Under the pieces are notes generated by a model. It searched no databases and was not told where the DNA came from. It saw only the letters and a program-made list of their open reading frames with translations. Shown here one piece after another: positions 1-64,000 of a stretch of DNA of 64,000 nucleotides (within the stretch, counting starts at the first letter, position 1; each line of letters opens with the position of its first letter). The stretch lies in the NCBI RefSeq assembly GCF_009749525.1, contig NZ_WOAC01000002.1, positions 124,001 through 188,000 of the forward strand, given 5' to 3'. This DNA is from Mesorhizobium xinjiangense (lineage in GTDB: Bacteria; Pseudomonadota; Alphaproteobacteria; Rhizobiales; Rhizobiaceae). The translations under genes were made by a program, and so were the position numbers.

Positions 1-676
1 CTGTGCGCTGAGCGCTTCATGCAGCTTTTCGCCCGGGCGGATGCCGGTGAACTTGATCTGGATGTCCTTGTAGGGCCTCTTGCCGGCCAGACGGATCATC
101 GTCTCGGCGACATCGAGGATCGAGACCGGCTCGCCCATGTCGAGCATATAGACGCTGAAATCGTCGAAACGGGTGCGGGTCTGCGAATCGGCGGCCGCCA
201 TCAACACCAGATCGACGGCCTCTCCGATCGTCATCAGATAGCGTGTCATCGCCCGGTCGGTGATGGTGACCGGACCGCCGGCCTGGATCTGCTTGTGGAA
301 TATGGTCGCCACCGACCCGTCGCTGCCGAAGACATTACCAAAGCGCACCGCCACGAAATTGGTGCGCTTCTGGCCGGATTTACGCGGTCCAGGTTTCGTA
401 TAGTGCAGCGCGCTGACGATCTGTTCGGCAAGGCGTTTCGTCAGGCCCAGCATCGAGGTCGGATCGGCCGCCTTGTCGCTGGAAATCATGACGAAATGAG
501 GCACGCCGCATTCGGCTGCCACCTCGGCGCAGGCGAGCGTGGCAAAAAACATTCGTCTTGATCGCCGACTCCCAGTTTTGCTCCAGGATGGGCACGTGTT
601 TCAGCGCGGCGGCGTGAAAGATCATATCCGGTCGGAATTCGTTGACGATGCGGGTGAATTGCTGCCGGTCGCCGAT
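1..676 (-). pseudogene. Partial, frameshifted copy of the FlaA1/CapD-type nucleotide-sugar dehydratase gene
   Basis: This block is a near-identical copy of 8386-9060, part of the intact CapD-like gene at 8182-10149, in the same orientation. The reading frame carries the SSDKA and GDRQQF segments of that family. One extra base in an A-run near 546-552 breaks the frame, and similarity stops abruptly at 676, so the N-terminal half including the membrane domain is absent. The 3' end lies left of the window. What is seen is the duplication and frameshift; that it is non-functional is inference. It could be a recombination scar left when the sugar-acid operon between the two copies arrived. Confidence 0.85.
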
Positions 677-814
677 ATCCCCACGTGCGAGCGCCATCCA
701 CACGCGGCGCAGCCTCGGTCGTTTGGCCCGACGTAGAAGACGGGCGAGCGGTTCGTGTCGACGTCGTAAAATGCCATGGATGGGCAACTGGCTGCAGCAC
801 CAACAATTGCTGGG
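677..814. other. Junction segment between kinase gene and duplicated capD fragment; no gene assigned
   Basis: This stretch separates the kinase stop from the truncated capD copy. On the minus strand an ATG at 818 overlaps the kinase stop (ATGA), which would suit a next gene in the operon, but no open frame from it looks like a recognisable protein before it enters the capD copy. A different minus frame reads with a protein-like composition (MAFYDVD, VFYVGPNDR) but is open at neither end. It may be the remnant of a further operon gene cut by the duplication. Confidence 0.4.
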
Positions 815-2056
815 TCATTTGTCAGTTGCAAAGCGCTCGAGCATGCCGACATCGCCGACCTGGCCACCCTTGAGAAGGAGAAGCGTTCCGTCAACGTCAC
901 ATCCAGCCGCATCCCCGCGGCAGACAGCCACGCCAGCGCCCGCGCGTTCGACAAAGGAAAGGCTCCGGAAACCAAGACGTTTGACGACCGCGCTGGATGT
1001 GTCTCCGCCGGCGACTGCGATGGCGGCCACCTGCTGGAGTTGCACGATCGTCGCCGTCAGGGCCGCTAAACGCTCGGAGAGTGCCGCGGACGCCAGGCCG
1101 TAGTCGAGATCGGGCCGGAGATGGATGAGCACGTTTCGACCCGAGGCAAGCAGTTCTGCGCAGGATTTTGCAAAGCGTGATTGGCCGGCTTCGAGATGAT
1201 CGCGATGAAGCGGCAGGCACTTATAGCTTGTTGCCGCTGCGACCTGAGCGGCAGTCGCCGAGGACCGGCTGCCGGCTACCGCCAGACGTGGACCGTCGGC
1301 TCGTTTGGTTGCGCTTTGTAAAGGCGTCGCGTCGGACGGCGGATAGAGTGCTTCGGCAACGCTGCTGGCGCCAATGAGGAGCAGCGGTGCGGCTTCGGTG
1401 TCGATCCGGCGCAGGATTTCACCGATCCGCTCCATATCGGTGAGGTCGAGCCCGTCGATCAATACGCGGCCCGAGAGCCTGATCGTCTCTGCCACCTCGT
1501 TCGATGCAGATTGCAGTTGTGACCGGCTGATGAGATCGATCTTGTCGAGACCCTGCCTGCGCAGATGTATACGCAAGTTCGCTTCGTCCATCGGCGTCAC
1601 CGGGTGCCGGCTCATGATCGGGTGTCGGTCGATCCGATATGTCTTACCATCCGGCGCGCGAGCGAATAGGGTCCCGAACACGCAGTAGCGGCCGAGGCTC
1701 GGCTGGCCGCCAAGGACGATCGTGCGGGAGGGCGCGAATGCGGCTTCAAGTGCCAACACCGCAGCGCCTATGCTGCCGACATGCGGCGCGGAATCGAAGG
1801 TCGAGCAGACCTTGTAGTGAATGTAGCGCGGCGCCAGACCATGCATTGCTTGCGCCAATAAATTGAGCCGCAGCGTTGCTTCTTCGGGCGAGCGGGCCCG
1901 CAAGTCAGTCGCGATACCGACCGCATCGAGGCCTGCAGTCTCGCTCTCCTCGGGCGCGTCGAGAAACAGGCGGGCCCTGGCGCCACGCTCGGCCAACGTG
2001 GCGAGCGTGTCGGAGGCGCCGGTGAAATCGTCACCGATGAAAACGGTGTCGGCCAT
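815..2056 (-). CDS. Four-carbon acid sugar kinase family protein (DUF1537; OiaK/OtnK type)
   Basis: Predicted ATP-dependent kinase of a sugar-acid intermediate, 413 aa, cytoplasmic. The N-terminus begins with the family signature GDDFTGA at residues 8-14 and the C-terminal half holds the nucleotide-binding part with AVAGGDTSSAV and a glycine-rich end (LLLLKGGQVG). The ATG at 2056 lies one base after the stop of the RuBisCO-like gene, so the two are co-translated. A DUF1537 kinase beside a RuBisCO-like protein is the arrangement of the characterised D-apionate route, where OiaK makes 3-oxo-isoapionate 4-phosphate for OiaX. Other DUF1537 members phosphorylate D-erythronate, L-threonate or 3-oxo-tetronates, so the exact substrate is inference. 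An upstream in-frame start at 2143 is unlikely because it lies inside the preceding gene. Confidence 0.88.
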   Translation of the reverse strand: MADTVFIGDDFTGASDTLATLAERGARARLFLDAPEESETAGLDAVGIATDLRARSPEEATLRLNLLAQAMHGLAPRYIHYKVCSTFDSAPHVGSIGAAVLALEAAFAPSRTIVLGGQPSLGRYCVFGTLFARAPDGKTYRIDRHPIMSRHPVTPMDEANLRIHLRRQGLDKIDLISRSQLQSASNEVAETIRLSGRVLIDGLDLTDMERIGEILRRIDTEAAPLLLIGASSVAEALYPPSDATPLQSATKRADGPRLAVAGSRSSATAAQVAAATSYKCLPLHRDHLEAGQSRFAKSCAELLASGRNVLIHLRPDLDYGLASAALSERLAALTATIVQLQQVAAIAVAGGDTSSAVVKRLGFRSLSFVERAGAGVAVCRGDAAGCDVDGTLLLLKGGQVGDVGMLERFATDK

Positions 2057-2057
2057 G

Positions 2058-3332
2058 TCAATGGCCGAAGAAGTCGATCGCGGCCGCCAGTTCCGGCCTG
2101 TTGGCCGCCGCGGTGTCGAGATCTTCGCCGGCCGCGACTGCATCCCAGGCTTGCCGCAGGCTTTTCACGCCCGCCGCCGGTCCGTCCGGATGGGCGAGGA
2201 TGCCGCCGCCCGCCATGAACAGGAAATCGCCGGAACCCGCTGCCTTTGCCGTGACCGGCAAGGTCCCCGCCCACTGTCCGGACGAGAATGCCGGCATCAC
2301 CGCATCCGAAGCATCTGGAGCATCGACGGCCAGCGGTTGAAGGCAGCGGCGTGCCGCCGCCTCGACCTCTTCGGCCCGGTCGGAGAACTTGCCGCCGATG
2401 CCATGGACATGCATGTGATCGATGCCGGCGAGGCGGTAGAGCGCCTGATAGGCGTCGAAACCGATGCCCAGCAGCGGATGGCGGGCGAAGGCGCCGAACC
2501 CGTTGCGGTGGCCATGAACCGCCAGGGGCGTGGCGCGGCGCAGCGATTGCATGGCCGAGAGCCCGCACCAGTTGAGGCTTGCCATCACGCAGGTGCCGCC
2601 TTCCTTTTCGACGAGATCGGCATGATGGCGCATGGCGTCCGTTTCGTCGGTTATGTTGAAAGCCACCATGACGTTTCGGCCGGTGCGGTCGCGAAAGGCC
2701 CGCACCCTCGCCATCACTGCCGGCACGCGTTCCGCGAGCCGCGCATGGTCGGGGTCGGCACAGATCTCGTCGTCCTTGATGAAGTCGACGCCGGCCTCGC
2801 ATAGCAATTCGGCCAGATCGGCTATCTCGCGGGGGCGCATGCCGACATTGGGTTTGATGATCGTGCCGAAGAGCGGCCGCTCATATGCGCCGACGCGTTT
2901 GCGCGTGCCTTCGATGCCGACAAGAGGCCTTTCGAAGCGATCGCGGTAAGCCTGCGGAAGCGCCACCTTGATGAGACGCAGCCCTGTCACCTCGCCAAGA
3001 TCGTAGAGATTTCCGGCAACGGTGGCGGCAAGTGTCGGAAGGTTGGTGCCGATGTTGGCGACCGGGTAGGCAATGCGGACAATTGCCCGCCGCCAGGGGC
3101 CCGGTAATTGCTTGCGTTCGAGATATGCGCTCGACAGGCTTGGCGATGAGGCGCCTTCAATTTCCTCGACGGACAGGACTTTCGCCGCAGCGCGTTCCCG
3201 CAACGCATCCGTTTCGCCGGCAACGCGCACGAAAGTGCCGCTCGACTGTTCGCCGGCCATGATCGCTGCCACCCTTTCCGGGTCCAGCGGGGTCTCGACG
3301 AGATAGCTCGCTTCGATCGTGTCAGGGCGCAT
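2058..3332 (-). CDS. RuBisCO-like protein (form IV, OiaX-type candidate)
   Basis: A 424-aa RuBisCO large-subunit homologue. It keeps the active-site lysine in GTIIKPNVG (K160) and the carbamylation/metal triad in DFIKDDE (K186, D188, E189), the HGHRNGF and HVHGIGGKF histidine/lysine segments, SSGQWAG and the phosphate-binding MAGGGI motif. The second lysine of the KPK motif is replaced by Asn, and no small-subunit gene is present, so carbon fixation is unlikely. With a DUF1537 kinase directly downstream, the best parallel is OiaX, which cleaves 3-oxo-isoapionate 4-phosphate to 3-phosphoglycerate and glycolate; this is inference from family and context. It sits nine bases after the VOC gene in a TRAP-transporter operon. 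An upstream frame extension to 3392 overlaps the VOC gene and is rejected. Confidence 0.9.
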   Translation of the reverse strand: MRPDTIEASYLVETPLDPERVAAIMAGEQSSGTFVRVAGETDALRERAAAKVLSVEEIEGASSPSLSSAYLERKQLPGPWRRAIVRIAYPVANIGTNLPTLAATVAGNLYDLGEVTGLRLIKVALPQAYRDRFERPLVGIEGTRKRVGAYERPLFGTIIKPNVGMRPREIADLAELLCEAGVDFIKDDEICADPDHARLAERVPAVMARVRAFRDRTGRNVMVAFNITDETDAMRHHADLVEKEGGTCVMASLNWCGLSAMQSLRRATPLAVHGHRNGFGAFARHPLLGIGFDAYQALYRLAGIDHMHVHGIGGKFSDRAEEVEAAARRCLQPLAVDAPDASDAVMPAFSSGQWAGTLPVTAKAAGSGDFLFMAGGGILAHPDGPAAGVKSLRQAWDAVAAGEDLDTAAANRPELAAAIDFFGH

Positions 3333-3340
3333 GGCTTGCC

Positions 3341-3880
3341 TCAAATAGCCGATAGATCGGGGAAGGGGCGTATTGGGTCGCTGCCGTCCCAATCGTCCGA
3401 TGCCGCCCGTATCATGTCGAACATGCGGCCTTTCGGGCCCACGACCTCGGAGAGCTCGATCACGGTCCCCGGGTGCGCTTCGCGATCGAAATAGACGAAA
3501 CGGCCGTTCTCGCCGACCTTGCCGCTCATTTTCGGGCGAAAACCGTCGGCCTCCATGCGGGCGAGATCACGGTCATAATCCTGGGTCCAATAGGCGACAT
3601 GCTGCAGGCCACGATGGCCGGCCTCGCGAAAGTCGCGGTACATCGACGGCGCATCGTTGCGGCACTGGATCAGTTCGACCTGGATGAAACCGCTGTTGGC
3701 GAGCGCGACCGAATTGTGCGGTTCGTACGCCTTGCCGTCGTAGCAATAGTCCTCAATCGGCACTTTCGGGTTGTAGAACCACGGGCCGACGCCCATCATC
3801 TTGTGCCAATGCGTCATGGCCGATTCGATGTCGTCGACGACATAACCGAGTTGGCGGATAGCGCCCAGAAACCTGCTCAT
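3341..3880 (-). CDS. VOC-superfamily (glyoxalase/dioxygenase fold) protein
   Basis: A 179-aa protein with two glyoxalase-type half-domains: an N-terminal strand-helix segment (LGYVVDD, residues 11-17) and the C-terminal segment from GLQHVAYW to TVIELSEVV. The metal ligands expected of the family are visible as His94 (QHVAYW) and Glu142 (VIELSE). The closest style is methylmalonyl-CoA epimerase or lactoylglutathione lyase-like proteins. It lies between the TRAP permease and the RuBisCO-like gene, eight bases from each, so it should act on the imported sugar acid or its keto derivative, for example as an isomerase or epimerase. That role is inference. No VOC protein is part of the known OiaK/OiaX route, which makes it the unexplained step of this operon. 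Confidence 0.85.
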   Translation of the reverse strand: MSRFLGAIRQLGYVVDDIESAMTHWHKMMGVGPWFYNPKVPIEDYCYDGKAYEPHNSVALANSGFIQVELIQCRNDAPSMYRDFREAGHRGLQHVAYWTQDYDRDLARMEADGFRPKMSGKVGENGRFVYFDREAHPGTVIELSEVVGPKGRMFDMIRAASDDWDGSDPIRPFPDLSAI

Positions 3881-3888
3881 CAGAAGTC

Positions 3889-5166
3889 CTACCGTGAGAG
3901 AAGTTGGGGAAGCCAGGTCGAGACGGCGGGAACCGTCGATACGACCAGCAGCGAAAGGAGAAGGGGAAGGAAGAAGGGCAAGACACCTATGATGACCCTG
4001 TGCACCGGCATCCGCGCTATGATCGACATCATGTAGAGGCTCATGCCTATCGGCGGCGTCAGCAGGCCAATCATCAGGTTGAGGACGAACACGATTCCGA
4101 GTTGCAGCGGATCCAAGCCTGCAGCGTGGAGCGCCGGCGCGACGATCGGCGCAATGATCAGGATTGCCGCGATCGATTCCAGGAACATGCCGACGACGAG
4201 CAGCAGCAGATTGACCAGCAGCACAAGCACCAACGGATTGTCCGAGATGCCGAGCAGCCATTCCCCGACCACCGCCGGCACGCGATCGAGCGTCAATACC
4301 CATGCGAAGACTGCGGCGGTTGCGACGATGAAGAGTATGCCGCTGGTCGCCTCCACGGTCTCCCGCAGGCTCTCCCACACTGCCTTGAAGGTGAGTGTCC
4401 TGTAGACGAAAAAGCCGATGAGCAGCGCGTAGGCGACCGTCACGCCGGCGACTTCGGTCGGCCCGAAATAGCCGCTCAAAAGTCCGCCGATGAGCAAGAT
4501 CGGGGCAGCGAGCGCCGGCAGCGAAATGAATGCCTTTTTCGCGACGGCGCGCAACGAGGGGCTCACTGTATCGCGCGGCAGATCGACCAGGCGCGCCATG
4601 ACGGCGACTTGCGCCATCAGGAACAAGGTGATCAGCAGCGCCGGGACGATCCCTGCGATGAGCAGTTGAACCGCCGAGACATTGGTCACGCTGGCGTAGA
4701 TGATGAGCGGGATGGATGGCGGGAAGATGGGACCGATGGTGGCGGCCGCGATGGTCAGACCCGCGCCGAATTCGCGCCGGTAACCCTGGGCGACCATCTG
4801 ATCGATCTGGATCTTGCCGAGCGCGCCGATATCGGCGAGTGCAGCACCGGAGACACCGGAAAAGATCAGGCTGACGAGGATTGACACCTGCGCTACGGCG
4901 CCGCGAATGCGTCCGACGACGAGCCGTACCAGTTCGAAGATATGCCTGGTGACGCCCATCGCATTGAGCAGACTGGCTGCAAGGATGAACAACGGCACCG
5001 CGAGCAGGGGCGTGGAATCCAATGCGTTGACCGATCGCTGTGCGAGCACATGCACCGGCAATCCGAACGCCACGATGGTGACGGCCGAAGCCAGGCCCAG
5101 CGCAACCGCAATCGGCGCGCCGGCGACCAGACCGACGGCGAATATGGCGATCAGGACAAGGCTCAT
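3889..5166 (-). CDS. TRAP transporter large permease (DctM family)
   Basis: A 425-aa, very hydrophobic inner-membrane protein with about a dozen predicted segments from residue 1 to the C-terminus. It has the DctM-type conserved loops GVSGAALADIGALG near 105-118, IGPIFPPSIPLIIYA near 143-157, and LTPPIG near 375-380. It couples sodium or proton movement to solute import together with the small permease and the binding protein. Its ATG overlaps the stop of the small-permease gene by four bases (ATGA). The substrate is probably the sugar acid processed by the downstream kinase and RuBisCO-like protein. Confidence 0.95.
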   Translation of the reverse strand: MSLVLIAIFAVGLVAGAPIAVALGLASAVTIVAFGLPVHVLAQRSVNALDSTPLLAVPLFILAASLLNAMGVTRHIFELVRLVVGRIRGAVAQVSILVSLIFSGVSGAALADIGALGKIQIDQMVAQGYRREFGAGLTIAAATIGPIFPPSIPLIIYASVTNVSAVQLLIAGIVPALLITLFLMAQVAVMARLVDLPRDTVSPSLRAVAKKAFISLPALAAPILLIGGLLSGYFGPTEVAGVTVAYALLIGFFVYRTLTFKAVWESLRETVEATSGILFIVATAAVFAWVLTLDRVPAVVGEWLLGISDNPLVLVLLVNLLLLVVGMFLESIAAILIIAPIVAPALHAAGLDPLQLGIVFVLNLMIGLLTPPIGMSLYMMSIIARMPVHRVIIGVLPFFLPLLLSLLVVSTVPAVSTWLPQLLSR

Positions 5167-5678
5167 GGCAACATTCTGTCGGGAGATTCAGGCGAGCGCC
5201 TGGAGGAAGGCGTTGCGAGCCGCGATATCGTGACGATCGCAAGCAGCGTGAAGCTGATGATTGCGGGCGCATAGAATACCCAGTTGGGGATGCTGAGCGT
5301 CGGCGTTGCAAATTTCCAGGCGCGGCCGAGAAAGGCGTAGAGACTCCACAGCATGAGACAGGCGAATGCCAGCACCATCAGTTCGGTAAAATATGAAATC
5401 CATCGGCCTTGTTTCTCCGGCAGCATCATTGGAACCATATCGACTGCGACGTGCTGATCGCGAAGCGCTAGAAGCGGAACGCAGAGGAAGACGATTGCCA
5501 CACCGCAAAAGCGCGACAGTTCATCGGCCCACGGCATGCCGGTGTTGAATAGGTTGCGGCCAATCACTTGGCCGACGACGAGCACGCAGATGAGAGCGAG
5601 CAGGAGCATCGCCAGCACGCGGCATGCACTTACCGCCCTGTTGAGAGCGCCACCTCGATCCGTGAGACCATCGTTCAT
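5163..5678 (-). CDS. TRAP transporter small permease (DctQ family)
   Basis: A 171-aa membrane protein with four predicted helices. It contains the typical DctQ features: a first helix around 22-42, RNLFNTGMPWADELSRF around 41-57, and the conserved PWADE segment. It overlaps the downstream DctM gene by four bases and follows the binding-protein gene by 24 bases. It is the membrane partner that joins the binding protein to the large permease. The last 15 residues are rich in Ser, Arg and Pro and probably cytoplasmic. Confidence 0.93.
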   Translation of the reverse strand: MNDGLTDRGGALNRAVSACRVLAMLLLALICVLVVGQVIGRNLFNTGMPWADELSRFCGVAIVFLCVPLLALRDQHVAVDMVPMMLPEKQGRWISYFTELMVLAFACLMLWSLYAFLGRAWKFATPTLSIPNWVFYAPAIISFTLLAIVTISRLATPSSRRSPESPDRMLP

Positions 5679-5703
5679 GGCCGCATCCTCTCCTCAGCAA
5701 ATA

Positions 5704-6723
5704 TCAGCCGATTGCGCGGATCTTCTCGTACAGCGAACCGTACTTCTCACCGAAACGCTCATCGACCAGCTTGGAGACGGACGCGCGGAAAGCTTCGATG
5801 TCGAGCCCGTCTTCGGGACCAATCACCGTCATGCCAAGCTTGCGCAGCTCTTCGGTTTCCTTTTCCTCATTCTCTTGGATAGCCTTCGTCGCGCGTTCGC
5901 GGATCTCGAGCGAAGCCGTGGAAACCGCATCCTTCTGCGCATCGGTCAACCCCTGCCAGGCGTCCTCGTTCATGACGACCACCTCGGCATTGGACATATG
6001 GCCCGTCAGCATGAGATGCGACTGAACCTCGTAGAGCTTGACATTGAGGATGACGTTGACGGGGTTCTCCTGGCCCGCGACCACGCCTGTGGCGAGCGCG
6101 GTCGGCACCTCCGACCAGTCGACCGGCACGGGGGCGGCGCCCATACCCTCCACGGCGGTCTGATAGATCGGAAACGGTACGGCGCGGATCTTTTCGCCGG
6201 CAAGGTCAGCAGGCTTGTAGATGGCCTTGTTGCAGGTCAGATTCCGGCGCCCGAAATAGTGGGCGTAGATGACGCGGATATTGGCTGCCTCGATCAGGCC
6301 CTGATTGAGTTCCTGCATCACCGGCGAGTTGACGTCCATGACCTTCATCAGATGGTCGACATCGCGGTAAAGATAGGGCGTGTCTAGGGCACCAAAAAGC
6401 TCATAGAGCGAGCCGATGCCGCCCGCCGTGTTGTGCGAGAAAGCGATCGTTCCGAGCGACGCCGCTTCGGCCAGTTCCTGCAGCTTGCCAAGCTGCGAGG
6501 ACGGGAATACCTGAACCGCGATGTCGCCGCCCGAATGCCTCGCGACGGCTTCGGCAAACCAGTCTGCCTGTGCGCCGGCAACGCTCGCCGGCTCGTTATT
6601 GTGACCGTAGCGAAGGGTCAGTGTTTGCGCAGCCGCCCAACGCGGAGTCATCGCGAGTGCACCCGCGCCGAGACCGAGAGCCATCGCTCCGCGACGGGTC
6701 AATGAATTCGTGTGCCTTGTCAT
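5704..6723 (-). CDS. TRAP transporter substrate-binding protein (DctP family)
   Basis: A 339-aa periplasmic solute-binding protein. The N-terminus has a twin-arginine-like leader (LTRRGAMALG) and a likely cleavage after WAAAQ near residue 33, followed by the first strand LTLRYGHNN. The DctP core includes IRAVPFPIYQ, where the Arg normally binds the ligand carboxylate, and the GQENPVN segment near the hinge. This is consistent with a sugar-acid or other carboxylate ligand. It is the first gene of the minus-strand operon running to 815 and faces a divergent LacI-type regulator across 86 bases. Confidence 0.94.
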   Translation of the reverse strand: MTRHTNSLTRRGAMALGLGAGALAMTPRWAAAQTLTLRYGHNNEPASVAGAQADWFAEAVARHSGGDIAVQVFPSSQLGKLQELAEAASLGTIAFSHNTAGGIGSLYELFGALDTPYLYRDVDHLMKVMDVNSPVMQELNQGLIEAANIRVIYAHYFGRRNLTCNKAIYKPADLAGEKIRAVPFPIYQTAVEGMGAAPVPVDWSEVPTALATGVVAGQENPVNVILNVKLYEVQSHLMLTGHMSNAEVVVMNEDAWQGLTDAQKDAVSTASLEIRERATKAIQENEEKETEELRKLGMTVIGPEDGLDIEAFRASVSKLVDERFGEKYGSLYEKIRAIG

Positions 6724-6809
6724 GCGAACCTCCCTTGATGTGTTTGGAGGGGCCTCGACGGCGGGGTCGAGCCACTTCTCCTCCTCTTGACAGAAGGCTA
6801 GGAAGCGTC

Positions 6810-7904
6810 ATGCTTCACGTCAAACATTCATTTTTGAGGTTTTTTGACGTGTCATCAGATCGTGGAAACCTGCCTTCGATGTCGGATGTCGCGGCCGCGG
6901 CACAAGTGTCGCTGGCAACGGTCGACCGCGTGTTCAACCGCCGCAAGGGTGTCAAACCGCGCACGGTCGACCGCGTGCTCAAGTCTGCCGTGGAACTCGG
7001 TTATATCGAGGTCGAGGAACGCAAGCTGTTGTCCGAGCCGCGCCCACCCAACATTGCATTTCTGTTGCCCAAAGGTGCCAATCCTTACCTGCGGCTGCTG
7101 GGCGAGAAAGTGCGCGCCATCGCTGAAACGAGGCTGCGCGACGAGATCCCGGTGCGCTGCTTCTTCATAGAAGGCTTTGATGCAGAGGCGCTGGCCACGG
7201 CCCTGCGTCATCACGCAGGGTGGGCGGACGGGATCGCCTTCATGGCAATCGACCATCCGCTGGTGCGCGAGGCGGCCGAGGAGGTGAGCGCTGGCGGCAC
7301 GCGGCTGGTCACCATCGTTTCGGACTTGCCGCATCCAGGGCGGGAGGTCTATGTGGGGCTCGACAACCAGGCCGCCGGCAGGACTGCGGCGTTTCTTTTG
7401 GGACGATTCTGCCAGATGCGCGAGGGCAGTGTCGCCCTGGTCGCAGGCAGCCGCAATTACCGCGCCCACGCCGAACGCGAGATGGGTTTTCTGAGCCTGC
7501 TCGAAGAAGCACATCCCGGTCTGCGCGTGGTGGGCATGCGCGAGGGTCACGACGACCGCAATGAGAACTATCGCCATACGCTTTCGCTGCTCGAGCAGAA
7601 TGCCGATCTCGTCGGCATCTACAATGTCGGCGGCTCGTCCGACGGTATTGGCCGGGCTCTTCGCGAACAGGGCAGGGGGAGCAACATCGTCTTCATAGGT
7701 CACGGCCTAACGCCGGATACCCGGCGCCTGCTGATCGAGGGTACGATGGACGTGGTGATCAATTCCGATCCCGATCAGATCATAACCCAGACGCTCGCCC
7801 GTTTCGCGCGCGCGCCGGATATGCGGACAAACGGCGACACACATCAGCGTCCGCTCGGCATGGAAGTGATCTTTCGCGAGAACATTCCGACGCGACTCAA
7901 ATAG
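6810..7904 (+). CDS. LacI-family transcriptional regulator
   Basis: A LacI/GalR repressor with an N-terminal helix-turn-helix (SDVAAAAQVSLATVDRVFN) and a periplasmic-binding-like ligand domain covering the rest (SVALVAGSRNYRAH, YNVGGSSDG, VVINSDPDQI). It is divergent from the TRAP/RuBisCO-like operon and presumably senses its substrate or an intermediate. The start is uncertain. ATG 6810 has AGGAAG just upstream and gives 364 aa; ATG 6879 puts the helix-turn-helix at the very N-terminus as is usual for LacI proteins, and leaves a 9-bp inverted repeat (6816-6852) free to be an operator. Confidence 0.92.
   Translation: MLHVKHSFLRFFDVSSDRGNLPSMSDVAAAAQVSLATVDRVFNRRKGVKPRTVDRVLKSAVELGYIEVEERKLLSEPRPPNIAFLLPKGANPYLRLLGEKVRAIAETRLRDEIPVRCFFIEGFDAEALATALRHHAGWADGIAFMAIDHPLVREAAEEVSAGGTRLVTIVSDLPHPGREVYVGLDNQAAGRTAAFLLGRFCQMREGSVALVAGSRNYRAHAEREMGFLSLLEEAHPGLRVVGMREGHDDRNENYRHTLSLLEQNADLVGIYNVGGSSDGIGRALREQGRGSNIVFIGHGLTPDTRRLLIEGTMDVVINSDPDQIITQTLARFARAPDMRTNGDTHQRPLGMEVIFRENIPTRLK
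6816..6852. promoter_or_regulatory. Perfect 9-bp inverted repeat, candidate LacI-type operator
   Basis: CACGTCAAA at 6816-6824 is matched by its exact reverse complement TTTGACGTG at 6844-6852, with a 19-base AT-rich spacer. It lies between the divergent binding-protein and regulator genes if the regulator starts at 6879. Autoregulation or control of the operon is inference from position and symmetry. The wide spacing is unusual for a single LacI dimer site; it could instead be two half-sites. Confidence 0.5.
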
Positions 7905-8181
7905 CGACGCAGTAGAATGCTATGTCACGTCGGCAGCCTGCTCCGATTTCCCTGACAAGACCTTGGTGCGAGAAGATGCAACCGTCGGCGCATTTTCACC
8001 GCTTCGTTGCATTTCCTCCGATACGTTCCACTTCGTAGTGACCCGGTTGCCCGGCGTCTTGTGCAGCAACAGCCGCGTGACATCGGGCCGTGAGCAGTGG
8101 CCCGCCGGGTCCGCTGCTGCCGTGGCGAGGGCGATCACGCTGAGGTCGATATCGGCATCGAGGCGGACGACGGAAAAGGCT

Positions 8182-10149
8182 TCAGACAGCGACCGAAACG
8201 GGTTCGGAGCCATCATCGGCAATGGGACGATCGAGCTTGCTCATCGCGCCAACTGCCGCCTTTTTGTCGTCGCGTTCGATCGCCTTGGCAAGTTGCTCGA
8301 TCGTCCAGGCGATTTCGTGCCAGTTGAAAAGCCCCGTGCGCAGTCCGAAGACCTTAGGCACGTCGATCGATATCACCTTTTCACCCTGTGCGCTGAGCGC
8401 TTCGTGCAGCTTTTCTCCCGGGCGGATGCCGGTGAACTTGATCTGGATATCCTTGTAGGGCCTCTTGCCGGCCAGCCGGATCATCGTCTCGGCGACATCG
8501 AGGATCGAGACCGGCTCGCCCATGTCGAGCATATAGACGCTGAAATCGTCGAAGCGGGTGCGGGTCTGCGAATCGGCGGCCGCCATCAGCACCAGATCGA
8601 CGGCCTCTCCGATCGTCATCAGATAGCGTGTCATCGCCCGGTCGGTGATGGTGACGGGACCACCGGCCTGGATCTGCTTGTGGAATATAGTCGCCACCGA
8701 CCCATCGCTGCCGAAGACATTGCCGAAGCGCACCGCCACGAAATTGGTGCGCTTCTGGCCGGATTTGCGCGGTCCACGCTTCGTGTAGTGCAGCGCGCTG
8801 ACGATCTGCTCGGCAAGGCGTTTCGTCAGGCCCAGCATCGAGGTCGGATCGGCCGCCTTGTCACTGGAAATCATGACGAAATGAGGCACCCCGCATTCGG
8901 CTGCCACCTCTGCGCAGGCCAGCGTGGCAAAGACGTTCGTCTTGATCGCCGACTCCCAGTTCTGCTCCAGGATGGGCACATGCTTCAGCGCGGCGGCGTG
9001 AAAGATCACATCCGGACGAAATTCGCCGACGATGCGGGTGAATTGCTGCCGGTCGCCGATGTCGAGGATACGGCAGGACAAGCGGTCGAGATCCTGCTGT
9101 CGTACATGATCCTTGAGCTGGAAGATGCCGAATTCGGAAATGTCAGCCACCAGCACGGATTTCGCCTGCATCTCGAGGCTTCGCCGGACAAGCGTGCGGC
9201 CGATCGAGCCGGCACCGCCCGTGACCAGGATTCGCTTGCCCTTGAGGAACTTGCTAAGCCGCTCGACGTCGGTCGGCACCGTCGAACGGCGCAGGATCGT
9301 TTCCATCTCGATGGCTTCGAGTACCATCTTTCCGCCGCGCGGCACCTGCGAGAAACCCGAGAACTGGACCACTGGAACGTCGTTCTGGCGCGCGATGCGG
9401 ATGAGCTCGGAAAATTCCTTGAGCTCCTTCTCGACGCCCTGGCCGAAGATCAGGAGATCGATGCTGCTCGTGCCTTTCGTGTAGTCGTCGAGCACTTCGC
9501 GCAGCCGCGGCTGGCTGCCGACGACCGGCACGCCGCGCAGACGGGTGCCAACGGACACATCGTCATTCGTCGCCAGAATCCCCGCGATTCGATTGCCGTC
9601 CTGCACATTGGCTTCCGCAAAGCGGATGATCACGTCCGCCTCGTCCGGCTTACCCACGAAGAGGGCGCGCTTGCGCCGATCGCTGCGCCGGTCGAGCCCG
9701 AGGCTGTGCCAGCCCGCGCCTTCGCGCAGATAACGGTAAATGAGACGGGGTGCCGAGATGACGGTGAAGGCGACCAGGAAAAAGACGATGAACTGGCGTT
9801 CGTTCAGACCGGTCTGCGGGATAATGTTGCTCACCGCATGTGTCGCCAGATAAAGCGCGAGCGACAGAATGCCGCAACTGGTGATAATCCTGAAGAAGTC
9901 AGGTGTCGACGCGAAGCGCCACACAGTGTTGTAAAAGCCGCTGTAGCGGAACAGCAGATGGCTGAACAGGGCTACGCCAGTCCAAACGGCCAAGCCTTCG
10001 GCCGAAAATGGATCGAATGCCAGATTGGAGCGCGAAAGCAGCAGACTGATCGGGATAGTGACGAGCACCATCGCGACATCCAGCAGCATGATCAGCCAGC
10101 GTCGTGCCTTGGCATTCAATTTGGAGATGAATTCCAGCAGATTGGTCAT
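8182..10149 (-). CDS. FlaA1/CapD-type membrane nucleotide-sugar 4,6-dehydratase/epimerase
   Basis: A 655-aa polysaccharide biosynthesis protein. About four membrane helices occupy residues 15-130, then a CoA-binding-like Rossmann region (ALFVGKPDEAD, about 155-250), then the extended-SDR catalytic domain with the NAD-binding TGGAGSIG motif near 310, the catalytic SSDKAADP segment and MLGLTKR. These proteins interconvert UDP-HexNAc sugars, for example UDP-GlcNAc 4,6-dehydration, for surface polysaccharides. It is separated from the exopolysaccharide cluster at 28.7-41 kb. ATG 10149 is chosen; an in-frame GTG at 10179 is possible. Part of this gene (8386-9060) is duplicated at 1-676. Confidence 0.93.
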   Translation of the reverse strand: MTNLLEFISKLNAKARRWLIMLLDVAMVLVTIPISLLLSRSNLAFDPFSAEGLAVWTGVALFSHLLFRYSGFYNTVWRFASTPDFFRIITSCGILSLALYLATHAVSNIIPQTGLNERQFIVFFLVAFTVISAPRLIYRYLREGAGWHSLGLDRRSDRRKRALFVGKPDEADVIIRFAEANVQDGNRIAGILATNDDVSVGTRLRGVPVVGSQPRLREVLDDYTKGTSSIDLLIFGQGVEKELKEFSELIRIARQNDVPVVQFSGFSQVPRGGKMVLEAIEMETILRRSTVPTDVERLSKFLKGKRILVTGGAGSIGRTLVRRSLEMQAKSVLVADISEFGIFQLKDHVRQQDLDRLSCRILDIGDRQQFTRIVGEFRPDVIFHAAALKHVPILEQNWESAIKTNVFATLACAEVAAECGVPHFVMISSDKAADPTSMLGLTKRLAEQIVSALHYTKRGPRKSGQKRTNFVAVRFGNVFGSDGSVATIFHKQIQAGGPVTITDRAMTRYLMTIGEAVDLVLMAAADSQTRTRFDDFSVYMLDMGEPVSILDVAETMIRLAGKRPYKDIQIKFTGIRPGEKLHEALSAQGEKVISIDVPKVFGLRTGLFNWHEIAWTIEQLAKAIERDDKKAAVGAMSKLDRPIADDGSEPVSVAV

Positions 10150-10809
10150 CTCTGAAAACGCTCTTCGGGCAATTGGCACCCTTTGATCTCGTCCCCGTTT
10201 AGCGTGCCAGCCCCAAAATGCACGTCAGTATCCAACTGCTACGCTGTCGCATTTTCGTCGCCCTCGATTGTGAAATGGCCAATCAGCCCAGCTTCACCGC
10301 GTCAGCGTACAACGATTCCCTTCGCGGATTGTCGGAAAAATACTCAAACCACAACTGGGCAGCCAAAGACAAGCCGCAACTTGACACCCGTCCGCGCCAG
10401 GTGCCGGTGGGGCGACCCATGCATGACGAAAACAGCCAGCGCGGTAGCCATGATGCCGCCGGCCACAGCGATGAGATCGACAGCGAGACTGGCTCTTGCC
10501 AGTACAATGGCGGCGAGCGTGCCGACGAGGAGCGAAAGGCACGCAACGCGGCTCGTGAGCCAGTCGATGCTCCTGCCGCTGCGTAGCGCCAACTGGTAGG
10601 CGTGGACAGAATGCACTTGCAGCACGTTTTGCCCTCGCGTCAGACGCAGGAAATGGACCGACCTGATGGCGATCAAACACTACCTTGTCGGCGATCGGAT
10701 GGAGTTCACCTCGGCTCAATGGAATGAGCCGGTGCCCGAGGTCTGGCCCGGTTCGGAGGACGCTGTGGCGACGTAGCACCAGGTCGCGGGGCGAGGGGGC
10801 GCCCCGACA
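10150..10809. other. 660-base region with no confident gene; possible gene remnant
   Basis: No complete gene is convincing here. On the minus strand the frame ending at 10344 reads two hydrophobic helices (LLVGTLAAIVLA, AVAGGIMATALAVFV) and a second minus frame reads AAQLWFEYFSDNPRRE just beyond it, which suggests one small membrane protein broken by a frameshift. On the plus strand a 36-codon frame at 10666-10776 (MAIKHYLVGD...) has a weak ribosome site. Either could be a fragment. Confidence 0.35.
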
Positions 10810-11121
10810 TCAACCACGGCGTTTGAAGGTGTTCAAATTGAGGCCGATGTTGCGGTCGGCACGCACCCATCTTTCTACATGTGCTTCTATGGGACCAAGG
10901 CTGCAGGATATTTCAAATGCATCGACCAGCGCTTCAGGACCTTCTGCAACCACCGTAACGGCGTCGGCCCCCCGCACCTCGACCCAGCCGCTCAGACAAA
11001 GCCGCTGCGCTCTCGCCACGGCGAAGGCAACAAAGGCCTCGCCCAGCTTGCCTTCGAACCGCAACTCGATTGCGCATTTGTGCGCTCCGCCTTTGCCCAG
11101 ATCGCCGGTCAGATAGTCCAC
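10810..11121 (-). CDS. Acylphosphatase-like small protein lacking the usual catalytic residues
   Basis: A 103-aa protein that follows the acylphosphatase pattern: strand, helix ending AQRLCLSGWVEV, the VTVVAEGPEALVDAF segment and CSLGPIEAHVERWV. The catalytic loop G-x-V-Q-G-V-x-F-R is replaced by KLGEAFVAFA, and the Asn after GWV is replaced by Glu, so hydrolysis of acyl phosphates is doubtful. The start is GTG 11121 with GGGAGG nine bases upstream. It is the last gene of the minus-strand oxygenase/transport operon, 55 bases after the binding-protein gene. Its role there is unknown; a ligand-binding or regulatory function is possible. Confidence 0.72.
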   Translation of the reverse strand: MDYLTGDLGKGGAHKCAIELRFEGKLGEAFVAFAVARAQRLCLSGWVEVRGADAVTVVAEGPEALVDAFEISCSLGPIEAHVERWVRADRNIGLNLNTFKRRG

Positions 11122-11176
11122 TTCGAATGCCTCCCTTCGGCGCGGCCGCGGGCACCAGCAGCGCCAAAACGCGCAC

Positions 11177-12256
11177 CTAATTCGGCAACGAGCCGCTCAC
11201 GCCCTCGACCAGCCAGTTCATGCCGAAGATCTCCTGATCGGGCAGGGTGGTGCCGGCCTCGGCCCTGACATTGCCGTCCTGATCCTTGAGTGGGCCGGCG
11301 AAGACATGCGTCTTTCCGCTGGCAAGATCAGCTTCGGCCTGCTTGATCGTGCCAAGCTGTTCCTCCGTCAGATCGTCGTTCCAGGCCGCTACCTTCACGG
11401 CACCGGAGGCCAGACCGCCGCGGAAGTCGGCGCCCTTGAAATCGCCGTCGAGCGCGGCCTGGAAGCTCTCGATGAAATAGTCGTTCCAGTCGTTTATCAC
11501 CGATGCCAGAACGCTGTTGGGTCCATAGGCGCTCATGTCGGACGAGGTATTGACCACATAGACGCCTTCGGCCTCGGCCACGTTGACGACCGAGGGCGTA
11601 TCCTGATGTAGCGAGAAGAGCACGTCGGCCCCTTGCGAGATCAGGGCGCGGGCGGCTTCCTGCGCCTTTGGTGGGTCGAACCAGGAGTTCAGCCACACGA
11701 TCTTGATCTTGGCATCGGGATCCACCTTGTGAACTGCGAGCGTGATGGCGTTCACCGCCGCCACGACTTCCGGAATGGCAAAGGCGGCGACGATGCCGAT
11801 CGTGTCCGATTCGGTCACCATGCCGGCGGCGAGTCCGCCGAGATAGAAACCTTCATAGTTACGGGCAGTGAAGGTGCCGAAATTGTCGGTTTGTTTGAAG
11901 CCGCTGGCGTGGATGAACGCGATGTCCGGATGCTGGCGCGCCAGGCGCAAGCCATCATTCATGTAGCCGAAGGAGCCCAGCATCACGAATTTGGCGCCAT
12001 CTGTGACCATCTGGTTCATGATGCGTGCGGCGTCGGGACCTTCGGGAATATTCTCCACGACGATCGACTCCACCGCATCGCCGAACTTTTCCTCGATCGC
12101 CTCGCGGCCGAGGTCGAGTTGCTTCGCCCAGCCGACATCGGCCACCGGAGAGGGGTAGAGAAAGCTAATTTTCACCGGTTCCGCCTGAGTGGCCGTAGCG
12201 ACAAACGCGGCTGCGGCGCCTGCGAGCCAGGCAACTATTCTCTTTCTTAATCTCAT
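11177..12256 (-). CDS. BMP-family ABC transporter substrate-binding protein
   Basis: A 359-aa periplasmic binding protein of the Bmp/PnrA/Med family, which bind purine nucleosides or related bases. A signal peptide is clear (RKRIVAWLAGAAAAFVATATQA, about 24 residues, cleaved before EPVKISF). The core has the family features GWAKQLDLGRE, MVTDGAKFVMLGSFGY, GGLAAGMVTESDTIG and VLFSLHQDTPSVV. It is followed upstream by two BMP-type permeases and a double ATPase. With the N-demethylase-like enzymes of the same operon it most likely delivers a methylated purine or similar heterocycle; that is inference. ATG 12256 is chosen because it starts the signal peptide and has GAGGAGAACG upstream. Confidence 0.93.
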   Translation of the reverse strand: MRLRKRIVAWLAGAAAAFVATATQAEPVKISFLYPSPVADVGWAKQLDLGREAIEEKFGDAVESIVVENIPEGPDAARIMNQMVTDGAKFVMLGSFGYMNDGLRLARQHPDIAFIHASGFKQTDNFGTFTARNYEGFYLGGLAAGMVTESDTIGIVAAFAIPEVVAAVNAITLAVHKVDPDAKIKIVWLNSWFDPPKAQEAARALISQGADVLFSLHQDTPSVVNVAEAEGVYVVNTSSDMSAYGPNSVLASVINDWNDYFIESFQAALDGDFKGADFRGGLASGAVKVAAWNDDLTEEQLGTIKQAEADLASGKTHVFAGPLKDQDGNVRAEAGTTLPDQEIFGMNWLVEGVSGSLPN

Positions 12257-12287
12257 TTCGTTCTCCTCTGATGGTCTCAAGGACGCT

Positions 12288-13208
12288 TTATTGCGCCTCT
12301 CTGTAAACACGGCCCAAGGAAACGGGAGCATTGAGCCGGATACGGCGGCCATCCATCGACAAAAGGGCGATGGCGACGATGGTGGCGACGTAAGGGATGC
12401 TGGTTAGCAGTTGCGAGGGCACGCCGATGCCGGTGCTCTGCACCAGAAGCTCGGCGATGGAGGCGATGCCGAAGAGATAGGCGCCAATCATCACGCGACC
12501 GACGCGCCAGGTGCCGAAGACGACCAGTGCCACGACAATCCAGCCACGTCCGGCGATCATGCCGTCCGACCACAGCGTGGTCGAGGCCACCGAGATGAAG
12601 GCGCCGGCCACCCCGGCAAGGAATCCGCCGGCCAGCACCGCCAGGAGACGGACGAGCATGACGTTGTGTCCGATTGCATGGGAGGCCTCCGGCGATTCCC
12701 CGACGGCGCGGATGATCAAGCCAAGCTTCGAATATCTGAACAGCCACCACAGGCCCAGGGCGGCGAGCGGGGCGAGATAGACCAGCACCACGTGATTGAA
12801 GAGGCCCGGACCGATGACCGGGATATCCGAAAGGAACGGGATCGGCATCCTGGGCATCGGCGGCACGGTCTTGCTCTCGTAGGGCTTGCCGATCAGTGCG
12901 GCGAGCCCCACGCCGAGAATGCCGACGGCAAGCCCAGTCGCCACCTGGTTGCCGAGCGCGAGCAACACAACGGCGCCGAAAAGGGCGGCAAGAAGGGTCG
13001 AGACAAGCCCGCCGGCAAGGAAGGCCAGCCAGTAGCTCCCTGTTTCCATAACGACGATGAAGCCGATGGCCGCGCCAAGTGCCATCATGCCCTCGACGCT
13101 GAGATTGAGGATACCTGACTTTTCGGCGATGAGCTCGCCCAGAGCGGCGATTAGCAGCGGCGTGGCTGCGAGCATGGTACCGGCGAGGACGAAGGTGATC
13201 GTCTGCAT
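12288..13208 (-). CDS. ABC transporter permease (NupQ/YufQ type, BMP-linked)
   Basis: A 306-aa inner-membrane permease with eight to ten predicted helices and the BPD_transp_2 signature region (LNLSVEGMMALGAAIGF near 35-51, and AVGESPEASHAIGHNV near 190-205). It pairs with the second permease at 13208-14302, whose stop overlaps this start by one base, to form the channel of a nucleoside/purine-type importer. The gene order ATPase, permease, permease, binding protein on the minus strand is a standard BMP-type layout. Confidence 0.94.
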   Translation of the reverse strand: MQTITFVLAGTMLAATPLLIAALGELIAEKSGILNLSVEGMMALGAAIGFIVVMETGSYWLAFLAGGLVSTLLAALFGAVVLLALGNQVATGLAVGILGVGLAALIGKPYESKTVPPMPRMPIPFLSDIPVIGPGLFNHVVLVYLAPLAALGLWWLFRYSKLGLIIRAVGESPEASHAIGHNVMLVRLLAVLAGGFLAGVAGAFISVASTTLWSDGMIAGRGWIVVALVVFGTWRVGRVMIGAYLFGIASIAELLVQSTGIGVPSQLLTSIPYVATIVAIALLSMDGRRIRLNAPVSLGRVYREAQ

Positions 13209-14302
13209 CAGATCTGTGCCTCGCTTGCCGGGGCGGGGGGTCTCAGGCGTACGCGATAGTCGACGAAGAGCCGTGCGGCGATATAAGTGACGAGAAGGAT
13301 TCCCTGCAGCACGGTGTTGAGTGCATAGGGCACGCCGGCGGCGGTCTGTGCAATATCACCGCCGACCAGGATAACGGCCATGAAGAAGGCGGCGAACAGA
13401 ATTCCAACCGGGTTGAGCCCGCCGAGAAACGCCACGATAATGGCGGCAAAGCCGTATCCCGGCGAAATCACGCGCTGGAGCTGGCCAAGCGGTCCCGCGA
13501 CCTCGAAAACGCCGGCGAGGCCGGCTGCGGCCCCACCGATCAGGAGGCTCAGCCACACCGCCTGCTTCTCGCTGAAGCCCGCATAACGCGCCGCATTCGG
13601 CGCCGTTCCACCCACTTCGAGCTTGTAGCCGATCATGCTCCGGCGCACGAGCAACCATGCCAGCGCCGTGGCGATCAGCGCGATGAAAAACGAGACGTTG
13701 ACGCGGGTGCCGCCGACAAGGATCGGCAGCATTGCGGCGTCTGGAAAGAGGGCGGACTGCGGGAAATTGAATCCGAAGGGATCGCGCAGCGGGCCGGAGA
13801 CAAGGTAGTAGAGAAGCTGCAGCGCAATGCTGTTCAGCATCAGTGTGACCAGTATCTCGTTGGCGTTGAAGCGGGCGCGCAGGAAGGCCGCCATCGCGGC
13901 CCAGGCCATGCCGAAACTCGCCCCGACGAGCACCATGGCCGGCAGCATCAGCGCCGATTGGCTGTCGTTGAAATAGATCGGTAACAGGCTGCCGCCGATG
14001 GCGCCGAGAATGAGCTGCCCCTCCGCACCGATATTCCAGACCTTGGCGCGAAAGCCGATCGCCAGGCCCTGGGCGATAAGGAGCAGCGGTGACATCTTCA
14101 ATAGCACTTCGCCGATGTTGTAGCGGCCCGACAGCGGCGCGGCGTAGAGATAGTAGAGCGCACGCAGCGGCGGTACGCCCATGATGCTCATGAGGATAAG
14201 CGCGCCGACAATGGTGACGGCAATGGCGGTGCAGGGCGCGAGCAGCGCCGTGTAGCGGGTACGATGGACTCTGGTGTCGACGATCCAGGGGAGGCGGGTC
14301 AT
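13208..14302 (-). CDS. ABC transporter permease (NupP/YufP type, BMP-linked)
   Basis: A 364-aa integral membrane protein. It has a first helix at about 20-45 and the conserved WNIGAEGQLILGAIGG segment near 105-120, FNANEILVTLMLNSIA near 155-170, and the GYKLEVGGTAPNAARYAG coupling loop. ATG 14302 overlaps the ATPase stop as ATGA, so the two are translationally coupled. It is the longer partner of the two permeases of the BMP-type importer. Confidence 0.94.
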   Translation of the reverse strand: MTRLPWIVDTRVHRTRYTALLAPCTAIAVTIVGALILMSIMGVPPLRALYYLYAAPLSGRYNIGEVLLKMSPLLLIAQGLAIGFRAKVWNIGAEGQLILGAIGGSLLPIYFNDSQSALMLPAMVLVGASFGMAWAAMAAFLRARFNANEILVTLMLNSIALQLLYYLVSGPLRDPFGFNFPQSALFPDAAMLPILVGGTRVNVSFFIALIATALAWLLVRRSMIGYKLEVGGTAPNAARYAGFSEKQAVWLSLLIGGAAAGLAGVFEVAGPLGQLQRVISPGYGFAAIIVAFLGGLNPVGILFAAFFMAVILVGGDIAQTAAGVPYALNTVLQGILLVTYIAARLFVDYRVRLRPPAPASEAQI

Positions 14303-15879
14303 GCCAGCACGGCCTTCCGGGAAGATTCTGCGCTCAGGAAATCGCCCGTCATGTAGCTGCCGACCAGCCCGGTGCTGGCCTCGCTCCGCGCGATTGGCGG
14401 CGACAGCCGGCCGCGAAAGAGCACATGGACGCGGTCGGCCATTTCCAGCAGTTCCTCGAGCTCGTCGCTGATCACCAGAATGGCGGTGCCCTGATCGCGC
14501 AAGTCGATGAGCTGCTGGCGGATGGAAGCCGCGGCACCGACATCGACGCCCCAGGTCGGCTGCGAGGCGATCATGATTTTCGGCTTGAGCCGGATTTCGC
14601 GCCCAATGATGAACTTCTGCAGATTGCCGCCGGAAAGGCTTTGCGCCTCGGCATCCGATCCGCCGCAGCGCACGTCCATCTCCTTGATGCATTTTTCCGC
14701 GAATGCGCGCGCCGAATCGAAGGCGATCATGCCGCGCCGCACCATGCCAAGCCGGTGTGCCGTCAGAAGAACATTCTTCGTCAGGCTCATTTCAGGAACA
14801 GCGCCACGCCCATTGCGCTCCTCGGGTACGAAGGCCAAGCCGAGCTTGCGGCGTGCGCCGGCATCCACATCGCCGCACGGATTGCCGTCTATGACGAGGG
14901 CTGCGCGCTCAAGGGCAGGCAGCACCGTTTCGCCGGAAAGAATTGCTGCAAGCTCCCTCTGTCCGTTGCCCGAAACGCCGGCAATGCCGACGATCTCGCC
15001 TGGATAGAGCGGGAGGTCGATCTCTTTCAGTCTGGTGCCGAATGGATCTTCCGGCTGATGGTTCAGATTGCGAAGTTCCATCGCTGGCCGGTCTCCCGGA
15101 TGCGGCGCGGTGCGATGCGAGCGCGGCAGATCATGGCCGATCATGAGACGGGCCAGCGTCTCGTTGGATTCGTTTGAGGGATCGACCTTGGCGACCACCC
15201 GCCCAGCCCGCATCACGGTGGCCGTGTGGCAGAGAGCGCGGATCTCCTCCAGCTTGTGGCTGATGAAGAGGATGGCGCAGCCTTCCGCCGCAAGCTTTCG
15301 CAACGTCGCGAAGAGTGGCGGGATACCGTTCGGCGGCAAGACCGAGGTGGGCTCGTCCATGATGATCAGAGCCGGCTCCTGCAATAGGCAGCGGATGATC
15401 TCGGCCCGCTGGCGCTGGCCGACCGAAAGGGAGTGGACGAGCGAGCGCGGGTCGACCGGCAGGCCGAAGCGCTCGCCAATCTCGACGATGCGCGGAGCAA
15501 GCCTGGCCGCAGTGTCACGCGTGGCGAGCGAGATGTTTTCGCCGACCGTGAGCGTTTCCAGCAGCGAGAAATGCTGGAACACCATACCGATCCCGAGGCT
15601 GCGCGCATGGGCGGGATTGCGGATCGAGACGTCCTCGCCGCGCCAGCGGATCTTGCCGGCATCCGGCGTCAGCACCCCGTAGATCATCTTCATCAGCGTG
15701 CTTTTGCCGGCGCCGTTCTCGCCGAGGATGGCGTGGATTTCGCCCGGATGGACGGTGAGCGAGACGTCGGCATTGGCGACGACCGTGGGGAACGATTTCG
15801 TCACGCCGGCCAGTTCGAGCAGCGGCTCACGGAGTTCGGGAGCCTTGATCCGTTCACGCGTGGCCACATCCGCCTTCAT
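14299..15879 (-). CDS. Sugar/nucleoside-type double ABC ATPase (NupO type)
   Basis: A 526-aa cytoplasmic ATPase with two ABC domains. The first has Walker A GENGAGKST (about 54-62), the signature LSVGQRQRAEI and Walker B ALIIMDEPTSVL. The second has a degenerate Walker A (GVSGNGQRE) and the signature LSGGNLQKFI, followed by MIASQPTWGVD. Asymmetric double ATPases of this kind serve sugar and BMP-type nucleoside importers. It begins 71 bases after the reductase gene. Confidence 0.94.
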   Translation of the reverse strand: MKADVATRERIKAPELREPLLELAGVTKSFPTVVANADVSLTVHPGEIHAILGENGAGKSTLMKMIYGVLTPDAGKIRWRGEDVSIRNPAHARSLGIGMVFQHFSLLETLTVGENISLATRDTAARLAPRIVEIGERFGLPVDPRSLVHSLSVGQRQRAEIIRCLLQEPALIIMDEPTSVLPPNGIPPLFATLRKLAAEGCAILFISHKLEEIRALCHTATVMRAGRVVAKVDPSNESNETLARLMIGHDLPRSHRTAPHPGDRPAMELRNLNHQPEDPFGTRLKEIDLPLYPGEIVGIAGVSGNGQRELAAILSGETVLPALERAALVIDGNPCGDVDAGARRKLGLAFVPEERNGRGAVPEMSLTKNVLLTAHRLGMVRRGMIAFDSARAFAEKCIKEMDVRCGGSDAEAQSLSGGNLQKFIIGREIRLKPKIMIASQPTWGVDVGAAASIRQQLIDLRDQGTAILVISDELEELLEMADRVHVLFRGRLSPPIARSEASTGLVGSYMTGDFLSAESSRKAVLA

Positions 15880-15950
15880 TCTCTCAGTCTCCCATTCCCT
15901 TCACGGCCGGCAGGTCTGTGTTCTTATCGCCGGTGGGAACGTGCATATTG

Positions 15951-16925
15951 TCACAAATCCAGCACCAGAAATTTCGATTTTGCCCGTGACACGCATGGCG
16001 TCATAAGCCGTCCGCTCTCATGTTCCTCGTCTGTCAGATAGAGGTCGTTGTGTTCGGGCTCGCCCTCGATCACTTGGGTGAGACATGTGCCGCACACGCC
16101 CTGTTCGCAACTCGTCTTGATCTCCACTCCGGCTTCGCGCAGCACTTCTATGATCGGCTTGTCGGAGGGGACGAGAAGCTCGATCCCGCGCTTAGCAAGC
16201 CGCACGACGAACTCGCCCTTGCCAGGCTCAAGTTTCGGCGGCTCGGCCGAGAAATGCTCAAGTACGATCGATCCCGCTGGCCAGCCGGCTTCCTCGGCAG
16301 AACCGCGCACCACGTCCATGAACGGATTCGGCCCACACAGATAGATCGCGTCGTCTTCGGCCGGACTGCTCAGGATTTCATCGAGCGCGTCGTTCAGGAG
16401 CGGCGGCACGAGGCCGAAATGGTAGAAGACGCGCTCCCCCCACGCGCTTTTGGTGATCAGATCCTGGAAGGCAAGCTCCTGGTTGGAGCGGGCGAAATAG
16501 TGAAGCTGGAAATCCGCATCGCGCGCGGCCAGCGCCTGCGCCATGCTGAGGAGCGGCGTAACCCCGATGCCGCCGGCCAGCAGCAGGCTGCGGCCCCTGT
16601 TCTGCCTCAGCGCGAAATTGTGCTTGGGCCGACCTATGCGCACCGTGGCACCTTCCGTAAGCCGGCTATGCATGGCATTGGAGCCGCCACGTCCGTTTTC
16701 CTCGCGTTTCACGCCGAGAACGTAGCAGGAGCAGTCGGCCGGGTCGTTGACCAGGGAATATTGCCGCTGCAGGCCAGGCATGGGATAGACGTCGATATGG
16801 GCGCCCGCCTCGAAGGGCGGCAGTGCACCGCCATTCACCGGTGCAAGCACGAAGCTGCGGATCTCCGAGGTTTCGGCTCGGACCCGCTTCACGATGACCT
16901 CCAGTTCGCCCGCCTCCCCGGCCAT
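15951..16925 (-). CDS. PDR/VanB-family oxidoreductase (FNR plus plant-type ferredoxin), NdmD C-terminal-like
   Basis: A 324-aa electron-transfer reductase. FMN-binding/FNR motifs are RQYSLVNDP (about 54-62) and the NAD-binding GGIGVTPLLSM (about 117-127) with YLCGPNPFM. The C-terminal [2Fe-2S] ferredoxin has CEQGVCGTC and a distant CVS cysteine. Such proteins pass electrons from NADH to Rieske oxygenases, as in vanillate demethylase VanB. In the caffeine N-demethylase reductase NdmD a Rieske domain precedes this module; here the Rieske part is a separate gene at 18459-19139. It starts with a one-base overlap (TGATG) on the GST-like gene. Confidence 0.93.
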   Translation of the reverse strand: MAGEAGELEVIVKRVRAETSEIRSFVLAPVNGGALPPFEAGAHIDVYPMPGLQRQYSLVNDPADCSCYVLGVKREENGRGGSNAMHSRLTEGATVRIGRPKHNFALRQNRGRSLLLAGGIGVTPLLSMAQALAARDADFQLHYFARSNQELAFQDLITKSAWGERVFYHFGLVPPLLNDALDEILSSPAEDDAIYLCGPNPFMDVVRGSAEEAGWPAGSIVLEHFSAEPPKLEPGKGEFVVRLAKRGIELLVPSDKPIIEVLREAGVEIKTSCEQGVCGTCLTQVIEGEPEHNDLYLTDEEHESGRLMTPCVSRAKSKFLVLDL

Positions 16926-17554
16926 CAGGTAAACTCCGCAATTCCGGACATGGGCTGGAAGCGAGGCAGCCGGCGAAAGGCGCGCATCCAGTTGCGCAGG
17001 GCCGGATAGTCCTCGTGGCCGATGCCGCCGTCGCCGGCAAGCGCCGTATAGGGAAAGCAGGCAATGTCAGCGACGGTAGGTTCTTCACCAACGATCCACT
17101 GGCCGCCCTCTATCTCCCGCTCCGTCAGATGGTCGTCGAGGATTCGGAAGGCCGCATGGGCGTTCCGGCGCGCAGCCTCGATATCGAGCCTGTAACCCAT
17201 CACGTCGTGAAGCCGCGCTGCGGATGCTGCCATCAGCTCGCCGCCGGCGAACATCAGCCACATCATCACCTGGCCGAAGCGCGCAGGATCGTGCGGTAGC
17301 CACCGGCCGCTTGCATCGTATTTGTTGGCGATGTGGCACAGGATCGCCTGAGCGTCTCGCAGCCTTGTGCCATCATCGTCGAGGACGGGAATCTGGCCGA
17401 GCGGATTGATTTCGAGGAAGTCGAGGCTCTTGTGCTGGCGGCCGGGGTAGAAGTCGATCTTCTCGACCTCGTAATCGAGTTCGAGGAAATCGAGCAGCAG
17501 GCGCACCTTATAGCAGCTTCCCGAAAGCCCATAGTCATGAAGCTTGATTGCCAT
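16925..17554 (-). CDS. Glutathione S-transferase-like protein (NdmE-like by context)
   Basis: A 209-aa GST-fold protein with an N-terminal thioredoxin-like domain (LHDYGLSGSCYKVRLLL at 5-21, NPLGQIPVLDDDG near 51-63) and an all-helical C-terminal domain containing IVGEEPTVADIACFPY (about 163-178). In the caffeine system of Pseudomonas putida CBB5, NdmE is a GST homologue needed for a stable complex of NdmC with NdmD. This gene stands between the Rieske-less alpha subunit (six bases upstream) and the reductase, so a structural role in such a complex is a reasonable inference. A catalytic glutathione-dependent step cannot be excluded. Confidence 0.92.
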   Translation of the reverse strand: MAIKLHDYGLSGSCYKVRLLLDFLELDYEVEKIDFYPGRQHKSLDFLEINPLGQIPVLDDDGTRLRDAQAILCHIANKYDASGRWLPHDPARFGQVMMWLMFAGGELMAASAARLHDVMGYRLDIEAARRNAHAAFRILDDHLTEREIEGGQWIVGEEPTVADIACFPYTALAGDGGIGHEDYPALRNWMRAFRRLPRFQPMSGIAEFT

Positions 17555-17560
17555 GGTCCC

Positions 17561-18436
17561 TCAGGCCGCCTGTTTCTCGTAGATGCCGAATTGCAGATTC
17601 ATCGCCTTCAGCCATCGCCGGAACGCAATGGAGCTGGCATCGGCCCTGGTCGGCAGTTCGATCGTCGGGTCAAGTGGCAAAAGGGTGGGGCGCTGGTTCT
17701 CCAGAATGATCCGATCCTGCAGGAAGATGCCCTGCTGAAAATCGATGATGCCCTCCGGCGTGCTGATCTCGTCGACCAGCGCCATCGGCATGTAGGCCAG
17801 GCATTCGGTCTCGGCCATCGGCTGCACGAAGAGGCAGATGGCGTCGTTGCGTGCCGGATCACCGAACACGTTCTTGTAAAGCATGACACTGAAGGGCGAC
17901 ATGACGCGGTACACATAGTCCGTCATCTGTCCGCCGGCCGAAGCCGTGGACGCGGCCGGCTGATAGAACTTGCAATCGAGCGCCCAGATCTCGTCGACAT
18001 CCTTGCGGTGCTCGGTCTTGTAGGCCAGCACCTCCGTCTGATCCGGCGCGCCCAACACATTGGTGTGCACGAAGGAGAAATGCGCCATGTCGAGAAAATT
18101 CTCAATGATGCGGTAGGGGCTGGTGCGCACGCCGACGCTGCCGCAACCGATGATGCGGCGATCATCCTCGTCGAATTCAGCGATGACCGGTAGCGGCCGT
18201 GTCGGGTTGCCGAGCGTGGTGAAGATGCAGGTGTAGCGCACCTGCACAGGAAGTGTGCGCCCGGTGGCGCCGTTTTCCTCAATGACGGCCACCTCGTATT
18301 CCTCCGCGCCCTTGCGCGAGACACAGATTTCCTGTCCGAAGATCACCGTGTCGTAGCTTTGGCCCATCGGCACCTGGCCGTGCCAGCCGCAGGCGACCCA
18401 TTCGTTGAGCACGACCTGGTCCGTCGTTACCGCCAT
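17561..18436 (-). CDS. Rieske-less oxygenase alpha subunit (NdmC-like mononuclear-iron catalytic domain)
   Basis: A 291-aa aromatic-ring-hydroxylating/N-demethylase catalytic subunit. The mononuclear iron site is intact: ENFLDMAHFSFVH (about residues 106-118) gives D-x2-H-x4-H, and the C-terminal QDRIILENQ segment (about 236-244) is the usual third-ligand region. The N-terminus lacks any C-x-H/C-x2-H Rieske motif; it begins with WVACGWHGQV, so the domain is truncated or rebuilt. A Rieske-less alpha subunit is known in NdmC, which takes electrons from an extra Rieske domain on NdmD. Here a separate Rieske protein lies 22 bases upstream. The substrate is inferred from context to be an N-methylated purine or similar base. 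ATG 18436 is chosen (GAAGGAGGC upstream); the longer frame overlaps the Rieske gene. Confidence 0.9.
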   Translation of the reverse strand: MAVTTDQVVLNEWVACGWHGQVPMGQSYDTVIFGQEICVSRKGAEEYEVAVIEENGATGRTLPVQVRYTCIFTTLGNPTRPLPVIAEFDEDDRRIIGCGSVGVRTSPYRIIENFLDMAHFSFVHTNVLGAPDQTEVLAYKTEHRKDVDEIWALDCKFYQPAASTASAGGQMTDYVYRVMSPFSVMLYKNVFGDPARNDAICLFVQPMAETECLAYMPMALVDEISTPEGIIDFQQGIFLQDRIILENQRPTLLPLDPTIELPTRADASSIAFRRWLKAMNLQFGIYEKQAA

Positions 18437-18458
18437 ATCAGCCTCCTTCTTCAGGTCG

Positions 18459-19139
18459 CTATTGCGCTTCCAGGGCGCAGCGCAGGCGTTGCATCTTTCG
18501 TGCCAGTTCCAGGCGCTGCCCGGATGCCCGGGCATCCTCGCCTCTGGCAACCACATGCAGCCCGGCCTTGTCCGCCCCTACGGCTTGGATGGCGATCAGC
18601 AAGGTCAGGCCGCTGCCGGTCTCGATCGTCGCGATTCCGTCGCCGCCATTGCCTGCTTTGGCGTCGGGAACGCCGCAGTCGGCGCCTCGCAACCGGTCAG
18701 CGGTGGTTTCGGCCGGGCAGTTGACATAGAGGCTGCGCAGGGGGTGCCATCCCTCTTCCGGGCCGAGATCGGGTAGAGGAGAGGAGGGCTCGTCGGCAAG
18801 ATTCGTCCACAAGATGCCGTAGCGCGTCGTCGCCGGGTAGACCTTGGCGCAAATCGTCTTGGGCGGGGTCAATTCCGGGTGCGCCGGGATCGAGACGCAC
18901 TGGCCGCCGCTTTCATAACCCCAGCCGTGATAGATGCAGCGCAAGGTGTCGCCGCGTACGAAGCCGAAACTCAAGCGCATGCCACGGTGCGGGCATCGGT
19001 CGTGCCAGATATTCGGTTGCCCGTTCTCACCACGCCAGATGGCGAGCGGATGGCCGTCGACAATTGCCGGGTTGGATGAGCCGGGCTCGACCTGATGCTC
19101 AAGGCCGACGGCAGTCCACCGATCGCGGAATTCTCCCAA
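18459..19139 (-). CDS. Stand-alone Rieske [2Fe-2S] protein (NdmD N-terminal-like)
   Basis: A 226-aa protein with one Rieske domain: CPHRGMRL and CIYHGW form a complete C-x-H-x16-C-x2-H site, preceded by the strand LAIWRGENGQPNIWHDR. The C-terminal 80 residues carry no iron ligands that I can see. It has no mononuclear-iron domain, so it must act as an electron carrier. It is the first gene of the minus-strand operon, followed by the alpha subunit that lacks this domain. TTG 19139 with GAAGGG nine bases upstream is the most likely start; GTG 19229 has no ribosome site. Together with the reductase at 15951-16925 it equals the domain set of NdmD, about 550 residues in total. Confidence 0.88.
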   Translation of the reverse strand: MGEFRDRWTAVGLEHQVEPGSSNPAIVDGHPLAIWRGENGQPNIWHDRCPHRGMRLSFGFVRGDTLRCIYHGWGYESGGQCVSIPAHPELTPPKTICAKVYPATTRYGILWTNLADEPSSPLPDLGPEEGWHPLRSLYVNCPAETTADRLRGADCGVPDAKAGNGGDGIATIETGSGLTLLIAIQAVGADKAGLHVVARGEDARASGQRLELARKMQRLRCALEAQ

Positions 19140-19281
19140 CGCTTTGTTCCCTTCACTTGTCGCGCCTGTCGCTTGCCGACACGATTCTTGGTGTTTGACC
19201 GAGCCTATGAATGATTGACCGCCGCGCACAGATGGATATTTTGAAACGGATGTACGAAAACATTGAACACTTCTTATCCTG

Positions 19282-20247
19282 ATGCAGATCGACGACGTTC
19301 TTGTTTTCCTTCAAATCGCCTCGACGGGCTCCCTGTCGGCGGCTGCCCGCGCCGCCTACAAGCCGAAGGCGACCATCAGCCACCAGCTCCGGAGGCTCGA
19401 GGAGGAGTTGGGCACGGAGTTGTTCACGCGCTCGGCCAACAAGCTCGTGCTCAACGATGCCGGCCTGAGCTTTCTCGATCACGCCAAGAACATCCGCCGC
19501 GCGTGCGAGCGCGGAATCGACGCCGCCCGGCGCAGTCGCAACATCACCTTCGGCACGCTGCGGGTGGCATCGTCTGGGGAATTTTCGTCGAACCTCGTCG
19601 GCCCGCTTGTCCTTCACTTCGCGCGGCATCATCCGCAATTGCGGCTGGAGGTCATGGTGCTGCGTGGCGACGCCTTGTTGCGTTCGCGCGACAGTCTCGA
19701 CTGCATTCTCTATCTCGGCGAACCGCCGATGCCCCAAGTGGCAGAATTGACGGCAAGGCTGCTCGGCCGATTTTCCTTCGGCCTTTATGCAAGCCCCAGC
19801 TATCTGGCCAGAAACGGCGTGCCGCAGTCGCCGTCAGAACTGAGGACGCATGAGCTGATCGGGTTCCACAACGGCGAAAGCACCACTTTGTGGGAATTGA
19901 AGGACGGGGAGCGGGAATTCAGTCTTCACCCCAGCACGAAATTTCTCACCAACGATTATTGGGTGCTCAAACTCGCCGCCATTCACGATCACGGCATCGC
20001 GTTCATGCCGACATTTTTTGCCAGTCTCGAAGTCGCGAACAGCCTGTTGACACCCGTCCTGCCGGAATGGCGCTCGCCAGAGGTACCGATGTATGCGCTG
20101 TTTGCCAGCCATCGCATGGCAAACCCGAATTTGCGGACATTGATTGACTCCGTCTCTCAAAATTTTCAGGAAATATTCGACTACGACTACTACGCTTGCA
20201 GAAACGACGCGCTGACCAACAGCGACAATCGTTTGGAACGCGTATGA
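19282..20247 (+). CDS. LysR-family transcriptional regulator
   Basis: A 321-aa LysR-type regulator: N-terminal winged helix-turn-helix (FLQIASTGSLSAAARAAY near 9-26, ATISHQLRRLEEELGTELF near 30-48), a linker helix, then a periplasmic-binding-like effector domain from about residue 90. It is divergent from the Rieske/N-demethylase-like and BMP transport operon with about 140 bases between the starts, the typical position for an activator of that operon. The effector is probably the substrate of the pathway, which is inference. Confidence 0.94.
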   Translation: MQIDDVLVFLQIASTGSLSAAARAAYKPKATISHQLRRLEEELGTELFTRSANKLVLNDAGLSFLDHAKNIRRACERGIDAARRSRNITFGTLRVASSGEFSSNLVGPLVLHFARHHPQLRLEVMVLRGDALLRSRDSLDCILYLGEPPMPQVAELTARLLGRFSFGLYASPSYLARNGVPQSPSELRTHELIGFHNGESTTLWELKDGEREFSLHPSTKFLTNDYWVLKLAAIHDHGIAFMPTFFASLEVANSLLTPVLPEWRSPEVPMYALFASHRMANPNLRTLIDSVSQNFQEIFDYDYYACRNDALTNSDNRLERV

Positions 20248-20698
20248 CGCTTGCAGGGAAGCCCTGTCTGCAAACAGCGACTTTTCCGCAACATCAGATG
20301 CTGCGCCCTCCTGTCCGTGCAACGCGCGATGTAAGCTTTCTGCTCAATTTGCATATTTGCATGGGCATGAGCAAAGCGACTGCCTTGGGCTCAGAGCGGG
20401 CTTCTGTGAGTCATTGAGCAGTTTCCAGAAATAAGCGGGCCGACGCCCTGGGAGGATTAAAGGGCGCCGGCCCGACGGTTTCCCCTCAGGCCACCGCAAC
20501 CTAACCGTGAAATATTCGATGACGTTACGTCAAATACAAGATCCAGCATCGTATTGGTCCAGGATTTCAACGTTGAATTCGTGACAGGTGCCAGTGGGAG
20601 ACCGGGAAGGAGAAAGAAAGCGGGCCTTCCTGCCGTAAGATCGACGCGGAACAGGTTCTCTGCTACTTCCCGCATTTCTCGGCGGACAGGAGAGCGCG
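20248..20698. other. 451-base intergenic region with repeat R1 and a strong hairpin
   Basis: No gene is supported. It holds the first copy of intergenic repeat R1 (20395-20535), including a 14-base hairpin stem (20436-20449 with 20461-20474) and a TGACGT-T-ACGTCA palindrome at 20519-20531. The last 160 bases up to the RidA-like start carry its ribosome site (ACAGGAGAG). Confidence 0.6.
20395..20535. repeat. Intergenic repeat R1, copy 1
   Basis: About 140 bases that are repeated with small changes at 21508-21654. Both copies start AGCGGGCTTCTGTGAG, contain a CGGGCCGACGCCCT hairpin arm with its near-complement about ten to sixteen bases later, and end in GACGTTACGTCAAAT. Copy 2 lies at the 3' end of a small gene on the minus strand, so copy 1 may mark the end of a lost homologous gene. 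The hairpin could serve as a terminator. Confidence 0.8.
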
Positions 20699-21169
20699 AT
20701 GTCAAGGCAGACCATCATCCCAACCGAGCTCGAAGCCGTCTACGCGAACTGGCATTTCGCCCCAGCCGTGATCTCAAACGGGATGATCTACTGTTCGGGC
20801 ATCATTGGCACGAGCGCGGACGGGCAGGCAGGAGACGATGCCAGCGCGTTCGACGGAGTCCGGTCAACACTGCAGGATAGTCGAGCCTCCTTGAGCGATC
20901 TCAAGGCCGTTGATGACCCCGAACAGCAGTTTAGCACCGCTTTCGAGGTGCTCGCGGCAATCTTGGCCGAGGCAGGAGCAGGACTTGGCCATGTCGTCGA
21001 GCTTGTGACCTATCACGTCGAAATTCGACGCTACATGGATACCTTCGTGAAGATAAAAGATCGCTACATAGGCGAACCCTATCCAGCCTGGACGGCCGTC
21101 GGGGTGAGCGAGTTGATCGTTCCAGGCGGCCTCGTGGAGTTACGCGCGGTGGCGGCAAAGGACAATTGA
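20699..21169 (+). CDS. RidA/YjgF/YER057c-family protein
   Basis: A 156-aa Rid-family protein: YCSGIIGTSADG near 31-42, the helix DPEQQFSTAFEVLAAILAEAGAG near 72-94, and PYPAWTAVGVSELIVPGGLVELRAVA at the end. Family members hydrolyse reactive enamine/imine intermediates; the catalytic Arg of classical RidA is replaced by Trp in PAWTAVGV, so this is probably a diverged subgroup with unknown substrate. It has a good ribosome site and stands alone, between the two halves of a duplicated intergenic module (R1 before it, R2 after it). Confidence 0.9.
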   Translation: MSRQTIIPTELEAVYANWHFAPAVISNGMIYCSGIIGTSADGQAGDDASAFDGVRSTLQDSRASLSDLKAVDDPEQQFSTAFEVLAAILAEAGAGLGHVVELVTYHVEIRRYMDTFVKIKDRYIGEPYPAWTAVGVSELIVPGGLVELRAVAAKDN

Positions 21170-21190
21170 ATACCTACTGATGGGCCGTCG

Positions 21191-21316
21191 TCAGCGACTT
21201 GCCAGTGTCATTGCGTAATCAGCTATCTGGTCGCCATACCGTATCTGGATTTCGGCAATGCCGACCCCGACTCCGGCCGCAACAACTGCCAACAGGAAGA
21301 ATACAGTCTTGCTCAT
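21191..21316 (-). CDS. 41-aa small membrane protein
   Basis: A short frame starting MSKTVFFLLAVVAAG with one hydrophobic helix (about residues 4-20) and a polar tail ending TLASR. It is preceded by repeat R2 (21321-21383), which is also found upstream of the 96-aa glycine-rich gene on the same strand, so both probably use the same kind of promoter. It could be a remnant of a larger protein. No function is suggested. Confidence 0.5.
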   Translation of the reverse strand: MSKTVFFLLAVVAAGVGVGIAEIQIRYGDQIADYAMTLASR

Positions 21317-21320
21317 TGCT

Positions 21321-21383
21321 CAGCCCTATTTGCGCTCGGGCTGAAATATCACCACGGGAATGAGCAAAAGTCTATCGGGCGAC
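21321..21383 (-). repeat. Repeat R2, copy 1 (shared upstream region)
   Basis: About 63 bases upstream of the 41-aa gene, repeated at 21962-22024 upstream of the glycine-rich gene. On the minus strand both copies contain GACTTTTGCTCA, then GATATTTCAGCC, then AAATAGGG before the start codon. The position suggests a duplicated promoter and leader; the exact promoter elements are not certain. Confidence 0.7.
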
Positions 21384-21507
21384 GAAGCGCGACAGGGTCT
21401 TGTACATGGGGCAACTATCAGAAGGCCAACGATTCTACGACCTTCAATGTGCCCTATCAGCAAGGGCCGGGATCAGCGGGAGAGAGGCCCACTCAGGCAA
21501 TCCTGTC

Positions 21508-21654
21508 AGCGGGCTTCTGTGAGCCACTGAGCGGCTTCCAGAAATAAACGGGCCGACGCCCTGGGAGGAGAAATGAAGCGCCGGCCCGGCGGGACTTACC
21601 CCCTCAAGTCCGCCGCAACCTGACCGTGACCGATTCGGTGACGTTACGTCAAAT
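21508..21654. repeat. Intergenic repeat R1, copy 2
   Basis: Second copy of the 140-base element at 20395-20535. It directly follows, on the minus strand, the 3' end of the glycine-rich gene. It keeps the CGGGCCGACGCCCT arm and a complementary GCGCCGGCCCG arm and the GACGTTACGTC palindrome. Confidence 0.8.
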
Positions 21655-21939
21655 CAGCCCTTGCGGATGACCTTGTTGACTATGAGTCCCACCACGATCT
21701 GGACAACCGCCCCCTGCAACGCCGCCTCCGACCAATTGGCCGACCATGGCTCCAATGTCCATTCCGCCAGCGCCACCGGCGAGGCCCATGACTGAGCTGA
21801 GAAGTGTGCCACCACCGACACCACCAACCGCGCCGGCGATCATGTTACCCATGTTTCCAAGATCGGAATCCTTGACGGCTTTTCCTCCGCCAGCACCGCC
21901 GATCACGCCGCCAACGAGCTGTGCAATAAGTCCTTCCAT
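21655..21939 (-). pseudogene. Small glycine-rich membrane protein gene, frameshifted near the 3' end
   Basis: The frame from ATG 21939 reads a 96-aa glycine-zipper-like membrane protein (GLIAQLVGGVIGGAGGG, GNMIAGAVGGVGGG, GAMVGQLVGGGVAGG). After that the open frame turns polar and proline/cysteine-bearing. If one base of the C-run at 21710-21714 is removed, the sequence continues as AVVQIVVGLIVNKVIRKG and stops at about 21655, which fits the hydrophobic pattern. This points to a recent single-base frameshift or a sequencing error. The ribosome site GAGAGGGACGT precedes the ATG. A role in the cell envelope is only a guess. Confidence 0.65.
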
Positions 21940-21961
21940 ACGTCCCTCTCCATTCAGCGCT

Positions 21962-22024
21962 TAGCCCCTATTTACGCCCAGGCTGAAATATCATCATGGC
22001 GCTGAGCAAAAGTCCATCGGTCGC
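21962..22024 (-). repeat. Repeat R2, copy 2 (shared upstream region)
   Basis: Second copy of the 63-base element, upstream of the glycine-rich gene on the minus strand. It overlaps the first codons of the plus-strand frame starting at 21996, which argues that the real start of that plus-strand gene is further downstream. Confidence 0.7.
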
Positions 22025-22985
22025 CTACAGAAGGAACCAGCCAGCACCGACGAACAGGAGCCTGACCGCAATATCGGCGAGTATGGCCGTGAGATTGTGC
22101 TGCGGCGGTTCACTCGTCATTTTCTTGGCCTTACTCCCGACTCTTCTTCTTTTGCACCTGACGTTTTGCCCTCAAACCTTGGCCGAGCCGCGGAACGATG
22201 GGCCGGATGAAATCGCGCCCGAGCGGCTGCACGAGATCGGCCCTTCCATCAACGACATGCTGGCCGACCTACTGCGCGTGCGCGTCACGCGCTTTGCGGA
22301 CGGCATCGTTCATCGTGTCGACGGCATGGCGACCGAGCCCACCTTCGCCGGCGACACGGGCCTCCTGGCCGGCATGACGTTCTATCTACGCCCGAAAGTC
22401 CGACGCGGCGTCGAGGGCGGGATGATGCTTTCCTACACGGACGCTGATGGTAACGTTCGGCGGCCCGCATACGCCGCCAACAAGCCGCGTGGCGGCAAAC
22501 GCCCACATCGCACCAAGGCGGCCGTGCAGGCGTACCTGGATCGGCCTGCAGCCGCTGCGTCGCCCTTGCGCACGGAAGGCTACCAGCGCCCCATGTCCGG
22601 CGCGCCGGCATTGCCGGCGATGTACGACCCGTTGCCTGGCGTCGAGGAGGCACGCGCCGTGCTTGCCGAAGCATATGCCAACGACAACACGCCGGCGGTA
22701 ACGAAATGCCCACCGGCGATCGCCAAGGGCGCACGGTTCATAGCCGGCATTGTCGGCGCGAAACAGACGGCTTCCGTTCCGGCGCCGGCATGGCACGAGC
22801 CGGAGGCAAAACCCTTGTCGCCGGTCATAGAGGAGGTCGCGGCGCGGGGAAATTTGACGAGCATCGGCAGGCTGCTGGGCTATCGTGGCGGCTATGCGGA
22901 TCGGGCCGGCAAACGGGCGCTTCTTGCAGAAGCCAAGAAGATGGTGACCGCAAACGATAACGCGATGAAAAAAATCGCGGCGTAG
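21996..22985 (+). CDS. Hypothetical protein, prophage/island associated
   Basis: An open frame of 329 codons. The part from about residue 88 (MLADLLRVRV...) onward has a natural composition: FADGIVHRVDGM, LAGMTFYLRPKVRRGVEGGMMLSY, and a C-terminal region with NLTSIGRLLGYRGGYADRAGKRAL ending in TANDNAMKK. I do not recognise the family. The first 30 codons come from repeat R2 and a hydrophobic stretch follows, so the true start is probably downstream, for example ATG 22257. The next genes downstream are phage-related, so it may belong to the same remnant. Confidence 0.55.
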   Translation: MALSKSPSVAYRRNQPAPTNRSLTAISASMAVRLCCGGSLVIFLALLPTLLLLHLTFCPQTLAEPRNDGPDEIAPERLHEIGPSINDMLADLLRVRVTRFADGIVHRVDGMATEPTFAGDTGLLAGMTFYLRPKVRRGVEGGMMLSYTDADGNVRRPAYAANKPRGGKRPHRTKAAVQAYLDRPAAAASPLRTEGYQRPMSGAPALPAMYDPLPGVEEARAVLAEAYANDNTPAVTKCPPAIAKGARFIAGIVGAKQTASVPAPAWHEPEAKPLSPVIEEVAARGNLTSIGRLLGYRGGYADRAGKRALLAEAKKMVTANDNAMKKIAA

Positions 22986-23199
22986 GTGCCAAATCGCGCC
23001 GAGCGGGCGCGTATAATATGTAAGGGCAACGATCCCCAACCAGTTTTCGCGCTCGGTCTCCTCCTCCTTGTTCCGAGCGCAGCCGCTGCGCTGCCTTCCG
23101 CAGCGGCACCAATTCCCCAATCGCGGCCGTTTTCATCGCCGTTGCCGCGCGGTTCCGCCCGCGCGCGCCTCTCGTCCCGCTGCGCGGGCGTTGAATTTT

Positions 23200-23227
23200 G
23201 GCAGCCCTTCGGGGCTGCCTTTTCTTT
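23200..23227 (+). terminator. Rho-independent terminator
   Basis: GGCAGCCC-TTCG-GGGCTGCC stem-loop followed by TTTTCTTT. It lies after the hypothetical gene ending at 22985 and before the phage gene starting at 23280, so it closes the upstream transcript. The 215 bases before it hold no gene that I can support. Confidence 0.8.
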
Positions 23228-23279
23228 GGGCTCATCATTTTGAGCCCGCAAAGCAACCCACATCAAAATGGAGCAGACT

Positions 23280-23699
23280 ATGCCGCAAGACCTGCCGCAC
23301 CCTGCGGCAATACCCAAATGGTGGACCGAAAGGGACATCAACTTCGCGGAGCTATCGCACGCCACCGGTACGGCCTTTGATACGCTGTACACGTGGCATC
23401 GATTGATCCGCGCGGCCGGCCACGAGTTCGGCGCCAAGTTCCGCGGCGAATGGCACTTCAGCGCCCGCGAACTTTACGCCTTCCATATTGCGGCCGCGCT
23501 GCAGCGCCTGCGCTACCCGGTTGGCCACGAAGTGCTCAATGCGATCGTCAAGTTCGCGGAAGCGCCGGAGCCGCCGACCGAGCCGTTCATCATCAAGGGG
23601 GATGAAACCGGCGTGGCCGCCGTGTTCGTCAGCGCGCACGTGCTGTTCGATGCCACCGTGAAGATGATGGCCAATGTCAGGGAGGGCAGCCATGCTTAA
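23280..23699 (+). CDS. Phage-type small helix-turn-helix-like protein next to portal gene
   Basis: A protein of 139 aa from ATG 23280, chosen because GGAG lies six bases upstream (the in-frame ATG 23268 has none). It contains WWTERDINFAELSHATGTAFDTLYTWHRLIRAAG, which resembles a DNA-binding helix-turn-helix, then an aromatic segment FRGEWHFSARELYAFHIAAAL. It overlaps the portal gene start. In lambda-like phages this position is held by small packaging or head-tail joining proteins; I infer such a role without a firm family match. Confidence 0.6.
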   Translation: MPQDLPHPAAIPKWWTERDINFAELSHATGTAFDTLYTWHRLIRAAGHEFGAKFRGEWHFSARELYAFHIAAALQRLRYPVGHEVLNAIVKFAEAPEPPTEPFIIKGDETGVAAVFVSAHVLFDATVKMMANVREGSHA

Positions 23700-24393
23700 A
23701 CGTCTCCGCAAGTTCCTTGGCCTTCGCAGTTACGACGCCGCACAAGGAGGCAGACGCTGGCGCGGTACGCCGTCCATGCGCGCACCCGTCACCGCCGCAC
23801 ACGCGGCCCGTGGAACGCTTGCGGCACGTGCGCGATATTTGGTCGGCAATAACCCGCTTGCCGCCGCTGGCGTCCAGGCGTGGGTCAGCCAGGCGGTCGG
23901 CGTGGGTATCAAACCCAGCAGCCTGCATGCCGATGCCGGCACGCGTGATGCCCTTACCGCAAGGTTCACCGAATGGACCGATCAGGCTGACGATGAGGGC
24001 AGAACGGACTTTTACGGCGTCCAAGCCGACCTGTTCAAATCAATGGTCACGACCGGCGAAGGCTTGGCGCTGATGATCTCGACGCCGGCCGGGTTGCGCA
24101 TCAGGGTACTCGATCCCGAACAGTTGGATGCCTCGCACACCGTCGCACTCGACAATGGCGCGCGCGTCATCAGCGGCGTCGAATTCGACAGACACGGGCA
24201 GCGCGTTGCGTACCACATTTTCGACCATCCACCCGGATTGGACGCGGGGTTCCAGCGTCAGCGCCGCCGTGTGCCGGCCGAAGACGTGATCCACACTTTC
24301 CGCCGTGACTGGCCCGGCCAGGTACGCGGAATAAGCTGGTTTGCGCCCGTACTTTTGCGGCTCGCTGATCTCGATTCTTGGTCAGATGCGCAG
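23692..24393 (+). pseudogene. Truncated phage portal protein gene (lambda gpB family)
   Basis: The first 234 residues match a phage portal protein of the lambda type: MLKRLRKFLGLRS, an arginine-rich start, ARARYLVGNNPLAAAGVQAWVSQAVG near 46-70, and VPAEDVIHTFRRDWPGQVRGISWFAPVLLRLADLDSW near 194-230. Portal proteins are usually around 500 residues. After about 24393 the similarity ends and the frame runs on to 24621 in unrelated sequence. The gene is therefore cut by a deletion and the prophage is defective. Confidence 0.85.
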
Positions 24394-24461
24394 CTTACGG
24401 CACGGTGCGCCGCGTCATTGGCGCCGCGGAACGCGAAACGCTGCACCGCGCCGGTCTGTAA
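24394..24461 (+). pseudogene. 3' fragment of another gene fused behind the portal fragment
   Basis: In a different plus frame from the portal gene the sequence reads TVRRVIGAAERETLHRAGL and a stop at 24459-24461, which looks like the C-terminal end of a separate protein. With the abrupt loss of portal similarity just upstream it suggests a deletion joining two genes. The parent gene is not recognised. Confidence 0.4.
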
Positions 24462-24514
24462 TCGCGGCAGGTTGATACCGGAAAGTCGGGGAGAATGTCG
24501 TTTCCCGAAACCGC

Positions 24515-24778
24515 CTAACGGAAATCGGCTTCTGTCAAGGTGTAGGAGGTGCGGCGTCCATAAGAATAGGCTTCACGTGCGACATCGTGGATCGACCCGC
24601 GTGCTGCGTCGAAAGCCGTAAGGAAATCCGCTTCGGACAATTCCATGCTGCCCGGCAGTGTTAGTGCGGCTGCCTCGACGAAGAACGGCACCTCGAACAT
24701 GCCGTCATGGCCGATGAAGCGGACGGCATTTCGAACCTCGTCAAACCTGCGGCTCCGGTTGGGAAACTGCAGCGTCAT
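24515..24778 (-). CDS. DUF1488-family protein
   Basis: An 87-aa protein from ATG 24778, with MTLQFPNRSRRFDEVRNAVRF at the start, VRFIGHDGMFEVPFFVEAAAL in the middle and a helix from AFDAARGSIHDVA to the C-terminus. This is the pattern of DUF1488, small cytoplasmic proteins common in rhizobia and of unknown function. It is the first of a run of minus-strand small genes (24.5-26.06 kb). Confidence 0.8.
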   Translation of the reverse strand: MTLQFPNRSRRFDEVRNAVRFIGHDGMFEVPFFVEAAALTLPGSMELSEADFLTAFDAARGSIHDVAREAYSYGRRTSYTLTEADFR

Positions 24779-24780
24779 GG

Positions 24781-25101
24781 CTAGCAATCCTCTATTGGAT
24801 ATCGTTCGATCGGGGTGCGCGGCATGAGGCCGCCCCGACCCTTGCGACGCCCCTGGTTGCGGCGGTTGAGGGACAACATGCGATCGGTTGCGTACGACTG
24901 GCTCAGGCCAGTCATGGTCTGACCGTCTACATGCCCTGGAACGCCGGTGAAGACATGGTAGACGGTCCAGGACCGATCCGCTTCGATGCGGCGGCCATAT
25001 TGTTTGTCCAGGGCATTGCGGCCGGATGCGCCGCCCTCATTCTCCCAGACTCCGATCTCGAGAACGTTGCGCATTTGCTCGGTATCGTTGCAGAGGTTCA
25101 T
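24781..25101 (-). CDS. Hypothetical small protein
   Basis: A 106-aa frame with ATG 25101. It has an acidic N-terminus (EIGVWENEGGASGRNALDKQYG), a central SWTVYHVFTGVPGHVDG, and a basic C-terminus (NRRNQGRRKGRGG). I do not recognise a family. It ends two bases before the DUF1488 gene, so the two are probably one transcript. Confidence 0.6.
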   Translation of the reverse strand: MNLCNDTEQMRNVLEIGVWENEGGASGRNALDKQYGRRIEADRSWTVYHVFTGVPGHVDGQTMTGLSQSYATDRMLSLNRRNQGRRKGRGGLMPRTPIERYPIEDC

Positions 25102-25338
25102 GATTGCAGCCTTCCTTCGTCCATTGCTTCAGCTTCAAGAATGCCGGAATAGAGCGTTGCGCCCTTCTCGTCGGTGATTGTCACCACTCCGGCCGCTGTG
25201 GCATTTCGAGGTCTGCGAAAGCTGCCGGGCAATCCCGATCGCGCTGTCGAGATCAGCAGCTTCCACAGACTCGCGACCGACAATGGCATGTGCGTCGTCA
25301 GCGTCACGGGTGCGGTGGAATTCGATCGCGATCTTCAT
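25098..25338 (-). pseudogene. Small rhizobial hypothetical gene broken by two frameshifts
   Basis: From ATG 25338 the frame reads MKIAIEFHRTRDADDAHAIVG and a helix to ARQLSQT, then leaves a sensible frame. A second frame supplies EMPQRPE, and a third supplies VVTITDEKGATLYSGILEAEAMDEG up to the stop at 25098. Joined, the three pieces make a plausible protein of about 80 aa. Two small indels near 25180-25225 are therefore likely. It overlaps the start of the next minus-strand gene by four bases. Confidence 0.55.
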
Positions 25339-25445
25339 AGCAGTCCTTCTGCATATTGCAGTGGCACGATGCTCCTCAGGGTTTGCGCTTGCCACGTGGG
25401 GCATTGGCGTACGCGGCGGGCTTGATCTGGTTGCCAAAGGTGCTT

Positions 25446-25802
25446 TCAGGTTTTGGCGGAGCCTTTTCCTGCTTCGGTTTTCTGATCTCGCGATTGCTTC
25501 GTTTCTGTCCCTTGGCCATGGCCGAACGTCCTTTCGATGAGTGATGGACCGGATTGCGAAATGACGACCGGTTCGAGATCGTCCTGCGTCGTCACCCGCT
25601 CGTGACGTTCCCCGTCATTGCGGATGCGGTACTGCGGTGAGTTCCCTCGCAGAGGAAGCGTGCCGGTGATGTGGTAGATGTCGGCCGCCGTCCGTCCGAA
25701 GCCACTCTTGAGCCTGACAGACTGCCCGACGGCGAAAACATGCGTTGAAGCCTCGCGGCGGAACTGACTGGCATTTCTTTGCCCGATGGTTGCAGTAGTC
25801 AT
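25446..25802 (-). CDS. Hypothetical small protein (rhizobial type)
   Basis: A 118-aa protein. The core VFAVGQSVRLKSGFG, YHITGTLP and SPQYRIRNDGERHERVTTQDDLE (about 22-77) looks like a small beta-barrel-type domain; the last 30 residues are charged and of low complexity. Such proteins occur in many rhizobial genomes without known function. The start overlaps the stop of the gene upstream as ATGA. Confidence 0.65.
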   Translation of the reverse strand: MTTATIGQRNASQFRREASTHVFAVGQSVRLKSGFGRTAADIYHITGTLPLRGNSPQYRIRNDGERHERVTTQDDLEPVVISQSGPSLIERTFGHGQGTETKQSRDQKTEAGKGSAKT

Positions 25803-26062
25803 GACTGCTTGTGATCCTTTTCAAGTGCGGCTTCTAAAACGGCCGGGTCGATCGGCACCATCTGACGTGTCGGAGCATTCGTGCCGATGGCCGGCAGGTG
25901 GATAAAGGCGCCGACACGTCGCCAGGCAACGCGGAAGGGTACATCGATCAGTTCCTCGTCCTGGTCGACGCGATAGTCTCCGGCTGGATGCGGCGTGTCG
26001 AAGCCGGGCAGTAGGAAGGGCGAAGAGAACCGGGCAACGGTCTGCGTGGTGCGTGTTGTCAT
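25799..26062 (-). CDS. Hypothetical small protein (rhizobial type)
   Basis: An 87-aa protein from ATG 26062 with the core FLLPGFDTPHPAGDYRVDQDEELID (about 16-41) and AFIHLPAIG. The pattern is of a conserved small rhizobial protein with unknown role. It is the first gene of the minus-strand run; the longer frame starting at 26086 is less likely. The last four bases overlap the next gene. Confidence 0.65.
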   Translation of the reverse strand: MTTRTTQTVARFSSPFLLPGFDTPHPAGDYRVDQDEELIDVPFRVAWRRVGAFIHLPAIGTNAPTRQMVPIDPAVLEAALEKDHKQS

Positions 26063-26503
26063 GGTCGGATGTCTCCGCAAGAGCACGCCGATGCGCCTCC
26101 TGCATTGTGCCTATCCGAACCGGAACGACTTCTAGGCCACGGGTAGCGGCGGGGTACGCTCCAGGGTTGGAACGGGCGGCATGCGCGCCGGATTGACGCC
26201 ATGCATTCGTTGTCGAGAATTCGGTGGTGAATGGCGGGTCGAAGTCTCTGACACCGCGAAGCCGATTCGGCCAAATAAACGTGTCTCACAAATGCACTTA
26301 AATATTGTTCTAAACAAGGCGTCGTCCCAATTTAATTTCGATCATGGAACCAAATTGTTTCTCCACTTAAGTGTGAGAAGGACTTTCTTTGAGAAGAGAA
26401 AATAATTCATTTGGATGGAATGAAATGAAAATGAGAGAATTATTAAATTGATATTTTAGATTGCCGAATAATAATTGTGAATTTTCTATTAGTGGAGTGA
26501 GAA
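26063..26503. other. 441-base intergenic region with a strongly AT-rich block
   Basis: No gene is supported. From about 26280 to 26500 the sequence is far richer in A and T than the rest of the window, with runs such as TTATTAAATTGATATTTTAG. It ends at the ribosome site (GGAG at 26494-26497) of a 44-aa frame. It could be an AT-rich promoter region for the small genes that follow, or foreign DNA. Confidence 0.5.
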
Positions 26504-26638
26504 ATGTGCTACATTGAAGACGTGGTCGCCCTACGCGCCGGCCCCAGAAAGAATTCTCATGCAATTCCGTCGACTCCACGACCGCGTCGTCATTTTCGAT
26601 CTGAGGTGCGTGTGCCCTACCCGAAAGGCAGCATCTGA
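26504..26638 (+). CDS. 44-aa small basic protein
   Basis: ATG 26504 is preceded by GGAG at good spacing. The product starts MCYIEDVVALRAG and then is rich in Arg, Pro and Ser, with no membrane helix. Its stop shares one base with the next start (TGATG), so the second frame is probably translationally coupled. It could be a leader peptide. No family is recognised. Confidence 0.45.
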   Translation: MCYIEDVVALRAGPRKNSHAIPSTPRPRRHFRSEVRVPYPKGSI

Positions 26639-26739
26639 TGAGATACATTGATCGAATAAGGACAGAACCGTCGCTCTGGCTCGTGATCCTCATGGTCGGC
26701 GGCGTGACCGCCACGATTCTTTACGTGTTTATGACCTAA
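26638..26739 (+). CDS. 33-aa single-helix membrane protein
   Basis: MRYIDRIRTEPSLW followed by one helix LVILMVGGVTATILYVF. Its ATG overlaps the stop of the 44-aa frame. It has the look of small inner-membrane proteins whose role cannot be read from sequence. Confidence 0.5.
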   Translation: MRYIDRIRTEPSLWLVILMVGGVTATILYVFMT

Positions 26740-26816
26740 AACCTAAAAGTCTCGTTCTGCACATGGCCCTCCTGACGCGACGAGCGAATGGCCGAGTGGT
26801 AAAGGAGGGCCAACCC

Positions 26817-26939
26817 ATGAGCATTCAAGACAGGATCATCGCCGCCGTGGAGGCGGCGGTGATCATCGTAATTGCCGGATATTTCCTTCTATGGCCCACT
26901 GCCGAGAAGCCGACAGCGGGCGGGCGTCAGCGGATATAA
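26817..26939 (+). CDS. 40-aa single-helix membrane protein
   Basis: ATG 26817 has the strongest ribosome site nearby (AAAGGAGGGCC). The product MSIQDRIIAAVEAA has one helix AVIIVIAGYFLLW and a short polar tail. It overlaps the end of the convergent minus-strand gene by 13 bases. Confidence 0.55.
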   Translation: MSIQDRIIAAVEAAVIIVIAGYFLLWPTAEKPTAGGRQRI

Positions 26940-27319
26940 ATCGTAAGCACCCCTTCGTCATTCATTGTCGCGGTGACGACGCGTCCAATTTCGACCGAGC
27001 GGCGTCTGAGTTCCTGTTGGATCAAATCATTGCTTATGATCGCAGTTTGCATCATCGCCCAACCGTCATCAGTCTTGGCCAGAGCATCCTCGATCGCCCG
27101 ATACCAGTCACTTGACTTGAAGGCGTTCAGGTCCACGACATCAAGACGAACATAGGAATCAATCGCACGGAGTTCGTTCGCGTTGATATCGTTGGTCTCA
27201 AGCGCGGTTATGACTTCCTGAATATTCACTTCGCGTTCGGCAAGGTCGCTCCCATGCACAATCGCCGGCAAGCTTCCGTAGGCAATCAACGCGATGAGCC
27301 ACATGATGCTCGATTTCAT
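26927..27319 (-). CDS. Hypothetical secreted protein
   Basis: A 130-aa protein with a signal peptide at the N-terminus (MKSSIMWLIALIAYGSLPAIVHG). The mature part is helical and acidic (VNIQEVITALETNDINANEL, AIEDALAKTDDG). No cysteines and no known domain are seen. ATG 27319 is chosen because it starts the signal peptide and has AAGGAA-like sequence upstream. Confidence 0.65.
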   Translation of the reverse strand: MKSSIMWLIALIAYGSLPAIVHGSDLAEREVNIQEVITALETNDINANELRAIDSYVRLDVVDLNAFKSSDWYRAIEDALAKTDDGWAMMQTAIISNDLIQQELRRRSVEIGRVVTATMNDEGVLTIYIR

Positions 27320-27384
27320 CGCAAGTTCCTTGCTGATAATCACCTCCCACCACCGGTGAAGGCGCGTCGAGCCATTCCTGTCCG

Positions 27385-27516
27385 CTAATCCGTCGATTCT
27401 TCAGTGGTCGTCGCATCGCCGGTCGTGGCCGGCTCTTCGCCACTCGGCCAGACAGCATAGCCGATCAACAGGACTACAATAACGGCGGCCAGAATAATCC
27501 AATTGCGCTGGGTCAT
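27385..27516 (-). CDS. 43-aa single-helix membrane protein
   Basis: MTQRNWIILAAVIVVLLIGYAVW forms one helix, then an acidic threonine-rich tail (SGEEPATTGDATTTEEST). The ribosome site GGAGGGGAAAT is clear. Similar short proteins are widespread in Hyphomicrobiales, with unknown function. Confidence 0.65.
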   Translation of the reverse strand: MTQRNWIILAAVIVVLLIGYAVWPSGEEPATTGDATTTEESTD

Positions 27517-27747
27517 ATTTCCCCTCCGTTGATTGGACGGCGTGCCAGCCCTCCGCCTGATAGTGAGAATTGCATGGGAGCACCAGAAGCAGCAACCGGC
27601 AAGCGTGAGCACACCAACGGAAGACTGCCCATTAGGGCGGACCTTTCGTAATCGACCCAAGGGCTTCCCCACCCGGTTAACATCCTAATGTCATGTGTTA
27701 CCCTCAAAACGTAACGGAACGAAACATTGCGTGCGGAGGAGAGGAAC

Positions 27748-28179
27748 ATGCGTGAACGAAACGTTCTCATGCAAAGCTGGGAACAGTGTCGCCCCACCAA
27801 GGCAGTCTGGCTTTGGTCAGTTGTAGGCGCGGTCGTTGCCACCGTCCTGCTCGGCTTCACCGCCGGCGGATGGACGACAGGGGGGTCGGCAAAGCTGATG
27901 GCGGAGCAGGCCGCGCGCGATGCCAAGGCGGATCTCGCGGCGACCTTCTGCGTCGAACGCTTCGTCGTGTCTGATGAGGCAGCAAAGCATTTTGCCGCGC
28001 TGAAGGAAGCATCGACCTGGGAACGCGATAACCTCATCGAAGACGGCGGATGGGTAACATTTGCCGGCATCGACGATACGATCCCCAGTGCTGCCGACCG
28101 CTGCGCCGATCAGATCGCGGCGATGGATGAATTGCCGATGCGGCAAGTGGAGGCCCCGGCTCAGCCCTCCGAAGGCTAG
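27748..28179 (+). CDS. Hypothetical membrane-anchored protein
   Basis: A 143-aa protein. ATG 27748 has a very strong ribosome site (GGAGGAGAGGAAC). One helix (LWSVVGAVVATVLLGFTAGGW, about 22-42) is followed by a soluble part with two cysteines (FCVERFV and DRCADQI), which may form a disulfide in the periplasm. The family is seen in rhizobia without an assigned function. Confidence 0.7.
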   Translation: MRERNVLMQSWEQCRPTKAVWLWSVVGAVVATVLLGFTAGGWTTGGSAKLMAEQAARDAKADLAATFCVERFVVSDEAAKHFAALKEASTWERDNLIEDGGWVTFAGIDDTIPSAADRCADQIAAMDELPMRQVEAPAQPSEG

Positions 28180-28533
28180 ACACGACCGAATATCGGCATA
28201 GGATGCATGGTTTCAGCACAGATGCCCCATGCATCGAGGCGAGAGGCTCAGAGAGCGGATGAAAAGCACCACCTGCGTTCTGAGCCCGCTCCGGGCCGCT
28301 TCAACTTTGCCAAGGTTCCCATGCTTCACGCACGCGCCGTTGTTCTCGGCATCGCCACAAGCCGTCGTTCGCCCAATCGAAGGCAATACCGGGCGACGGC
28401 TTTTTCAAGCGCCCTGGAAATATGCGGAAACAGAGGTACGCCGCGCGAACGCGCTAAGCCGCCCCCCCTGGCTACAATGTGGCTATAAATTTTGTAGCCA
28501 GTTCCCGGTAAGTAGCTAAGCATTTGAATTTAT
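28180..28533. other. 354-base intergenic region before tRNA-Pro
   Basis: No gene is supported. It contains a terminator-like hairpin (28359-28405) and a short inverted repeat TGGCTA...TAGCCA at about 28481-28501. The region lies between the small-gene block and the 3' end of tRNA-Pro, where integrative elements often sit, but no direct repeat of the tRNA end was noticed. Confidence 0.5.
28359..28405 (+). terminator. Possible terminator hairpin
   Basis: AAGCCGTCG with CGCCC pairs imperfectly with GGGCGACGGC followed by TTTTTC. The loop is long (about 20 bases). It could end the transcript of the membrane-anchored protein gene about 200 bases upstream. Confidence 0.45.
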
Positions 28534-28610
<77 letters not shown>

Positions 28611-28691
28611 AACCGGGTGCTGTCTATCGCCACTTGACGCGGCCGGTCAATCGAAATCTGACCGATATCGCGACAACCTCTCACGAACCTC

Positions 28692-29951
28692 TCAGGCAGG
28701 CGCCATCGCACGGCTTGCGACCGCATCGTGCTGATGGCGCGCTTCCAGGGCGATCGCGCCCCAAACCATGCCCAATAGCAGGTAGAAATGCCGCCAGTGA
28801 TCGGTGTCGATGACAGTGCCGAGCAGGATGTGGCCGATGAGCACGATATAGGCGCACAAGAGATAGGGCTGCCAGGGCCGCTCGCGCATCAGGATGCGCC
28901 CGCCGGCGCCGAGCGTCCACACGATCAGGGTGAAATAGGCGGCAAAGCCGGCCCAGCCGTAATCGAGCAGCGCCTTCAGCCAGATATTGTGCGTGTCTTC
29001 GCCGTAGAGCCGGCCGAAATCCAGCGCACCGATGCCCAGCGGCCGCTCCATGGCGAGTTGGAACCCGATGATGTGGCGCGCAAAGCGCCCGAGCCGCGCG
29101 CCGTCATAGTCCTGGACGAGCTGGGCGCGGACAAGGAACAGGTCGGATATGGCCGGAATCTGCAATGCGATCGCCAGGCCGATGATCAACACAGTTGCGG
29201 CAACGAGGCACATCAGGAGGATACGCATGCGGAAGGCGCCGCTGCGATGCCTGACGAGCAGGATGAATGTCAGCATGAGGGCGGCGAATACGAAGAGGCC
29301 CCAGGCACCGCGTGAAAAGGAGAGGAAAAGCCCGAAGACGATGACACCGAGCGGCAGAAGATAGAGCGGAATGCGGGAGAGGGGGCCGGTCAGGATGCGG
29401 TGGAGCAGGACCAGGCCGGGCAGGGCGAGGAAGGGGCCGAAGACATTGGGATCCTCGAAGACGCCGGCGGCGCGGTCATATCTGGTGAACATCTCGGCGC
29501 CGGGAAAGGCGTGGAAATAGCCCAATATGCCGAAGAATGCGGTTCCCACGGCCGCGGCCGTCCACGCCCCGACGACAACCCCGTAGAGGGCCGGCCTGGC
29601 TTCCAACACGGCGGCGTAGAAGATCGCCGTCAGGGCCAGGAACAATGATACGGCGAGATAAAGCGGCGTCTCGTAGAGCGCGCTCATCTGCGTCATGGCC
29701 GCCATACCGCCGATGTTGAAGATGACGAGCAGGATAATGAGCGGTGAGGCGGCGCGCGACAGTTTCAGCCCGAAGAGCGACCACGCGCCGATCAGGGCGA
29801 TCATGTAGAGCTCGTAGGGCGCGGGCTCGGAGATGACGAATCCGGACAGGAGCACGCCGAGCGCCAGCGCGGCCGCCGCGATCATCGAGACGAGCTTGGC
29901 GTCGACCGCCTGTCGCGGCATGTGTCGGCTGATTGCGCTCAATTGGCCCAC
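28692..29951 (-). CDS. O-antigen ligase/polymerase-family membrane protein (Wzy/ExoQ-like)
   Basis: A protein of up to 419 aa with about eleven membrane helices and the long periplasmic loop typical of the O-antigen ligase/polymerase family (about 270-330, with the conserved ERPLGIGALDFG and EDTHNIWLKALLDYGWAG). It is expected to polymerise exopolysaccharide repeat units. It follows the priming transferase gene directly: its GTG start at 29951 lies against the stop of that gene. An in-frame ATG at 29921 is an alternative. Confidence 0.9.
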   Translation of the reverse strand: MGQLSAISRHMPRQAVDAKLVSMIAAAALALGVLLSGFVISEPAPYELYMIALIGAWSLFGLKLSRAASPLIILLVIFNIGGMAAMTQMSALYETPLYLAVSLFLALTAIFYAAVLEARPALYGVVVGAWTAAAVGTAFFGILGYFHAFPGAEMFTRYDRAAGVFEDPNVFGPFLALPGLVLLHRILTGPLSRIPLYLLPLGVIVFGLFLSFSRGAWGLFVFAALMLTFILLVRHRSGAFRMRILLMCLVAATVLIIGLAIALQIPAISDLFLVRAQLVQDYDGARLGRFARHIIGFQLAMERPLGIGALDFGRLYGEDTHNIWLKALLDYGWAGFAAYFTLIVWTLGAGGRILMRERPWQPYLLCAYIVLIGHILLGTVIDTDHWRHFYLLLGMVWGAIALEARHQHDAVASRAMAPA

Positions 29952-31487
29952 TCAGTACGCGTTGTCCGTGTTGGCCAGCCGGATCGGCGTCAGGAACAGG
30001 ATCTTCAGGTCCAGCCACAGCGACCAGTTCTCGATATAGTCGAGGTCGTAGGCGGTGCGCTTGCGGATCTTCTCGTCGGTGTCGAGTTCGCCGCGCCAGC
30101 CATTGATCTGCGCCCAGCCGGTCACGCCCGGCTTGACGCGGTGGCGCGCGAAGTAGCCGTCGACCACTTCCGTGTAGAGCCTGTTGTGCGATTGCGCGGC
30201 GACGGCGTGTGGGCGCGGGCCGACCAGCGACAGGCCGCCGAAGAGCGCGTTGAAGAATTGCGGCAGCTCGTCGATCGAGGTTTTCCGGATGAAGCGTCCG
30301 ACCCGTGTGACCCGCGGGTCGTTGCGGGTGACCGACTGCTTGGCGCTCGGATCGCACTCGTCGACATACATCGAGCGGAACTTGAAGACCTCGATCACCT
30401 CGTTGTTGAAGCCGTGCCGCTTTTGGCGAAACAGGATCGGGCCCTTGCTGTCGAGCTTGATGGCGATGGCCGTGGCCAGCATCACCGGCGAGAAGACGAC
30501 AATCCCGAGGAGCGAGAAGGCGATGTCGAAGGCGCGCTTGGCCACCCGGTCCCAATTGTTGATGGGCCTGTCGAATATGTCGAGCAGCGGCACCGCGCCG
30601 ATGAAGGAATAGGCGCGCGGGCGAAAGCGCAATTCGCTCGAATGCGCCGACAGCCTTATGTCGATCGGCAATACCCAGAGCTTCTTCAGCATCGTCAGAA
30701 CCCGCGCCTCCGCCGTGATCGGCAGCGAGACGATCAGCATGTCGATGCGCGCGATGCGGGCGAAGGTGACGAGCTGGGCGATGGTGCCGAGCTTGGGATA
30801 GCCGGCCACGATCGGTGGCGAGCGTCGGTTGTCGCGGTCGTCGAAGATGCCGCAGATGCGGATATCGTTGAAGGGTTGCTGCTCGATGGAGCGAATGAGC
30901 GTCTCGGCAGCCGTGCCGCCGCCGACGATCACGGCGCGCCTTTCCATGCGTCCGTTGCGCGTCCAGCGGCGGAGGACGCCGGAGACGACGAGCCGGATGG
31001 CAAACAGGCTCGCCAGTCCGCACAAATACCAGCCAGCGAACCAGACGCGCGAAAACTCCTGCGCCGTCTTCGACAGGACGCCGGCGAGCGCCAGCAATGC
31101 GAAGGTCGCCGTCCAGACGAGAATGATCCTGCCGGCATGGCCGAGCGGGTTGTGCAGCGCCGGCATCTGATAGGCGTCGATCATCTCCAGCAGGACAACC
31201 GCGATCAGCGATCCGGCACATATCGCGATCGCATATTCCCACGCCATTTCAGGGATATAGCCGACATAGACGGCCTGGATGGCGCCGCCCAGAAGCAGGA
31301 ATAGCGCACATTCGAGGATGCGCAGCACGCCGCTGACCATGATGGGCGACAAGGTATCGCGGCGATAGTGCCGGGCGACCTGGCGCGCGTCCGGGCTCAG
31401 CCCGCCGTCATCCGCCGTCGGCTCGTCATTGTCATGATGACGTTTGGAATCCGTCTCGAACCGGGTCGCCGGATCGATTGTGTTCAT
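29952..31487 (-). CDS. Undecaprenyl-phosphate glucose phosphotransferase (polyprenyl glycosylphosphotransferase)
   Basis: A 511-aa priming enzyme for exopolysaccharide. The N-terminal half has four to five helices and a CoA-binding-like domain (RRAVIVGGGTAAETLI near 190). The C-terminal bacterial sugar-transferase domain has KRAFDIAFSLLGIVVFSP, DSKGPILFRQKRHGFN, FKFRSMYVDE, RVGRFIRKTSIDELPQFFN, LSLVGPRPHAV and KPGVTGWAQINGWRGE. It transfers sugar 1-phosphate to the lipid carrier at the inner membrane. ATG 31487 has GGAGGGCGG upstream. It heads the polymerase gene. Confidence 0.95.
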   Translation of the reverse strand: MNTIDPATRFETDSKRHHDNDEPTADDGGLSPDARQVARHYRRDTLSPIMVSGVLRILECALFLLLGGAIQAVYVGYIPEMAWEYAIAICAGSLIAVVLLEMIDAYQMPALHNPLGHAGRIILVWTATFALLALAGVLSKTAQEFSRVWFAGWYLCGLASLFAIRLVVSGVLRRWTRNGRMERRAVIVGGGTAAETLIRSIEQQPFNDIRICGIFDDRDNRRSPPIVAGYPKLGTIAQLVTFARIARIDMLIVSLPITAEARVLTMLKKLWVLPIDIRLSAHSSELRFRPRAYSFIGAVPLLDIFDRPINNWDRVAKRAFDIAFSLLGIVVFSPVMLATAIAIKLDSKGPILFRQKRHGFNNEVIEVFKFRSMYVDECDPSAKQSVTRNDPRVTRVGRFIRKTSIDELPQFFNALFGGLSLVGPRPHAVAAQSHNRLYTEVVDGYFARHRVKPGVTGWAQINGWRGELDTDEKIRKRTAYDLDYIENWSLWLDLKILFLTPIRLANTDNAY

Positions 31488-31660
31488 TGTCCCGCCCTCC
31501 GCGGCAAACCGCAATCGTTCGTCCGCATTGAGATCGGCCTAGCGCCGGCACGCTAAGAAACCATTGATGGCGCGGGGGTGGCGATGCGAACGCCGCCGTT
31601 GAGGCAGCGGATCTGGCAGGGTTGGTTAAACGGCGCTCAAGACAAAGCGGCGATTTTTAA

Positions 31661-32836
31661 TCATTCCGCCGGCTGCGAGGCGTCCTGCGGCCGACGGGTC
31701 GGTTTCAGGCGCGCCGGGGGAAGGGTGCCGCGGTAGATGTCCTCAATGCGCGCCGCCATGACGTCGGCGCCGAAACGCGAGCGCAGACTGTCCGCCGGCG
31801 GCATGGCAGCGGCAAAAGCGGCCTCGTCGCTGAGTGCGTGTGCCATGCGCGCGCTCAAATCGGCGACATCCGGCTCGATCAGGCCGCTCGCGTGGCCGGC
31901 AAAGATTTCGGGAATGCCGCCGACGGCGCTTGCGATCATCGGCTTGCCGGCAGCCAGCGCCTCCAGGACGATATAGGGCATCGCCTCGGCGCGCGACGGC
32001 ACCACGATCATGCGCCCCAGCGCGAAGGCGTCGCGTGCCGGCATGGGTTTGAAGAAGCGGATGGCAAGCCCGAGTTCCCGGGCCCGTTCGATATAGCGCG
32101 GCAGGCCGTCGCCGTCGCCCACCATGGCGGCGCTGAGCGGGCGCCCGAGTGCCTCCTGTGTCCTTGCCAGCGCCTCGATGAAGATGTCCGGGCCCTTCAG
32201 GTCGCGCATCATGCCGATATAGAGGAAATCGGCCGCATCCGGCGCCAGCGGCACGGGTTCGAACTCGCTTGCCGCCAATCCGTTATAGACGACGCTGTAA
32301 GGCGAGGCCGGCGTGCCGATCTTGCGGCGATAGGTCTCCATCTCGTGGCGCGAGACGAACAGCACATGGTCGCTCAGATGCCCCAGCATACGCTCAAGCA
32401 GGAAATAGAAGCGACCCGACAGCGTTGCTGCATCGTAGTGCAGGCTGCCGCCATGGGGGGAATAGAGGCGGGCGGCGCGAACCCTGGAAACCCGCAGGCA
32501 GGAGCCGAACAGGCGTGAATAAAAGCCCCCCTTGGCGCCGTGTCCGTGCAATATATCGGGCCGCAATTGCTTGAGGATCGTGAAGGTGTGCCGGGCCGCG
32601 ACGAGGTCGCCGGGTCCGATCTGGCGCTGCATGGGGGTGCGCCACACGCCCAGCGATACGGTCGGCTCGATCTGTCTGAAAAGCGCGTCCTCATAGGCGC
32701 CGCCGGTCGAGGAATCGCAGACGATTCCGACATCGTGTCCGGCAGCGGCCTGCGCGGCGCACAGGTCGCGCACATGCCTGAAGATGCCGCCGATCGGCGA
32801 GCGGAAGCAGTGTACGATGCGCAGTTTGCCTTCCAC
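31661..32836 (-). CDS. Glycosyltransferase, GT4 family
   Basis: A 391-aa GT-B glycosyltransferase. The N-terminal domain has the substrate loop SPIGGIFRHVRDL near 10-22 and HGHGAKGGFYSRLFG; the C-terminal domain has FLYIGMMRDLKGPDIFIEA and the nucleotide-sugar motif PSRAEAMPYIVLEALAAGKPMIAS, with the E-x7-E typical of GT4. It has no ATG at the expected place; GTG 32836 with GGGGCGGGGAAAC before it is the likely start. It lies 20 bases after the export lipoprotein gene and adds a sugar to the lipid-linked repeat unit. Confidence 0.92.
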   Translation of the reverse strand: MEGKLRIVHCFRSPIGGIFRHVRDLCAAQAAAGHDVGIVCDSSTGGAYEDALFRQIEPTVSLGVWRTPMQRQIGPGDLVAARHTFTILKQLRPDILHGHGAKGGFYSRLFGSCLRVSRVRAARLYSPHGGSLHYDAATLSGRFYFLLERMLGHLSDHVLFVSRHEMETYRRKIGTPASPYSVVYNGLAASEFEPVPLAPDAADFLYIGMMRDLKGPDIFIEALARTQEALGRPLSAAMVGDGDGLPRYIERARELGLAIRFFKPMPARDAFALGRMIVVPSRAEAMPYIVLEALAAGKPMIASAVGGIPEIFAGHASGLIEPDVADLSARMAHALSDEAAFAAAMPPADSLRSRFGADVMAARIEDIYRGTLPPARLKPTRRPQDASQPAE

Positions 32837-32856
32837 GTTTCCCCGCCCCGCCGTGG

Positions 32857-33417
32857 TCAGAACAGACGTTCGCGAACATAGATCGTGTCGCCGGGCAGTA
32901 CCGGGTCGGATGTCGGCACCCGGCCGTTCATGACCTTGCCGTTGATGTCCCGGGTGATGTCGACATCGCCCTGGTTGGCGCGCGGCGAGAACCCGCCGGC
33001 CATGGCGACGGCCTTGTAGACGGTGAGACCCGGCACATAGGCGTACTGGCCGGCAGCGCCCACCTCGCCCATCACGAAGACGGGACGGTAGCGGTCGATC
33101 TCGACGGAGACGTCGGGGTCGCGCAGATACCCCTTGCGCAGCTTGTCGGCGATGAGCGTTTCGATCTGATCGGCGGTATGGCCGCGTGCGGCGATCGATC
33201 CGACAAGCGGGAACGCGATATACCCGGCCTGGTCGACGCTGTAGCTGTTGGTCAGCCCCTCCTGTTCGAACACGGTGACGCGAATGCGGTCGCCGGAATC
33301 GATGACATAGGACTGCGTCAGCGATTCGTGAAAAGCCGCCGGCGCCGGCCGGTAGCCCGAGCACCCGGACGCCGCAAGCACGGCCAGCAGCGCTGCCGAT
33401 CTCAATGTTGGGCGCAT
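32857..33417 (-). CDS. Polysaccharide biosynthesis/export lipoprotein (Wza/OPX family)
   Basis: A 186-aa outer-membrane export protein. A lipoprotein signal is clear (ALLAVLAASGC, lipobox Cys about residue 18). The Poly_export domain follows (SYVIDSGDRIRVTVFEQEGLTNSYSVDQAGYIAFPLVG), then an SLBB-like region (YRPVFVMGEVGAAGQYAYVPGLTVYKAVAMAGGF). It forms the exit channel for exopolysaccharide with the chain-length protein encoded divergently at 33624. ATG 33417 begins the signal peptide. Confidence 0.94.
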   Translation of the reverse strand: MRPTLRSAALLAVLAASGCSGYRPAPAAFHESLTQSYVIDSGDRIRVTVFEQEGLTNSYSVDQAGYIAFPLVGSIAARGHTADQIETLIADKLRKGYLRDPDVSVEIDRYRPVFVMGEVGAAGQYAYVPGLTVYKAVAMAGGFSPRANQGDVDITRDINGKVMNGRVPTSDPVLPGDTIYVRERLF

Positions 33418-33623
33418 GGTCAAGCGTTGCCTACCCCTGAATGTCGCGGCCCCCCAAGGACGCGTGATCGGCCCCGTTATCCGGTCGTCAGGGTTAATGC
33501 GCGGTAAAGGGGCGGCTCGTCGTGTATGGACGGATTCGTGTGCTTGACGCGAAGGGGCGGCGATTAACCGGCCGGTTACCATGCCGGTTTAGGCTTGCGC
33601 CCGATTATCGGGAGCTCCATCGC

Positions 33624-35753
33624 ATGGCCGGCGTTCAAAGCCACGACCAGGATATCGACATCGACGTCCGGGCGCTGTTTGCAAGCCTGGGCGCGCACTG
33701 GCTGCGCATCCTGGTCGTCACCCTAAGCGTCGCGGCGGTGGCCTTCATGCTCGCCACGATGGCGACGCGCCACTACAAAGCCGAAACGCGCATCGTCATC
33801 GAGACCCGGGAATCGGTGTTCACGCGGCCGCAGGAGACGGCAGGCGCCGCCTCGCCGGTGCTCGACGACCAGGGCGTGACCAGCCAGGTCCAGATCATCA
33901 CCTCGAGCGATCTGTTGAAGACCGTCGCCGCCGAGCTCGATCTGGCCGGGCGGGCGGAATTCAACGCCGCCGACGACACGTCGCTTGTGTCGCGCCTCTT
34001 GGGCGTTGCCGGGCTGAAGGATGGCAATGCGGATGTTCCCGAAGAAGAACGCGTGCTGCAGGCGTTTCGCGAGCAACTGACGGTCTACAAGGTCGAGGGA
34101 TCGCGCGTCATCGTCATCGAGTTTTCCTCCGAAAACCCCGAACTCGCCGCGCTCGTGCCCAACGCCGTGGCGGATGCCTATCTGGCCATGCAGCAGGGCG
34201 CGAAACTGCAGTCCAACGCCGACGCGACCGAATGGCTGCAACCGGAAATCGCCGAATTGCGGGCCCAGGTGAGCGACGCCGAAGCGAAGGTGGCCGATTT
34301 TCGCGCCAGCTCCGATCTCCTGATCGGCAACAACAATTCGGCGCTCGCTACGCAGCAACTGTCCGAACTGTCGAGCGAACTGTCGCGTGTGCGTGCCAAT
34401 CGTGCGGCAACCGAGGCGGATTCGCGCGCCGTTCGCGACGCGCTCGCGGCGGGTGCGCCGATCGATTCCCTGCCGGAGGTCCTGTCGAACGGGCTCGTGC
34501 AGCGGCTGCGCGAGAGCCAGGTCCAGCTCAAGGCAGAGATTGCCGATCTGTCGGCCACGCTGCTCGGCAATCATCCGCGCATCCGGGCGCTGCGGTCGCA
34601 GCTCGCCGATCTCGACCGGCAGATAAGCGCCGAAGCCGAGAAGGTGCTCAAGGGCCTCGAGACGGAGGCCAGGGCGGCGGCGCTGCGCGAAACCGAGCTC
34701 GTCGCCGAGCTCGATCGGCTGAAGGTCGAATCGAACCGCGTCGCCCAGGAAGAGGTCGGGCTCAGGGCGCTGGAGCGCGAAGCGGCCGCGCAGCGCCAGC
34801 TTCTCGAAACCTATCTCGCGCGCTACCGCGAGGCCGTCTCGCGCCAGGACCGCAGCTACCTGCCGGTCGATGCGCGCATCTTCTCGCGCGCCACGGTGCC
34901 GGCCGAGCCCTATTTCCCCAAGCCCGTGCCGATCGCCGGTGCGGCCTTTGCCGGGTCGCTTCTTCTGATGGCGGTCGCGACGCTGCTGGCAGAGCTGTTT
35001 TCGGGTCGCGCCATGCGTCCCGCGCCGCGCCCGTCGGCCGCGCCCGCGGTGGCGCAGATCGTCATGCCCCTCCCGGCTCAGAATGGTGCGGGGAGGGCAT
35101 CGAGCGGCGCATATTCGGCTGGTGCCGGCAACCATGACGGGCCGGGGCGTTTGTCCGTATCCGCGGCCGCGCGGCGCCTCGCCGAGAAGGGATCGCCACG
35201 CGCCGTCTTCGTCTCGCCCGAAGGCGACGAAGCCGCCGCGGTCTCCGCCATGGTGGCGCGCGAGGCCGCCGATGCCGGCCTGCGCGTGCTCTTGCTCGAC
35301 CTGACGACATCGGGTGCGGCCTCGTCCGCCATGCTCGACGGCGCGGCGCCGAAGGGCATTACCGATCTCCTGTGCGCCGAGGCCTCCTTCGGCGAGATCA
35401 TCCATGCCGACCTTTACTCGCATTGCCACGTCATTCCGGCCGGCCGCGGCGATGCTGCCGAAGCCATGCGGGCGATCGACCGGCTGCCGATCGTCCTGCA
35501 GTCCCTGACGACGGCGTACGATCTCGTCGTCATAGAATGCGGGGAGGTCGATGCCGCGCGGCTGCGGCGGGTTGTCGGCGACGGCGCGGAAGTGATGCTG
35601 AGCGCCATCGACGACCTGGACGAGACGGTGGTCGCGGCGGCAAGGACGCTTGTGGCGGAGGGCTTCGGCAGGGCCGCTCTGGTATTGCCGGGCGCCAATG
35701 CCAATCCCGCGCCGCATGACACGGCCCGGTCGCGATCGGCGCCACTTGCCTGA
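33624..35753 (+). CDS. Polysaccharide co-polymerase (GumC/Wzc-like) with a degenerate kinase domain
   Basis: A 709-aa inner-membrane chain-length protein. Wzz domain with first helix about 27-45 and second helix near 440-460 (AGAAFAGSLLLMAVATLLAEL); between them long coiled coils (about 180-400). The C-terminal 200 residues have the fold order of a BY-kinase (AVFVSPEGDEAAAVSAMVAREAA, LRVLLLDLT, YDLVVIECG), but the P-loop lacks GK[ST] and there is no terminal tyrosine cluster, so phosphorylation activity is unlikely. ATG 33624 has GGGAG upstream; earlier in-frame codons lie in the promoter region shared with the export lipoprotein. Confidence 0.92.
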   Translation: MAGVQSHDQDIDIDVRALFASLGAHWLRILVVTLSVAAVAFMLATMATRHYKAETRIVIETRESVFTRPQETAGAASPVLDDQGVTSQVQIITSSDLLKTVAAELDLAGRAEFNAADDTSLVSRLLGVAGLKDGNADVPEEERVLQAFREQLTVYKVEGSRVIVIEFSSENPELAALVPNAVADAYLAMQQGAKLQSNADATEWLQPEIAELRAQVSDAEAKVADFRASSDLLIGNNNSALATQQLSELSSELSRVRANRAATEADSRAVRDALAAGAPIDSLPEVLSNGLVQRLRESQVQLKAEIADLSATLLGNHPRIRALRSQLADLDRQISAEAEKVLKGLETEARAAALRETELVAELDRLKVESNRVAQEEVGLRALEREAAAQRQLLETYLARYREAVSRQDRSYLPVDARIFSRATVPAEPYFPKPVPIAGAAFAGSLLLMAVATLLAELFSGRAMRPAPRPSAAPAVAQIVMPLPAQNGAGRASSGAYSAGAGNHDGPGRLSVSAAARRLAEKGSPRAVFVSPEGDEAAAVSAMVAREAADAGLRVLLLDLTTSGAASSAMLDGAAPKGITDLLCAEASFGEIIHADLYSHCHVIPAGRGDAAEAMRAIDRLPIVLQSLTTAYDLVVIECGEVDAARLRRVVGDGAEVMLSAIDDLDETVVAAARTLVAEGFGRAALVLPGANANPAPHDTARSRSAPLA

Positions 35754-35936
35754 AGCGACGATTTCTTAACGCTAAAGCACTCTCGTCTGTCGAAATACGG
35801 CATTTGCCGTATGCCATTTCCCCTCGCCCTTCTCTAGCTTCTGCCGCCAAGCCGTCATGGGTGCGGGCGGGCCGGGCGTTTTCACGCGCCCTCACAATGC
35901 GCCATGTGTCTGACAAGACAAATGGAAGGAAATGCA

Positions 35937-36152
35937 ATGACCAGAAAAATACTGATCGCCATGGGCATGTCTCTGGCGTTGTCCGGTGCGGCAAGCGCGG
36001 CGGTGCCGGCCGGTACCGCCGGGCTGGCCAAGGACACCGTCGCGGCGAAGGCCGCCGCGCAGGAGAGCATCATTCTGGCCAAGGGACCGGTGCGGAGAAC
36101 CTTTGTGCGCAGGTGGTGTCCTAAATCTTTGTCTCCTATGTGCGGATCCTGA
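35937..36152 (+). CDS. 71-aa secreted hypothetical protein
   Basis: MTRKILIAMGMSLALSGAASA is a clean signal peptide, followed by an alanine-rich mature part and a basic, cysteine-bearing tail (FVRRWCPKSLSPMCGS). The ribosome site GGAAGGAAATGCA is good. The family is unknown. It lies between the chain-length gene and the response regulator. Confidence 0.6.
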   Translation: MTRKILIAMGMSLALSGAASAAVPAGTAGLAKDTVAAKAAAQESIILAKGPVRRTFVRRWCPKSLSPMCGS

Positions 36153-36236
36153 TGGGACATCGGCCTGCGCCAGGCGACTCGGGAGACGCCTGACGCCATG
36201 CCGGATGTCCATTTGAAGGCGGGGCACGCTCCGCCT

Positions 36237-36896
36237 TCAACCGGCCGGCAGCCCGAGCCTGACCGCATAGGCGGCAAGCTCGGCGCTGCTGTGCAGGTCG
36301 AGCTTGCGCATCAGGTTCTCGCGATGTTTGCGCACCGTAAGGGGGCTGATGCCGAGACGGTCGGCAATCGCCTGCGAGGTGACGCCATGCGAAATGAACG
36401 CCAGAATCTGCTGCTCGCGGCGAGACAGCGAAACATGGGCCGGGATTCCGGCGGCGGGTTCCACCGCCCTGGCATCGCCTTGGTTGTCAACGGCAAAGCG
36501 CAGGCTTTCGGCCACATAGGTCTCGCCTGTGCGGATTGCCTCGATGGCGGCGGCGATTTCGTCCGAGGCACCGTCCTTGGCCACATATCCGCTGGCGCCG
36601 GCGGCAAGTGCCGCCCTGACCGACCGCGGCTCGACATTGGCCGAAAGAACCAGGATCCGGGTTTGCGGATGTCGCGTGCGCATTTCCTCGATGAACTGGA
36701 AACCCGGAAAGCCGGGCATGCCAAGGTCGAGAATCAGCAGGCCCGGCTTCGTCTCGTCGAGCAGCGGGACGAGGCTCTGCGCATCGCGGGCCTCTCCCAC
36801 GACACTCACCGCGCCGATGGCGGACAAGAGGAGCCGCAATCCGTCGCGGACGATGGCATGATCGTCGGCGATCACTGCCGTTATGGGCTGGCGCAT
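36237..36896 (-). CDS. LuxR/FixJ-type response regulator
   Basis: A 219-aa two-domain regulator. Receiver domain: acidic pocket DDH (11-13), phospho-acceptor Asp in LLILDLGMPG (residue 57) and conserved Lys in GYVAKDGA. C-terminal LuxR helix-turn-helix: LSRREQQILAFISHGVTSQAIADRLGISPLTVRKH. It is divergent from the hybrid kinase at 36979 with 82 bases between starts, so the two are likely partners. Its place among exopolysaccharide genes suggests control of these. Confidence 0.93.
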   Translation of the reverse strand: MRQPITAVIADDHAIVRDGLRLLLSAIGAVSVVGEARDAQSLVPLLDETKPGLLILDLGMPGFPGFQFIEEMRTRHPQTRILVLSANVEPRSVRAALAAGASGYVAKDGASDEIAAAIEAIRTGETYVAESLRFAVDNQGDARAVEPAAGIPAHVSLSRREQQILAFISHGVTSQAIADRLGISPLTVRKHRENLMRKLDLHSSAELAAYAVRLGLPAG

Positions 36897-36978
36897 TCTG
36901 TGCACGAGTTCCGGGGGGCGCAGTGGTGAATTGGATTTTGACGCTATATAGGCTGGCTGCTGGTTCAGCAAGTTACGT

Positions 36979-38799
36979 ATGAACGCCATAGATTTCGAGA
37001 CGGACGATTTTGCAGCGTGGGGCACTGTGCACAACGTAAAGATTCGCGACGCGCTCATTGAGTTCCTTTATCGCCAGTCCAGGGCGATCATCTTCGCGAA
37101 TTTCGCCATACCGTTCGTTGTGGCCTATATCTTCCGCGATGCGGTTCCCCGGACGTGGCTCGTCAACTGGCTTGCCGCAATGGTGGCGGTTACCACGGTC
37201 CGTCTCCTGGCCATCCGCCTTTTCGCCAGGCGGCAATCGATCGCCGGCTCGGCGATGCATTGGGCGTGGCTGGCCGCTGGCTTTTCCTGGGTCTCCAGCA
37301 TGCTGTGGGGCGCGGTCGGCTGGGTCGGTTTCGATCCCGGTACGCCTCATCTGTTCACCTTCACCGTGGTGGTGTTGACCGGCCTGTTGTGCGGCGCGAT
37401 CCCCTCGCTGTCGGCATTTCCTCCGGCCTATCTCGGTTCGATCGCCGCCATGCTCACACCGGCCGTGCTGCGCTGCATCGCGGGCGAGGGAGAGGATTAC
37501 CACGCCTATCTGTTCTTTCTTGCCTGCCTTGCCGGCGTCAATCTCTACTACTGCCGCAACACCTATTGGTCCCTCTACGAAACGATCAGGTTGCGCTTCG
37601 AGAACGAGGGTCTGATCGAAAGCCTCGAAAAGGAGCGCGACGCGGCCGCGGCGGCAGACCGCGCCAAGACCCGCTTCCTGGCCGCGGCCAGCCACGATCT
37701 GCGCCAGCCGATCCATGCGCTTGGCCTGCTCAACACCACCTTCGGCGCACTGGCCGAACGCGGCGACGTGCGCGCCGAGGATGCGCGCAGCCTGGCGGCA
37801 CGGACGAAATCGGTGACATCGAACCTTGCCGGATTGCTCGATTCCCTGCTCGACATTTCGCGCCTCGATGCCGGCGTCGCCACGCCGGCGCGCGAGCCGG
37901 TCTGCCTGCGCGACCTGATAAACGGTTTGCGTACCGAATATTCCGGCATGGCCGAGGAATGCGGCCTTGACTGGCGTGCGGTCGGTAGCAGCGCCTTTGT
38001 GGACAGCGACCCGATGATGCTGAAGCGCATCCTCGGCAACCTCCTGTCCAATGCCTTCCGCTACACGCCGGAAGGCCGGGTCCTGCTGGGCTGCCGCAGG
38101 AGAGGGGCGGAGATCGAGATCCAGGTCTACGACACCGGCATAGGCATCCCGGCGGACCAGCAGTCGGCGATCTTCGACGAGTTCTATCAGCTTCACAATC
38201 CCGAGCGCGATCGTGAAAAGGGGCTGGGGCTGGGGCTCTCGATCGTGCGGCGAACGGCGCAGCTCCTCGGTCACCGGATCAGGCTGGTCTCGACCCCGGG
38301 AAAGGGCACGATGTTCTCGGTGACCGTGCCGCTCGTCCGCATGCCGGTCGAACGGTACCGGACCGCGCCGTCGGCCACGGACAGGCCGCTGGCCATCGTG
38401 GCGATCGACGATGAGCGCGATGTGCTCGATGCGCTGGCCGACCTTTTGGGGCTCTGGGGCCACCGCGTCTATGCGGGCCGGTCGGCGGACGAGGTCGTGC
38501 GCGCGCTTGCGGCCGAAGGCGGTGGCGAGCCCGCCGAGATCGACCTGCTGCTCGTCGACTACCGGCTCGGCCCCGACAGCACCGGCCTGGATGCGGTGCG
38601 CGTTCTCGACCGCCATCTGAGCCGTTCCGTTCCAGCGATCATAATGACCGGCGATACGTCGCCAGCCCGGTTGCGGGATATCATGGCCAGCGGCCACACG
38701 GTGCTGCACAAGCCGGTGGACGGGGAGGCGCTGCGCAAAGCCATCCAGGTGGCGGTCTTCCCTCCGCTGACGGCGAGTACGTCTCAGCCCGCCTCGTGA
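36979..38799 (+). CDS. Hybrid sensor histidine kinase with C-terminal receiver
   Basis: A 606-aa membrane kinase. Six or seven helices cover residues 35-195, then a coiled linker (205-232), the HisKA domain with phospho-acceptor His239 (AASHDLRQPIHAL), the HATPase domain with N-box NLLSNAFRYT and G-boxes DTGIGIP and GLGLGLSIV, and a receiver domain (about 465-590) with DDE, LLVDYRLG and Lys in VLHKPVDG. No periplasmic sensor loop of size is seen, so the signal may be sensed in the membrane. It likely acts on the divergent LuxR-type regulator. Confidence 0.94.
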   Translation: MNAIDFETDDFAAWGTVHNVKIRDALIEFLYRQSRAIIFANFAIPFVVAYIFRDAVPRTWLVNWLAAMVAVTTVRLLAIRLFARRQSIAGSAMHWAWLAAGFSWVSSMLWGAVGWVGFDPGTPHLFTFTVVVLTGLLCGAIPSLSAFPPAYLGSIAAMLTPAVLRCIAGEGEDYHAYLFFLACLAGVNLYYCRNTYWSLYETIRLRFENEGLIESLEKERDAAAAADRAKTRFLAAASHDLRQPIHALGLLNTTFGALAERGDVRAEDARSLAARTKSVTSNLAGLLDSLLDISRLDAGVATPAREPVCLRDLINGLRTEYSGMAEECGLDWRAVGSSAFVDSDPMMLKRILGNLLSNAFRYTPEGRVLLGCRRRGAEIEIQVYDTGIGIPADQQSAIFDEFYQLHNPERDREKGLGLGLSIVRRTAQLLGHRIRLVSTPGKGTMFSVTVPLVRMPVERYRTAPSATDRPLAIVAIDDERDVLDALADLLGLWGHRVYAGRSADEVVRALAAEGGGEPAEIDLLLVDYRLGPDSTGLDAVRVLDRHLSRSVPAIIMTGDTSPARLRDIMASGHTVLHKPVDGEALRKAIQVAVFPPLTASTSQPAS

Positions 38800-38823
38800 T
38801 GCTGCAGCAGGCGGCCTGAGATG

Positions 38824-40020
38824 TCAGGCGCCGCGCAGCTTTCGCAGTTGCTTGACCAGGGACCAGAGCGCGGGACTTGCCTTGATGCGGCGCTTGGCTG
38901 CCGCATTGGCGCGCATCAACCCCGCTGCGGTGCGCCCCGCGACCGAAAGCCCGAGCATGATGTCGAAATGATGCGTTTCGATATCGCACCACTGACGCTT
39001 GTAGGGCTCGTCGCCGACGCTGAAGTCGTAAATCGACAGTCCTTCCGCGCAGGCGGCCTGAATGCATTCGAAATCAAGGAAGGAGCCGGGGCTCGCCGAG
39101 GCAAGCTCGTCAATGCGGAAGGTGCCGAACTCGCAAACGAGACTGTCGGCCGTGCGGCTGCAGCCGTTTACCGCGCGCAGCTTGCCGCCGATCTCGAGCC
39201 CGCGGAGCAGAAATTGCGGACGGTCTTGCCCGGCGCACCGCCCGAACAGGTCGAAAAAGAACGCCTGAACCTTCGCATCGGCAAAGACGTTGTCGATGCC
39301 CTTGTCGGCGAAGCGGGTCGATTTCATGTCGAAGAAGGCCCGCAACAGCCTGTCGGACTCGTCGCGGCTGCCGGGCCGGACTAGTGCGCAGCCGCCTGCC
39401 GCTTCGAATTTGCGTGTTTGCGAGCGATGTTTTTTGTGCTTGCGCGAGGCGTTGCGCTGTCCAAGCACGGCCTCGAAGCCGCCGGACAGGTCGACCGCCA
39501 GTGCCGGATTGGGGCTTGGGCCCGTAGACAGTACGGCAAGCGGATTGGCCGCACCATGCAGCCCAGGGACCTGGCGCTCCAGGCACAGCATGTCGATATC
39601 CGGGCGCGCATGGCGAAACGCGGCGACCAGCGCGGACTTGAGTGACTGAGGCGCAGGCGTCGCCGTGCCAGGCACGGTCATCGCGAAATTGCCGTTGGCA
39701 TGGGAGCCGCCCATGAAACGGGCGATCGTCAGCGGGCCGAATGGCACGATTTCGAGAGCCAGTGCGAATGCCGCCCTGCCATCGACCACGATGGTTGCGA
39801 TCGCGCAGTCGCCGTTGACTTCCCGCGTCCAGCATTCGACCCAGTGCGGGTTTTGCGGCGGCGCAAAGACGGCGTTACGCGAAAGGGCGCGATAGGCCTC
39901 AAGGGCCGGCGGACCCGAGGCCACGTTCACGCTCACCTCGCCCGCGCGGCTTTCAGGCAATGCTCTGGCGCGGGTCGTTCCGGTTCTTGGAGCCGTCAGC
40001 GCCGCTTGTGCGTCAACCAT
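38824..40020 (-). CDS. GNAT-family N-acetyltransferase (BioF2/CelD-like)
   Basis: A 398-aa protein of the BioF2-like/CelD acetyltransferase type found in many exopolysaccharide clusters. Features are WVECWTREVNGDC near 60-72, the RNASRKHKKHRSQTRKFEA segment near 188-206, and the C-terminal acyl-CoA-binding half with LRGLEIGGKLRAVNGC, FLDFECIQAACAEGLSIYDFSVGDEPYK. It may acetylate a sugar of the polysaccharide or its precursor. It is convergent with the hybrid kinase gene and divergent from the deacetylase gene. Confidence 0.85.
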   Translation of the reverse strand: MVDAQAALTAPRTGTTRARALPESRAGEVSVNVASGPPALEAYRALSRNAVFAPPQNPHWVECWTREVNGDCAIATIVVDGRAAFALALEIVPFGPLTIARFMGGSHANGNFAMTVPGTATPAPQSLKSALVAAFRHARPDIDMLCLERQVPGLHGAANPLAVLSTGPSPNPALAVDLSGGFEAVLGQRNASRKHKKHRSQTRKFEAAGGCALVRPGSRDESDRLLRAFFDMKSTRFADKGIDNVFADAKVQAFFFDLFGRCAGQDRPQFLLRGLEIGGKLRAVNGCSRTADSLVCEFGTFRIDELASASPGSFLDFECIQAACAEGLSIYDFSVGDEPYKRQWCDIETHHFDIMLGLSVAGRTAAGLMRANAAAKRRIKASPALWSLVKQLRKLRGA

Positions 40021-40107
40021 GCATTCAGCCTTCCCTTGTAAGTCGGTGGGTGTGAAGCCTGCCGCCGGAAGGACGGCAGCGCGACGCTAGGCAGAAAAGG
40101 TGAAGGA

Positions 40108-41166
40108 ATGATCGACGGGCGCAGATGGATGCACGAGATGGCGCTCGGCCTGGCCGGAACGGGAGGCCTGGCGTCTCTGGCGCGACCGCATTTTGGCGGT
40201 CTCGGCGCGATCATGATGCTGCACAGCGTCACCGCCACGCCTGAAACACGCATCGGCGCCAACGATCATCTTGTCATAGACCCCGACTTTCTCGACCGGC
40301 TGCTGTCTCATCTGCGGCACCAGGGTTATCTTTTTGCCTCCATGGACGAGGCCCTGGAGCGCGTTCGCTCGGCCGGTGGCGGCGCGCGCTTCGTCGCCTT
40401 TACCGCCGACGACGCCTATCGCGACAATCTGCTTGAAGCCTTGCCGGTCCTGGAACGGCACGGGGCTCCGCTGACCATCTATGTCGCGCCGGGGCTCATC
40501 GACGGTGATGCGGTGCTGTGGTGGGAGGTTGTCGAGGAGGTGGTTGCCCGGCTCGATCGGGTCGACCTGCCGGGTGCGGAAGGAATGCGCAGCCTCGATT
40601 GCTCGACGCTGGCCGGCAAGCGCAAGGCCAATCGCATCATCCAGGATCATCTCACCCGCAATGTGCCCGAAGCCGACCAGCACGCGGCCGTTCTGGCGCT
40701 CGCCCGTTCGGCCGGCATCGACTGCGCCGCCTTCATGCATGGACGGCTGATGGACTGGCGCCAGATCGCCGACATCGCCCGCCATCCGCTGGTGACGATC
40801 GGCGCCCACACCGTGCATCATCGCAATCTGAAGCGCTTGAGCGAAGACGGGGCGGCACAGGAACTCGCGCGCAGCCGGGCGATCCTGGAGGAAAGGCTCG
40901 GTTCAGCACCGCGTCATCTGGCCTTTCCCTATGGCTATGCGGCGGCGGCCGGCGAGCGCGAGGCGCGCCTTGCCGGCGAGGCAGGCTTCGCCACCGCGGT
41001 GACCACGCGGCACGGGCTGATCCACGCCGAGCACGCCGACCACCTGCATGCATTGCCGCGCATTTCGGTCAACGGCCGCCACCAGAACGTCCGTCACATC
41101 GACACGATGCTGTCGGGCATCACCACGCCGATGGCCAATCGCGGCCGCCGGGTGGTCACCGTATAG
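40108..41166 (+). CDS. Polysaccharide deacetylase (NodB/CE4-like)
   Basis: A 352-aa protein with a CE4-type fold: MLHSVT near 37-42, FVAFTADDAYRDNLLEALPVLERHGAPLTIYVAPGLID (about 95-130) corresponding to the TFDDG motif in altered form (TADDAY), the metal-binding H-x3-H in GAHTVHHRNL near 233-242 and FPYGYAAAAG. It probably removes acetyl groups from a polysaccharide or its precursor. No signal peptide is obvious. The ribosome site is AAGGTGAAGGA. Confidence 0.9.
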   Translation: MIDGRRWMHEMALGLAGTGGLASLARPHFGGLGAIMMLHSVTATPETRIGANDHLVIDPDFLDRLLSHLRHQGYLFASMDEALERVRSAGGGARFVAFTADDAYRDNLLEALPVLERHGAPLTIYVAPGLIDGDAVLWWEVVEEVVARLDRVDLPGAEGMRSLDCSTLAGKRKANRIIQDHLTRNVPEADQHAAVLALARSAGIDCAAFMHGRLMDWRQIADIARHPLVTIGAHTVHHRNLKRLSEDGAAQELARSRAILEERLGSAPRHLAFPYGYAAAAGEREARLAGEAGFATAVTTRHGLIHAEHADHLHALPRISVNGRHQNVRHIDTMLSGITTPMANRGRRVVTV

Positions 41167-41175
41167 GCGCGCCGG

Positions 41176-41388
41176 TCACGCTTGCGGTGGCGGGCCGACC
41201 ATCCATTTGATGATCGCCATGGCCGGCAGGATCCACAACAGGCCGGTAAAGAGGAAATAGGCAAGGTGCACCAACGCGCCCGCCTCGCCGAGCTTGGCCG
41301 TCGCGAAGGCGGTGGCGAGCAGAGCGTAGACGATGACCAGCAGCACCAGAAGGATGGTGCCGATCAGCTTTTTCAGCCTCAGCGGCAT
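41176..41388 (-). CDS. DUF2842-family small membrane protein
   Basis: A 70-aa protein, [23 protein letters not shown] then a second helix with [24 protein letters not shown]. This is the DUF2842 pattern of alphaproteobacteria, function unknown. It is divergent from the heme A synthase gene, a recurrent neighbour in rhizobia. It ends ten bases from the deacetylase stop, convergent. Confidence 0.88.
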
Positions 41389-41556
41389 GGGCGGGTTCCT
41401 TTCGTCGCCGGTATTGCGCCCCCGGCCGGCGATGGCAAGTCCGTTTTGCCGATTCGAAGCTCCGCGACGGCGTGTCGCGCGGCGCGCAAGCTTGCCAGGG
41501 CGCGCGCAATGGTACACCTATCCGCTCCGAGACAAGCTTTCCGAGGCAGACATCGC

Positions 41557-42648
41557 ATGGCCGTAACCGCCGCGCCCGACCTTGGCGACGTGATCGCCCG
41601 AACCGAACACAACCGCGCCCTGGCGCGCGGCTGGCTCTATCTCGTCGTTCTGGTGCTGATCGCGCTGGTGCTTGTCGGCGGCGCGACGCGGCTGACCGAA
41701 TCCGGCCTGTCGATCACCGAGTGGAAGCCGATCCATGGCGTGATCCCGCCGCTCAGCGAGGCGGAATGGCAGGACGAACTCGCCAAGTACCGCCAGATCC
41801 CGCAATATCAGCAGATCAACAAGGGCATGAGCCTCGACGAGTTCAAGACGATCTACTGGTGGGAGTGGGCCCACCGCCTCCTGGCGCGCGGCGTCGGCTT
41901 CGTCTTCGCGCTGCCGCTGGCTTTCTTCTGGCTGACCGGCCGCATCGAGAACGGGCTGGGGCCGAAGCTGCTCGGCATTCTGGCGCTCGGCGCCCTGCAA
42001 GGGGCAATCGGCTGGTGGATGGTCGCCTCGGGCCTCGTCGGGCGGGTCGATGTCAGCCAGTACCGCCTGGCGACGCATCTCACCATCGCCTGCATCATCA
42101 TTGCCGCCATCGTGGTCGTGGCACGCGGGCTGGCGCCGCACAGCGCCGGCCCTGCGCGCGCCGATACACGGCGTTTTGCGGGCATCCTCGTCGTCGCCGC
42201 TCTCGTCCAGATCTATCTCGGCGGCCTCGTCGCCGGGCTCAATGCAGGGCTTGCCTACAACACCTGGCCGCTGATGGATGGCGGTCTGGTGCCTGCAGGG
42301 CTGGGCGTTCTTCAGCCGGTCTGGCTCAACCTGTTCGAGAACCCGAAGACGGTGCAGTTCGTCCACCGCTGCATGGCCTATCTGGTGTTGATCCTGGCGC
42401 TCTGGCACATGATCGCCGTGCGCCGCGCCGAGCCCGGCACGACCCATGCCCGCCGCGCGCTTGTCCTGTTTCATCTCGTCCTTGTCCAGGCGGCGATCGG
42501 TGTCGCCACCCTAGTCATGCATGTGCCGCTGGGCTGGGCCCTTCTGCACCAGGGCGGCGCGCTCGCCGTGCTCATATTCGCCGCCGCCCATTGGCGCGGC
42601 ACGAGGGGCAGCTATCCCGTTCCCACCGGTGTCGAGGTGCGAAACTGA
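41557..42648 (+). CDS. ctaA: Heme A synthase (COX15/CtaA)
   Basis: A 363-aa inner-membrane protein of eight helices that oxidises the methyl group of heme O to make heme A for cytochrome aa3 oxidase. Type-2 CtaA features are [28 protein letters not shown] (about 34-61), [14 protein letters not shown] with the first heme His, [26 protein letters not shown], and [12 protein letters not shown] plus [10 protein letters not shown] for the second His pair. ATG 41557 begins the N-terminus; the longer frame overlaps the divergent DUF2842 gene. Confidence 0.96.
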
Positions 42649-42710
42649 ATGCCGGGCATTGCGCCTTCGCCGCGCTTGCAAATGGGAGCGGATTGCGCAG
42701 TGTAGACGGC

Positions 42711-43844
42711 ATGTTGGAACCGCATGCCGCAGCCGGCGCCCTGACGCCGCTGGAAACCGCACTGGCCGGCCTGCTCGAAGGGCTGGCGCCGGTGGAGCCG
42801 GAATTGGTGTCGTTGGCCGATGCCGTCGGCTGCGTCGCCTCCGACCGGCAGGAAGAATTGCCGCCGCTGCCGCCGGCGAACCGTGCTGAGATCGACGGCT
42901 GGGCCTTTCGCTCGCTCGACCTGACCGGATCGTCCGCCTTCTCCCCGCTGCCGCTCGCGGCGCCGCCCGTCTGGGTGGAGGCCGGCGAAACGCTGCCGGA
43001 GGGCTGCGATTGCGTGCTCGACCCTTCGCTGGTGGAACGGGCCGGAGCGCACTGGCAGGCAATCGGCGAAGCAGCGCCGGGGCAGGGGGTGCGCCGGGCG
43101 GGTGAGGATTTCGCCGCCGGCCGTCCGCTGCTCGAGGCGGGCCGACGGATTGCCGCGATCGATCTCCTCTTGGCGCGCAGCCATGGCGTCGACGCGCTGA
43201 GCGTGCGCCGGCCCGTCGTGCGGATCGTAGACGTGGCGTCGGGCGCGGGCGGGCCGACGGCGCAGCTTGTCCTTGATTGGCTGTCCAGCCAGGGCGCCTA
43301 CTGCCTGCCGGTCGAACCCTGCGACCGTGATGCGCCATCGATCGCCAAGGCATTGCGGTCGGGCGAAGCCGATCTGGTCGTTCTCGTCGGGGGAACCGGC
43401 GCAGGCAAGAGCGATGAAACGGCACAGGCGCTTGCCGCCGACGGCACTTTGATCGCTCACGGCATTGCCTTGAGCCCGGGGCAGACGACCGCCGTCGCGC
43501 GCGCCGGCAAACGCCTGGTCGTTGCGCTGCCCGGCCTGCCGGGACAGGCCTTTGGCGCCTGCCTCGCGCTCGTGGATCCCGTCTTGCGCCGCCTGTCCGC
43601 AATAGCCGCGCCGCGGCCGCTCGCGCTGCCGCTGGCGCGCAAGATCACGTCGACGGTCGGCATGGCCGAGGTCGCCCTTGTCCGGCGGCACGATGACGGC
43701 TGGATGCCGCTTGCGGTCGGCGATCTGCCGCTGGGCGCGTTGAGCGCCGCCGACGCCTGGCTGCTGGTGCCCGCCGCCAGCGAAGGCCATTCTGCGGGAA
43801 GCGTCGTCGGCGCCTTTCGGTTGCGTGAAAAGGCTCTTGCATGA
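42711..43844 (+). CDS. Degenerate MoeA-like molybdopterin protein
   Basis: A 377-aa protein with the MoeA layout but changed key motifs. The NSAVDG site is RAEIDGWAF (Asp kept), the GGVSTG loop is VGGTGAGKSDE, and LPGNP is LPGLPGQAF. The MoaB-like core runs from about 165 to 290. Its stop overlaps the start of the MoeA-PBP fusion gene as ATGA, so it is likely translated with it. It may be a non-catalytic partner or a molybdopterin-binding chaperone. An upstream GTG at 42702 is possible. Confidence 0.8.
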   Translation: MLEPHAAAGALTPLETALAGLLEGLAPVEPELVSLADAVGCVASDRQEELPPLPPANRAEIDGWAFRSLDLTGSSAFSPLPLAAPPVWVEAGETLPEGCDCVLDPSLVERAGAHWQAIGEAAPGQGVRRAGEDFAAGRPLLEAGRRIAAIDLLLARSHGVDALSVRRPVVRIVDVASGAGGPTAQLVLDWLSSQGAYCLPVEPCDRDAPSIAKALRSGEADLVVLVGGTGAGKSDETAQALAADGTLIAHGIALSPGQTTAVARAGKRLVVALPGLPGQAFGACLALVDPVLRRLSAIAAPRPLALPLARKITSTVGMAEVALVRRHDDGWMPLAVGDLPLGALSAADAWLLVPAASEGHSAGSVVGAFRLREKALA

Positions 43845-45790
43845 CGGATCAGTTCACGCCGCGCGGTTCGGGCGATCGCGCCCAGGATCAGTTTCTCGAT
43901 GTCGTGTCGCCCGAAACGGCGATGGCCCGCTTCGAGGCCGCGCTTTTCCCGCGCCAACTGGCGCGGCAAGATCGGCCGCTTGCCGAGGCGCTCGGCGCGG
44001 TGCTCGCCGACGATGTGGCCGTGCCCATCGACGTGCCGCCTTTCGACCGGGCCAATGTCGACGGCTTCGCCGTACGCTCCGCCGACCTTGCCGCGGCCGG
44101 CGAGGCGAATCCCTGCCGGCTGACCCTCAACGACGAAAGCGTTGCCTGCGGTGTTGTGCCCCGGCTGCCGGTGACGCCGGGCACCGCCACGCCGATCGCG
44201 ACCGGCGGCCCGGTGCCGCGCGGCGCCGACGCCGTCATCATGATCGAGCACACCGACCCGGCCGGCGACGATGCGATCGAGGTCCGGCGCAGCATCGCCC
44301 CCGGCGGCTTCGTCGCCTTTGCCGGTTCCGACATGGCGCGCGGCGAGACGCTGCTGCGCGCTGGAACGCCGATTGGGGCGCGCGAGATCGGCATGCTGGC
44401 CGCGTGCGGCATCGCGTCGGTCGAGACCGTGAAGCGACCGAGCGTGGCGATCTTGTCCACCGGCGACGAACTCGTGCAGCCGGGGGAAGCGCTGCCGCCG
44501 GTCGGCATCTACGACACCAACGGCGCCATCCTTGCCGCGGCCGTCAGCGAGAACGGCGGCGAGGGCCGCTTCCTCGGCGCCTGCGGCGATGACGAGGCGG
44601 CGCTCGAAGCCGCCATGTGGACCGCGCTCGCCGGGCACGACATGCTGATCTTGTCGGGCGGCACCTCGAAGGGGGCGGGCGACCTGACGCATCGCATCCT
44701 GTCGCGTCTCGGACAGCCGGGCATTCTCGTCCACGGTGTGGCACTGAAGCCCGGCAAGCCGCTCTGCCTGGCCGTGTGCGACGGCAAGCCGGTGGTCGTG
44801 CTGCCCGGATTTCCGACATCGGCCATGTTCACCTTCCACGCGATGATCGTGCCTGTGCTGCGCCGCATGGCCGGCCTGCCGCCGCGCAGCGACGCGCATG
44901 TGAGCGCGACGGTGCCGGTGCGCATTCCATCGGACCTCGGACGCACCGAATTCGTCATGGTCTCGCTGGTCGAGGGGCGGGACGGGCTCGTTGCCTACCC
45001 GACGGGCAAGGGCTCCGGCGCCATCACCTCCTTCGGCCAGGCCGACGGCTTTCTGCGCATCGATGCCCTGGCCGACCATATGCCGCAGGGTGCGCGCGCC
45101 GAGATCACCTTGCTTTCACCGCATCTGCACGCGCCCGACCTTGCCATCATCGGCAGCCATTGCTCGGGTCTCGACCGCGTGCTCACGCCGCTCGTGCGCC
45201 GGGGGCTCGCCGTGCGCTCGATCGCCGTCGGCAGTCTCGGCGGCCTGGCGGCGGCGCGGCGCGGCGAATGCGATCTGGCGCCGATCCATCTCTTCGACGA
45301 CCAGACGCAGAGCTACAACGCGCCCTTCCTCTCCGACGAACTGGAACTCGTGCCGGGCTGGCGGCGCATGCAGGGCGTCGTCTTTCGCAAGGGTGACGAA
45401 CGCTTCGAGGGACGCGACGCGGCCGCAGCCATTCGCGCCGCGCTCGCCGATCCTTCCTGCATGATGGTCAACCGCAACCAGGGCGCGGGCACCCGCATCC
45501 TGATCGATCGCCTTCTCGGCGATGCGCGGCCTGAGGGCTACTGGAACCAGCCGCGCTCGCACAATGCGGTTGCCGCAGCGGTTGCGCAGGGCCGCGCCGA
45601 CTGGGGCGTGACGATCGCCCCGATTGCCGAGGCAGCCGGTCTCGGCTTCATCGCACTCACCGAGGAGCATTACGATTTTGCGCTGGTCAAGGCGCGCAAG
45701 GAGAGACCGGCAGTCAAGGCATTCCTCGAGGCGCTCGATTCGCCCGAATGCCGCAGCGCCCTGGAAGAGGCGGGATTCCGGCCGGCTTGA
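43841..45790 (+). CDS. MoeA fused to a PBP-like domain (molybdopterin molybdotransferase-type)
   Basis: A 649-aa two-part protein. Residues 20-420 are a complete MoeA: RANVDGFAVR, TGGPVPRGADAVIMIEHT, AILSTGDELVQPGE, LILSGGTSKGAGDLTHR, and VVLPGFPTSAMFTFH. Residues 430-645 form a periplasmic-binding-like domain of the PBP_like type (LAIIGSHCSGLDRVLTPLVRRG, IHLFDDQTQSYN, VNRNQGAGTRILIDRLL, HNAVAAAVAQGRADWGVTIAP) without signal peptide, so it is cytoplasmic. MoeA inserts molybdate or tungstate into adenylated molybdopterin; the fused domain may sense or hold the oxyanion or cofactor, which is inference. Confidence 0.92.
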   Translation: MTDQFTPRGSGDRAQDQFLDVVSPETAMARFEAALFPRQLARQDRPLAEALGAVLADDVAVPIDVPPFDRANVDGFAVRSADLAAAGEANPCRLTLNDESVACGVVPRLPVTPGTATPIATGGPVPRGADAVIMIEHTDPAGDDAIEVRRSIAPGGFVAFAGSDMARGETLLRAGTPIGAREIGMLAACGIASVETVKRPSVAILSTGDELVQPGEALPPVGIYDTNGAILAAAVSENGGEGRFLGACGDDEAALEAAMWTALAGHDMLILSGGTSKGAGDLTHRILSRLGQPGILVHGVALKPGKPLCLAVCDGKPVVVLPGFPTSAMFTFHAMIVPVLRRMAGLPPRSDAHVSATVPVRIPSDLGRTEFVMVSLVEGRDGLVAYPTGKGSGAITSFGQADGFLRIDALADHMPQGARAEITLLSPHLHAPDLAIIGSHCSGLDRVLTPLVRRGLAVRSIAVGSLGGLAAARRGECDLAPIHLFDDQTQSYNAPFLSDELELVPGWRRMQGVVFRKGDERFEGRDAAAAIRAALADPSCMMVNRNQGAGTRILIDRLLGDARPEGYWNQPRSHNAVAAAVAQGRADWGVTIAPIAEAAGLGFIALTEEHYDFALVKARKERPAVKAFLEALDSPECRSALEEAGFRPA

Positions 45791-45792
45791 GC

Positions 45793-46422
45793 TCAACCCG
45801 ACGCAAGCTCCGCCAGCCGTTCCGCCGCGGCCCGGTCGTCGAGCGTGTTGACGTTGAAGAAGGGGTCGACCGGCTCGTTTGGCCAGTCGGCGCGCGCCAG
45901 CCGGTAGCGCCCCGTCCAGCGGTCGATCTTGCGCATTTCCTCGTCGATCAGCGCCCGGCGCAGCGCCTCGCGCAGCCCGACCTTCCACAGCCCGATCACC
46001 GGATGCGCCCGTCCGCCCGAGGCGGCAACCGCCAGTTCCGCATTGGCCGTCCGCCGCGCCTCGTCGAGCCGCTGGGCGAGATCGCGCGGCAGGAAGGGGC
46101 AGTCGCCGGCGACGCTGACCACCCAGTCGACGCCGGGCCGGTTTTGCGCTGTCCAGTCGAGCGCGGCGAGAATGCCGGCCAGCGGCCCTGGAAAATCCGC
46201 CACCGGGTCGGCCACCACAGGCAGTCCGAAGCCGGAAAAGCGCGCCGGATCGCCATTGGCGTTGATGATGAGGGCGCTCACCTGCGGGCCGAGCCGCTCG
46301 ACGACATGTTGGAGAATGGGCCGTCCGGCGATCGTCTGCATGGGCTTGTCGCCGCCGCCCATGCGCCGCGCCAGCCCGCCGGCGAGAATGACGCCGACCG
46401 CCGGGATCGGATCAGGCCTCAT
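45793..46422 (-). CDS. mobA: Molybdenum cofactor guanylyltransferase MobA
   Basis: A 209-aa cytoplasmic enzyme that attaches GMP to molybdopterin to give the bis-MGD cofactor used by formate dehydrogenase. The GTP-binding loop is [17 protein letters not shown] (about 11-27), followed by [20 protein letters not shown] and the metal-binding [12 protein letters not shown] 46422 overlaps the stop of fdhD (ATGA). Position among formate dehydrogenase genes fits its role. Confidence 0.95.
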
Positions 46423-47306
46423 TGCGTGCCCCCTTTGCGATGGTGGCGCGGGGCTTCCTCCTCGATCACGTCGGGGTCGAGGTCGAAGACCATCCTCTCC
46501 TCGCCCGAAAGCACGATGAACCGCTTGCCGCGGGCGCGCCCGACGAGCGTCAGCCCGACCTCGCGCGCGAGCGCCACGCCCCAGGCGGTGAAGCCCGACC
46601 GCGACACCAGGATGGGAATGCCCATCCTGACCGTCTTGATGGTCATTTCCGAGGTGAGCCGCCCGGTCGTGTAGAGGATCTTCTCGCCCGCATCGACGCC
46701 GTGGCGGAACATCCAGCCGGCGATCTTGTCGACCGCGTTGTGGCGTCCGACATCCTCCATATAGCAGACCGGCCGGTCCTGATGGCACAGCACGCAGCCA
46801 TGAATGGCTCCGGCCTCCAGGTAGAGCGACGGCATGGTGTTGATGGCACGGGTCAGCCGGTAGAGCCAGGAGGAACGCAGCTCGGCCTGCGGCAGTTCGG
46901 CATGCTCGATCGCCTCCATCAGGTCGCCGAAGGCCGTGCCTTGGGCGCAGCCGGAGGTCAGGGTCTTCTTTTTCAGCTTCTGCTCGTAATTGGTGTCGCG
47001 CTCGGTGCGCACCACCACGACCTCGATGTCGTCGTCATAGTCGACGCCCGTCACGACATCGTCCGGCTTCAGCATGTTCTGGTTCAACAGATAGCCGAGC
47101 GCCAGATATTCGGGATAGTCGTTGATCGTCATCATAGTGACGATCTCCTGGGAATTGAGATAGAGCGTCAACGCGCGCTCGACGGGCACGTTGATCCCGA
47201 CCGCCGCGCCCGTATGGTCGATCCCCGACACCGCTTCCGTCAGACGCGGGTCGGCGGGCTGGGGCATGATAACCGGGATTTCATCCTGTTCGAGCGAGTT
47301 GTGCAT
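46419..47306 (-). CDS. fdhD: Formate dehydrogenase accessory sulfurtransferase FdhD
   Basis: A 295-aa protein that sulfurates the bis-MGD cofactor before insertion in formate dehydrogenase. Family features are [29 protein letters not shown], the cysteine segment [11 protein letters not shown] (about 118-128; only the first Cys of the classic CxxC pair is present), [26 protein letters not shown] and [27 protein letters not shown]. It overlaps mobA by four bases and is divergent from the canonical moeA gene. Confidence 0.95.
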
Positions 47307-47449
47307 GTCTCCTCCGCATGGCCTATCGCCGAGACTACAGGGTTTGCTAGTCTGGGTCAGCCATTATCGGGAAGGGCGGATGACAGGACGCACATATATC
47401 TCCATGGACGGCCGTGTCGGCGGCGCACACCGGTTGGGGACCTGACGTC

Positions 47450-48706
47450 ATGGCGCAGCTTTCCGACGATTGCTTCGCCTTCGGCGGCCCCCTGATGCCG
47501 GTCGACGACGCCGTGGGGCTCATCCGCGACCGCCTCGACGCGGTCGAGGAAACCGAGAGCGTTTCCCTTGCCGTGGCCGACGGCCGGGTGCTCGCCGCCG
47601 ATATCGTCGCCCCGATCGCGCTGCCGCCCTACACCAATTCCGCCGTCGACGGCTATGCGCTCGCCGGCGACGACGTGCCGTACGGCTCGGCGCAGCCATT
47701 CGCCGTGTCCGGACGGCTGCAGGCAGGTGCATCGGAGGAGGTGAGGATCAAGGCCGGCGAGACGGTGCGCATCTTCACCGGCGCGCCGATGCCCGAAGGC
47801 GCCGACACGGTCTTCATGCAGGAAGACGTCGAGAATCTCGACGATGGCCGCGTTCTCCTGCCGGCCGGTCTCAAGCGTGGTGCCAATGTGCGTCCGGCCG
47901 GCGAGGATGTGGAGGCGGGCCACACCGTGCTGCCGGCCGGGCGAAGGCTGCGCCCGCAGGATGTGGCCATGGCCGCAGCACTCGGTCTGAGCGCGCTAGA
48001 CGTGCGCCGTCCGGTCAAGGTGGGCCTGTTTTCGACCGGCAACGAGGTGGTCGAGCCGGGCGCGGCGCGGGGCAGGGCGCAGCTTTTCGATTCCAACCGC
48101 TACATGCTCGCCGCCATGCTGCGCCGGCTCGGTTGCGCCGTCGAGGATTTCGGCATTCTGCGCGACGACAAGGCACGCATCGCCGGCGCGCTCGAGGACG
48201 CGGCAGGCAATTGCGACCTCATTCTCGCTTCGGGCGGCGTTTCGACGGGCGAGGCCGACCATGTGCGGGCCGGCGTCGAAAGCGCGGGTTCGCTGGTCTT
48301 CTGGCGCGTGGCGATCAAGCCGGGGCGCCCGGTGGCCATGGGGGTCGTCAAGGGCACGCCGTTCATCGGCCTGCCGGGCAACCCGGTTGCGAGCTTCGTC
48401 ACCTTCGCCCATGTCGCCCGTGCGGCGGTGACGGCTTTGTCCGGGGCGCGCGAAGAGCCCGCGCTCTTCACGCCTCTGCCGGCCGCCTTCAGCTATCGCA
48501 AGAAGCCCGGACGCCGGGAATATGTGCGCGCCGGCCTGCGCCGCGGGCAGGATGGCCATGTCGCGGCCGTCAAATATCCGAAGGAAGGCGCGGGGCTGAT
48601 CTCCTCCCTGGTCGACACGGACGGTCTCGTCGAACTCGCCGAGGATACGCTCGAGGTCCGCCCCGGCGACCGCGTCCGCTTCATTCCCTATTCCAGCCTG
48701 TTTTGA
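47450..48706 (+). CDS. moeA: Molybdopterin molybdotransferase MoeA
   Basis: A 418-aa canonical MoeA with all key sites: PPYTNSAVDGYAL (about 60-72), FTGAPMPEGADTVFMQED, GLFSTGNEVVEPG, the catalytic ILASGGVSTGEADHV, KPGRPVAMG and GLPGNPVASFVTF, and a C-terminal beta domain (about 340-418). It ligates molybdate or tungstate to the adenylated cofactor. It is 25 bases upstream of the TusA-like gene and forms a plus-strand set with it and the HTH-PBP gene. It is the third MoeA-type gene in 6 kb. Confidence 0.95.
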   Translation: MAQLSDDCFAFGGPLMPVDDAVGLIRDRLDAVEETESVSLAVADGRVLAADIVAPIALPPYTNSAVDGYALAGDDVPYGSAQPFAVSGRLQAGASEEVRIKAGETVRIFTGAPMPEGADTVFMQEDVENLDDGRVLLPAGLKRGANVRPAGEDVEAGHTVLPAGRRLRPQDVAMAAALGLSALDVRRPVKVGLFSTGNEVVEPGAARGRAQLFDSNRYMLAAMLRRLGCAVEDFGILRDDKARIAGALEDAAGNCDLILASGGVSTGEADHVRAGVESAGSLVFWRVAIKPGRPVAMGVVKGTPFIGLPGNPVASFVTFAHVARAAVTALSGAREEPALFTPLPAAFSYRKKPGRREYVRAGLRRGQDGHVAAVKYPKEGAGLISSLVDTDGLVELAEDTLEVRPGDRVRFIPYSSLF

Positions 48707-48731
48707 CCGCTGCCGCGAAAAGAGCTTGCCG

Positions 48732-48971
48732 ATGCCGACCGAACACCTCGACCTGACCGGACTGAAATGCCCCCTGCCGGCGCTCAAGACACGCAAGGTG
48801 CTGGGGCGCCTGCCGCCCGGCACCATGCTGGAGGTGCGCTGCACCGATCCGCTGGCCTCGATCGACATTCCCAACCTGCTCAACGAGACCGGTGATCGGA
48901 TGGCGGATCAGCATCGCGAGGGCGAGCACATCGTCTTCCTCATTGAAAAGGCGGCGGCGAATGAACGGTGA
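48732..48971 (+). CDS. TusA/SirA-family sulfur-carrier protein
   Basis: A 79-aa TusA-like protein with the sulfur-binding motif LKCPLPALKTRK (Cys13 in C-P-x-P) and the beta-alpha-beta ending LEVRCTDPLASIDIPNLL. TusA proteins carry persulfide sulfur, in E. coli including to FdhD for cofactor sulfuration. The position between MoeA and the HTH-PBP gene and near fdhD makes a sulfur-delivery role for formate dehydrogenase likely. It overlaps the next gene by 11 bases. Confidence 0.9.
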   Translation: MPTEHLDLTGLKCPLPALKTRKVLGRLPPGTMLEVRCTDPLASIDIPNLLNETGDRMADQHREGEHIVFLIEKAAANER

Positions 48972-49863
48972 CACGACGACCGCCGGGGCCGAATATCTGA
49001 CGACGCGCGAGCTCGCCGACCTTCTGCGCATCAAGGAGCGCAAGGTCTACGATCTGGCGGCCGGTGGCGAGGTGCCCTGCATACGAGTCGTCGGCAAGCT
49101 TTTGTTCCCGCGCCACGAGATCGACGCATGGATTGCCGCGTCGCGTTCCGGGCCGGTCGTCCCGGAGCCGGCCGTGCCGCTGGTTCTTGCCGGCAGTCAC
49201 GATCCGCTTCTGGAATGGGCGCTGCGCGAATCCGGCAGCGGCATTGCCGCATTCTTCGACGGCAGCCTAGACGGTGTCGAGCGATTCGCGCGGCGCGAGG
49301 CGATCGCCTGTGGCCTGCATGTGCATGAAGACGAGGGAGGCTGGAACAGCGCGACGGTTCGTCAAGCGCTTGGCAACCGGCCGGCGGTGCTGATCGAGTT
49401 CGCACGCCGGCAAAGAGGACTGATCGTCGCTGCCGGCAATCCGCAAAACGTCGCCGCCTTGCGCGATCTGGCCCCCTTGAGCGTGGCGAAGCGGCAGTCG
49501 AGCGCCGGCAGCCAACGTCTTTTCGAGGCTCTTGCCGCCGAGGCCGGCATCGATCCGGCGGCGCTCGCCGGACCGACCGCGCCGGCGCGCACGGAGGACG
49601 ACGTCGCCATGCTCGTCCTGGACGGCAAGGCCGACGCCGCCTTCGGGCTGGAAGCCATGGCGGCGCGCTATCGGCTCGGTTTCGTGCCGCTGCTTGAGGA
49701 GCGTTTCGATATACTGGTGTGGCGGCGCGACTATTTCGATCCCCCCTTCCAGGCCTTCTTGCGCTTTGTCGCCACGCCGGCATTCGCCGACCGCGCCGCC
49801 GATCTCGCCGGCTACGACATGAGCGGCCTCGGCACGGTCCATTTCAATGGCGCGGCGGCTTAG
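48961..49863 (+). CDS. Helix-turn-helix protein with PBP-like ligand domain
   Basis: A 300-aa protein. Residues 12-60 form an excisionase-type helix-turn-helix (YLTTRELADLLRIKERKVYDLAAGG, KLLFPRHEIDAWIAA). Residues 72-295 are a PBP-like domain (LVLAGSHDPLLEWALRESGSGIAAFFDGSLDG, AVLIEFARRQRGLIVAAGNP, DDVAMLVLDGKADAAFGLEAMAARY) related to the C-terminal part of the MoeA fusion at 43841-45790. It is likely a regulator that senses molybdate, tungstate or the cofactor, placed next to the tungstate transporter. Its stop codon TAG lies in the first bases of a palindromic repeat. Confidence 0.9.
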   Translation: MNGDTTTAGAEYLTTRELADLLRIKERKVYDLAAGGEVPCIRVVGKLLFPRHEIDAWIAASRSGPVVPEPAVPLVLAGSHDPLLEWALRESGSGIAAFFDGSLDGVERFARREAIACGLHVHEDEGGWNSATVRQALGNRPAVLIEFARRQRGLIVAAGNPQNVAALRDLAPLSVAKRQSSAGSQRLFEALAAEAGIDPAALAGPTAPARTEDDVAMLVLDGKADAAFGLEAMAARYRLGFVPLLEERFDILVWRRDYFDPPFQAFLRFVATPAFADRAADLAGYDMSGLGTVHFNGAAA

Positions 49864-49932
49864 AACATGTCCCGCTCAAACGGTGACGTTTGAGCGAAAG
49901 ATGCATGTTCCAGCATATTGATCTGCTGCGCT
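49861..49932. repeat. Dispersed palindromic repeat, copy 1 (with terminator-like hairpin)
   Basis: Starts TAGAACATGTCCCGCTCAAAC; CGCTCAAAC (49873-49881) pairs exactly with GTTTGAGCG (49888-49896), and outer ACATG/CATGT segments extend the symmetry. A second copy is at 62372-62441. Both lie between convergent genes and both supply the TAG stop of the upstream plus-strand gene. It may act as a bidirectional terminator. Confidence 0.85.
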
Positions 49933-49946
49933 AAGGGCGGTTCCCT

Positions 49947-50774
49947 TCAATCCGCGTTCGGGAAGAACAGCTGCTGCCCGTCGACCTTGAAATCGGCGAT
50001 CGCCGCCTGCCCCTCCGCACCGAGCAGCCAGTCGATGAAGGCCTGGCCTTCCTCCGCCTTCACGACCGGATGCTTGTCCGGATTGACGAGGATGACGCCG
50101 TACTGGTTGAAAAGCTTCGGATCGCCCTCGACCAGCACCTCGTGATCGCCCTTGTTGCCGAACGAGATCCACGTGGCACGATCGGCCATGATATAGGCGC
50201 CCATGCCGACGCCGGTGTTGAGCGTGGCGCCCATGCCCGATCCCGTTTCACGGTACCAATCGCCGGAGGCGGAGGCGGTATCGACGCCGGCTTCGCGCCA
50301 CAAGCGCAGCTCCGCCTTGTGGGTGCCCGAATCGTCGCCGCGCGAGGCGAAGGCCGACTGGCTTTCGGCAATCTTTTCAAGTGCGGCGACAGCGTCGCTC
50401 GAGCCCGCCACGCCGGCCGGATCGTCCGCCGGGCCGACGATGACGAAATCGTTGTACATGACGTCGTGGCGCTTCACGCCCCAGCCGTCGGCGACGAATT
50501 TTTCCTCCGCCGGCTTTGCATGGACGAGCAGCACATCGCCGTCGCCATTTTCGGCGTTCTTGATCGCCTGGCCGGTTCCGACCGCGACGACTCGCACATC
50601 GATGCCCGATTTCTCGGTGAATTGCGGCAGGATGGCATCGAGCAGGCCGGAGTTCTGCGTCGATGTCGTCGACTGCACGACGATGAATTTGTCCTGCGCC
50701 ATGCTGCCGAACGGCACAAGGACGGTGACGGCTGCAATCACAGCAGCCAGGTTAACGAGAAGACGCCTGTTCAC
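49947..50774 (-). CDS. tupA: Tungstate ABC transporter substrate-binding protein TupA
   Basis: A 275-aa periplasmic oxyanion-binding protein with a signal peptide (LLVNLAAVIAAVTVLVPFGSMAQ). The TupA/WtpA-type ligand segments are STTSTQNSGLLD (about 35-46), RVVAVGTGQAIKNAENGDGDVLLVHA (about 61-86) and SRGDDSGTHKAEL; TTS-type start favours tungstate over molybdate by family rule. GTG 50774 with AAAGGGGG upstream is the start. It ends a three-gene minus-strand operon tupB-tupC-tupA. Confidence 0.92.
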   Translation of the reverse strand: MNRRLLVNLAAVIAAVTVLVPFGSMAQDKFIVVQSTTSTQNSGLLDAILPQFTEKSGIDVRVVAVGTGQAIKNAENGDGDVLLVHAKPAEEKFVADGWGVKRHDVMYNDFVIVGPADDPAGVAGSSDAVAALEKIAESQSAFASRGDDSGTHKAELRLWREAGVDTASASGDWYRETGSGMGATLNTGVGMGAYIMADRATWISFGNKGDHEVLVEGDPKLFNQYGVILVNPDKHPVVKAEEGQAFIDWLLGAEGQAAIADFKVDGQQLFFPNAD

Positions 50775-50800
50775 AGTTTATCCCCCTTTGCGGAATTTGC

Positions 50801-51592
50801 TCACACCAGCAGGCCGCCGGCGACGAAGTCGCGCGCCGCCTGCGATGCCGGTTCGTCGAAAAATGCCGCCGCCGGCGTCTGCTCGGCGATGCGGCCGCGA
50901 TGCATGAAGACGACCTCGTCGGCCAGACGGCGGGCCTGGCCGAGATCATGCGTCACCATGACGATCTTCATGCCGTCCTGTGCGAACCGTCGCACCAGTG
51001 CCTCGATGCGCTGCGTCGCGCCGGGATCGAGGCTCGAGGTCGGCTCGTCGAGAAACAGGAGTTCCGGTGCGGCGGCGACGGCCCGCACCAGCGCCAGCCG
51101 CTGCTGCTCGCCGCCCGAGAGCGAGCGTGCCGGCTGGTGCGCCATGGCCGAAAGTCCGCCCATCTCCAGCAACTCGTCGAGCCGCCGGTGCCGCTTGGTG
51201 CCGCGCAGGCGGTGCGCGGCGAGCGCGTAGTCGATATTGGCGCGCACCGAACGGCGCAGAACGACGGGGCGCTGAAAGACCATGGCCTGGCGCCGCCGGA
51301 TGGCCGGGCTCATCGGCTGGCCGTTGAACAGGACCGTGCCCTGGGCCGGCTCGATCAGACCGTGCATGAGGCGCAGGAGCAGGCTCTTGCCTGCGCCGTT
51401 CGGTCCCAGGATGACCGTCGGCGCCCCTGGCTGCAGCGTCAGCCGGTCGATATTGACAAGCCTCTTTCCACCGACGGCATAGACGAGGCCGTGCACGCCG
51501 AGCGGCAGGATGGAACCGGCCCGCTTCGCCGCCGCGCGCGACGTAAGGTCGGCGCTGGTTCCTTCGACGGTGAGGGCAGCGGCGTCAGGCAT
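50801..51592 (-). CDS. tupC: Tungstate ABC transporter ATP-binding protein TupC
   Basis: A 263-aa ATPase with Walker A GPNGAGKSLLL (about 58-68), signature SLSGGEQQRLALVRAVA, and Walker B LLFLDEPTSSLDP. It powers the importer with TupB. It overlaps the permease gene by eight bases. Single ABC domain, no C-terminal TOBE/mop domain, which fits TupC rather than ModC. Confidence 0.92.
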   Translation of the reverse strand: MPDAAALTVEGTSADLTSRAAAKRAGSILPLGVHGLVYAVGGKRLVNIDRLTLQPGAPTVILGPNGAGKSLLLRLMHGLIEPAQGTVLFNGQPMSPAIRRRQAMVFQRPVVLRRSVRANIDYALAAHRLRGTKRHRRLDELLEMGGLSAMAHQPARSLSGGEQQRLALVRAVAAAPELLFLDEPTSSLDPGATQRIEALVRRFAQDGMKIVMVTHDLGQARRLADEVVFMHRGRIAEQTPAAAFFDEPASQAARDFVAGGLLV

Positions 51593-52292
51593 GTGCGATC
51601 CTTTGCGAGGCCGGGCCTATCAGCCCTACTGCCGCATTCACCGCGATGGCTATGACGACCAGAATTGTCCCGAGCGCGAGGGCGAGTGCCAGATTGCCCT
51701 TCGACGTTTCGAGCGCGATGGTCGTGGTCATGACCCGCGTGACATGGTTGATGTTGCCGCCGACGATGATGACGGCTCCGACCTCGGCGATCGCCCGGCC
51801 GAAGCCGGCGAGCAATGCTGTCAGCAGGCTTATGCGCCCGTCCCACAGGAGGGTGGGAACGGAGGCCAGACGCGACACGCCGATGGAGCGCAACTGCTCG
51901 GCATATTCGGCGTCGAGGTCTTCCACGACCTGGCGGGTCAGCGCGGCGATGATCGGCGTCACCAGGACCACCTGGGCGATGATCATCGCCGTGGGCGTGT
52001 AGAGAAGCTGCAGCACGCCGAGCGGGCCGCTGTTGGAAAGAAAGAGATAGACGACCAGCCCGACGACGACCGGGGGCAGGCCCATCAGCGCGTTCACCAG
52101 GACGATCGCGGCAGGCCGGCCGGGAAACCGCCCGACAGCCAGCGCCGCACCGAGCGGCATGCCGATCACCGCGGCCAAGGCGACCGCGGTTAACGACACC
52201 CGCAACGACAAGAGCACGATCGACCAGAGTTCCGGGTTGCCCGAGACGATCAGGTTCAGGGACAGAAGGAGCGAATCTGCAAAATCCTGCAT
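51585..52292 (-). CDS. tupB: Tungstate ABC transporter permease TupB
   Basis: A 235-aa permease with five to six helices and the binding-protein-dependent loop EYAEQLRSIGVSRLASVPTLLWDGR (about 129-153, EAA-type). FGRAIAEVGAVIIVGGNI near the end is typical of TupB/ModB-like permeases. It is the first gene of the tup operon, starting in an AT-rich intergenic region of about 340 bases shared with the formate dehydrogenase chaperone gene. Confidence 0.92.
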   Translation of the reverse strand: MQDFADSLLLSLNLIVSGNPELWSIVLLSLRVSLTAVALAAVIGMPLGAALAVGRFPGRPAAIVLVNALMGLPPVVVGLVVYLFLSNSGPLGVLQLLYTPTAMIIAQVVLVTPIIAALTRQVVEDLDAEYAEQLRSIGVSRLASVPTLLWDGRISLLTALLAGFGRAIAEVGAVIIVGGNINHVTRVMTTTIALETSKGNLALALALGTILVVIAIAVNAAVGLIGPASQRIAHA

Positions 52293-52636
52293 TATTCTCT
52301 ATTTCATTCGCCACGGCGATCAGATTGGCAAATTATGTCTAGAAAGACACGAAGAGTCCACCACGAAAAATGGACCTGAGTCGTGCAGCCGAAGCACCGG
52401 GCAACCGTGCTGCCGCCCCGCCGGCAATGCGCATTTCGCGCTTCCACTGGCGATATGACCCGCCGCAAGGATGCGGTGGACAGGGGCATTTTGGTGTTGG
52501 AATAGTGTTTCAGCAAATATTTAAACATGACTATGTCAGTCAAGATAAGTTGTTATCCCAAACATTTGAGAATTTGATCTCGAATATCGTTGTAAAACGC
52601 GTTTTTTGTTGGTTTAATCATGCCGGGAGGTACGAG
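52293..52636. promoter_or_regulatory. Divergent promoter region between tup operon and formate dehydrogenase operon
   Basis: 344 bases with no supported gene. The part from 52500 to 52620 is AT-rich compared with its surroundings. A TTGAT half-site at 52574-52578 resembles half of an FNR-type box but its partner is poor, so no regulator is assigned. A GGGAGG ribosome site at 52625-52630 leads to the TTG start of the chaperone gene. Confidence 0.5.
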
Positions 52637-53242
52637 TTGCCGGACCGGAATTTTGCTCAGGCAGAAATGTTGGCCGAATCTGAACGATTGCGAGCGGATC
52701 TGTATCGACTGCTCGCACGGTTGCTTTCTGCGCCCGCCGATGCGCAGGTCTTGCACATGCTGAGCGGCATGTCCGGTGACGAGACGGATCTGGGATCCGT
52801 TATCGGCGAGTTGAGCGAGACCGCCGGCGCGATGTCGATCGACGAGGCGCGGCGAGAATTTCAGGACCTCTTCATCGGCATCGGCCGCGGCGAACTGGTT
52901 CCGTACGGTTCCTATTATCTGACGGGTTTTTTGCACGAGAAGCCGCTGGCGCGCTTGCGCCGCGACATGGCGCCGCTCGGCATTGCGCGCTCGCCCGAGA
53001 TAAAGGATCCTGAGGACCATGCCGGCGCGCTGATGGACATGATGGCCGGTCTGATCGACGGCGCTTTCGGCACGCCGCAGCCGCTCGCCGTCCAGAAGAG
53101 CTTTTTCGACAAGCATATCGGTTCGTGGATGCCGCATTTCTTCGCCGACCTGGAACGGGCGCGCGCGGCGCGCCTGTTTCGTCCGGTCGGGCGGATCGGC
53201 CTGCTTTTCATGCATATCGAGGAGACGGCGTTCGAGATGTAG
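52637..53242 (+). CDS. TorD-family molybdoenzyme chaperone
   Basis: A 201-aa cytoplasmic chaperone. The helical TorD pattern is visible: LAESERLRADLYRLLARLLSAPAD (about 13-36), EFQDLFIGIGRGELVPYGSYYLTGFLHEKPLARLRRDM (about 75-112) and the hinge-side DPEDHAGALMDMMAGLI. Such proteins bind the TAT leader of the catalytic subunit and hold it for cofactor loading. TTG 52637 with CGGGAGGT eight bases upstream is the most likely start; ATG 52667 is the alternative. It is the first gene of the formate dehydrogenase operon. Confidence 0.9.
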   Translation: MPDRNFAQAEMLAESERLRADLYRLLARLLSAPADAQVLHMLSGMSGDETDLGSVIGELSETAGAMSIDEARREFQDLFIGIGRGELVPYGSYYLTGFLHEKPLARLRRDMAPLGIARSPEIKDPEDHAGALMDMMAGLIDGAFGTPQPLAVQKSFFDKHIGSWMPHFFADLERARAARLFRPVGRIGLLFMHIEETAFEM

Positions 53243-53323
53243 CGGCGCGTCTCATGGTTTGGTCCCGGCGACACGCCCCGGCCGGGAGCTCCCGATCGAA
53301 GGGGCAACGGAAGGGAGAACAGC

Positions 53324-53521
53324 ATGACGTCCAAGGCAGATGAAGCCAAGACGGATCGTCGCTCATTCCTGAAACTGGCAGGGCTCGGGAGCGTCGCCGG
53401 CGGCGCCGCGCTCGTGACCGGCGAGAAGGGCGAAGCGGCGGAGGCGAAGACCGGGACCGACGGCGCCGGTTACAAGGAAACCGATCACATCCAGGCCTAT
53501 TACAAGTCGGCGCGCTTGTGA
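53324..53521 (+). CDS. Small TAT-signal protein of formate dehydrogenase region
   Basis: A 65-aa protein with a twin-arginine signal (DRRSFLKLAGLGSVAGGAAL, residues 11-30) and a short mature part ending KETDHIQAYYKSARL. Such proteins are found just upstream of the formate dehydrogenase alpha subunit in many proteobacteria (formate dehydrogenase region TAT target). It may help export or act as a small periplasmic subunit. Confidence 0.88.
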   Translation: MTSKADEAKTDRRSFLKLAGLGSVAGGAALVTGEKGEAAEAKTGTDGAGYKETDHIQAYYKSARL

Positions 53522-53574
53522 CGCTGCACGACGATAGGCGCTTGCGGGTGACGTAAGAAGAAACGGAGACGACG

Positions 53575-56466
53575 ATGCTCAGGAAGAAGGCAAATGGAGC
53601 GGCAAGGAGCCCCCGCCTGTCATCCGCGCTGTCGGAGTTTGGAAGGGCGGCGGTCGATCGCCGCACCTTCCTGAAACGCTCCGGTCTCGCCATAGGCGGG
53701 GCGGCCGGCATCTCTGCCCTTTCGGGTGGAATGGTGCGCAAGGCCGAGGCGCAAACGGCTGAAGCCGGAAATGTCGAGATCAAGAAGTCTGTCTGCACGC
53801 ATTGTTCGGTCGGCTGTACCGTGATCGCGGAAGTATCCGACGGCGTGTGGATCGGGCAGGAGCCGGGTTTCGATTCGCCGTTCAATCTCGGCGCCCATTG
53901 CGCCAAGGGCGCATCGGTGCGCGAGCACGCCCATGGCGAGCGGCGGCTGAAATATCCCATGAAGCTCGTGGGCGGGGAATGGCAGCGCATCAGCTGGGAC
54001 GAGGCGATCAACGAGGTCGGCGACAAGCTGTCGGAGATCCGGGAGGCGAACGGACCCGATGCCGTCTACTGGATGGGCGGCTCGAAGCACAGCAACGAGG
54101 GCGCCTATCTCTATCGCAAGTTCGCCGCCTTCTGGGGCACCAACAACACCGACAACCAGGCCCGAATCTGCCACTCCACCACCGTCGCCGGCGTCGCCAA
54201 CACCTGGGGCTACGGCGCGATGACGAACAGCTTCAACGACATGCACAATTCGCGCGCGATGCTGTTCATCGGCAGCAATGCAGCCGAGGCGCATCCAGTG
54301 GCGATGTATCACATCCTCAAGGCGAAGGAGGAGAACAACGCGCCGCTGATCGTTTGCGACCCGCGCTTCACGCGCACGGCCGCGCATGCGGACGAATATG
54401 TGCGCTTCCGTTCGGGCACGGACGTGGCGCTGGTCTGGGGCATCCTGTGGCATGTGCTCGACCAGCAGCTCGAGGACAGGGAGTACCTGCGCACCCGCGT
54501 CTGGGGCTTCGACCAGATCAGGGAGGAGGTCAGTCGCTGGACGCCCGACGAGGTCGAGCGCGTGACCGGCGTTCCCGGCTCGCAGCTCCAGCGCGTTGCC
54601 CGCCTGATGGCCGAAAACCGCCCCGGCACCCTGGTGTGGTGCATGGGCGGAACCCAGCACCATTCCGGCAATAACAACATCCGCGCCTACTGCAACCTGC
54701 AGCTTGCCCTCGGCAATGTCGGCGTCGCCGGCGCCGGGACAAACATCTTCCGCGGACACGACAACGTGCAGGGCGCAACCGATCTCGGGCCTTTGCCCGA
54801 CAGCCTGCCGGGCTATTACGGTCTGTCCAAGGGCGCCTGGTCGCATTGGGCGCGGGTCTGGGATGTCGAGTACGACTATCTGGCAGGCAAGTTTGCCTCC
54901 CAGGAGCTGATGGAGGCGAATGGCGTGCCCGAGTCGCGCTGGTTCGACGCGGTGCTGGAGCCGGTGGAAAATCTCGAACAGCCGACGAACCTGCACGCCA
55001 TGGTCTATATGGGGCACGCCCCCAACTCGCAGACCCGCCAGGGCGATCTGAAGAAGGCGATGGAAGAGCTCGACCTTCTCGTAGTTATCGATCCTTATCC
55101 GACGGTATCGGCAGTCCTTTCCGATCGCACCGACAATGTCTATCTGCTGCCGGCCTCGACGCAGTTTGAGAGTGCCGGCTCGGTGACGGCGTCCAATCGC
55201 TCGGTGCAGTGGCGTGAAAAGGTGTTCGAGCCGCTGTTCGAATCCAAGCCGGACCACGAGATTCTCTACCTCCTGGCCACGAAATTCGGTTTCGCCGACG
55301 AGATGTTCAAGAACATCGCGGTCGAGGGAACGGTCCCGGTGGTCGAGGACGTGACCCGCGAGTTCAATCGCGGCACATGGACGATCGGCTATACAGGCCA
55401 GTCGCCCGAACGGCTGAAAATGCACATGGCCAACCAGCACACGTTCGACAAGACGACGCTGCGGGCCATGGGCGGACCGGCCGACGGCGACTATTACGGC
55501 ATGCCGTGGCCGTGCTGGGGCACGCCCGAAATGAAACATCCCGGAACGCCGGTGCTCTATGACATGAGCAGGTCCGTCATGGACGGCGGAATGGGCTTCC
55601 GGGCGCGTTTCGGCGTCGAGCGCAATGGCGACAACCTCCTGGCAGAGGGCGTCTATCCGGTCGGCTCCGAAATCGAGGACGGCTATCCCGAGTTCACCAT
55701 GGCGATGCTGCGCGAACTGGGATGGGACGGCGACCTGACGGCCGAGGAGATGGAGGCGATCAGGACCGTGGCCGGCTCCGACGATCAGGAGGCGATCGAC
55801 GCCATAAACTGGAAGACCGACCTTTCGGGCGGCATCCAGCGCGTTGCGATCGAGCATGGCTGCGCGCCGTTCGGCAACGCCAAGGCGCGCGCCGTCGTGT
55901 GGACCTTCCCGGATCCGGTACCGATCCACCGCGAGCCGCTCTACACGCCGCGCCGCGACCTCGTGGCCGACTATCCGACCTATGAGGACAAGACCTTCTG
56001 GCGGGTGCCGACGGCCTATGCGTCGATCCAGAAGAACGACTTCTCCGAGGAGTTCCCGCTGATCCTGTCATCGGGCCGGCTGGTCGAATATGAAGGCGGC
56101 GGCGACGAGACCCGGTCCAATCCGTGGCTCGCCGAGTTGCAGCAGGAGATGTTCGTCGAGGTCAATCCGTTCGACGCCAACAATGCCGGCGTACAAAATG
56201 GCGACGCCGTCTGGGTCCACGGCCCCGAAGGCGGCAAGGTTATGGTCAGCGCGATGGTCACCGAACGGGTGGGCCGGGGCATGGCATGGATGCCGTTCCA
56301 TTTCGGAGGCCATTTCCAGGGCCAGGACCTCAGGGACAAATATCCCGCCGGCGCGGACCCGTATGTCCTTGGTGAATCCACCAACACCGCACAAACCTAC
56401 GGCTACGATTCGGTGACCCAGATGCAGGAAAGCAAGACCACGCTTTGCCGGATCGAACGGGCGTAA
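53575..56466 (+). CDS. fdhA: Formate dehydrogenase catalytic (alpha) subunit, TAT-exported
   Basis: A 963-aa bis-MGD enzyme that oxidises formate to CO2 in the periplasm. TAT signal DRRTFLKRSGLAIGG (28-42). One [4Fe-4S] site: C74, C77, C81, C109 (CTHCSVGC ... HCAKG). The metal ligand is Cys199 with His200 in ARICHSTTVAG, encoded by TGC, so no selenocysteine is used. The C-terminal molydopterin dinucleotide-binding domain starts near 820 (LILSSGRLVEYEGGG). Neighbouring tungstate uptake genes suggest that tungsten may be the metal. It heads fdhB and fdhC. Confidence 0.96.
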   Translation: MLRKKANGAARSPRLSSALSEFGRAAVDRRTFLKRSGLAIGGAAGISALSGGMVRKAEAQTAEAGNVEIKKSVCTHCSVGCTVIAEVSDGVWIGQEPGFDSPFNLGAHCAKGASVREHAHGERRLKYPMKLVGGEWQRISWDEAINEVGDKLSEIREANGPDAVYWMGGSKHSNEGAYLYRKFAAFWGTNNTDNQARICHSTTVAGVANTWGYGAMTNSFNDMHNSRAMLFIGSNAAEAHPVAMYHILKAKEENNAPLIVCDPRFTRTAAHADEYVRFRSGTDVALVWGILWHVLDQQLEDREYLRTRVWGFDQIREEVSRWTPDEVERVTGVPGSQLQRVARLMAENRPGTLVWCMGGTQHHSGNNNIRAYCNLQLALGNVGVAGAGTNIFRGHDNVQGATDLGPLPDSLPGYYGLSKGAWSHWARVWDVEYDYLAGKFASQELMEANGVPESRWFDAVLEPVENLEQPTNLHAMVYMGHAPNSQTRQGDLKKAMEELDLLVVIDPYPTVSAVLSDRTDNVYLLPASTQFESAGSVTASNRSVQWREKVFEPLFESKPDHEILYLLATKFGFADEMFKNIAVEGTVPVVEDVTREFNRGTWTIGYTGQSPERLKMHMANQHTFDKTTLRAMGGPADGDYYGMPWPCWGTPEMKHPGTPVLYDMSRSVMDGGMGFRARFGVERNGDNLLAEGVYPVGSEIEDGYPEFTMAMLRELGWDGDLTAEEMEAIRTVAGSDDQEAIDAINWKTDLSGGIQRVAIEHGCAPFGNAKARAVVWTFPDPVPIHREPLYTPRRDLVADYPTYEDKTFWRVPTAYASIQKNDFSEEFPLILSSGRLVEYEGGGDETRSNPWLAELQQEMFVEVNPFDANNAGVQNGDAVWVHGPEGGKVMVSAMVTERVGRGMAWMPFHFGGHFQGQDLRDKYPAGADPYVLGESTNTAQTYGYDSVTQMQESKTTLCRIERA

Positions 56467-56482
56467 GGGGAGGAGAAGAACA

Positions 56483-57079
56483 ATGGCAAGAATGAAATTC
56501 CTCTGCGACGCCGAACGCTGCATCGAATGCAACGCCTGCGTCACCGCGTGCAAGAACGAGAATGAAGTGCCCTGGGGCGTGAACCGGCGGCGGGTCGTCA
56601 CGATCAATGACGGCAAGCCGGGCGAGCGTTCCATTTCGGTCGCCTGCATGCACTGCTCCGACGCACCGTGCATGGCCGTGTGCCCGGTCGACTGCTTCTA
56701 TCAGACGTCCGATGGCGTGGTGCTGCATTCCAAGGATCTGTGCATCGGCTGCGGCTACTGCTTCTACGCCTGCCCGTTCGGCGCCCCGCAATATCCGCAG
56801 GCCTCCAACTTCGGCTCGCGCGGCAAGATGGACAAATGCACCTTCTGCGCCGGCGGTCCCGAAGAGGACAACTCGGCGGCCGAGTTCCAGAAATACGGCC
56901 GCAACCGGCTCGCTGAAGGCAAGCTGCCGCTGTGCGCGGAAATGTGCTCGACCAAGGCACTGTTGGCGGGCGACGGCGATGTCGTCTCGTCGATTTATCG
57001 CGAACGCATCGTGGCGCGCGGCTTCGGTGCCGGCGCCTGGGGCTGGGGCACGGCCTACGAGCGAAAGGTCGGCGGCTGA
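56483..57079 (+). CDS. fdhB: Formate dehydrogenase iron-sulfur (beta) subunit
   Basis: A 198-aa ferredoxin-type subunit with four [4Fe-4S] cysteine groups: CIECNACVTAC, CMHCSDAPCMAVCP, CIGCGYCFYACP, and CTFC with CAEMC. It passes electrons from the alpha subunit to the cytochrome b subunit. No signal peptide; it is probably exported with FdhA as a hitch-hiker. No C-terminal membrane anchor is present, unlike FdnH. It follows fdhA by 16 bases with AGGGGAGGAGAAG upstream. Confidence 0.95.
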   Translation: MARMKFLCDAERCIECNACVTACKNENEVPWGVNRRRVVTINDGKPGERSISVACMHCSDAPCMAVCPVDCFYQTSDGVVLHSKDLCIGCGYCFYACPFGAPQYPQASNFGSRGKMDKCTFCAGGPEEDNSAAEFQKYGRNRLAEGKLPLCAEMCSTKALLAGDGDVVSSIYRERIVARGFGAGAWGWGTAYERKVGG

Positions 57080-57224
57080 TTGATCCGTCCGGATCGGGCG
57101 GTCGCCCAGGCGGCCGCCCGCTGTCGTCGCGGCGGGGGCGATGGAAAAGGCGCATGAAGCCACGAACGCTTGCGCTCGATCCTGCCGCGCGGCACAATTC
57201 TTTCGTGCATTGGAGGAAAGCAAG

Positions 57225-58400
57225 ATGTCCAGCCTGAGGACGATGTGCGTCTCGCTTGCGCGCCTTTTCCCGATCCTGCCGGTCCTGGCCTGTGCCTTTG
57301 TCGTGTCCATGGCATTGTCCGAAACGTCGCTGGCGCAAAGCTCCGTGCGCCCGCCGGAAGGGGCGGTAAACACGAACTCCGACGGCGCCGTTGGCGGGGC
57401 GGTGCCCGGCGACGCACTTGGCACGACCTCCGATTCAGAGATCTGGCGCGCGGTGCGCCAGGGCGTGGCCGGCACTGTCTCGATACCCGACAAGAAGGCG
57501 GCGGTCCTGGTTCAGTCCGACGGCGAGTCCTGGCGGCTGATGCGCAACGGGCCGCTGTTCGACTTTCTCGGCCTCGCCATGATCGCCACGCTGATCCTGC
57601 TGGCATTGTTCTTCGCGATCCGCGGCCGGGTGCGCGTCGAGCACGGCATGTCGGGAACCAGGATCAAGCGCTTCGGCACGATCGAGCGCAGTGCGCACTG
57701 GCTGATGGCGCTGTCCTTCATCATTCTCGCCATCAGCGGCCTCAACATTTCCTTCGGCCGTGAACTGATCATGCCGCTGATGGGCAAGGAGGCCTTCGGC
57801 CCGATGGCGTGGTTCCTGAAACACACGCACAATTACGTCGCATTCGCCTTCATGCTGGGCTTGGCCGTGGCCTTCGTCCTGTGGGTCGTCCACAACATCC
57901 CCAACGGCAAGGACCTCGTCTGGTTCGCCAAGGGCGGCGGCATGATCGGCAAGGGCGTTCATCCGCCGGCCTGGAAGTTCAATGCGGGCCAGAAGGTCAT
58001 ATTCTGGCTGGTGATGATCGGCGGGTTGTCGCTCTGCCTGTCGGGCTGGGCGCTCCTGTTTCCCTTCCAGCATCACTTCTTCAGCGATACCTTTATTGCC
58101 CTGTCGTCGATCGGCATCGACGTTCCGGCGTGGCTGGGGCTGCCGGAGCCGCCCTATTCGGTCATCCAGGAGCAGCAGTTCAACAGCATCTGGCACGCCA
58201 TCGTGGCGGTGCTGATGGTCTGCCTGATCTTCGCCCACATCTATATCGGCACGATCGGCATGGAGGGCGCATTCGATGCCATGGGCAGCGGCGATGTCGA
58301 CCTGAACTGGGCCAGGGAGCATCACTCGCTCTGGGTCGAGCAGATGGAACAGGCGGAGGCTCGCCCGTCAGCACCCGCCAAGACGCAGCCGGCGGAATAG
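57225..58400 (+). CDS. fdhC: Formate dehydrogenase cytochrome b (gamma) subunit
   Basis: A 391-aa membrane subunit. It has a signal-like N-terminal helix (FPILPVLACAFVVSMALSETSLA), a periplasmic segment to about residue 120, then four to five helices with heme-binding His in ERSAHWLMALSFIILAISG, KHTHNYVAFAFML and WHAIVAVLMVCLIFAHIYIG. It anchors the complex and reduces quinone. ATG 57225 has GGAGGAAAGCAAG upstream. The extended N-terminus is usual for the FdnI-related form of epsilon- and alphaproteobacteria. Confidence 0.94.
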   Translation: MSSLRTMCVSLARLFPILPVLACAFVVSMALSETSLAQSSVRPPEGAVNTNSDGAVGGAVPGDALGTTSDSEIWRAVRQGVAGTVSIPDKKAAVLVQSDGESWRLMRNGPLFDFLGLAMIATLILLALFFAIRGRVRVEHGMSGTRIKRFGTIERSAHWLMALSFIILAISGLNISFGRELIMPLMGKEAFGPMAWFLKHTHNYVAFAFMLGLAVAFVLWVVHNIPNGKDLVWFAKGGGMIGKGVHPPAWKFNAGQKVIFWLVMIGGLSLCLSGWALLFPFQHHFFSDTFIALSSIGIDVPAWLGLPEPPYSVIQEQQFNSIWHAIVAVLMVCLIFAHIYIGTIGMEGAFDAMGSGDVDLNWAREHHSLWVEQMEQAEARPSAPAKTQPAE

Positions 58401-58416
58401 GCCGGGGTGTCGCTCC

Positions 58417-59799
58417 ATGGCCCGGTCGGCCTGCCTGGCGATGACGGCCGCAGCCCTGATGATGTGGCCGCTTGCCGTGGCCGCTGAGGCCGGCTGGCCG
58501 GAGCGCCTGGTCGGCCATGGCGGACCGGTCAAGGCGGTGACTTTGTCGGATGACGGCGAGACGGCGCTGACCGCGTCTTTCGATTATTCGGTTCTTCACT
58601 GGCGCCTCGAAGGCGGTGAAGGCCAGGTGCTGGCCCGGCTGATCGGCCACAAGGCGCCGGTCAACGATGTCGCTTTCGTGCCGGGAGCGCGCAAGGCGGT
58701 CTCGGTCGGCGACGATGGAGCCCTTGCCATTTGGGACCTGGAGCGGGCCCGTCTTCTGGCATTGATCGAGGACAGCCCGGTCAAGGTGCTCGACGTCGCC
58801 GTCAGTCCGGATGGACGCTTCGCCGCCGCCGCCCGCTGGGACGGGACGGCCCGGATCTTCGATATCGCCGGCGAGAGGGAGATCGCGCGCGCCGAGGGGC
58901 ACCGCGGCAATGTCAACGCGGTCGCCTTTTCGCTCGACGGGGGCCGTTTGTTCACCGCTTCCCAGGACGGCACGATCCGCGCATGGCGGCTCGCCGACGG
59001 CGTGATTGCCGGCGCGCCGCGGCTGGTTCTCGATCATGGCTGGGGCGTCAACGTGCTGGCGCCGCTGCCCGGAGCGTCGCTCATTGCCTATGGCACGCTC
59101 AACGGCGTCGTCGGGGTCGTCGACCTTCGAACACTGGACAATGTGACGCTTTCGTCGAACGAGCATCCGATCCTGTCGCTCGCCGTTTCGCCGCGCGCCG
59201 GCTGGCTCGCCGCCGGCAGCGCCGACGGCCATATCCGCATATTCGATATCGAGACCGGAAACCGCGTGGAGGATTACAACGACATCTATGGCCCGGTCTG
59301 GGGGCTGTCGTTCACGCCGGACGGTCGCCACCTTTATCGCGCTGGGCTGGACGATTTCGCGATCCGCTGGCGCATCAGGCCGTCAGAGCCGGTCGAGCCC
59401 GTCCGCTCGGTCTATCCGCGCCGCTTCCAGGCCCATGACGCTGAGGATCCGGGCGAGATCGAGTTCCTGCGCAAATGTTCCGTCTGCCACACCTTGACGC
59501 CGGACGACGCCAACAGGGCGGGGCCGACGCTCTATGGACTGTTCGGACGGGTCGCCGGGACGGTCGAGGGCTATGAATATTCGAAAGCGCTTGCAAAATC
59601 GGATATCATCTGGACGCCGGAGACGGTTTCGCTTCTGTTCGACCATGGCCCCGACGTCGTGACGCCGGGCACCAAGATGCCGATCCAGAGGCTGAAGAGC
59701 GTCGAGCGGCGCGACGCGCTGATCGAATTCCTGCTTGAGGCGACCGCGCCGGATGGCATCGCCTCGCCTCCGGGTGTACGTCGAGAGGATGGCGAGTAG
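58417..59799 (+). CDS. WD40-repeat protein fused to a c-type cytochrome domain
   Basis: A 460-aa protein predicted to be periplasmic (signal MTAAALMMWPLAVAAEA). Residues 30-320 hold about seven WD40-like repeats (GHGGPVKAVTLSDDG, GHKAPVNDVAF, GHRGNVNAVAFSLDGG and so on). Residues 345-450 are a cytochrome c: heme motif CSVCH (354-358) and Met421 (GTKMPIQRL) as the likely sixth ligand, similar to class I mitochondrial-type cytochromes. It is 16 bases after fdhC, so it is part of the formate dehydrogenase transcript. It may accept electrons from the complex or scaffold it; this is inference. Confidence 0.9.
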   Translation: MARSACLAMTAAALMMWPLAVAAEAGWPERLVGHGGPVKAVTLSDDGETALTASFDYSVLHWRLEGGEGQVLARLIGHKAPVNDVAFVPGARKAVSVGDDGALAIWDLERARLLALIEDSPVKVLDVAVSPDGRFAAAARWDGTARIFDIAGEREIARAEGHRGNVNAVAFSLDGGRLFTASQDGTIRAWRLADGVIAGAPRLVLDHGWGVNVLAPLPGASLIAYGTLNGVVGVVDLRTLDNVTLSSNEHPILSLAVSPRAGWLAAGSADGHIRIFDIETGNRVEDYNDIYGPVWGLSFTPDGRHLYRAGLDDFAIRWRIRPSEPVEPVRSVYPRRFQAHDAEDPGEIEFLRKCSVCHTLTPDDANRAGPTLYGLFGRVAGTVEGYEYSKALAKSDIIWTPETVSLLFDHGPDVVTPGTKMPIQRLKSVERRDALIEFLLEATAPDGIASPPGVRREDGE

Positions 59800-59877
59800 G
59801 ATCGGGGAATCGAACGCGGCCGTTTGGATGCGGGCGCACCATGTGCAAGGCCCTGGTGGGCGGGAGTACAGGCAACC

Positions 59878-60006
59878 ATGAAGGCATTTCTGTTGAGCAT
59901 CGTCGTCCTGCTGGTGGTGTCCCTGGGCGCCGGCTTTCTGTTTCATTCACAGTTCGAGACTTCCGCCGAAACGGCTTTTTCCAGCGGCAATGTCCGGATT
60001 CAGTGA
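59878..60006 (+). CDS. 42-aa single-helix membrane protein in formate dehydrogenase operon
   Basis: MKAFLLSIVVLLVVSLGAGFLF is one helix, followed by a short polar tail (QFETSAETAFSSGNVRIQ). The ribosome site is GGGAGTACAGG. It sits between the WD40-cytochrome gene and the DUF6494-type gene and is probably cotranscribed. Function unknown. Confidence 0.7.
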   Translation: MKAFLLSIVVLLVVSLGAGFLFHSQFETSAETAFSSGNVRIQ

Positions 60007-60061
60007 GCGCGCGGACGCCGGCATCACAACCATTTGCAGATATGATCGAGGAGCCAGGAAA

Positions 60062-60253
60062 ATGAGCGAAGAAGCATTCAACATGTCCCTGCGCAAGTTT
60101 CTCAAGCAGGTCGGCGTGACCTCGCAGCGCGAGATCGAAAAGCTCGTGCGCTCCGGCGATATGTCGGGCGGCAAGGTGAAGGTCAAGATGCTGCTGACCG
60201 CCGAGGGCACATCGCTGAACCACGTCGTTTCCGGAGAAATCGAGCTGCCGTGA
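60062..60253 (+). CDS. DUF6494-type small protein
   Basis: A 63-aa soluble protein: MSEEAFNMSLRKFLKQVGVTSQREIEKLV, then KVKVKMLLTAEGTSLNHVVSGEI. This matches a small conserved protein group (DUF6494) seen with formate dehydrogenase genes. AGGAAA lies upstream. Its stop overlaps the start of the next gene. Function unknown. Confidence 0.8.
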   Translation: MSEEAFNMSLRKFLKQVGVTSQREIEKLVRSGDMSGGKVKVKMLLTAEGTSLNHVVSGEIELP

Positions 60254-60999
60254 CCATGGTCGCGACCAGCCCGCCGGAGCCTGTCTTCCCACCCGTGTTT
60301 ACCGGCCATGCCGTGGAGACGGGGCGCGAGCCGATTGACGCTGCCGTCGCCGCCGCGTCGACGGATATGGCCGATGCCGGCGACATCTTCTGGTCGCGCG
60401 CCACGGACCGGGCCGCGGCGGCAATCGTGCTGGAGCCCGAGGTTGCCCTGTCGTCGGCTTTGCAGATGGCGCCGGCGCTGATGGTGGCGACCGGCGACGC
60501 GCTCGGCGCGCTCGGACCGCCGAGCCTCCCCGTCACCTATCGCTGGCCGGTGACCCTCCTTGTCAATGCCGGCCGGGCGGGCGGCGTCGCCCTGGCCGCC
60601 CCGCGTGACACGGCCCTGTCGCAGGTGCCCGACCGGCTTGTCGTCGGCTTCGATCTCGCGCTTCGCTTTCCCGACGGCGTGCGCGACCCGGGTCTCGATC
60701 CGGATGTCACGGTCCTTCATGAGGAGGGCTGCGGCGATATCGACAGCCGGGCATTGATCGGCGCGGTGGCGCGGCATTTTCTCACCTGGGTCGACACCTG
60801 GCTTCAGGACGGTTTTCGTCCGGTGCATAGGGCGTGGGTGACGCGGGCAGAGGAAACGGGCCGATGGATCGAGTGCGCCTTGCCGGCCGGCCGCTGGGCC
60901 GGCACGATGGTCGGCCTGGACGAGGAGGGCGGTCTTATTCTCAATCATGACGGCGAGATGATTTCGGTGCCGCTCGCGGCTGCAATGGAGCGCTATTGA
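60250..60999 (+). CDS. Biotin/lipoate A/B protein ligase-family protein
   Basis: A 249-aa protein with a ligase-like fold: GDIFWSRATDRAAAAIVLEPEV near 38-59, LGPPSLPVTYRWPVTLLVNAGRAGGVAL near 88-115, and a C-terminal beta domain (RWIECALPAGRWAGTMVGLDEEGGLILNHDGEMISVPL) of the DUF4444 kind. The conserved lysine of classical lipoate ligases is not evident, so the activity is uncertain. Start is GTG 60250 (overlapping the previous stop) or ATG 60256. It is in the formate dehydrogenase operon. Confidence 0.82.
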   Translation: MTMVATSPPEPVFPPVFTGHAVETGREPIDAAVAAASTDMADAGDIFWSRATDRAAAAIVLEPEVALSSALQMAPALMVATGDALGALGPPSLPVTYRWPVTLLVNAGRAGGVALAAPRDTALSQVPDRLVVGFDLALRFPDGVRDPGLDPDVTVLHEEGCGDIDSRALIGAVARHFLTWVDTWLQDGFRPVHRAWVTRAEETGRWIECALPAGRWAGTMVGLDEEGGLILNHDGEMISVPLAAAMERY

Positions 61000-61001
61000 A
61001 C

Positions 61002-62060
61002 ATGGAACCGGCGATCGTGCGCAGCAAGAGACCAGCCCTGGGTGGGCGGCCGGTATGGAAATCGGCCGGTCTTCATCTCACGCACCGGCTCGACAATGGC
61101 TGGCTCGCCGTCTCGCCCGACCTGCTGCGCGCCTATTACACCCGGCCCGAGATTCATCCGATCGAGGAGAGCTGCGCGAACGAGCACCGTCTGTTCGAAA
61201 AGCTCATGGAAACGCCCGACGCACCGGTTGCAGACCATGAGATCGCGGCGATCGCCGATCCGGATGCGGCGGATAATTATCGCCATCTGCTCGCCTATCG
61301 CGACCACCTTGTCGGACACGGCTCTGTCGAGGCCGCCTATCTGGCGCTGTTTCGTCCCGGCGCGCCGCAGGTGCCTCCCGTCTTCATCGAACAGCTCGCG
61401 CACCTGATCGTCGCCAACATGCTCGACGGCGAGGACGACGCCTTCGTCCTGCGGGCGGGCGAGCTGTTCTTTCGCGAACAGAAGGTGACGCTTGCCGAGG
61501 GTCAGCTGATGCTGGCCGATGCGGAGGTTGTCGAGATGTATACCGAGACCGGCGGGCTGGGCGGCCTCGGCGCGCTTTTGACGGAAGCAGGAACGCCGAT
61601 GCGCGAGATTTCACTCGATGTGCTTGGCGAGGACAATGCGGCCACCTACGAGGAGCGCGCCGACCAGTTCAATTTCGCCCTCGATTTCCGCTTCACCCAG
61701 CCCGGCCAGGACGCGCTGGCGCGTGTCGTGGAACGCTGGCTCGGCCATTTCGCGGCCCTGCCGGTGCGCGTGCAGGCGATGCGCTCGATCACCGATGAAC
61801 GCTGGAGCTGGCATATCGGGCTCGATTCGCAGGCGACCACTATCCTCAATGCCCTTTACACGGGCGAAACAGTTGACGAGGCGGAGCTGCAGCGTCTGCT
61901 GGCGCTCTTCCGCCTCGAATTCCTGGAGCAGGACGGGCTGATCGAGACGATGCGCGGCAAGCCGGCCTATCTCGGCTTGGCCATGACGGACGACGAGCGG
62001 GTCAGGCTCAAGCCGCAGAACCTGTTGACGAATCTTCCCTTGAAGAACCCGGTGCAGTGA
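61002..62060 (+). CDS. DUF6352-family protein
   Basis: A 352-aa soluble protein of a conserved family (DUF6352) found beside formate dehydrogenase genes in Hyphomicrobiales. It has WKSAGLHLTHRLDNGWLAVSPDLLRAYYTRPEIHPIEESC near the N-terminus (about 20-60), and a helical middle. No known catalytic motif. ATG 61002 follows the ligase-like gene within five bases; an in-frame TTG at 60996 is less likely. Possibly an assembly factor. Confidence 0.8.
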   Translation: MEPAIVRSKRPALGGRPVWKSAGLHLTHRLDNGWLAVSPDLLRAYYTRPEIHPIEESCANEHRLFEKLMETPDAPVADHEIAAIADPDAADNYRHLLAYRDHLVGHGSVEAAYLALFRPGAPQVPPVFIEQLAHLIVANMLDGEDDAFVLRAGELFFREQKVTLAEGQLMLADAEVVEMYTETGGLGGLGALLTEAGTPMREISLDVLGEDNAATYEERADQFNFALDFRFTQPGQDALARVVERWLGHFAALPVRVQAMRSITDERWSWHIGLDSQATTILNALYTGETVDEAELQRLLALFRLEFLEQDGLIETMRGKPAYLGLAMTDDERVRLKPQNLLTNLPLKNPVQ

Positions 62061-62074
62061 AGGAGAAATCCGGT

Positions 62075-62374
62075 ATGACCGCTTCCGCAGCCAACATCTC
62101 CAATGCACCGTGGATGCGCCTCGTCGCCCTGGTGCTCGCCATCCTGCTTGCCCTTGCGGCATGGTTTGTCTGGCAGAACGCCGATGCGCGCCTCAAGGCC
62201 GTGCCGCCCGCGGCCGATACGCTGCCGGCCCTGGGCGTTCCACAGGCTGTTTCGGACTGCATCGACCGCCGCACGGCGGACATCAACAACCTTGTCGATC
62301 AAGGGTTCATGGATGCCGACGCGGCACGGCTCTCGCTGCAGAATGCGCGTTCTCTCTGCGTGCAGCGCAATTAG
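62075..62374 (+). CDS. 99-aa membrane-anchored protein in formate dehydrogenase operon
   Basis: One N-terminal helix (WMRLVALVLAILLALAAWFVW) followed by a periplasmic helical domain with two cysteines (SDCIDRRTADINNLVDQGF and NARSLCVQRN), which may pair. AAGGAGA lies nine bases before ATG 62075. It is the last gene of the plus-strand operon; its TAG stop lies in the palindromic repeat. Function unknown. Confidence 0.72.
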   Translation: MTASAANISNAPWMRLVALVLAILLALAAWFVWQNADARLKAVPPAADTLPALGVPQAVSDCIDRRTADINNLVDQGFMDADAARLSLQNARSLCVQRN

Positions 62375-62441
62375 AGCATGTCCCGCTCAAACGGAATCGT
62401 TTGAGCGAAAGGTACATGCTCCAACATATTGATCTGGCGCG
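62372..62441. repeat. Dispersed palindromic repeat, copy 2
   Basis: Starts TAGAGCATGTCCCGCTCAAAC; CGCTCAAAC (62384-62392) pairs exactly with GTTTGAGCG (62399-62407). A second stem, GCTTCGAAC with GTTTGAAGC, follows at 62452-62475. As with copy 1, it lies between convergent genes and gives the upstream gene its TAG stop. Confidence 0.85.
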
Positions 62442-62496
62442 CATACCTTTGCTTCGAACGTTTCGGTTTGAAGCGAAGGCGCGCTGGATAGCGAAG

Positions 62497-64000
62497 CTAT
62501 TCTTCGCTCAGAAAATCCTCGATCGACAGGCCCTTCTTCTCGGCCTGAACGTAATCGTCGGTGGTGCGCATGCGCTGCCGCGTGGCCATGGCGAAGGGAT
62601 CGCGGCCGCCTTCCGACAGCGTCTCGAGCCGGCAATTGTCGCACATCTCGATCAGGGCGACGCGCTCGGCGGACTGGAACATCCAGTGCTTGCCGCCGAG
62701 TTCGCTCTTGACCCGGTCCAGGACGCCGCGCGCGGCGAACGGCTTGCCGCAACGGATGCATTCGGCCGGCTCGTCCTCGTATAGCGTGACCGGCTGCATG
62801 ACGCCGGCCGAAAGATTGTAGCGCGGCGCCAGCGCGATCGCGTCTTCCGGGCAGGTCGCCGCACAGATGCCGCACTGCACGCAGGCGGCCTCGACCAGAC
62901 GCAGTTGCGGCTTGTCGGGATTGTCGCGCAGGGCATCGGTCGGGCAGGACGACACGCAGGCCAGGCACAGCGTGCATTTGTCGTTGTCGACTTCGACGGC
63001 GCCGTAGGGCGCCGACTCGGGCAGGTGGATGATCTCGTCCGCCGGGGCACCGGCGCTTGCAAGAAGGGCGATCGCGGCACGTGCCACCTCGCGCTTGCCG
63101 CCCACCGGCGTAAAGGCGGAACGTGCGATCTCGCCCGGCGTGTCGGCGGCATAAAGGGCCGCCTCGAGCGCATCAGGATCGTTGTCGGGAAGAACCCGGA
63201 TACGCCCGCTTTCAAGCCCGAGCCCGGCAAGAAGCGCGTCCATCAGGCGGATTTCCTCTTCCAGCGCACCGAGTTCGCCGCCTTTGCGGGGATCGACAAG
63301 CACCCGGATGGCGCGAAAGCCGGCGGCCAGGCCGGCGGCAAGCGCGTCATGCCCGACACCGCTCGCCGAATGCAGTTCCAGCGGGATGACATTTGCCGGC
63401 AGGCCGCGCCCGAAGCGCGCCATGGCGTTGATGAGCGGCGTGCCGTATTCGCCGTCGTGAATGAGCAGCACTGGCGCCTCGCCGCCGGCGTCGAGATAAA
63501 TGCGCGCCAGCGTCTGGATACGCTCGATGAGCGCGCCGCGTTGCGGATATTCGTAAGAGACGGCGCCGGTGGGGCAGTGCGCTGCGCAATTGCCGCAGCC
63601 GCCGCAAATGCCGGCATCGACCTTCACCCCGTCTCCGTCCGGCGTGATGGCGCCGGGCGGGCAATTGTCGATGCATTTCGTGCAGCCCGTCTTCCTGGAG
63701 CGTTCGTGGGCGCAGATTGAGGCGTCGTAGCTGATATAGATCGGCTTTTCGAATTCGCCTTCAAAGCCGCTCGCCTCGAAGATTGCCCGCATGACGGCGG
63801 CCGGATCACCGGGATCGGCACGGAAATAGCCGTCTCGCCCTTCCGTGCGCGCAAACGGCGCGGCGCCTCCGGTCATGTCGAACAGGACGCTGCAGTTCGA
63901 CGCCGCCCCGTCGCGGGGCATGGCGAATTGCGGCGCGCCGCGCGAGGAGGGCAGCATTGGCGCATAGCCGTCGACGATGACTTCGAAGGCACCCAGCGAT
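62497..64000 (-). CDS. Multi-cluster 4Fe-4S ferredoxin of formate dehydrogenase region (partial at window edge)
   Basis: At least 500 aa, open through the right edge of the window, so the N-terminus is missing. Four [4Fe-4S] motifs are visible: CTKCIDNCP, CGGCGNCAAHCP, CTLCLACVSSCP and CVQCGICAATCP, followed by a further pair CIRCGKPF and MCDNCR that resembles a zinc- or iron-binding knuckle. A central domain (about 145-300 of the visible part) resembles a hydrogenase-type delta subunit (LLIHDGEYGTPLINAMARFGRG). It is convergent with the formate dehydrogenase operon and may carry its electrons in the cytoplasm. Confidence 0.9.
   Translation of the reverse strand, partial: SLGAFEVIVDGYAPMLPSSRGAPQFAMPRDGAASNCSVLFDMTGGAAPFARTEGRDGYFRADPGDPAAVMRAIFEASGFEGEFEKPIYISYDASICAHERSRKTGCTKCIDNCPPGAITPDGDGVKVDAGICGGCGNCAAHCPTGAVSYEYPQRGALIERIQTLARIYLDAGGEAPVLLIHDGEYGTPLINAMARFGRGLPANVIPLELHSASGVGHDALAAGLAAGFRAIRVLVDPRKGGELGALEEEIRLMDALLAGLGLESGRIRVLPDNDPDALEAALYAADTPGEIARSAFTPVGGKREVARAAIALLASAGAPADEIIHLPESAPYGAVEVDNDKCTLCLACVSSCPTDALRDNPDKPQLRLVEAACVQCGICAATCPEDAIALAPRYNLSAGVMQPVTLYEDEPAECIRCGKPFAARGVLDRVKSELGGKHWMFQSAERVALIEMCDNCRLETLSEGGRDPFAMATRQRMRTTDDYVQAEKKGLSIEDFLSEE

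What the first reader, a model, noticed from the sequence alone, without database searches (positions are those of the whole stretch)
15951..19139. Split NdmCDE-like N-demethylase: Rieske protein, Rieske-less alpha subunit, GST-like protein and reductase
Seen: a Rieske-only protein (226 aa, CPH/CIYH), a catalytic subunit with an intact D-x2-H-x4-H site but no Rieske motif, a GST-fold protein and a FNR-ferredoxin reductase, in one tight operon with a one-base overlap in one place. Known: in Pseudomonas putida CBB5, NdmC lacks a Rieske cluster, takes electrons from the extra Rieske domain of NdmD, and needs the GST-like NdmE. Inference: here NdmD is split in two genes, making a four-protein version of the same machine. 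The BMP/purine-type transporter in the same operon supports a methylated purine or related base as substrate.
Basis: partly seen in the sequence, partly recalled or inferred. Interest (0 to 1): 0.85.

Follow-up and report, generated by a model that had tools for sequence, protein, structure and literature searches.

The report
Oxygenase shared between two broken twins
This bacterium makes what looks like a purine-attacking oxygenase in two separate proteins, each resembling a whole oxygenase with one of its two halves ruined, so that only the pair together could work; it is a widespread, separate-gene relative of the last enzyme of bacterial caffeine breakdown.

The parts
18459..19139 (-). Rieske protein (226 aa, TTG start), one half of the oxygenase pair: intact [2Fe-2S] Rieske domain plus a shrunken catalytic-type domain without iron ligands
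18462..18749 (-). vestigial catalytic (SRPBCC-like) domain of the Rieske protein, residues about 131-226
   Evidence: predicted strand-helix-four strands-helix; structural alignment with whole oxygenases; not detected by profile comparison
17561..18436 (-). catalytic (alpha) subunit, 291 aa, intact mononuclear iron site, Rieske cluster loops missing
16925..17554 (-). GST-fold protein, NdmE homologue
   Evidence: 45-57% identical to NdmE homologues
15951..16925 (-). reductase (FNR + plant-type [2Fe-2S]), matches the C-terminal half of NdmD
   Evidence: 36-43% to the reductase part of three NdmD homologues
14299..15879 (-). ABC transporter ATPase
13208..14302 (-). ABC permease 1 (the mechanical ORF runs to 14692; a start near 14302 is inferred)
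   Evidence: BPD_transp_2 within the ORF
12288..13208 (-). ABC permease 2
11177..12352 (-). BMP/PnrA-type substrate-binding protein (mechanical ORF; the true start is probably further in)
   Evidence: PF02608
10810..11121 (-). acylphosphatase-fold protein (103 aa) without the catalytic Arg and Asn; hallmark of the separate-gene form
   Evidence: PF00708; alignment to solved acylphosphatases; two copies found in the genome, one at each split locus; 24 of 26 split, 0 of 15 fused, 0 of 11 undivided loci
19282..20247 (+). divergent LysR-type regulator, likely regulator of the operon (inferred from position)
   Evidence: a LysR gene is also divergent in Paracoccus alcaliphilus

Best explanation
An NdmCDE-type purine oxygenase in separate genes. 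An undivided Rieske oxygenase of a purine operon was duplicated; one copy kept the mononuclear-iron catalytic site and lost the loops that hold the Rieske cluster (alpha), the other kept the Rieske cluster and let its catalytic domain shrink and lose its iron ligands (the Rieske protein). NADH electrons pass through the reductase to the Rieske protein, and from its cluster across the subunit boundary to the iron of alpha, where O2 attacks a purine taken up by the BMP-type ABC transporter. The GST-fold protein, and perhaps the dead acylphosphatase-fold protein, is structural. The likeliest reaction is oxidative removal of a methyl group from an N-methylated purine base, releasing formaldehyde. 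Shown: gene content, homology, lost and kept ligands, clade, purine neighbourhoods, predicted folds. Inferred: duplication, assembly, electron path, reaction, substrate.
For: Homology of all four to NdmC/NdmD/NdmE parts. Predicted folds: each half covers a whole oxygenase; the alpha profile matches SxtDIOX 3-52 (weakly, 10.5 bits) and 103-333, skipping the cluster-binding stretch. Reciprocal ligand loss in 65 of 65 and 66 of 66; undivided kin 11 of 11 with both motifs. One Rieske-less clade, 100/99, with the undivided L190-L200 as nearest kin; Rieske domains of split and fused forms on one side of a branch, 96/82. Rieske protein and GST within the fetched flanks in 78 of 80 loci each. Purine markers in 70 of 80 and in 20 of 26 split, 10 of 15 fused, 11 of 11 undivided loci; guanine and 8-oxoguanine deaminases above NCBIfam cut-offs in loci of alpha subunits. 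Literature passages: NdmCDE a 3:3:3 complex of 360 kDa acting on 7-methylxanthine, and cluster-to-iron transfer between neighbouring subunits in NdmA/NdmB (PMC10380055).
Against: Sequence profiles do not detect the vestigial catalytic domain (hhalign probability 0.2%, E 0.32); it rests on one predicted model. The Rieske tree has only 113 columns, and the 96/82 branch appeared after up to five long-branch or unrelated rows were left out; a quick tree that kept them did not show it. No assembly could be modelled. Substrate and reaction are untested; HpxD-type ring hydroxylation is possible, and 8-oxoguanine deaminase genes lie in some of these loci. No deaminase or xanthine dehydrogenase was recognised in the window operon itself.
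Confidence: 0.7

Rival explanations
1. One reading: a plain fission of NdmD into a bare Rieske ferredoxin-like protein and a reductase; the Rieske protein is just a mobile electron carrier for a Rieske-less N-demethylase.
For: The two proteins together cover NdmD. In the catalytic tree the fused forms are spread at the base with weak support, which would allow a later fission.
Against: The Rieske protein is twice the size of a Rieske ferredoxin and its model superposes over 222 of 226 residues on whole oxygenases; the 66 aligned homologues are 190-257 aa long. Fission alone does not explain why both products have both folds.
Confidence: 0.12
2. Same machine, different chemistry: hydroxylation of the purine ring, like HpxDE, a molybdenum-free xanthine hydroxylase; for example guanine to 8-oxoguanine, followed by 8-oxoguanine deaminase to urate.
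For: HpxD is a homologue (about 30%) and HpxE a reductase homologue (38%). An 8-oxoguanine deaminase above NCBIfam's cut-off lies in the homologous operon of Paracoccus alcaliphilus and directly upstream of one C44 alpha subunit of this genome.
Against: HpxD keeps its own Rieske domain and lies outside the Rieske-less clade, which holds the NdmC homologues. 21 of 80 loci also carry molybdenum-type xanthine dehydrogenase genes, which would make such an enzyme partly redundant there.
Confidence: 0.2
3. The window copy has moved to a non-purine N-heterocycle, the purine setting being a legacy of the family.
For: Of the five loci of the window clade only Paracoccus shows a deaminase near the set; the three clade rows held in the alignment share changes that most others lack, such as G to P at 107 and A to F at 88 (51 of 60 others each). 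NCBIfam's nearest models for the permeases and binding protein are 'putative B6' ones, all below cut-off.
Against: The Paracoccus alcaliphilus operon of the same layout ends with an 8-oxoguanine deaminase; the same type of transporter sits beside deaminases in the wider family.
Confidence: 0.12

Closest known systems
NdmCDE, N7-demethylase of Pseudomonas putida CBB5
   Same: Rieske-less catalytic subunit with intact iron site, Rieske domain in another protein, GST-like partner, FNR-ferredoxin reductase, purine setting; one clade
   Different: Here Rieske protein and reductase are separate genes (fused in NdmD); an acylphosphatase-fold protein is present; ABC/BMP uptake; 7-methylxanthine activity untested. 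The CBB5 NdmC sequence was not held; P. putida Tik1, Klebsiella and Sinorhizobium homologues stood in
SxtT and GxtA (SxtDIOX), Rieske oxygenases of saxitoxin biosynthesis
   Same: Nearest solved structures to both halves, by sequence profile and by predicted fold
   Different: Undivided, both metal sites in one chain; other substrates
HpxDE, molybdenum-independent xanthine hydroxylase
   Same: Purine-acting Rieske oxygenase with a PDR/VanB-type reductase (38% identity)
   Different: Undivided oxygenase outside the Rieske-less clade; ring hydroxylation, not demethylation (function as annotated)
NdmA / NdmB, methylxanthine N1- and N3-demethylases
   Same: N-demethylation of purines by a Rieske oxygenase; NdmA/NdmB listed as an alpha3-alpha'3 heterohexamer (passages of PMC12445004 and PMC10380055)
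   Different: Each has its own Rieske cluster; only distantly related to the window alpha (E 1.8e-13 for NdmB, 3.4e-4 for NdmA)

Membership tests
NdmCDE N-demethylase | Catalytic subunit without Rieske ligands but with an intact 2-His-1-Asp site, in one clade with NdmC | tested here: met
   (with NdmC homologues, not the CBB5 protein)
NdmCDE N-demethylase | Rieske domain fused to the FNR-ferredoxin reductase in one protein (NdmD) | tested here: not met
   two separate genes in the window; in the even sample 26 loci split, 15 fused, 1 without a partner in reach, of 42
NdmCDE N-demethylase | NdmE-type GST-fold partner | tested here: met
   45-57% identity to NdmE homologues
NdmCDE N-demethylase | 7-methylxanthine to xanthine activity; 3:3:3 complex | not testable with these tools
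   needs protein work
HpxDE xanthine hydroxylase | Undivided oxygenase with its own Rieske domain, in the HpxD clade | tested here: not met
   Rieske motif in 0 of 65 alpha subunits, window included; HpxD lies in the outgroup
Three-component Rieske oxygenase with a Rieske ferredoxin | Single-domain Rieske ferredoxin of about 105-115 aa feeding an oxygenase that has its own Rieske cluster | tested here: not met
   226 aa with a second predicted domain; oxygenase lacks the Rieske motif
Acylphosphatase (for the 103-aa neighbour) | Catalytic Arg and Asn (which residues they are is recalled) | tested here: not met
   Val at both places in the window; Arg in 5 of 73 and Asn in 3 of 73 aligned sequences

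The most novel reading that the evidence does not exclude
A duplicated Rieske oxygenase divided its two metal sites between two whole-length sister chains that assemble together, so that each working oxygenase is built from two half-dead subunits. In the separate-gene form a catalytically dead acylphosphatase joins as an obligate further part that does the work of the covalent NdmD fusion (holding or docking the Rieske chain). The machine is a widespread alphaproteobacterial salvage system for N-methylated nucleobases from nucleic acids, with one Rieske-GST pair serving several catalytic subunits of different specificity; caffeine demethylation in Pseudomonas is a specialised offshoot.
Probability: 0.3. 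Interest if true: 0.85.

Novelty: new variant of a known kind. Interest (0 to 1): 0.7.

Why it matters
In Rieske oxygenases the electron normally jumps from the cluster of one subunit to the iron of its neighbour. A natural pair in which each chain has only one working site and a ruined copy of the other makes that jump directly testable: each metal site can be changed without touching the other chain. It would recast NdmD, whose 'extra Rieske domain' would be a decayed oxygenase subunit fused to a reductase. It points to an uncharacterised purine enzyme in about one sixth of sampled genomes of this order (35 of 199 at E up to 1e-40, 4 of which have only undivided relatives), and to an accessory protein that may matter for making such enzymes soluble.

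Tried and rejected
Hidden domain by sequence: profile-profile comparison of the C-terminal part of the Rieske protein with 11 undivided oxygenases gave no significant match (probability 0.2%, E 0.32); I rely on the structural match. A profile of that part does hit the fused NdmD of 5 loci (19-31 bits; L167, L168, L169, L177, L185) and not the others listed.

Direction of change (fusion or fission): not resolved. The catalytic tree puts the fused forms in several weakly supported branches near the base (82/85, 82/57, 83/95); the Rieske tree makes them one clade (100/97). In the quick catalytic tree L188 was labelled split, later relabelled fused; its fused frame is short (437 aa) and its state is the least sure of the 15.

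Rows dropped: for the careful Rieske tree, up to five rows (an unrelated oxygenase of this genome, L048, three long-branch Komagataeibacter-type rows), and split rows thinned at random to 27; for the careful catalytic tree, four rows of unknown state, eight near-duplicate or long-branch rows, and split rows thinned to 25. The quick Rieske tree with those rows did not show split plus fused on one side of a branch. Loci of the even sample are not all independent: L179 and L189 overlap, L149 and L150 come from one genome, and some (L183, for one) are the same contigs as loci of the best 80. States were set by hand.

Motif counter-examples: H-x4-H occurs in the C-terminal part of 2 of 66 Rieske proteins, and a C-x1-2-H in the first 90 residues of 4 of 65 alpha subunits.

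Riboswitch: Rfam at gathering threshold on window 1-30000 found only a tRNA. C36 GST and reductase-like genes of this genome: another kind of protein pair.

Is the reductase merely elsewhere? 4 of 23 genomes with split loci (23 of the 25 in the sample were given) have a homologue at E up to 1e-60; all 15 fused genomes have one, in 14 of them at the NdmD locus. Weaker reductases exist, so the donor in most split systems is unknown.

Print: searches listed no paper that by title or abstract start describes a split form or a vestigial domain, but Summers et al. 2013, the original NdmCDE paper, is not held, so an earlier mention cannot be excluded.
Full report
OBSERVATION. The minus strand holds, 5' to 3': Rieske protein 18459-19139, catalytic subunit 17561-18436, GST-fold protein 16925-17554, reductase 15951-16925, then ABC ATPase, two permeases, BMP binding protein and a 103-aa acylphosphatase-like protein at 10810-11121. 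Within the four-gene core two gaps are 22 and 6 bp, and the GST and reductase genes share one base (TGATG at 16925). A LysR gene is divergent at 19282-20247. The window lies on contig C12 of a 5.26-Mb genome. A genome of its family, G506, has a contig of the same length as that of L042, Mesorhizobium sp. YM1C-6-2, so this is probably a Rhizobiaceae-type bacterium (inference).

HOMOLOGY TO NDMCDE. Against P. putida Tik1, K. pneumoniae and S. meliloti clusters that have a fused NdmD, the window alpha is 42-44% identical to the NdmC homologues (39% to a second S. meliloti copy), the Rieske protein aligns with Tik1 NdmD residues 29-220 (36% over 198 columns), the reductase with the C-terminal half of the three NdmDs (36-43%), and the GST protein is 45-57% identical to the NdmE homologues. 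The Tik1 NdmD ferredoxin domain matches the solved NdmD domain 6icm_D at E 4.5e-37. [quoted passage not shown]

EVOLUTION. These are the closest relatives of the window alpha, hence biased, and some flanks are cut by contig ends. An even sample gave matches at E up to 1e-40 in 35 of 199 genomes of the order and 22 of 398 of the phylum. Of 42 strong loci from that sample (the window's own genome left out), 26 are split, 15 fused and 1 had no partner in reach; 11 weaker matches are undivided oxygenases. Catalytic tree (66 rows): the Rieske-less subunits are one clade, 100/99, and the undivided L190-L200 are their nearest kin in a larger group (100/97); the window, L040, L041, L042 and Paracoccus alcaliphilus are one clade, 100/100, all five with an adjacent reductase. 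Rieske tree (67 rows): split plus fused on one side of a branch, 96/82, from 113 columns after rows were left out. The 11 undivided relatives score 162-192 bits with the catalytic model, other undivided oxygenases at most 115; with the Rieske model they score 93-126 against at most 94. The order of fusion and split is open.

PURINE SETTING. Among the 80 loci: BMP protein 63, adenine deaminase 39, 8-oxoguanine-deaminase-like 39, guanine deaminase 28, xanthine dehydrogenase 21; any deaminase, BMP or XDH 70 (matches to single-sequence models, so the kinds of deaminase are approximate). Markers also in 20 of 26 split, 10 of 15 fused and 11 of 11 undivided loci of the even sample. This genome has a second region on C44 with two more alpha subunits (50% and 45%), one Rieske protein (39%) and one GST protein (45%) among adenine deaminase-type, guanine deaminase and 8-oxoguanine deaminase genes; the last two are above NCBIfam's cut-offs, adenine deaminase is not. 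So the genome has three alpha subunits for two Rieske-GST pairs. The next reductase homologues in the genome (42% and 38%) lie close to other Rieske oxygenase-like frames, so the window reductase may serve all three (inference). Komagataeibacter nataicola from a kombucha culture carries two sets and one reductase on a plasmid.

A FURTHER COMPONENT. The acylphosphatase-like gene occurs in 24 of 26 split, 0 of 15 fused and 0 of 11 undivided loci, and in 71 of the 80 best loci (a first pass with a single-sequence model gave 15 of 26, 0, 0, and 60 of 80). No hit was seen at E up to 1 in the fused or undivided loci. Of 81 loci with both genes it lies on the same strand as the Rieske gene in 77, with a median gap of 1 bp between stop-to-stop frames. 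This genome has two copies at E up to 0.01, one at each split locus. The places of the catalytic Arg and Asn of acylphosphatases (residues recalled; places from the alignments) hold Arg in 5 and Asn in 3 of 73 sequences. A structural role is the simplest reading: it could replace the covalent tie that NdmD has. Limit: the profile was built from split loci, so a very divergent homologue elsewhere could be missed.

MECHANISM. Shown: gene content, homology, reciprocal ligand loss, predicted folds, association. From the literature: electrons pass between neighbouring subunits in NdmA/NdmB (12.1 angstrom), and NdmCDE is a 3:3:3 complex of 360 kDa in which NdmC expressed alone is insoluble (passages of PMC10380055). 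Inferred: reductase to Rieske protein to alpha iron; His71 of the Rieske protein and Asp116 of alpha, both invariant in the alignments, form the bridge; purine N-demethylation. Ring hydroxylation, as by HpxD, is the main rival.

VERDICT. A real, widespread separate-gene variant of NdmCDE. What is new here, as far as the papers held allow, is the whole-length decayed partner, the undivided relatives in a like purine setting, and the acylphosphatase-like hallmark. The original NdmCDE paper was not held.

Noticed in passing
window 10810-11121 and G000:C44:65178-65390: Acylphosphatase-fold gene without catalytic Arg/Asn, tied to the separate-gene form of the oxygenase (24 of 26 split loci; none of 15 fused and 11 undivided ones). 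Its role is unknown.
   Followed up: partly
23 genomes with split loci: Only 4 of 23 hold a homologue of the window reductase at E up to 1e-60, so the electron donor of most split systems is not identified.
   Followed up: partly
L190-L200: Undivided Rieske oxygenases beside BMP-type transporter genes (11 of 11), adenosine-deaminase-like (7 of 11) and guanine deaminase genes (8 of 11): a separate uncharacterised purine oxygenase group.
   Followed up: partly
L017 (Komagataeibacter nataicola, kombucha), L100, L103: Compact clusters with an undivided oxygenase, two Rieske-less alpha subunits, two Rieske proteins, two GSTs and one reductase: candidate methylxanthine degradation sets outside Pseudomonas.
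   Followed up: no
L021 (P. putida 1290 plasmid): The NdmD region is annotated as three separate genes where the Tik1 plasmid (L020) has one, which suggests that this copy is broken or misread.
   Followed up: no
window 815-3392 and G000:C44:83839-86441: By eye, from the translations only: a four-carbon acid-sugar kinase-like protein and a RuBisCO-like protein lie next to each other in the window, and a similar pair lies near the C44 purine region.
   Followed up: no
window 20699-21169: RidA-type gene downstream of the divergent LysR gene; whether it belongs to the pathway was not tested.
   Followed up: no
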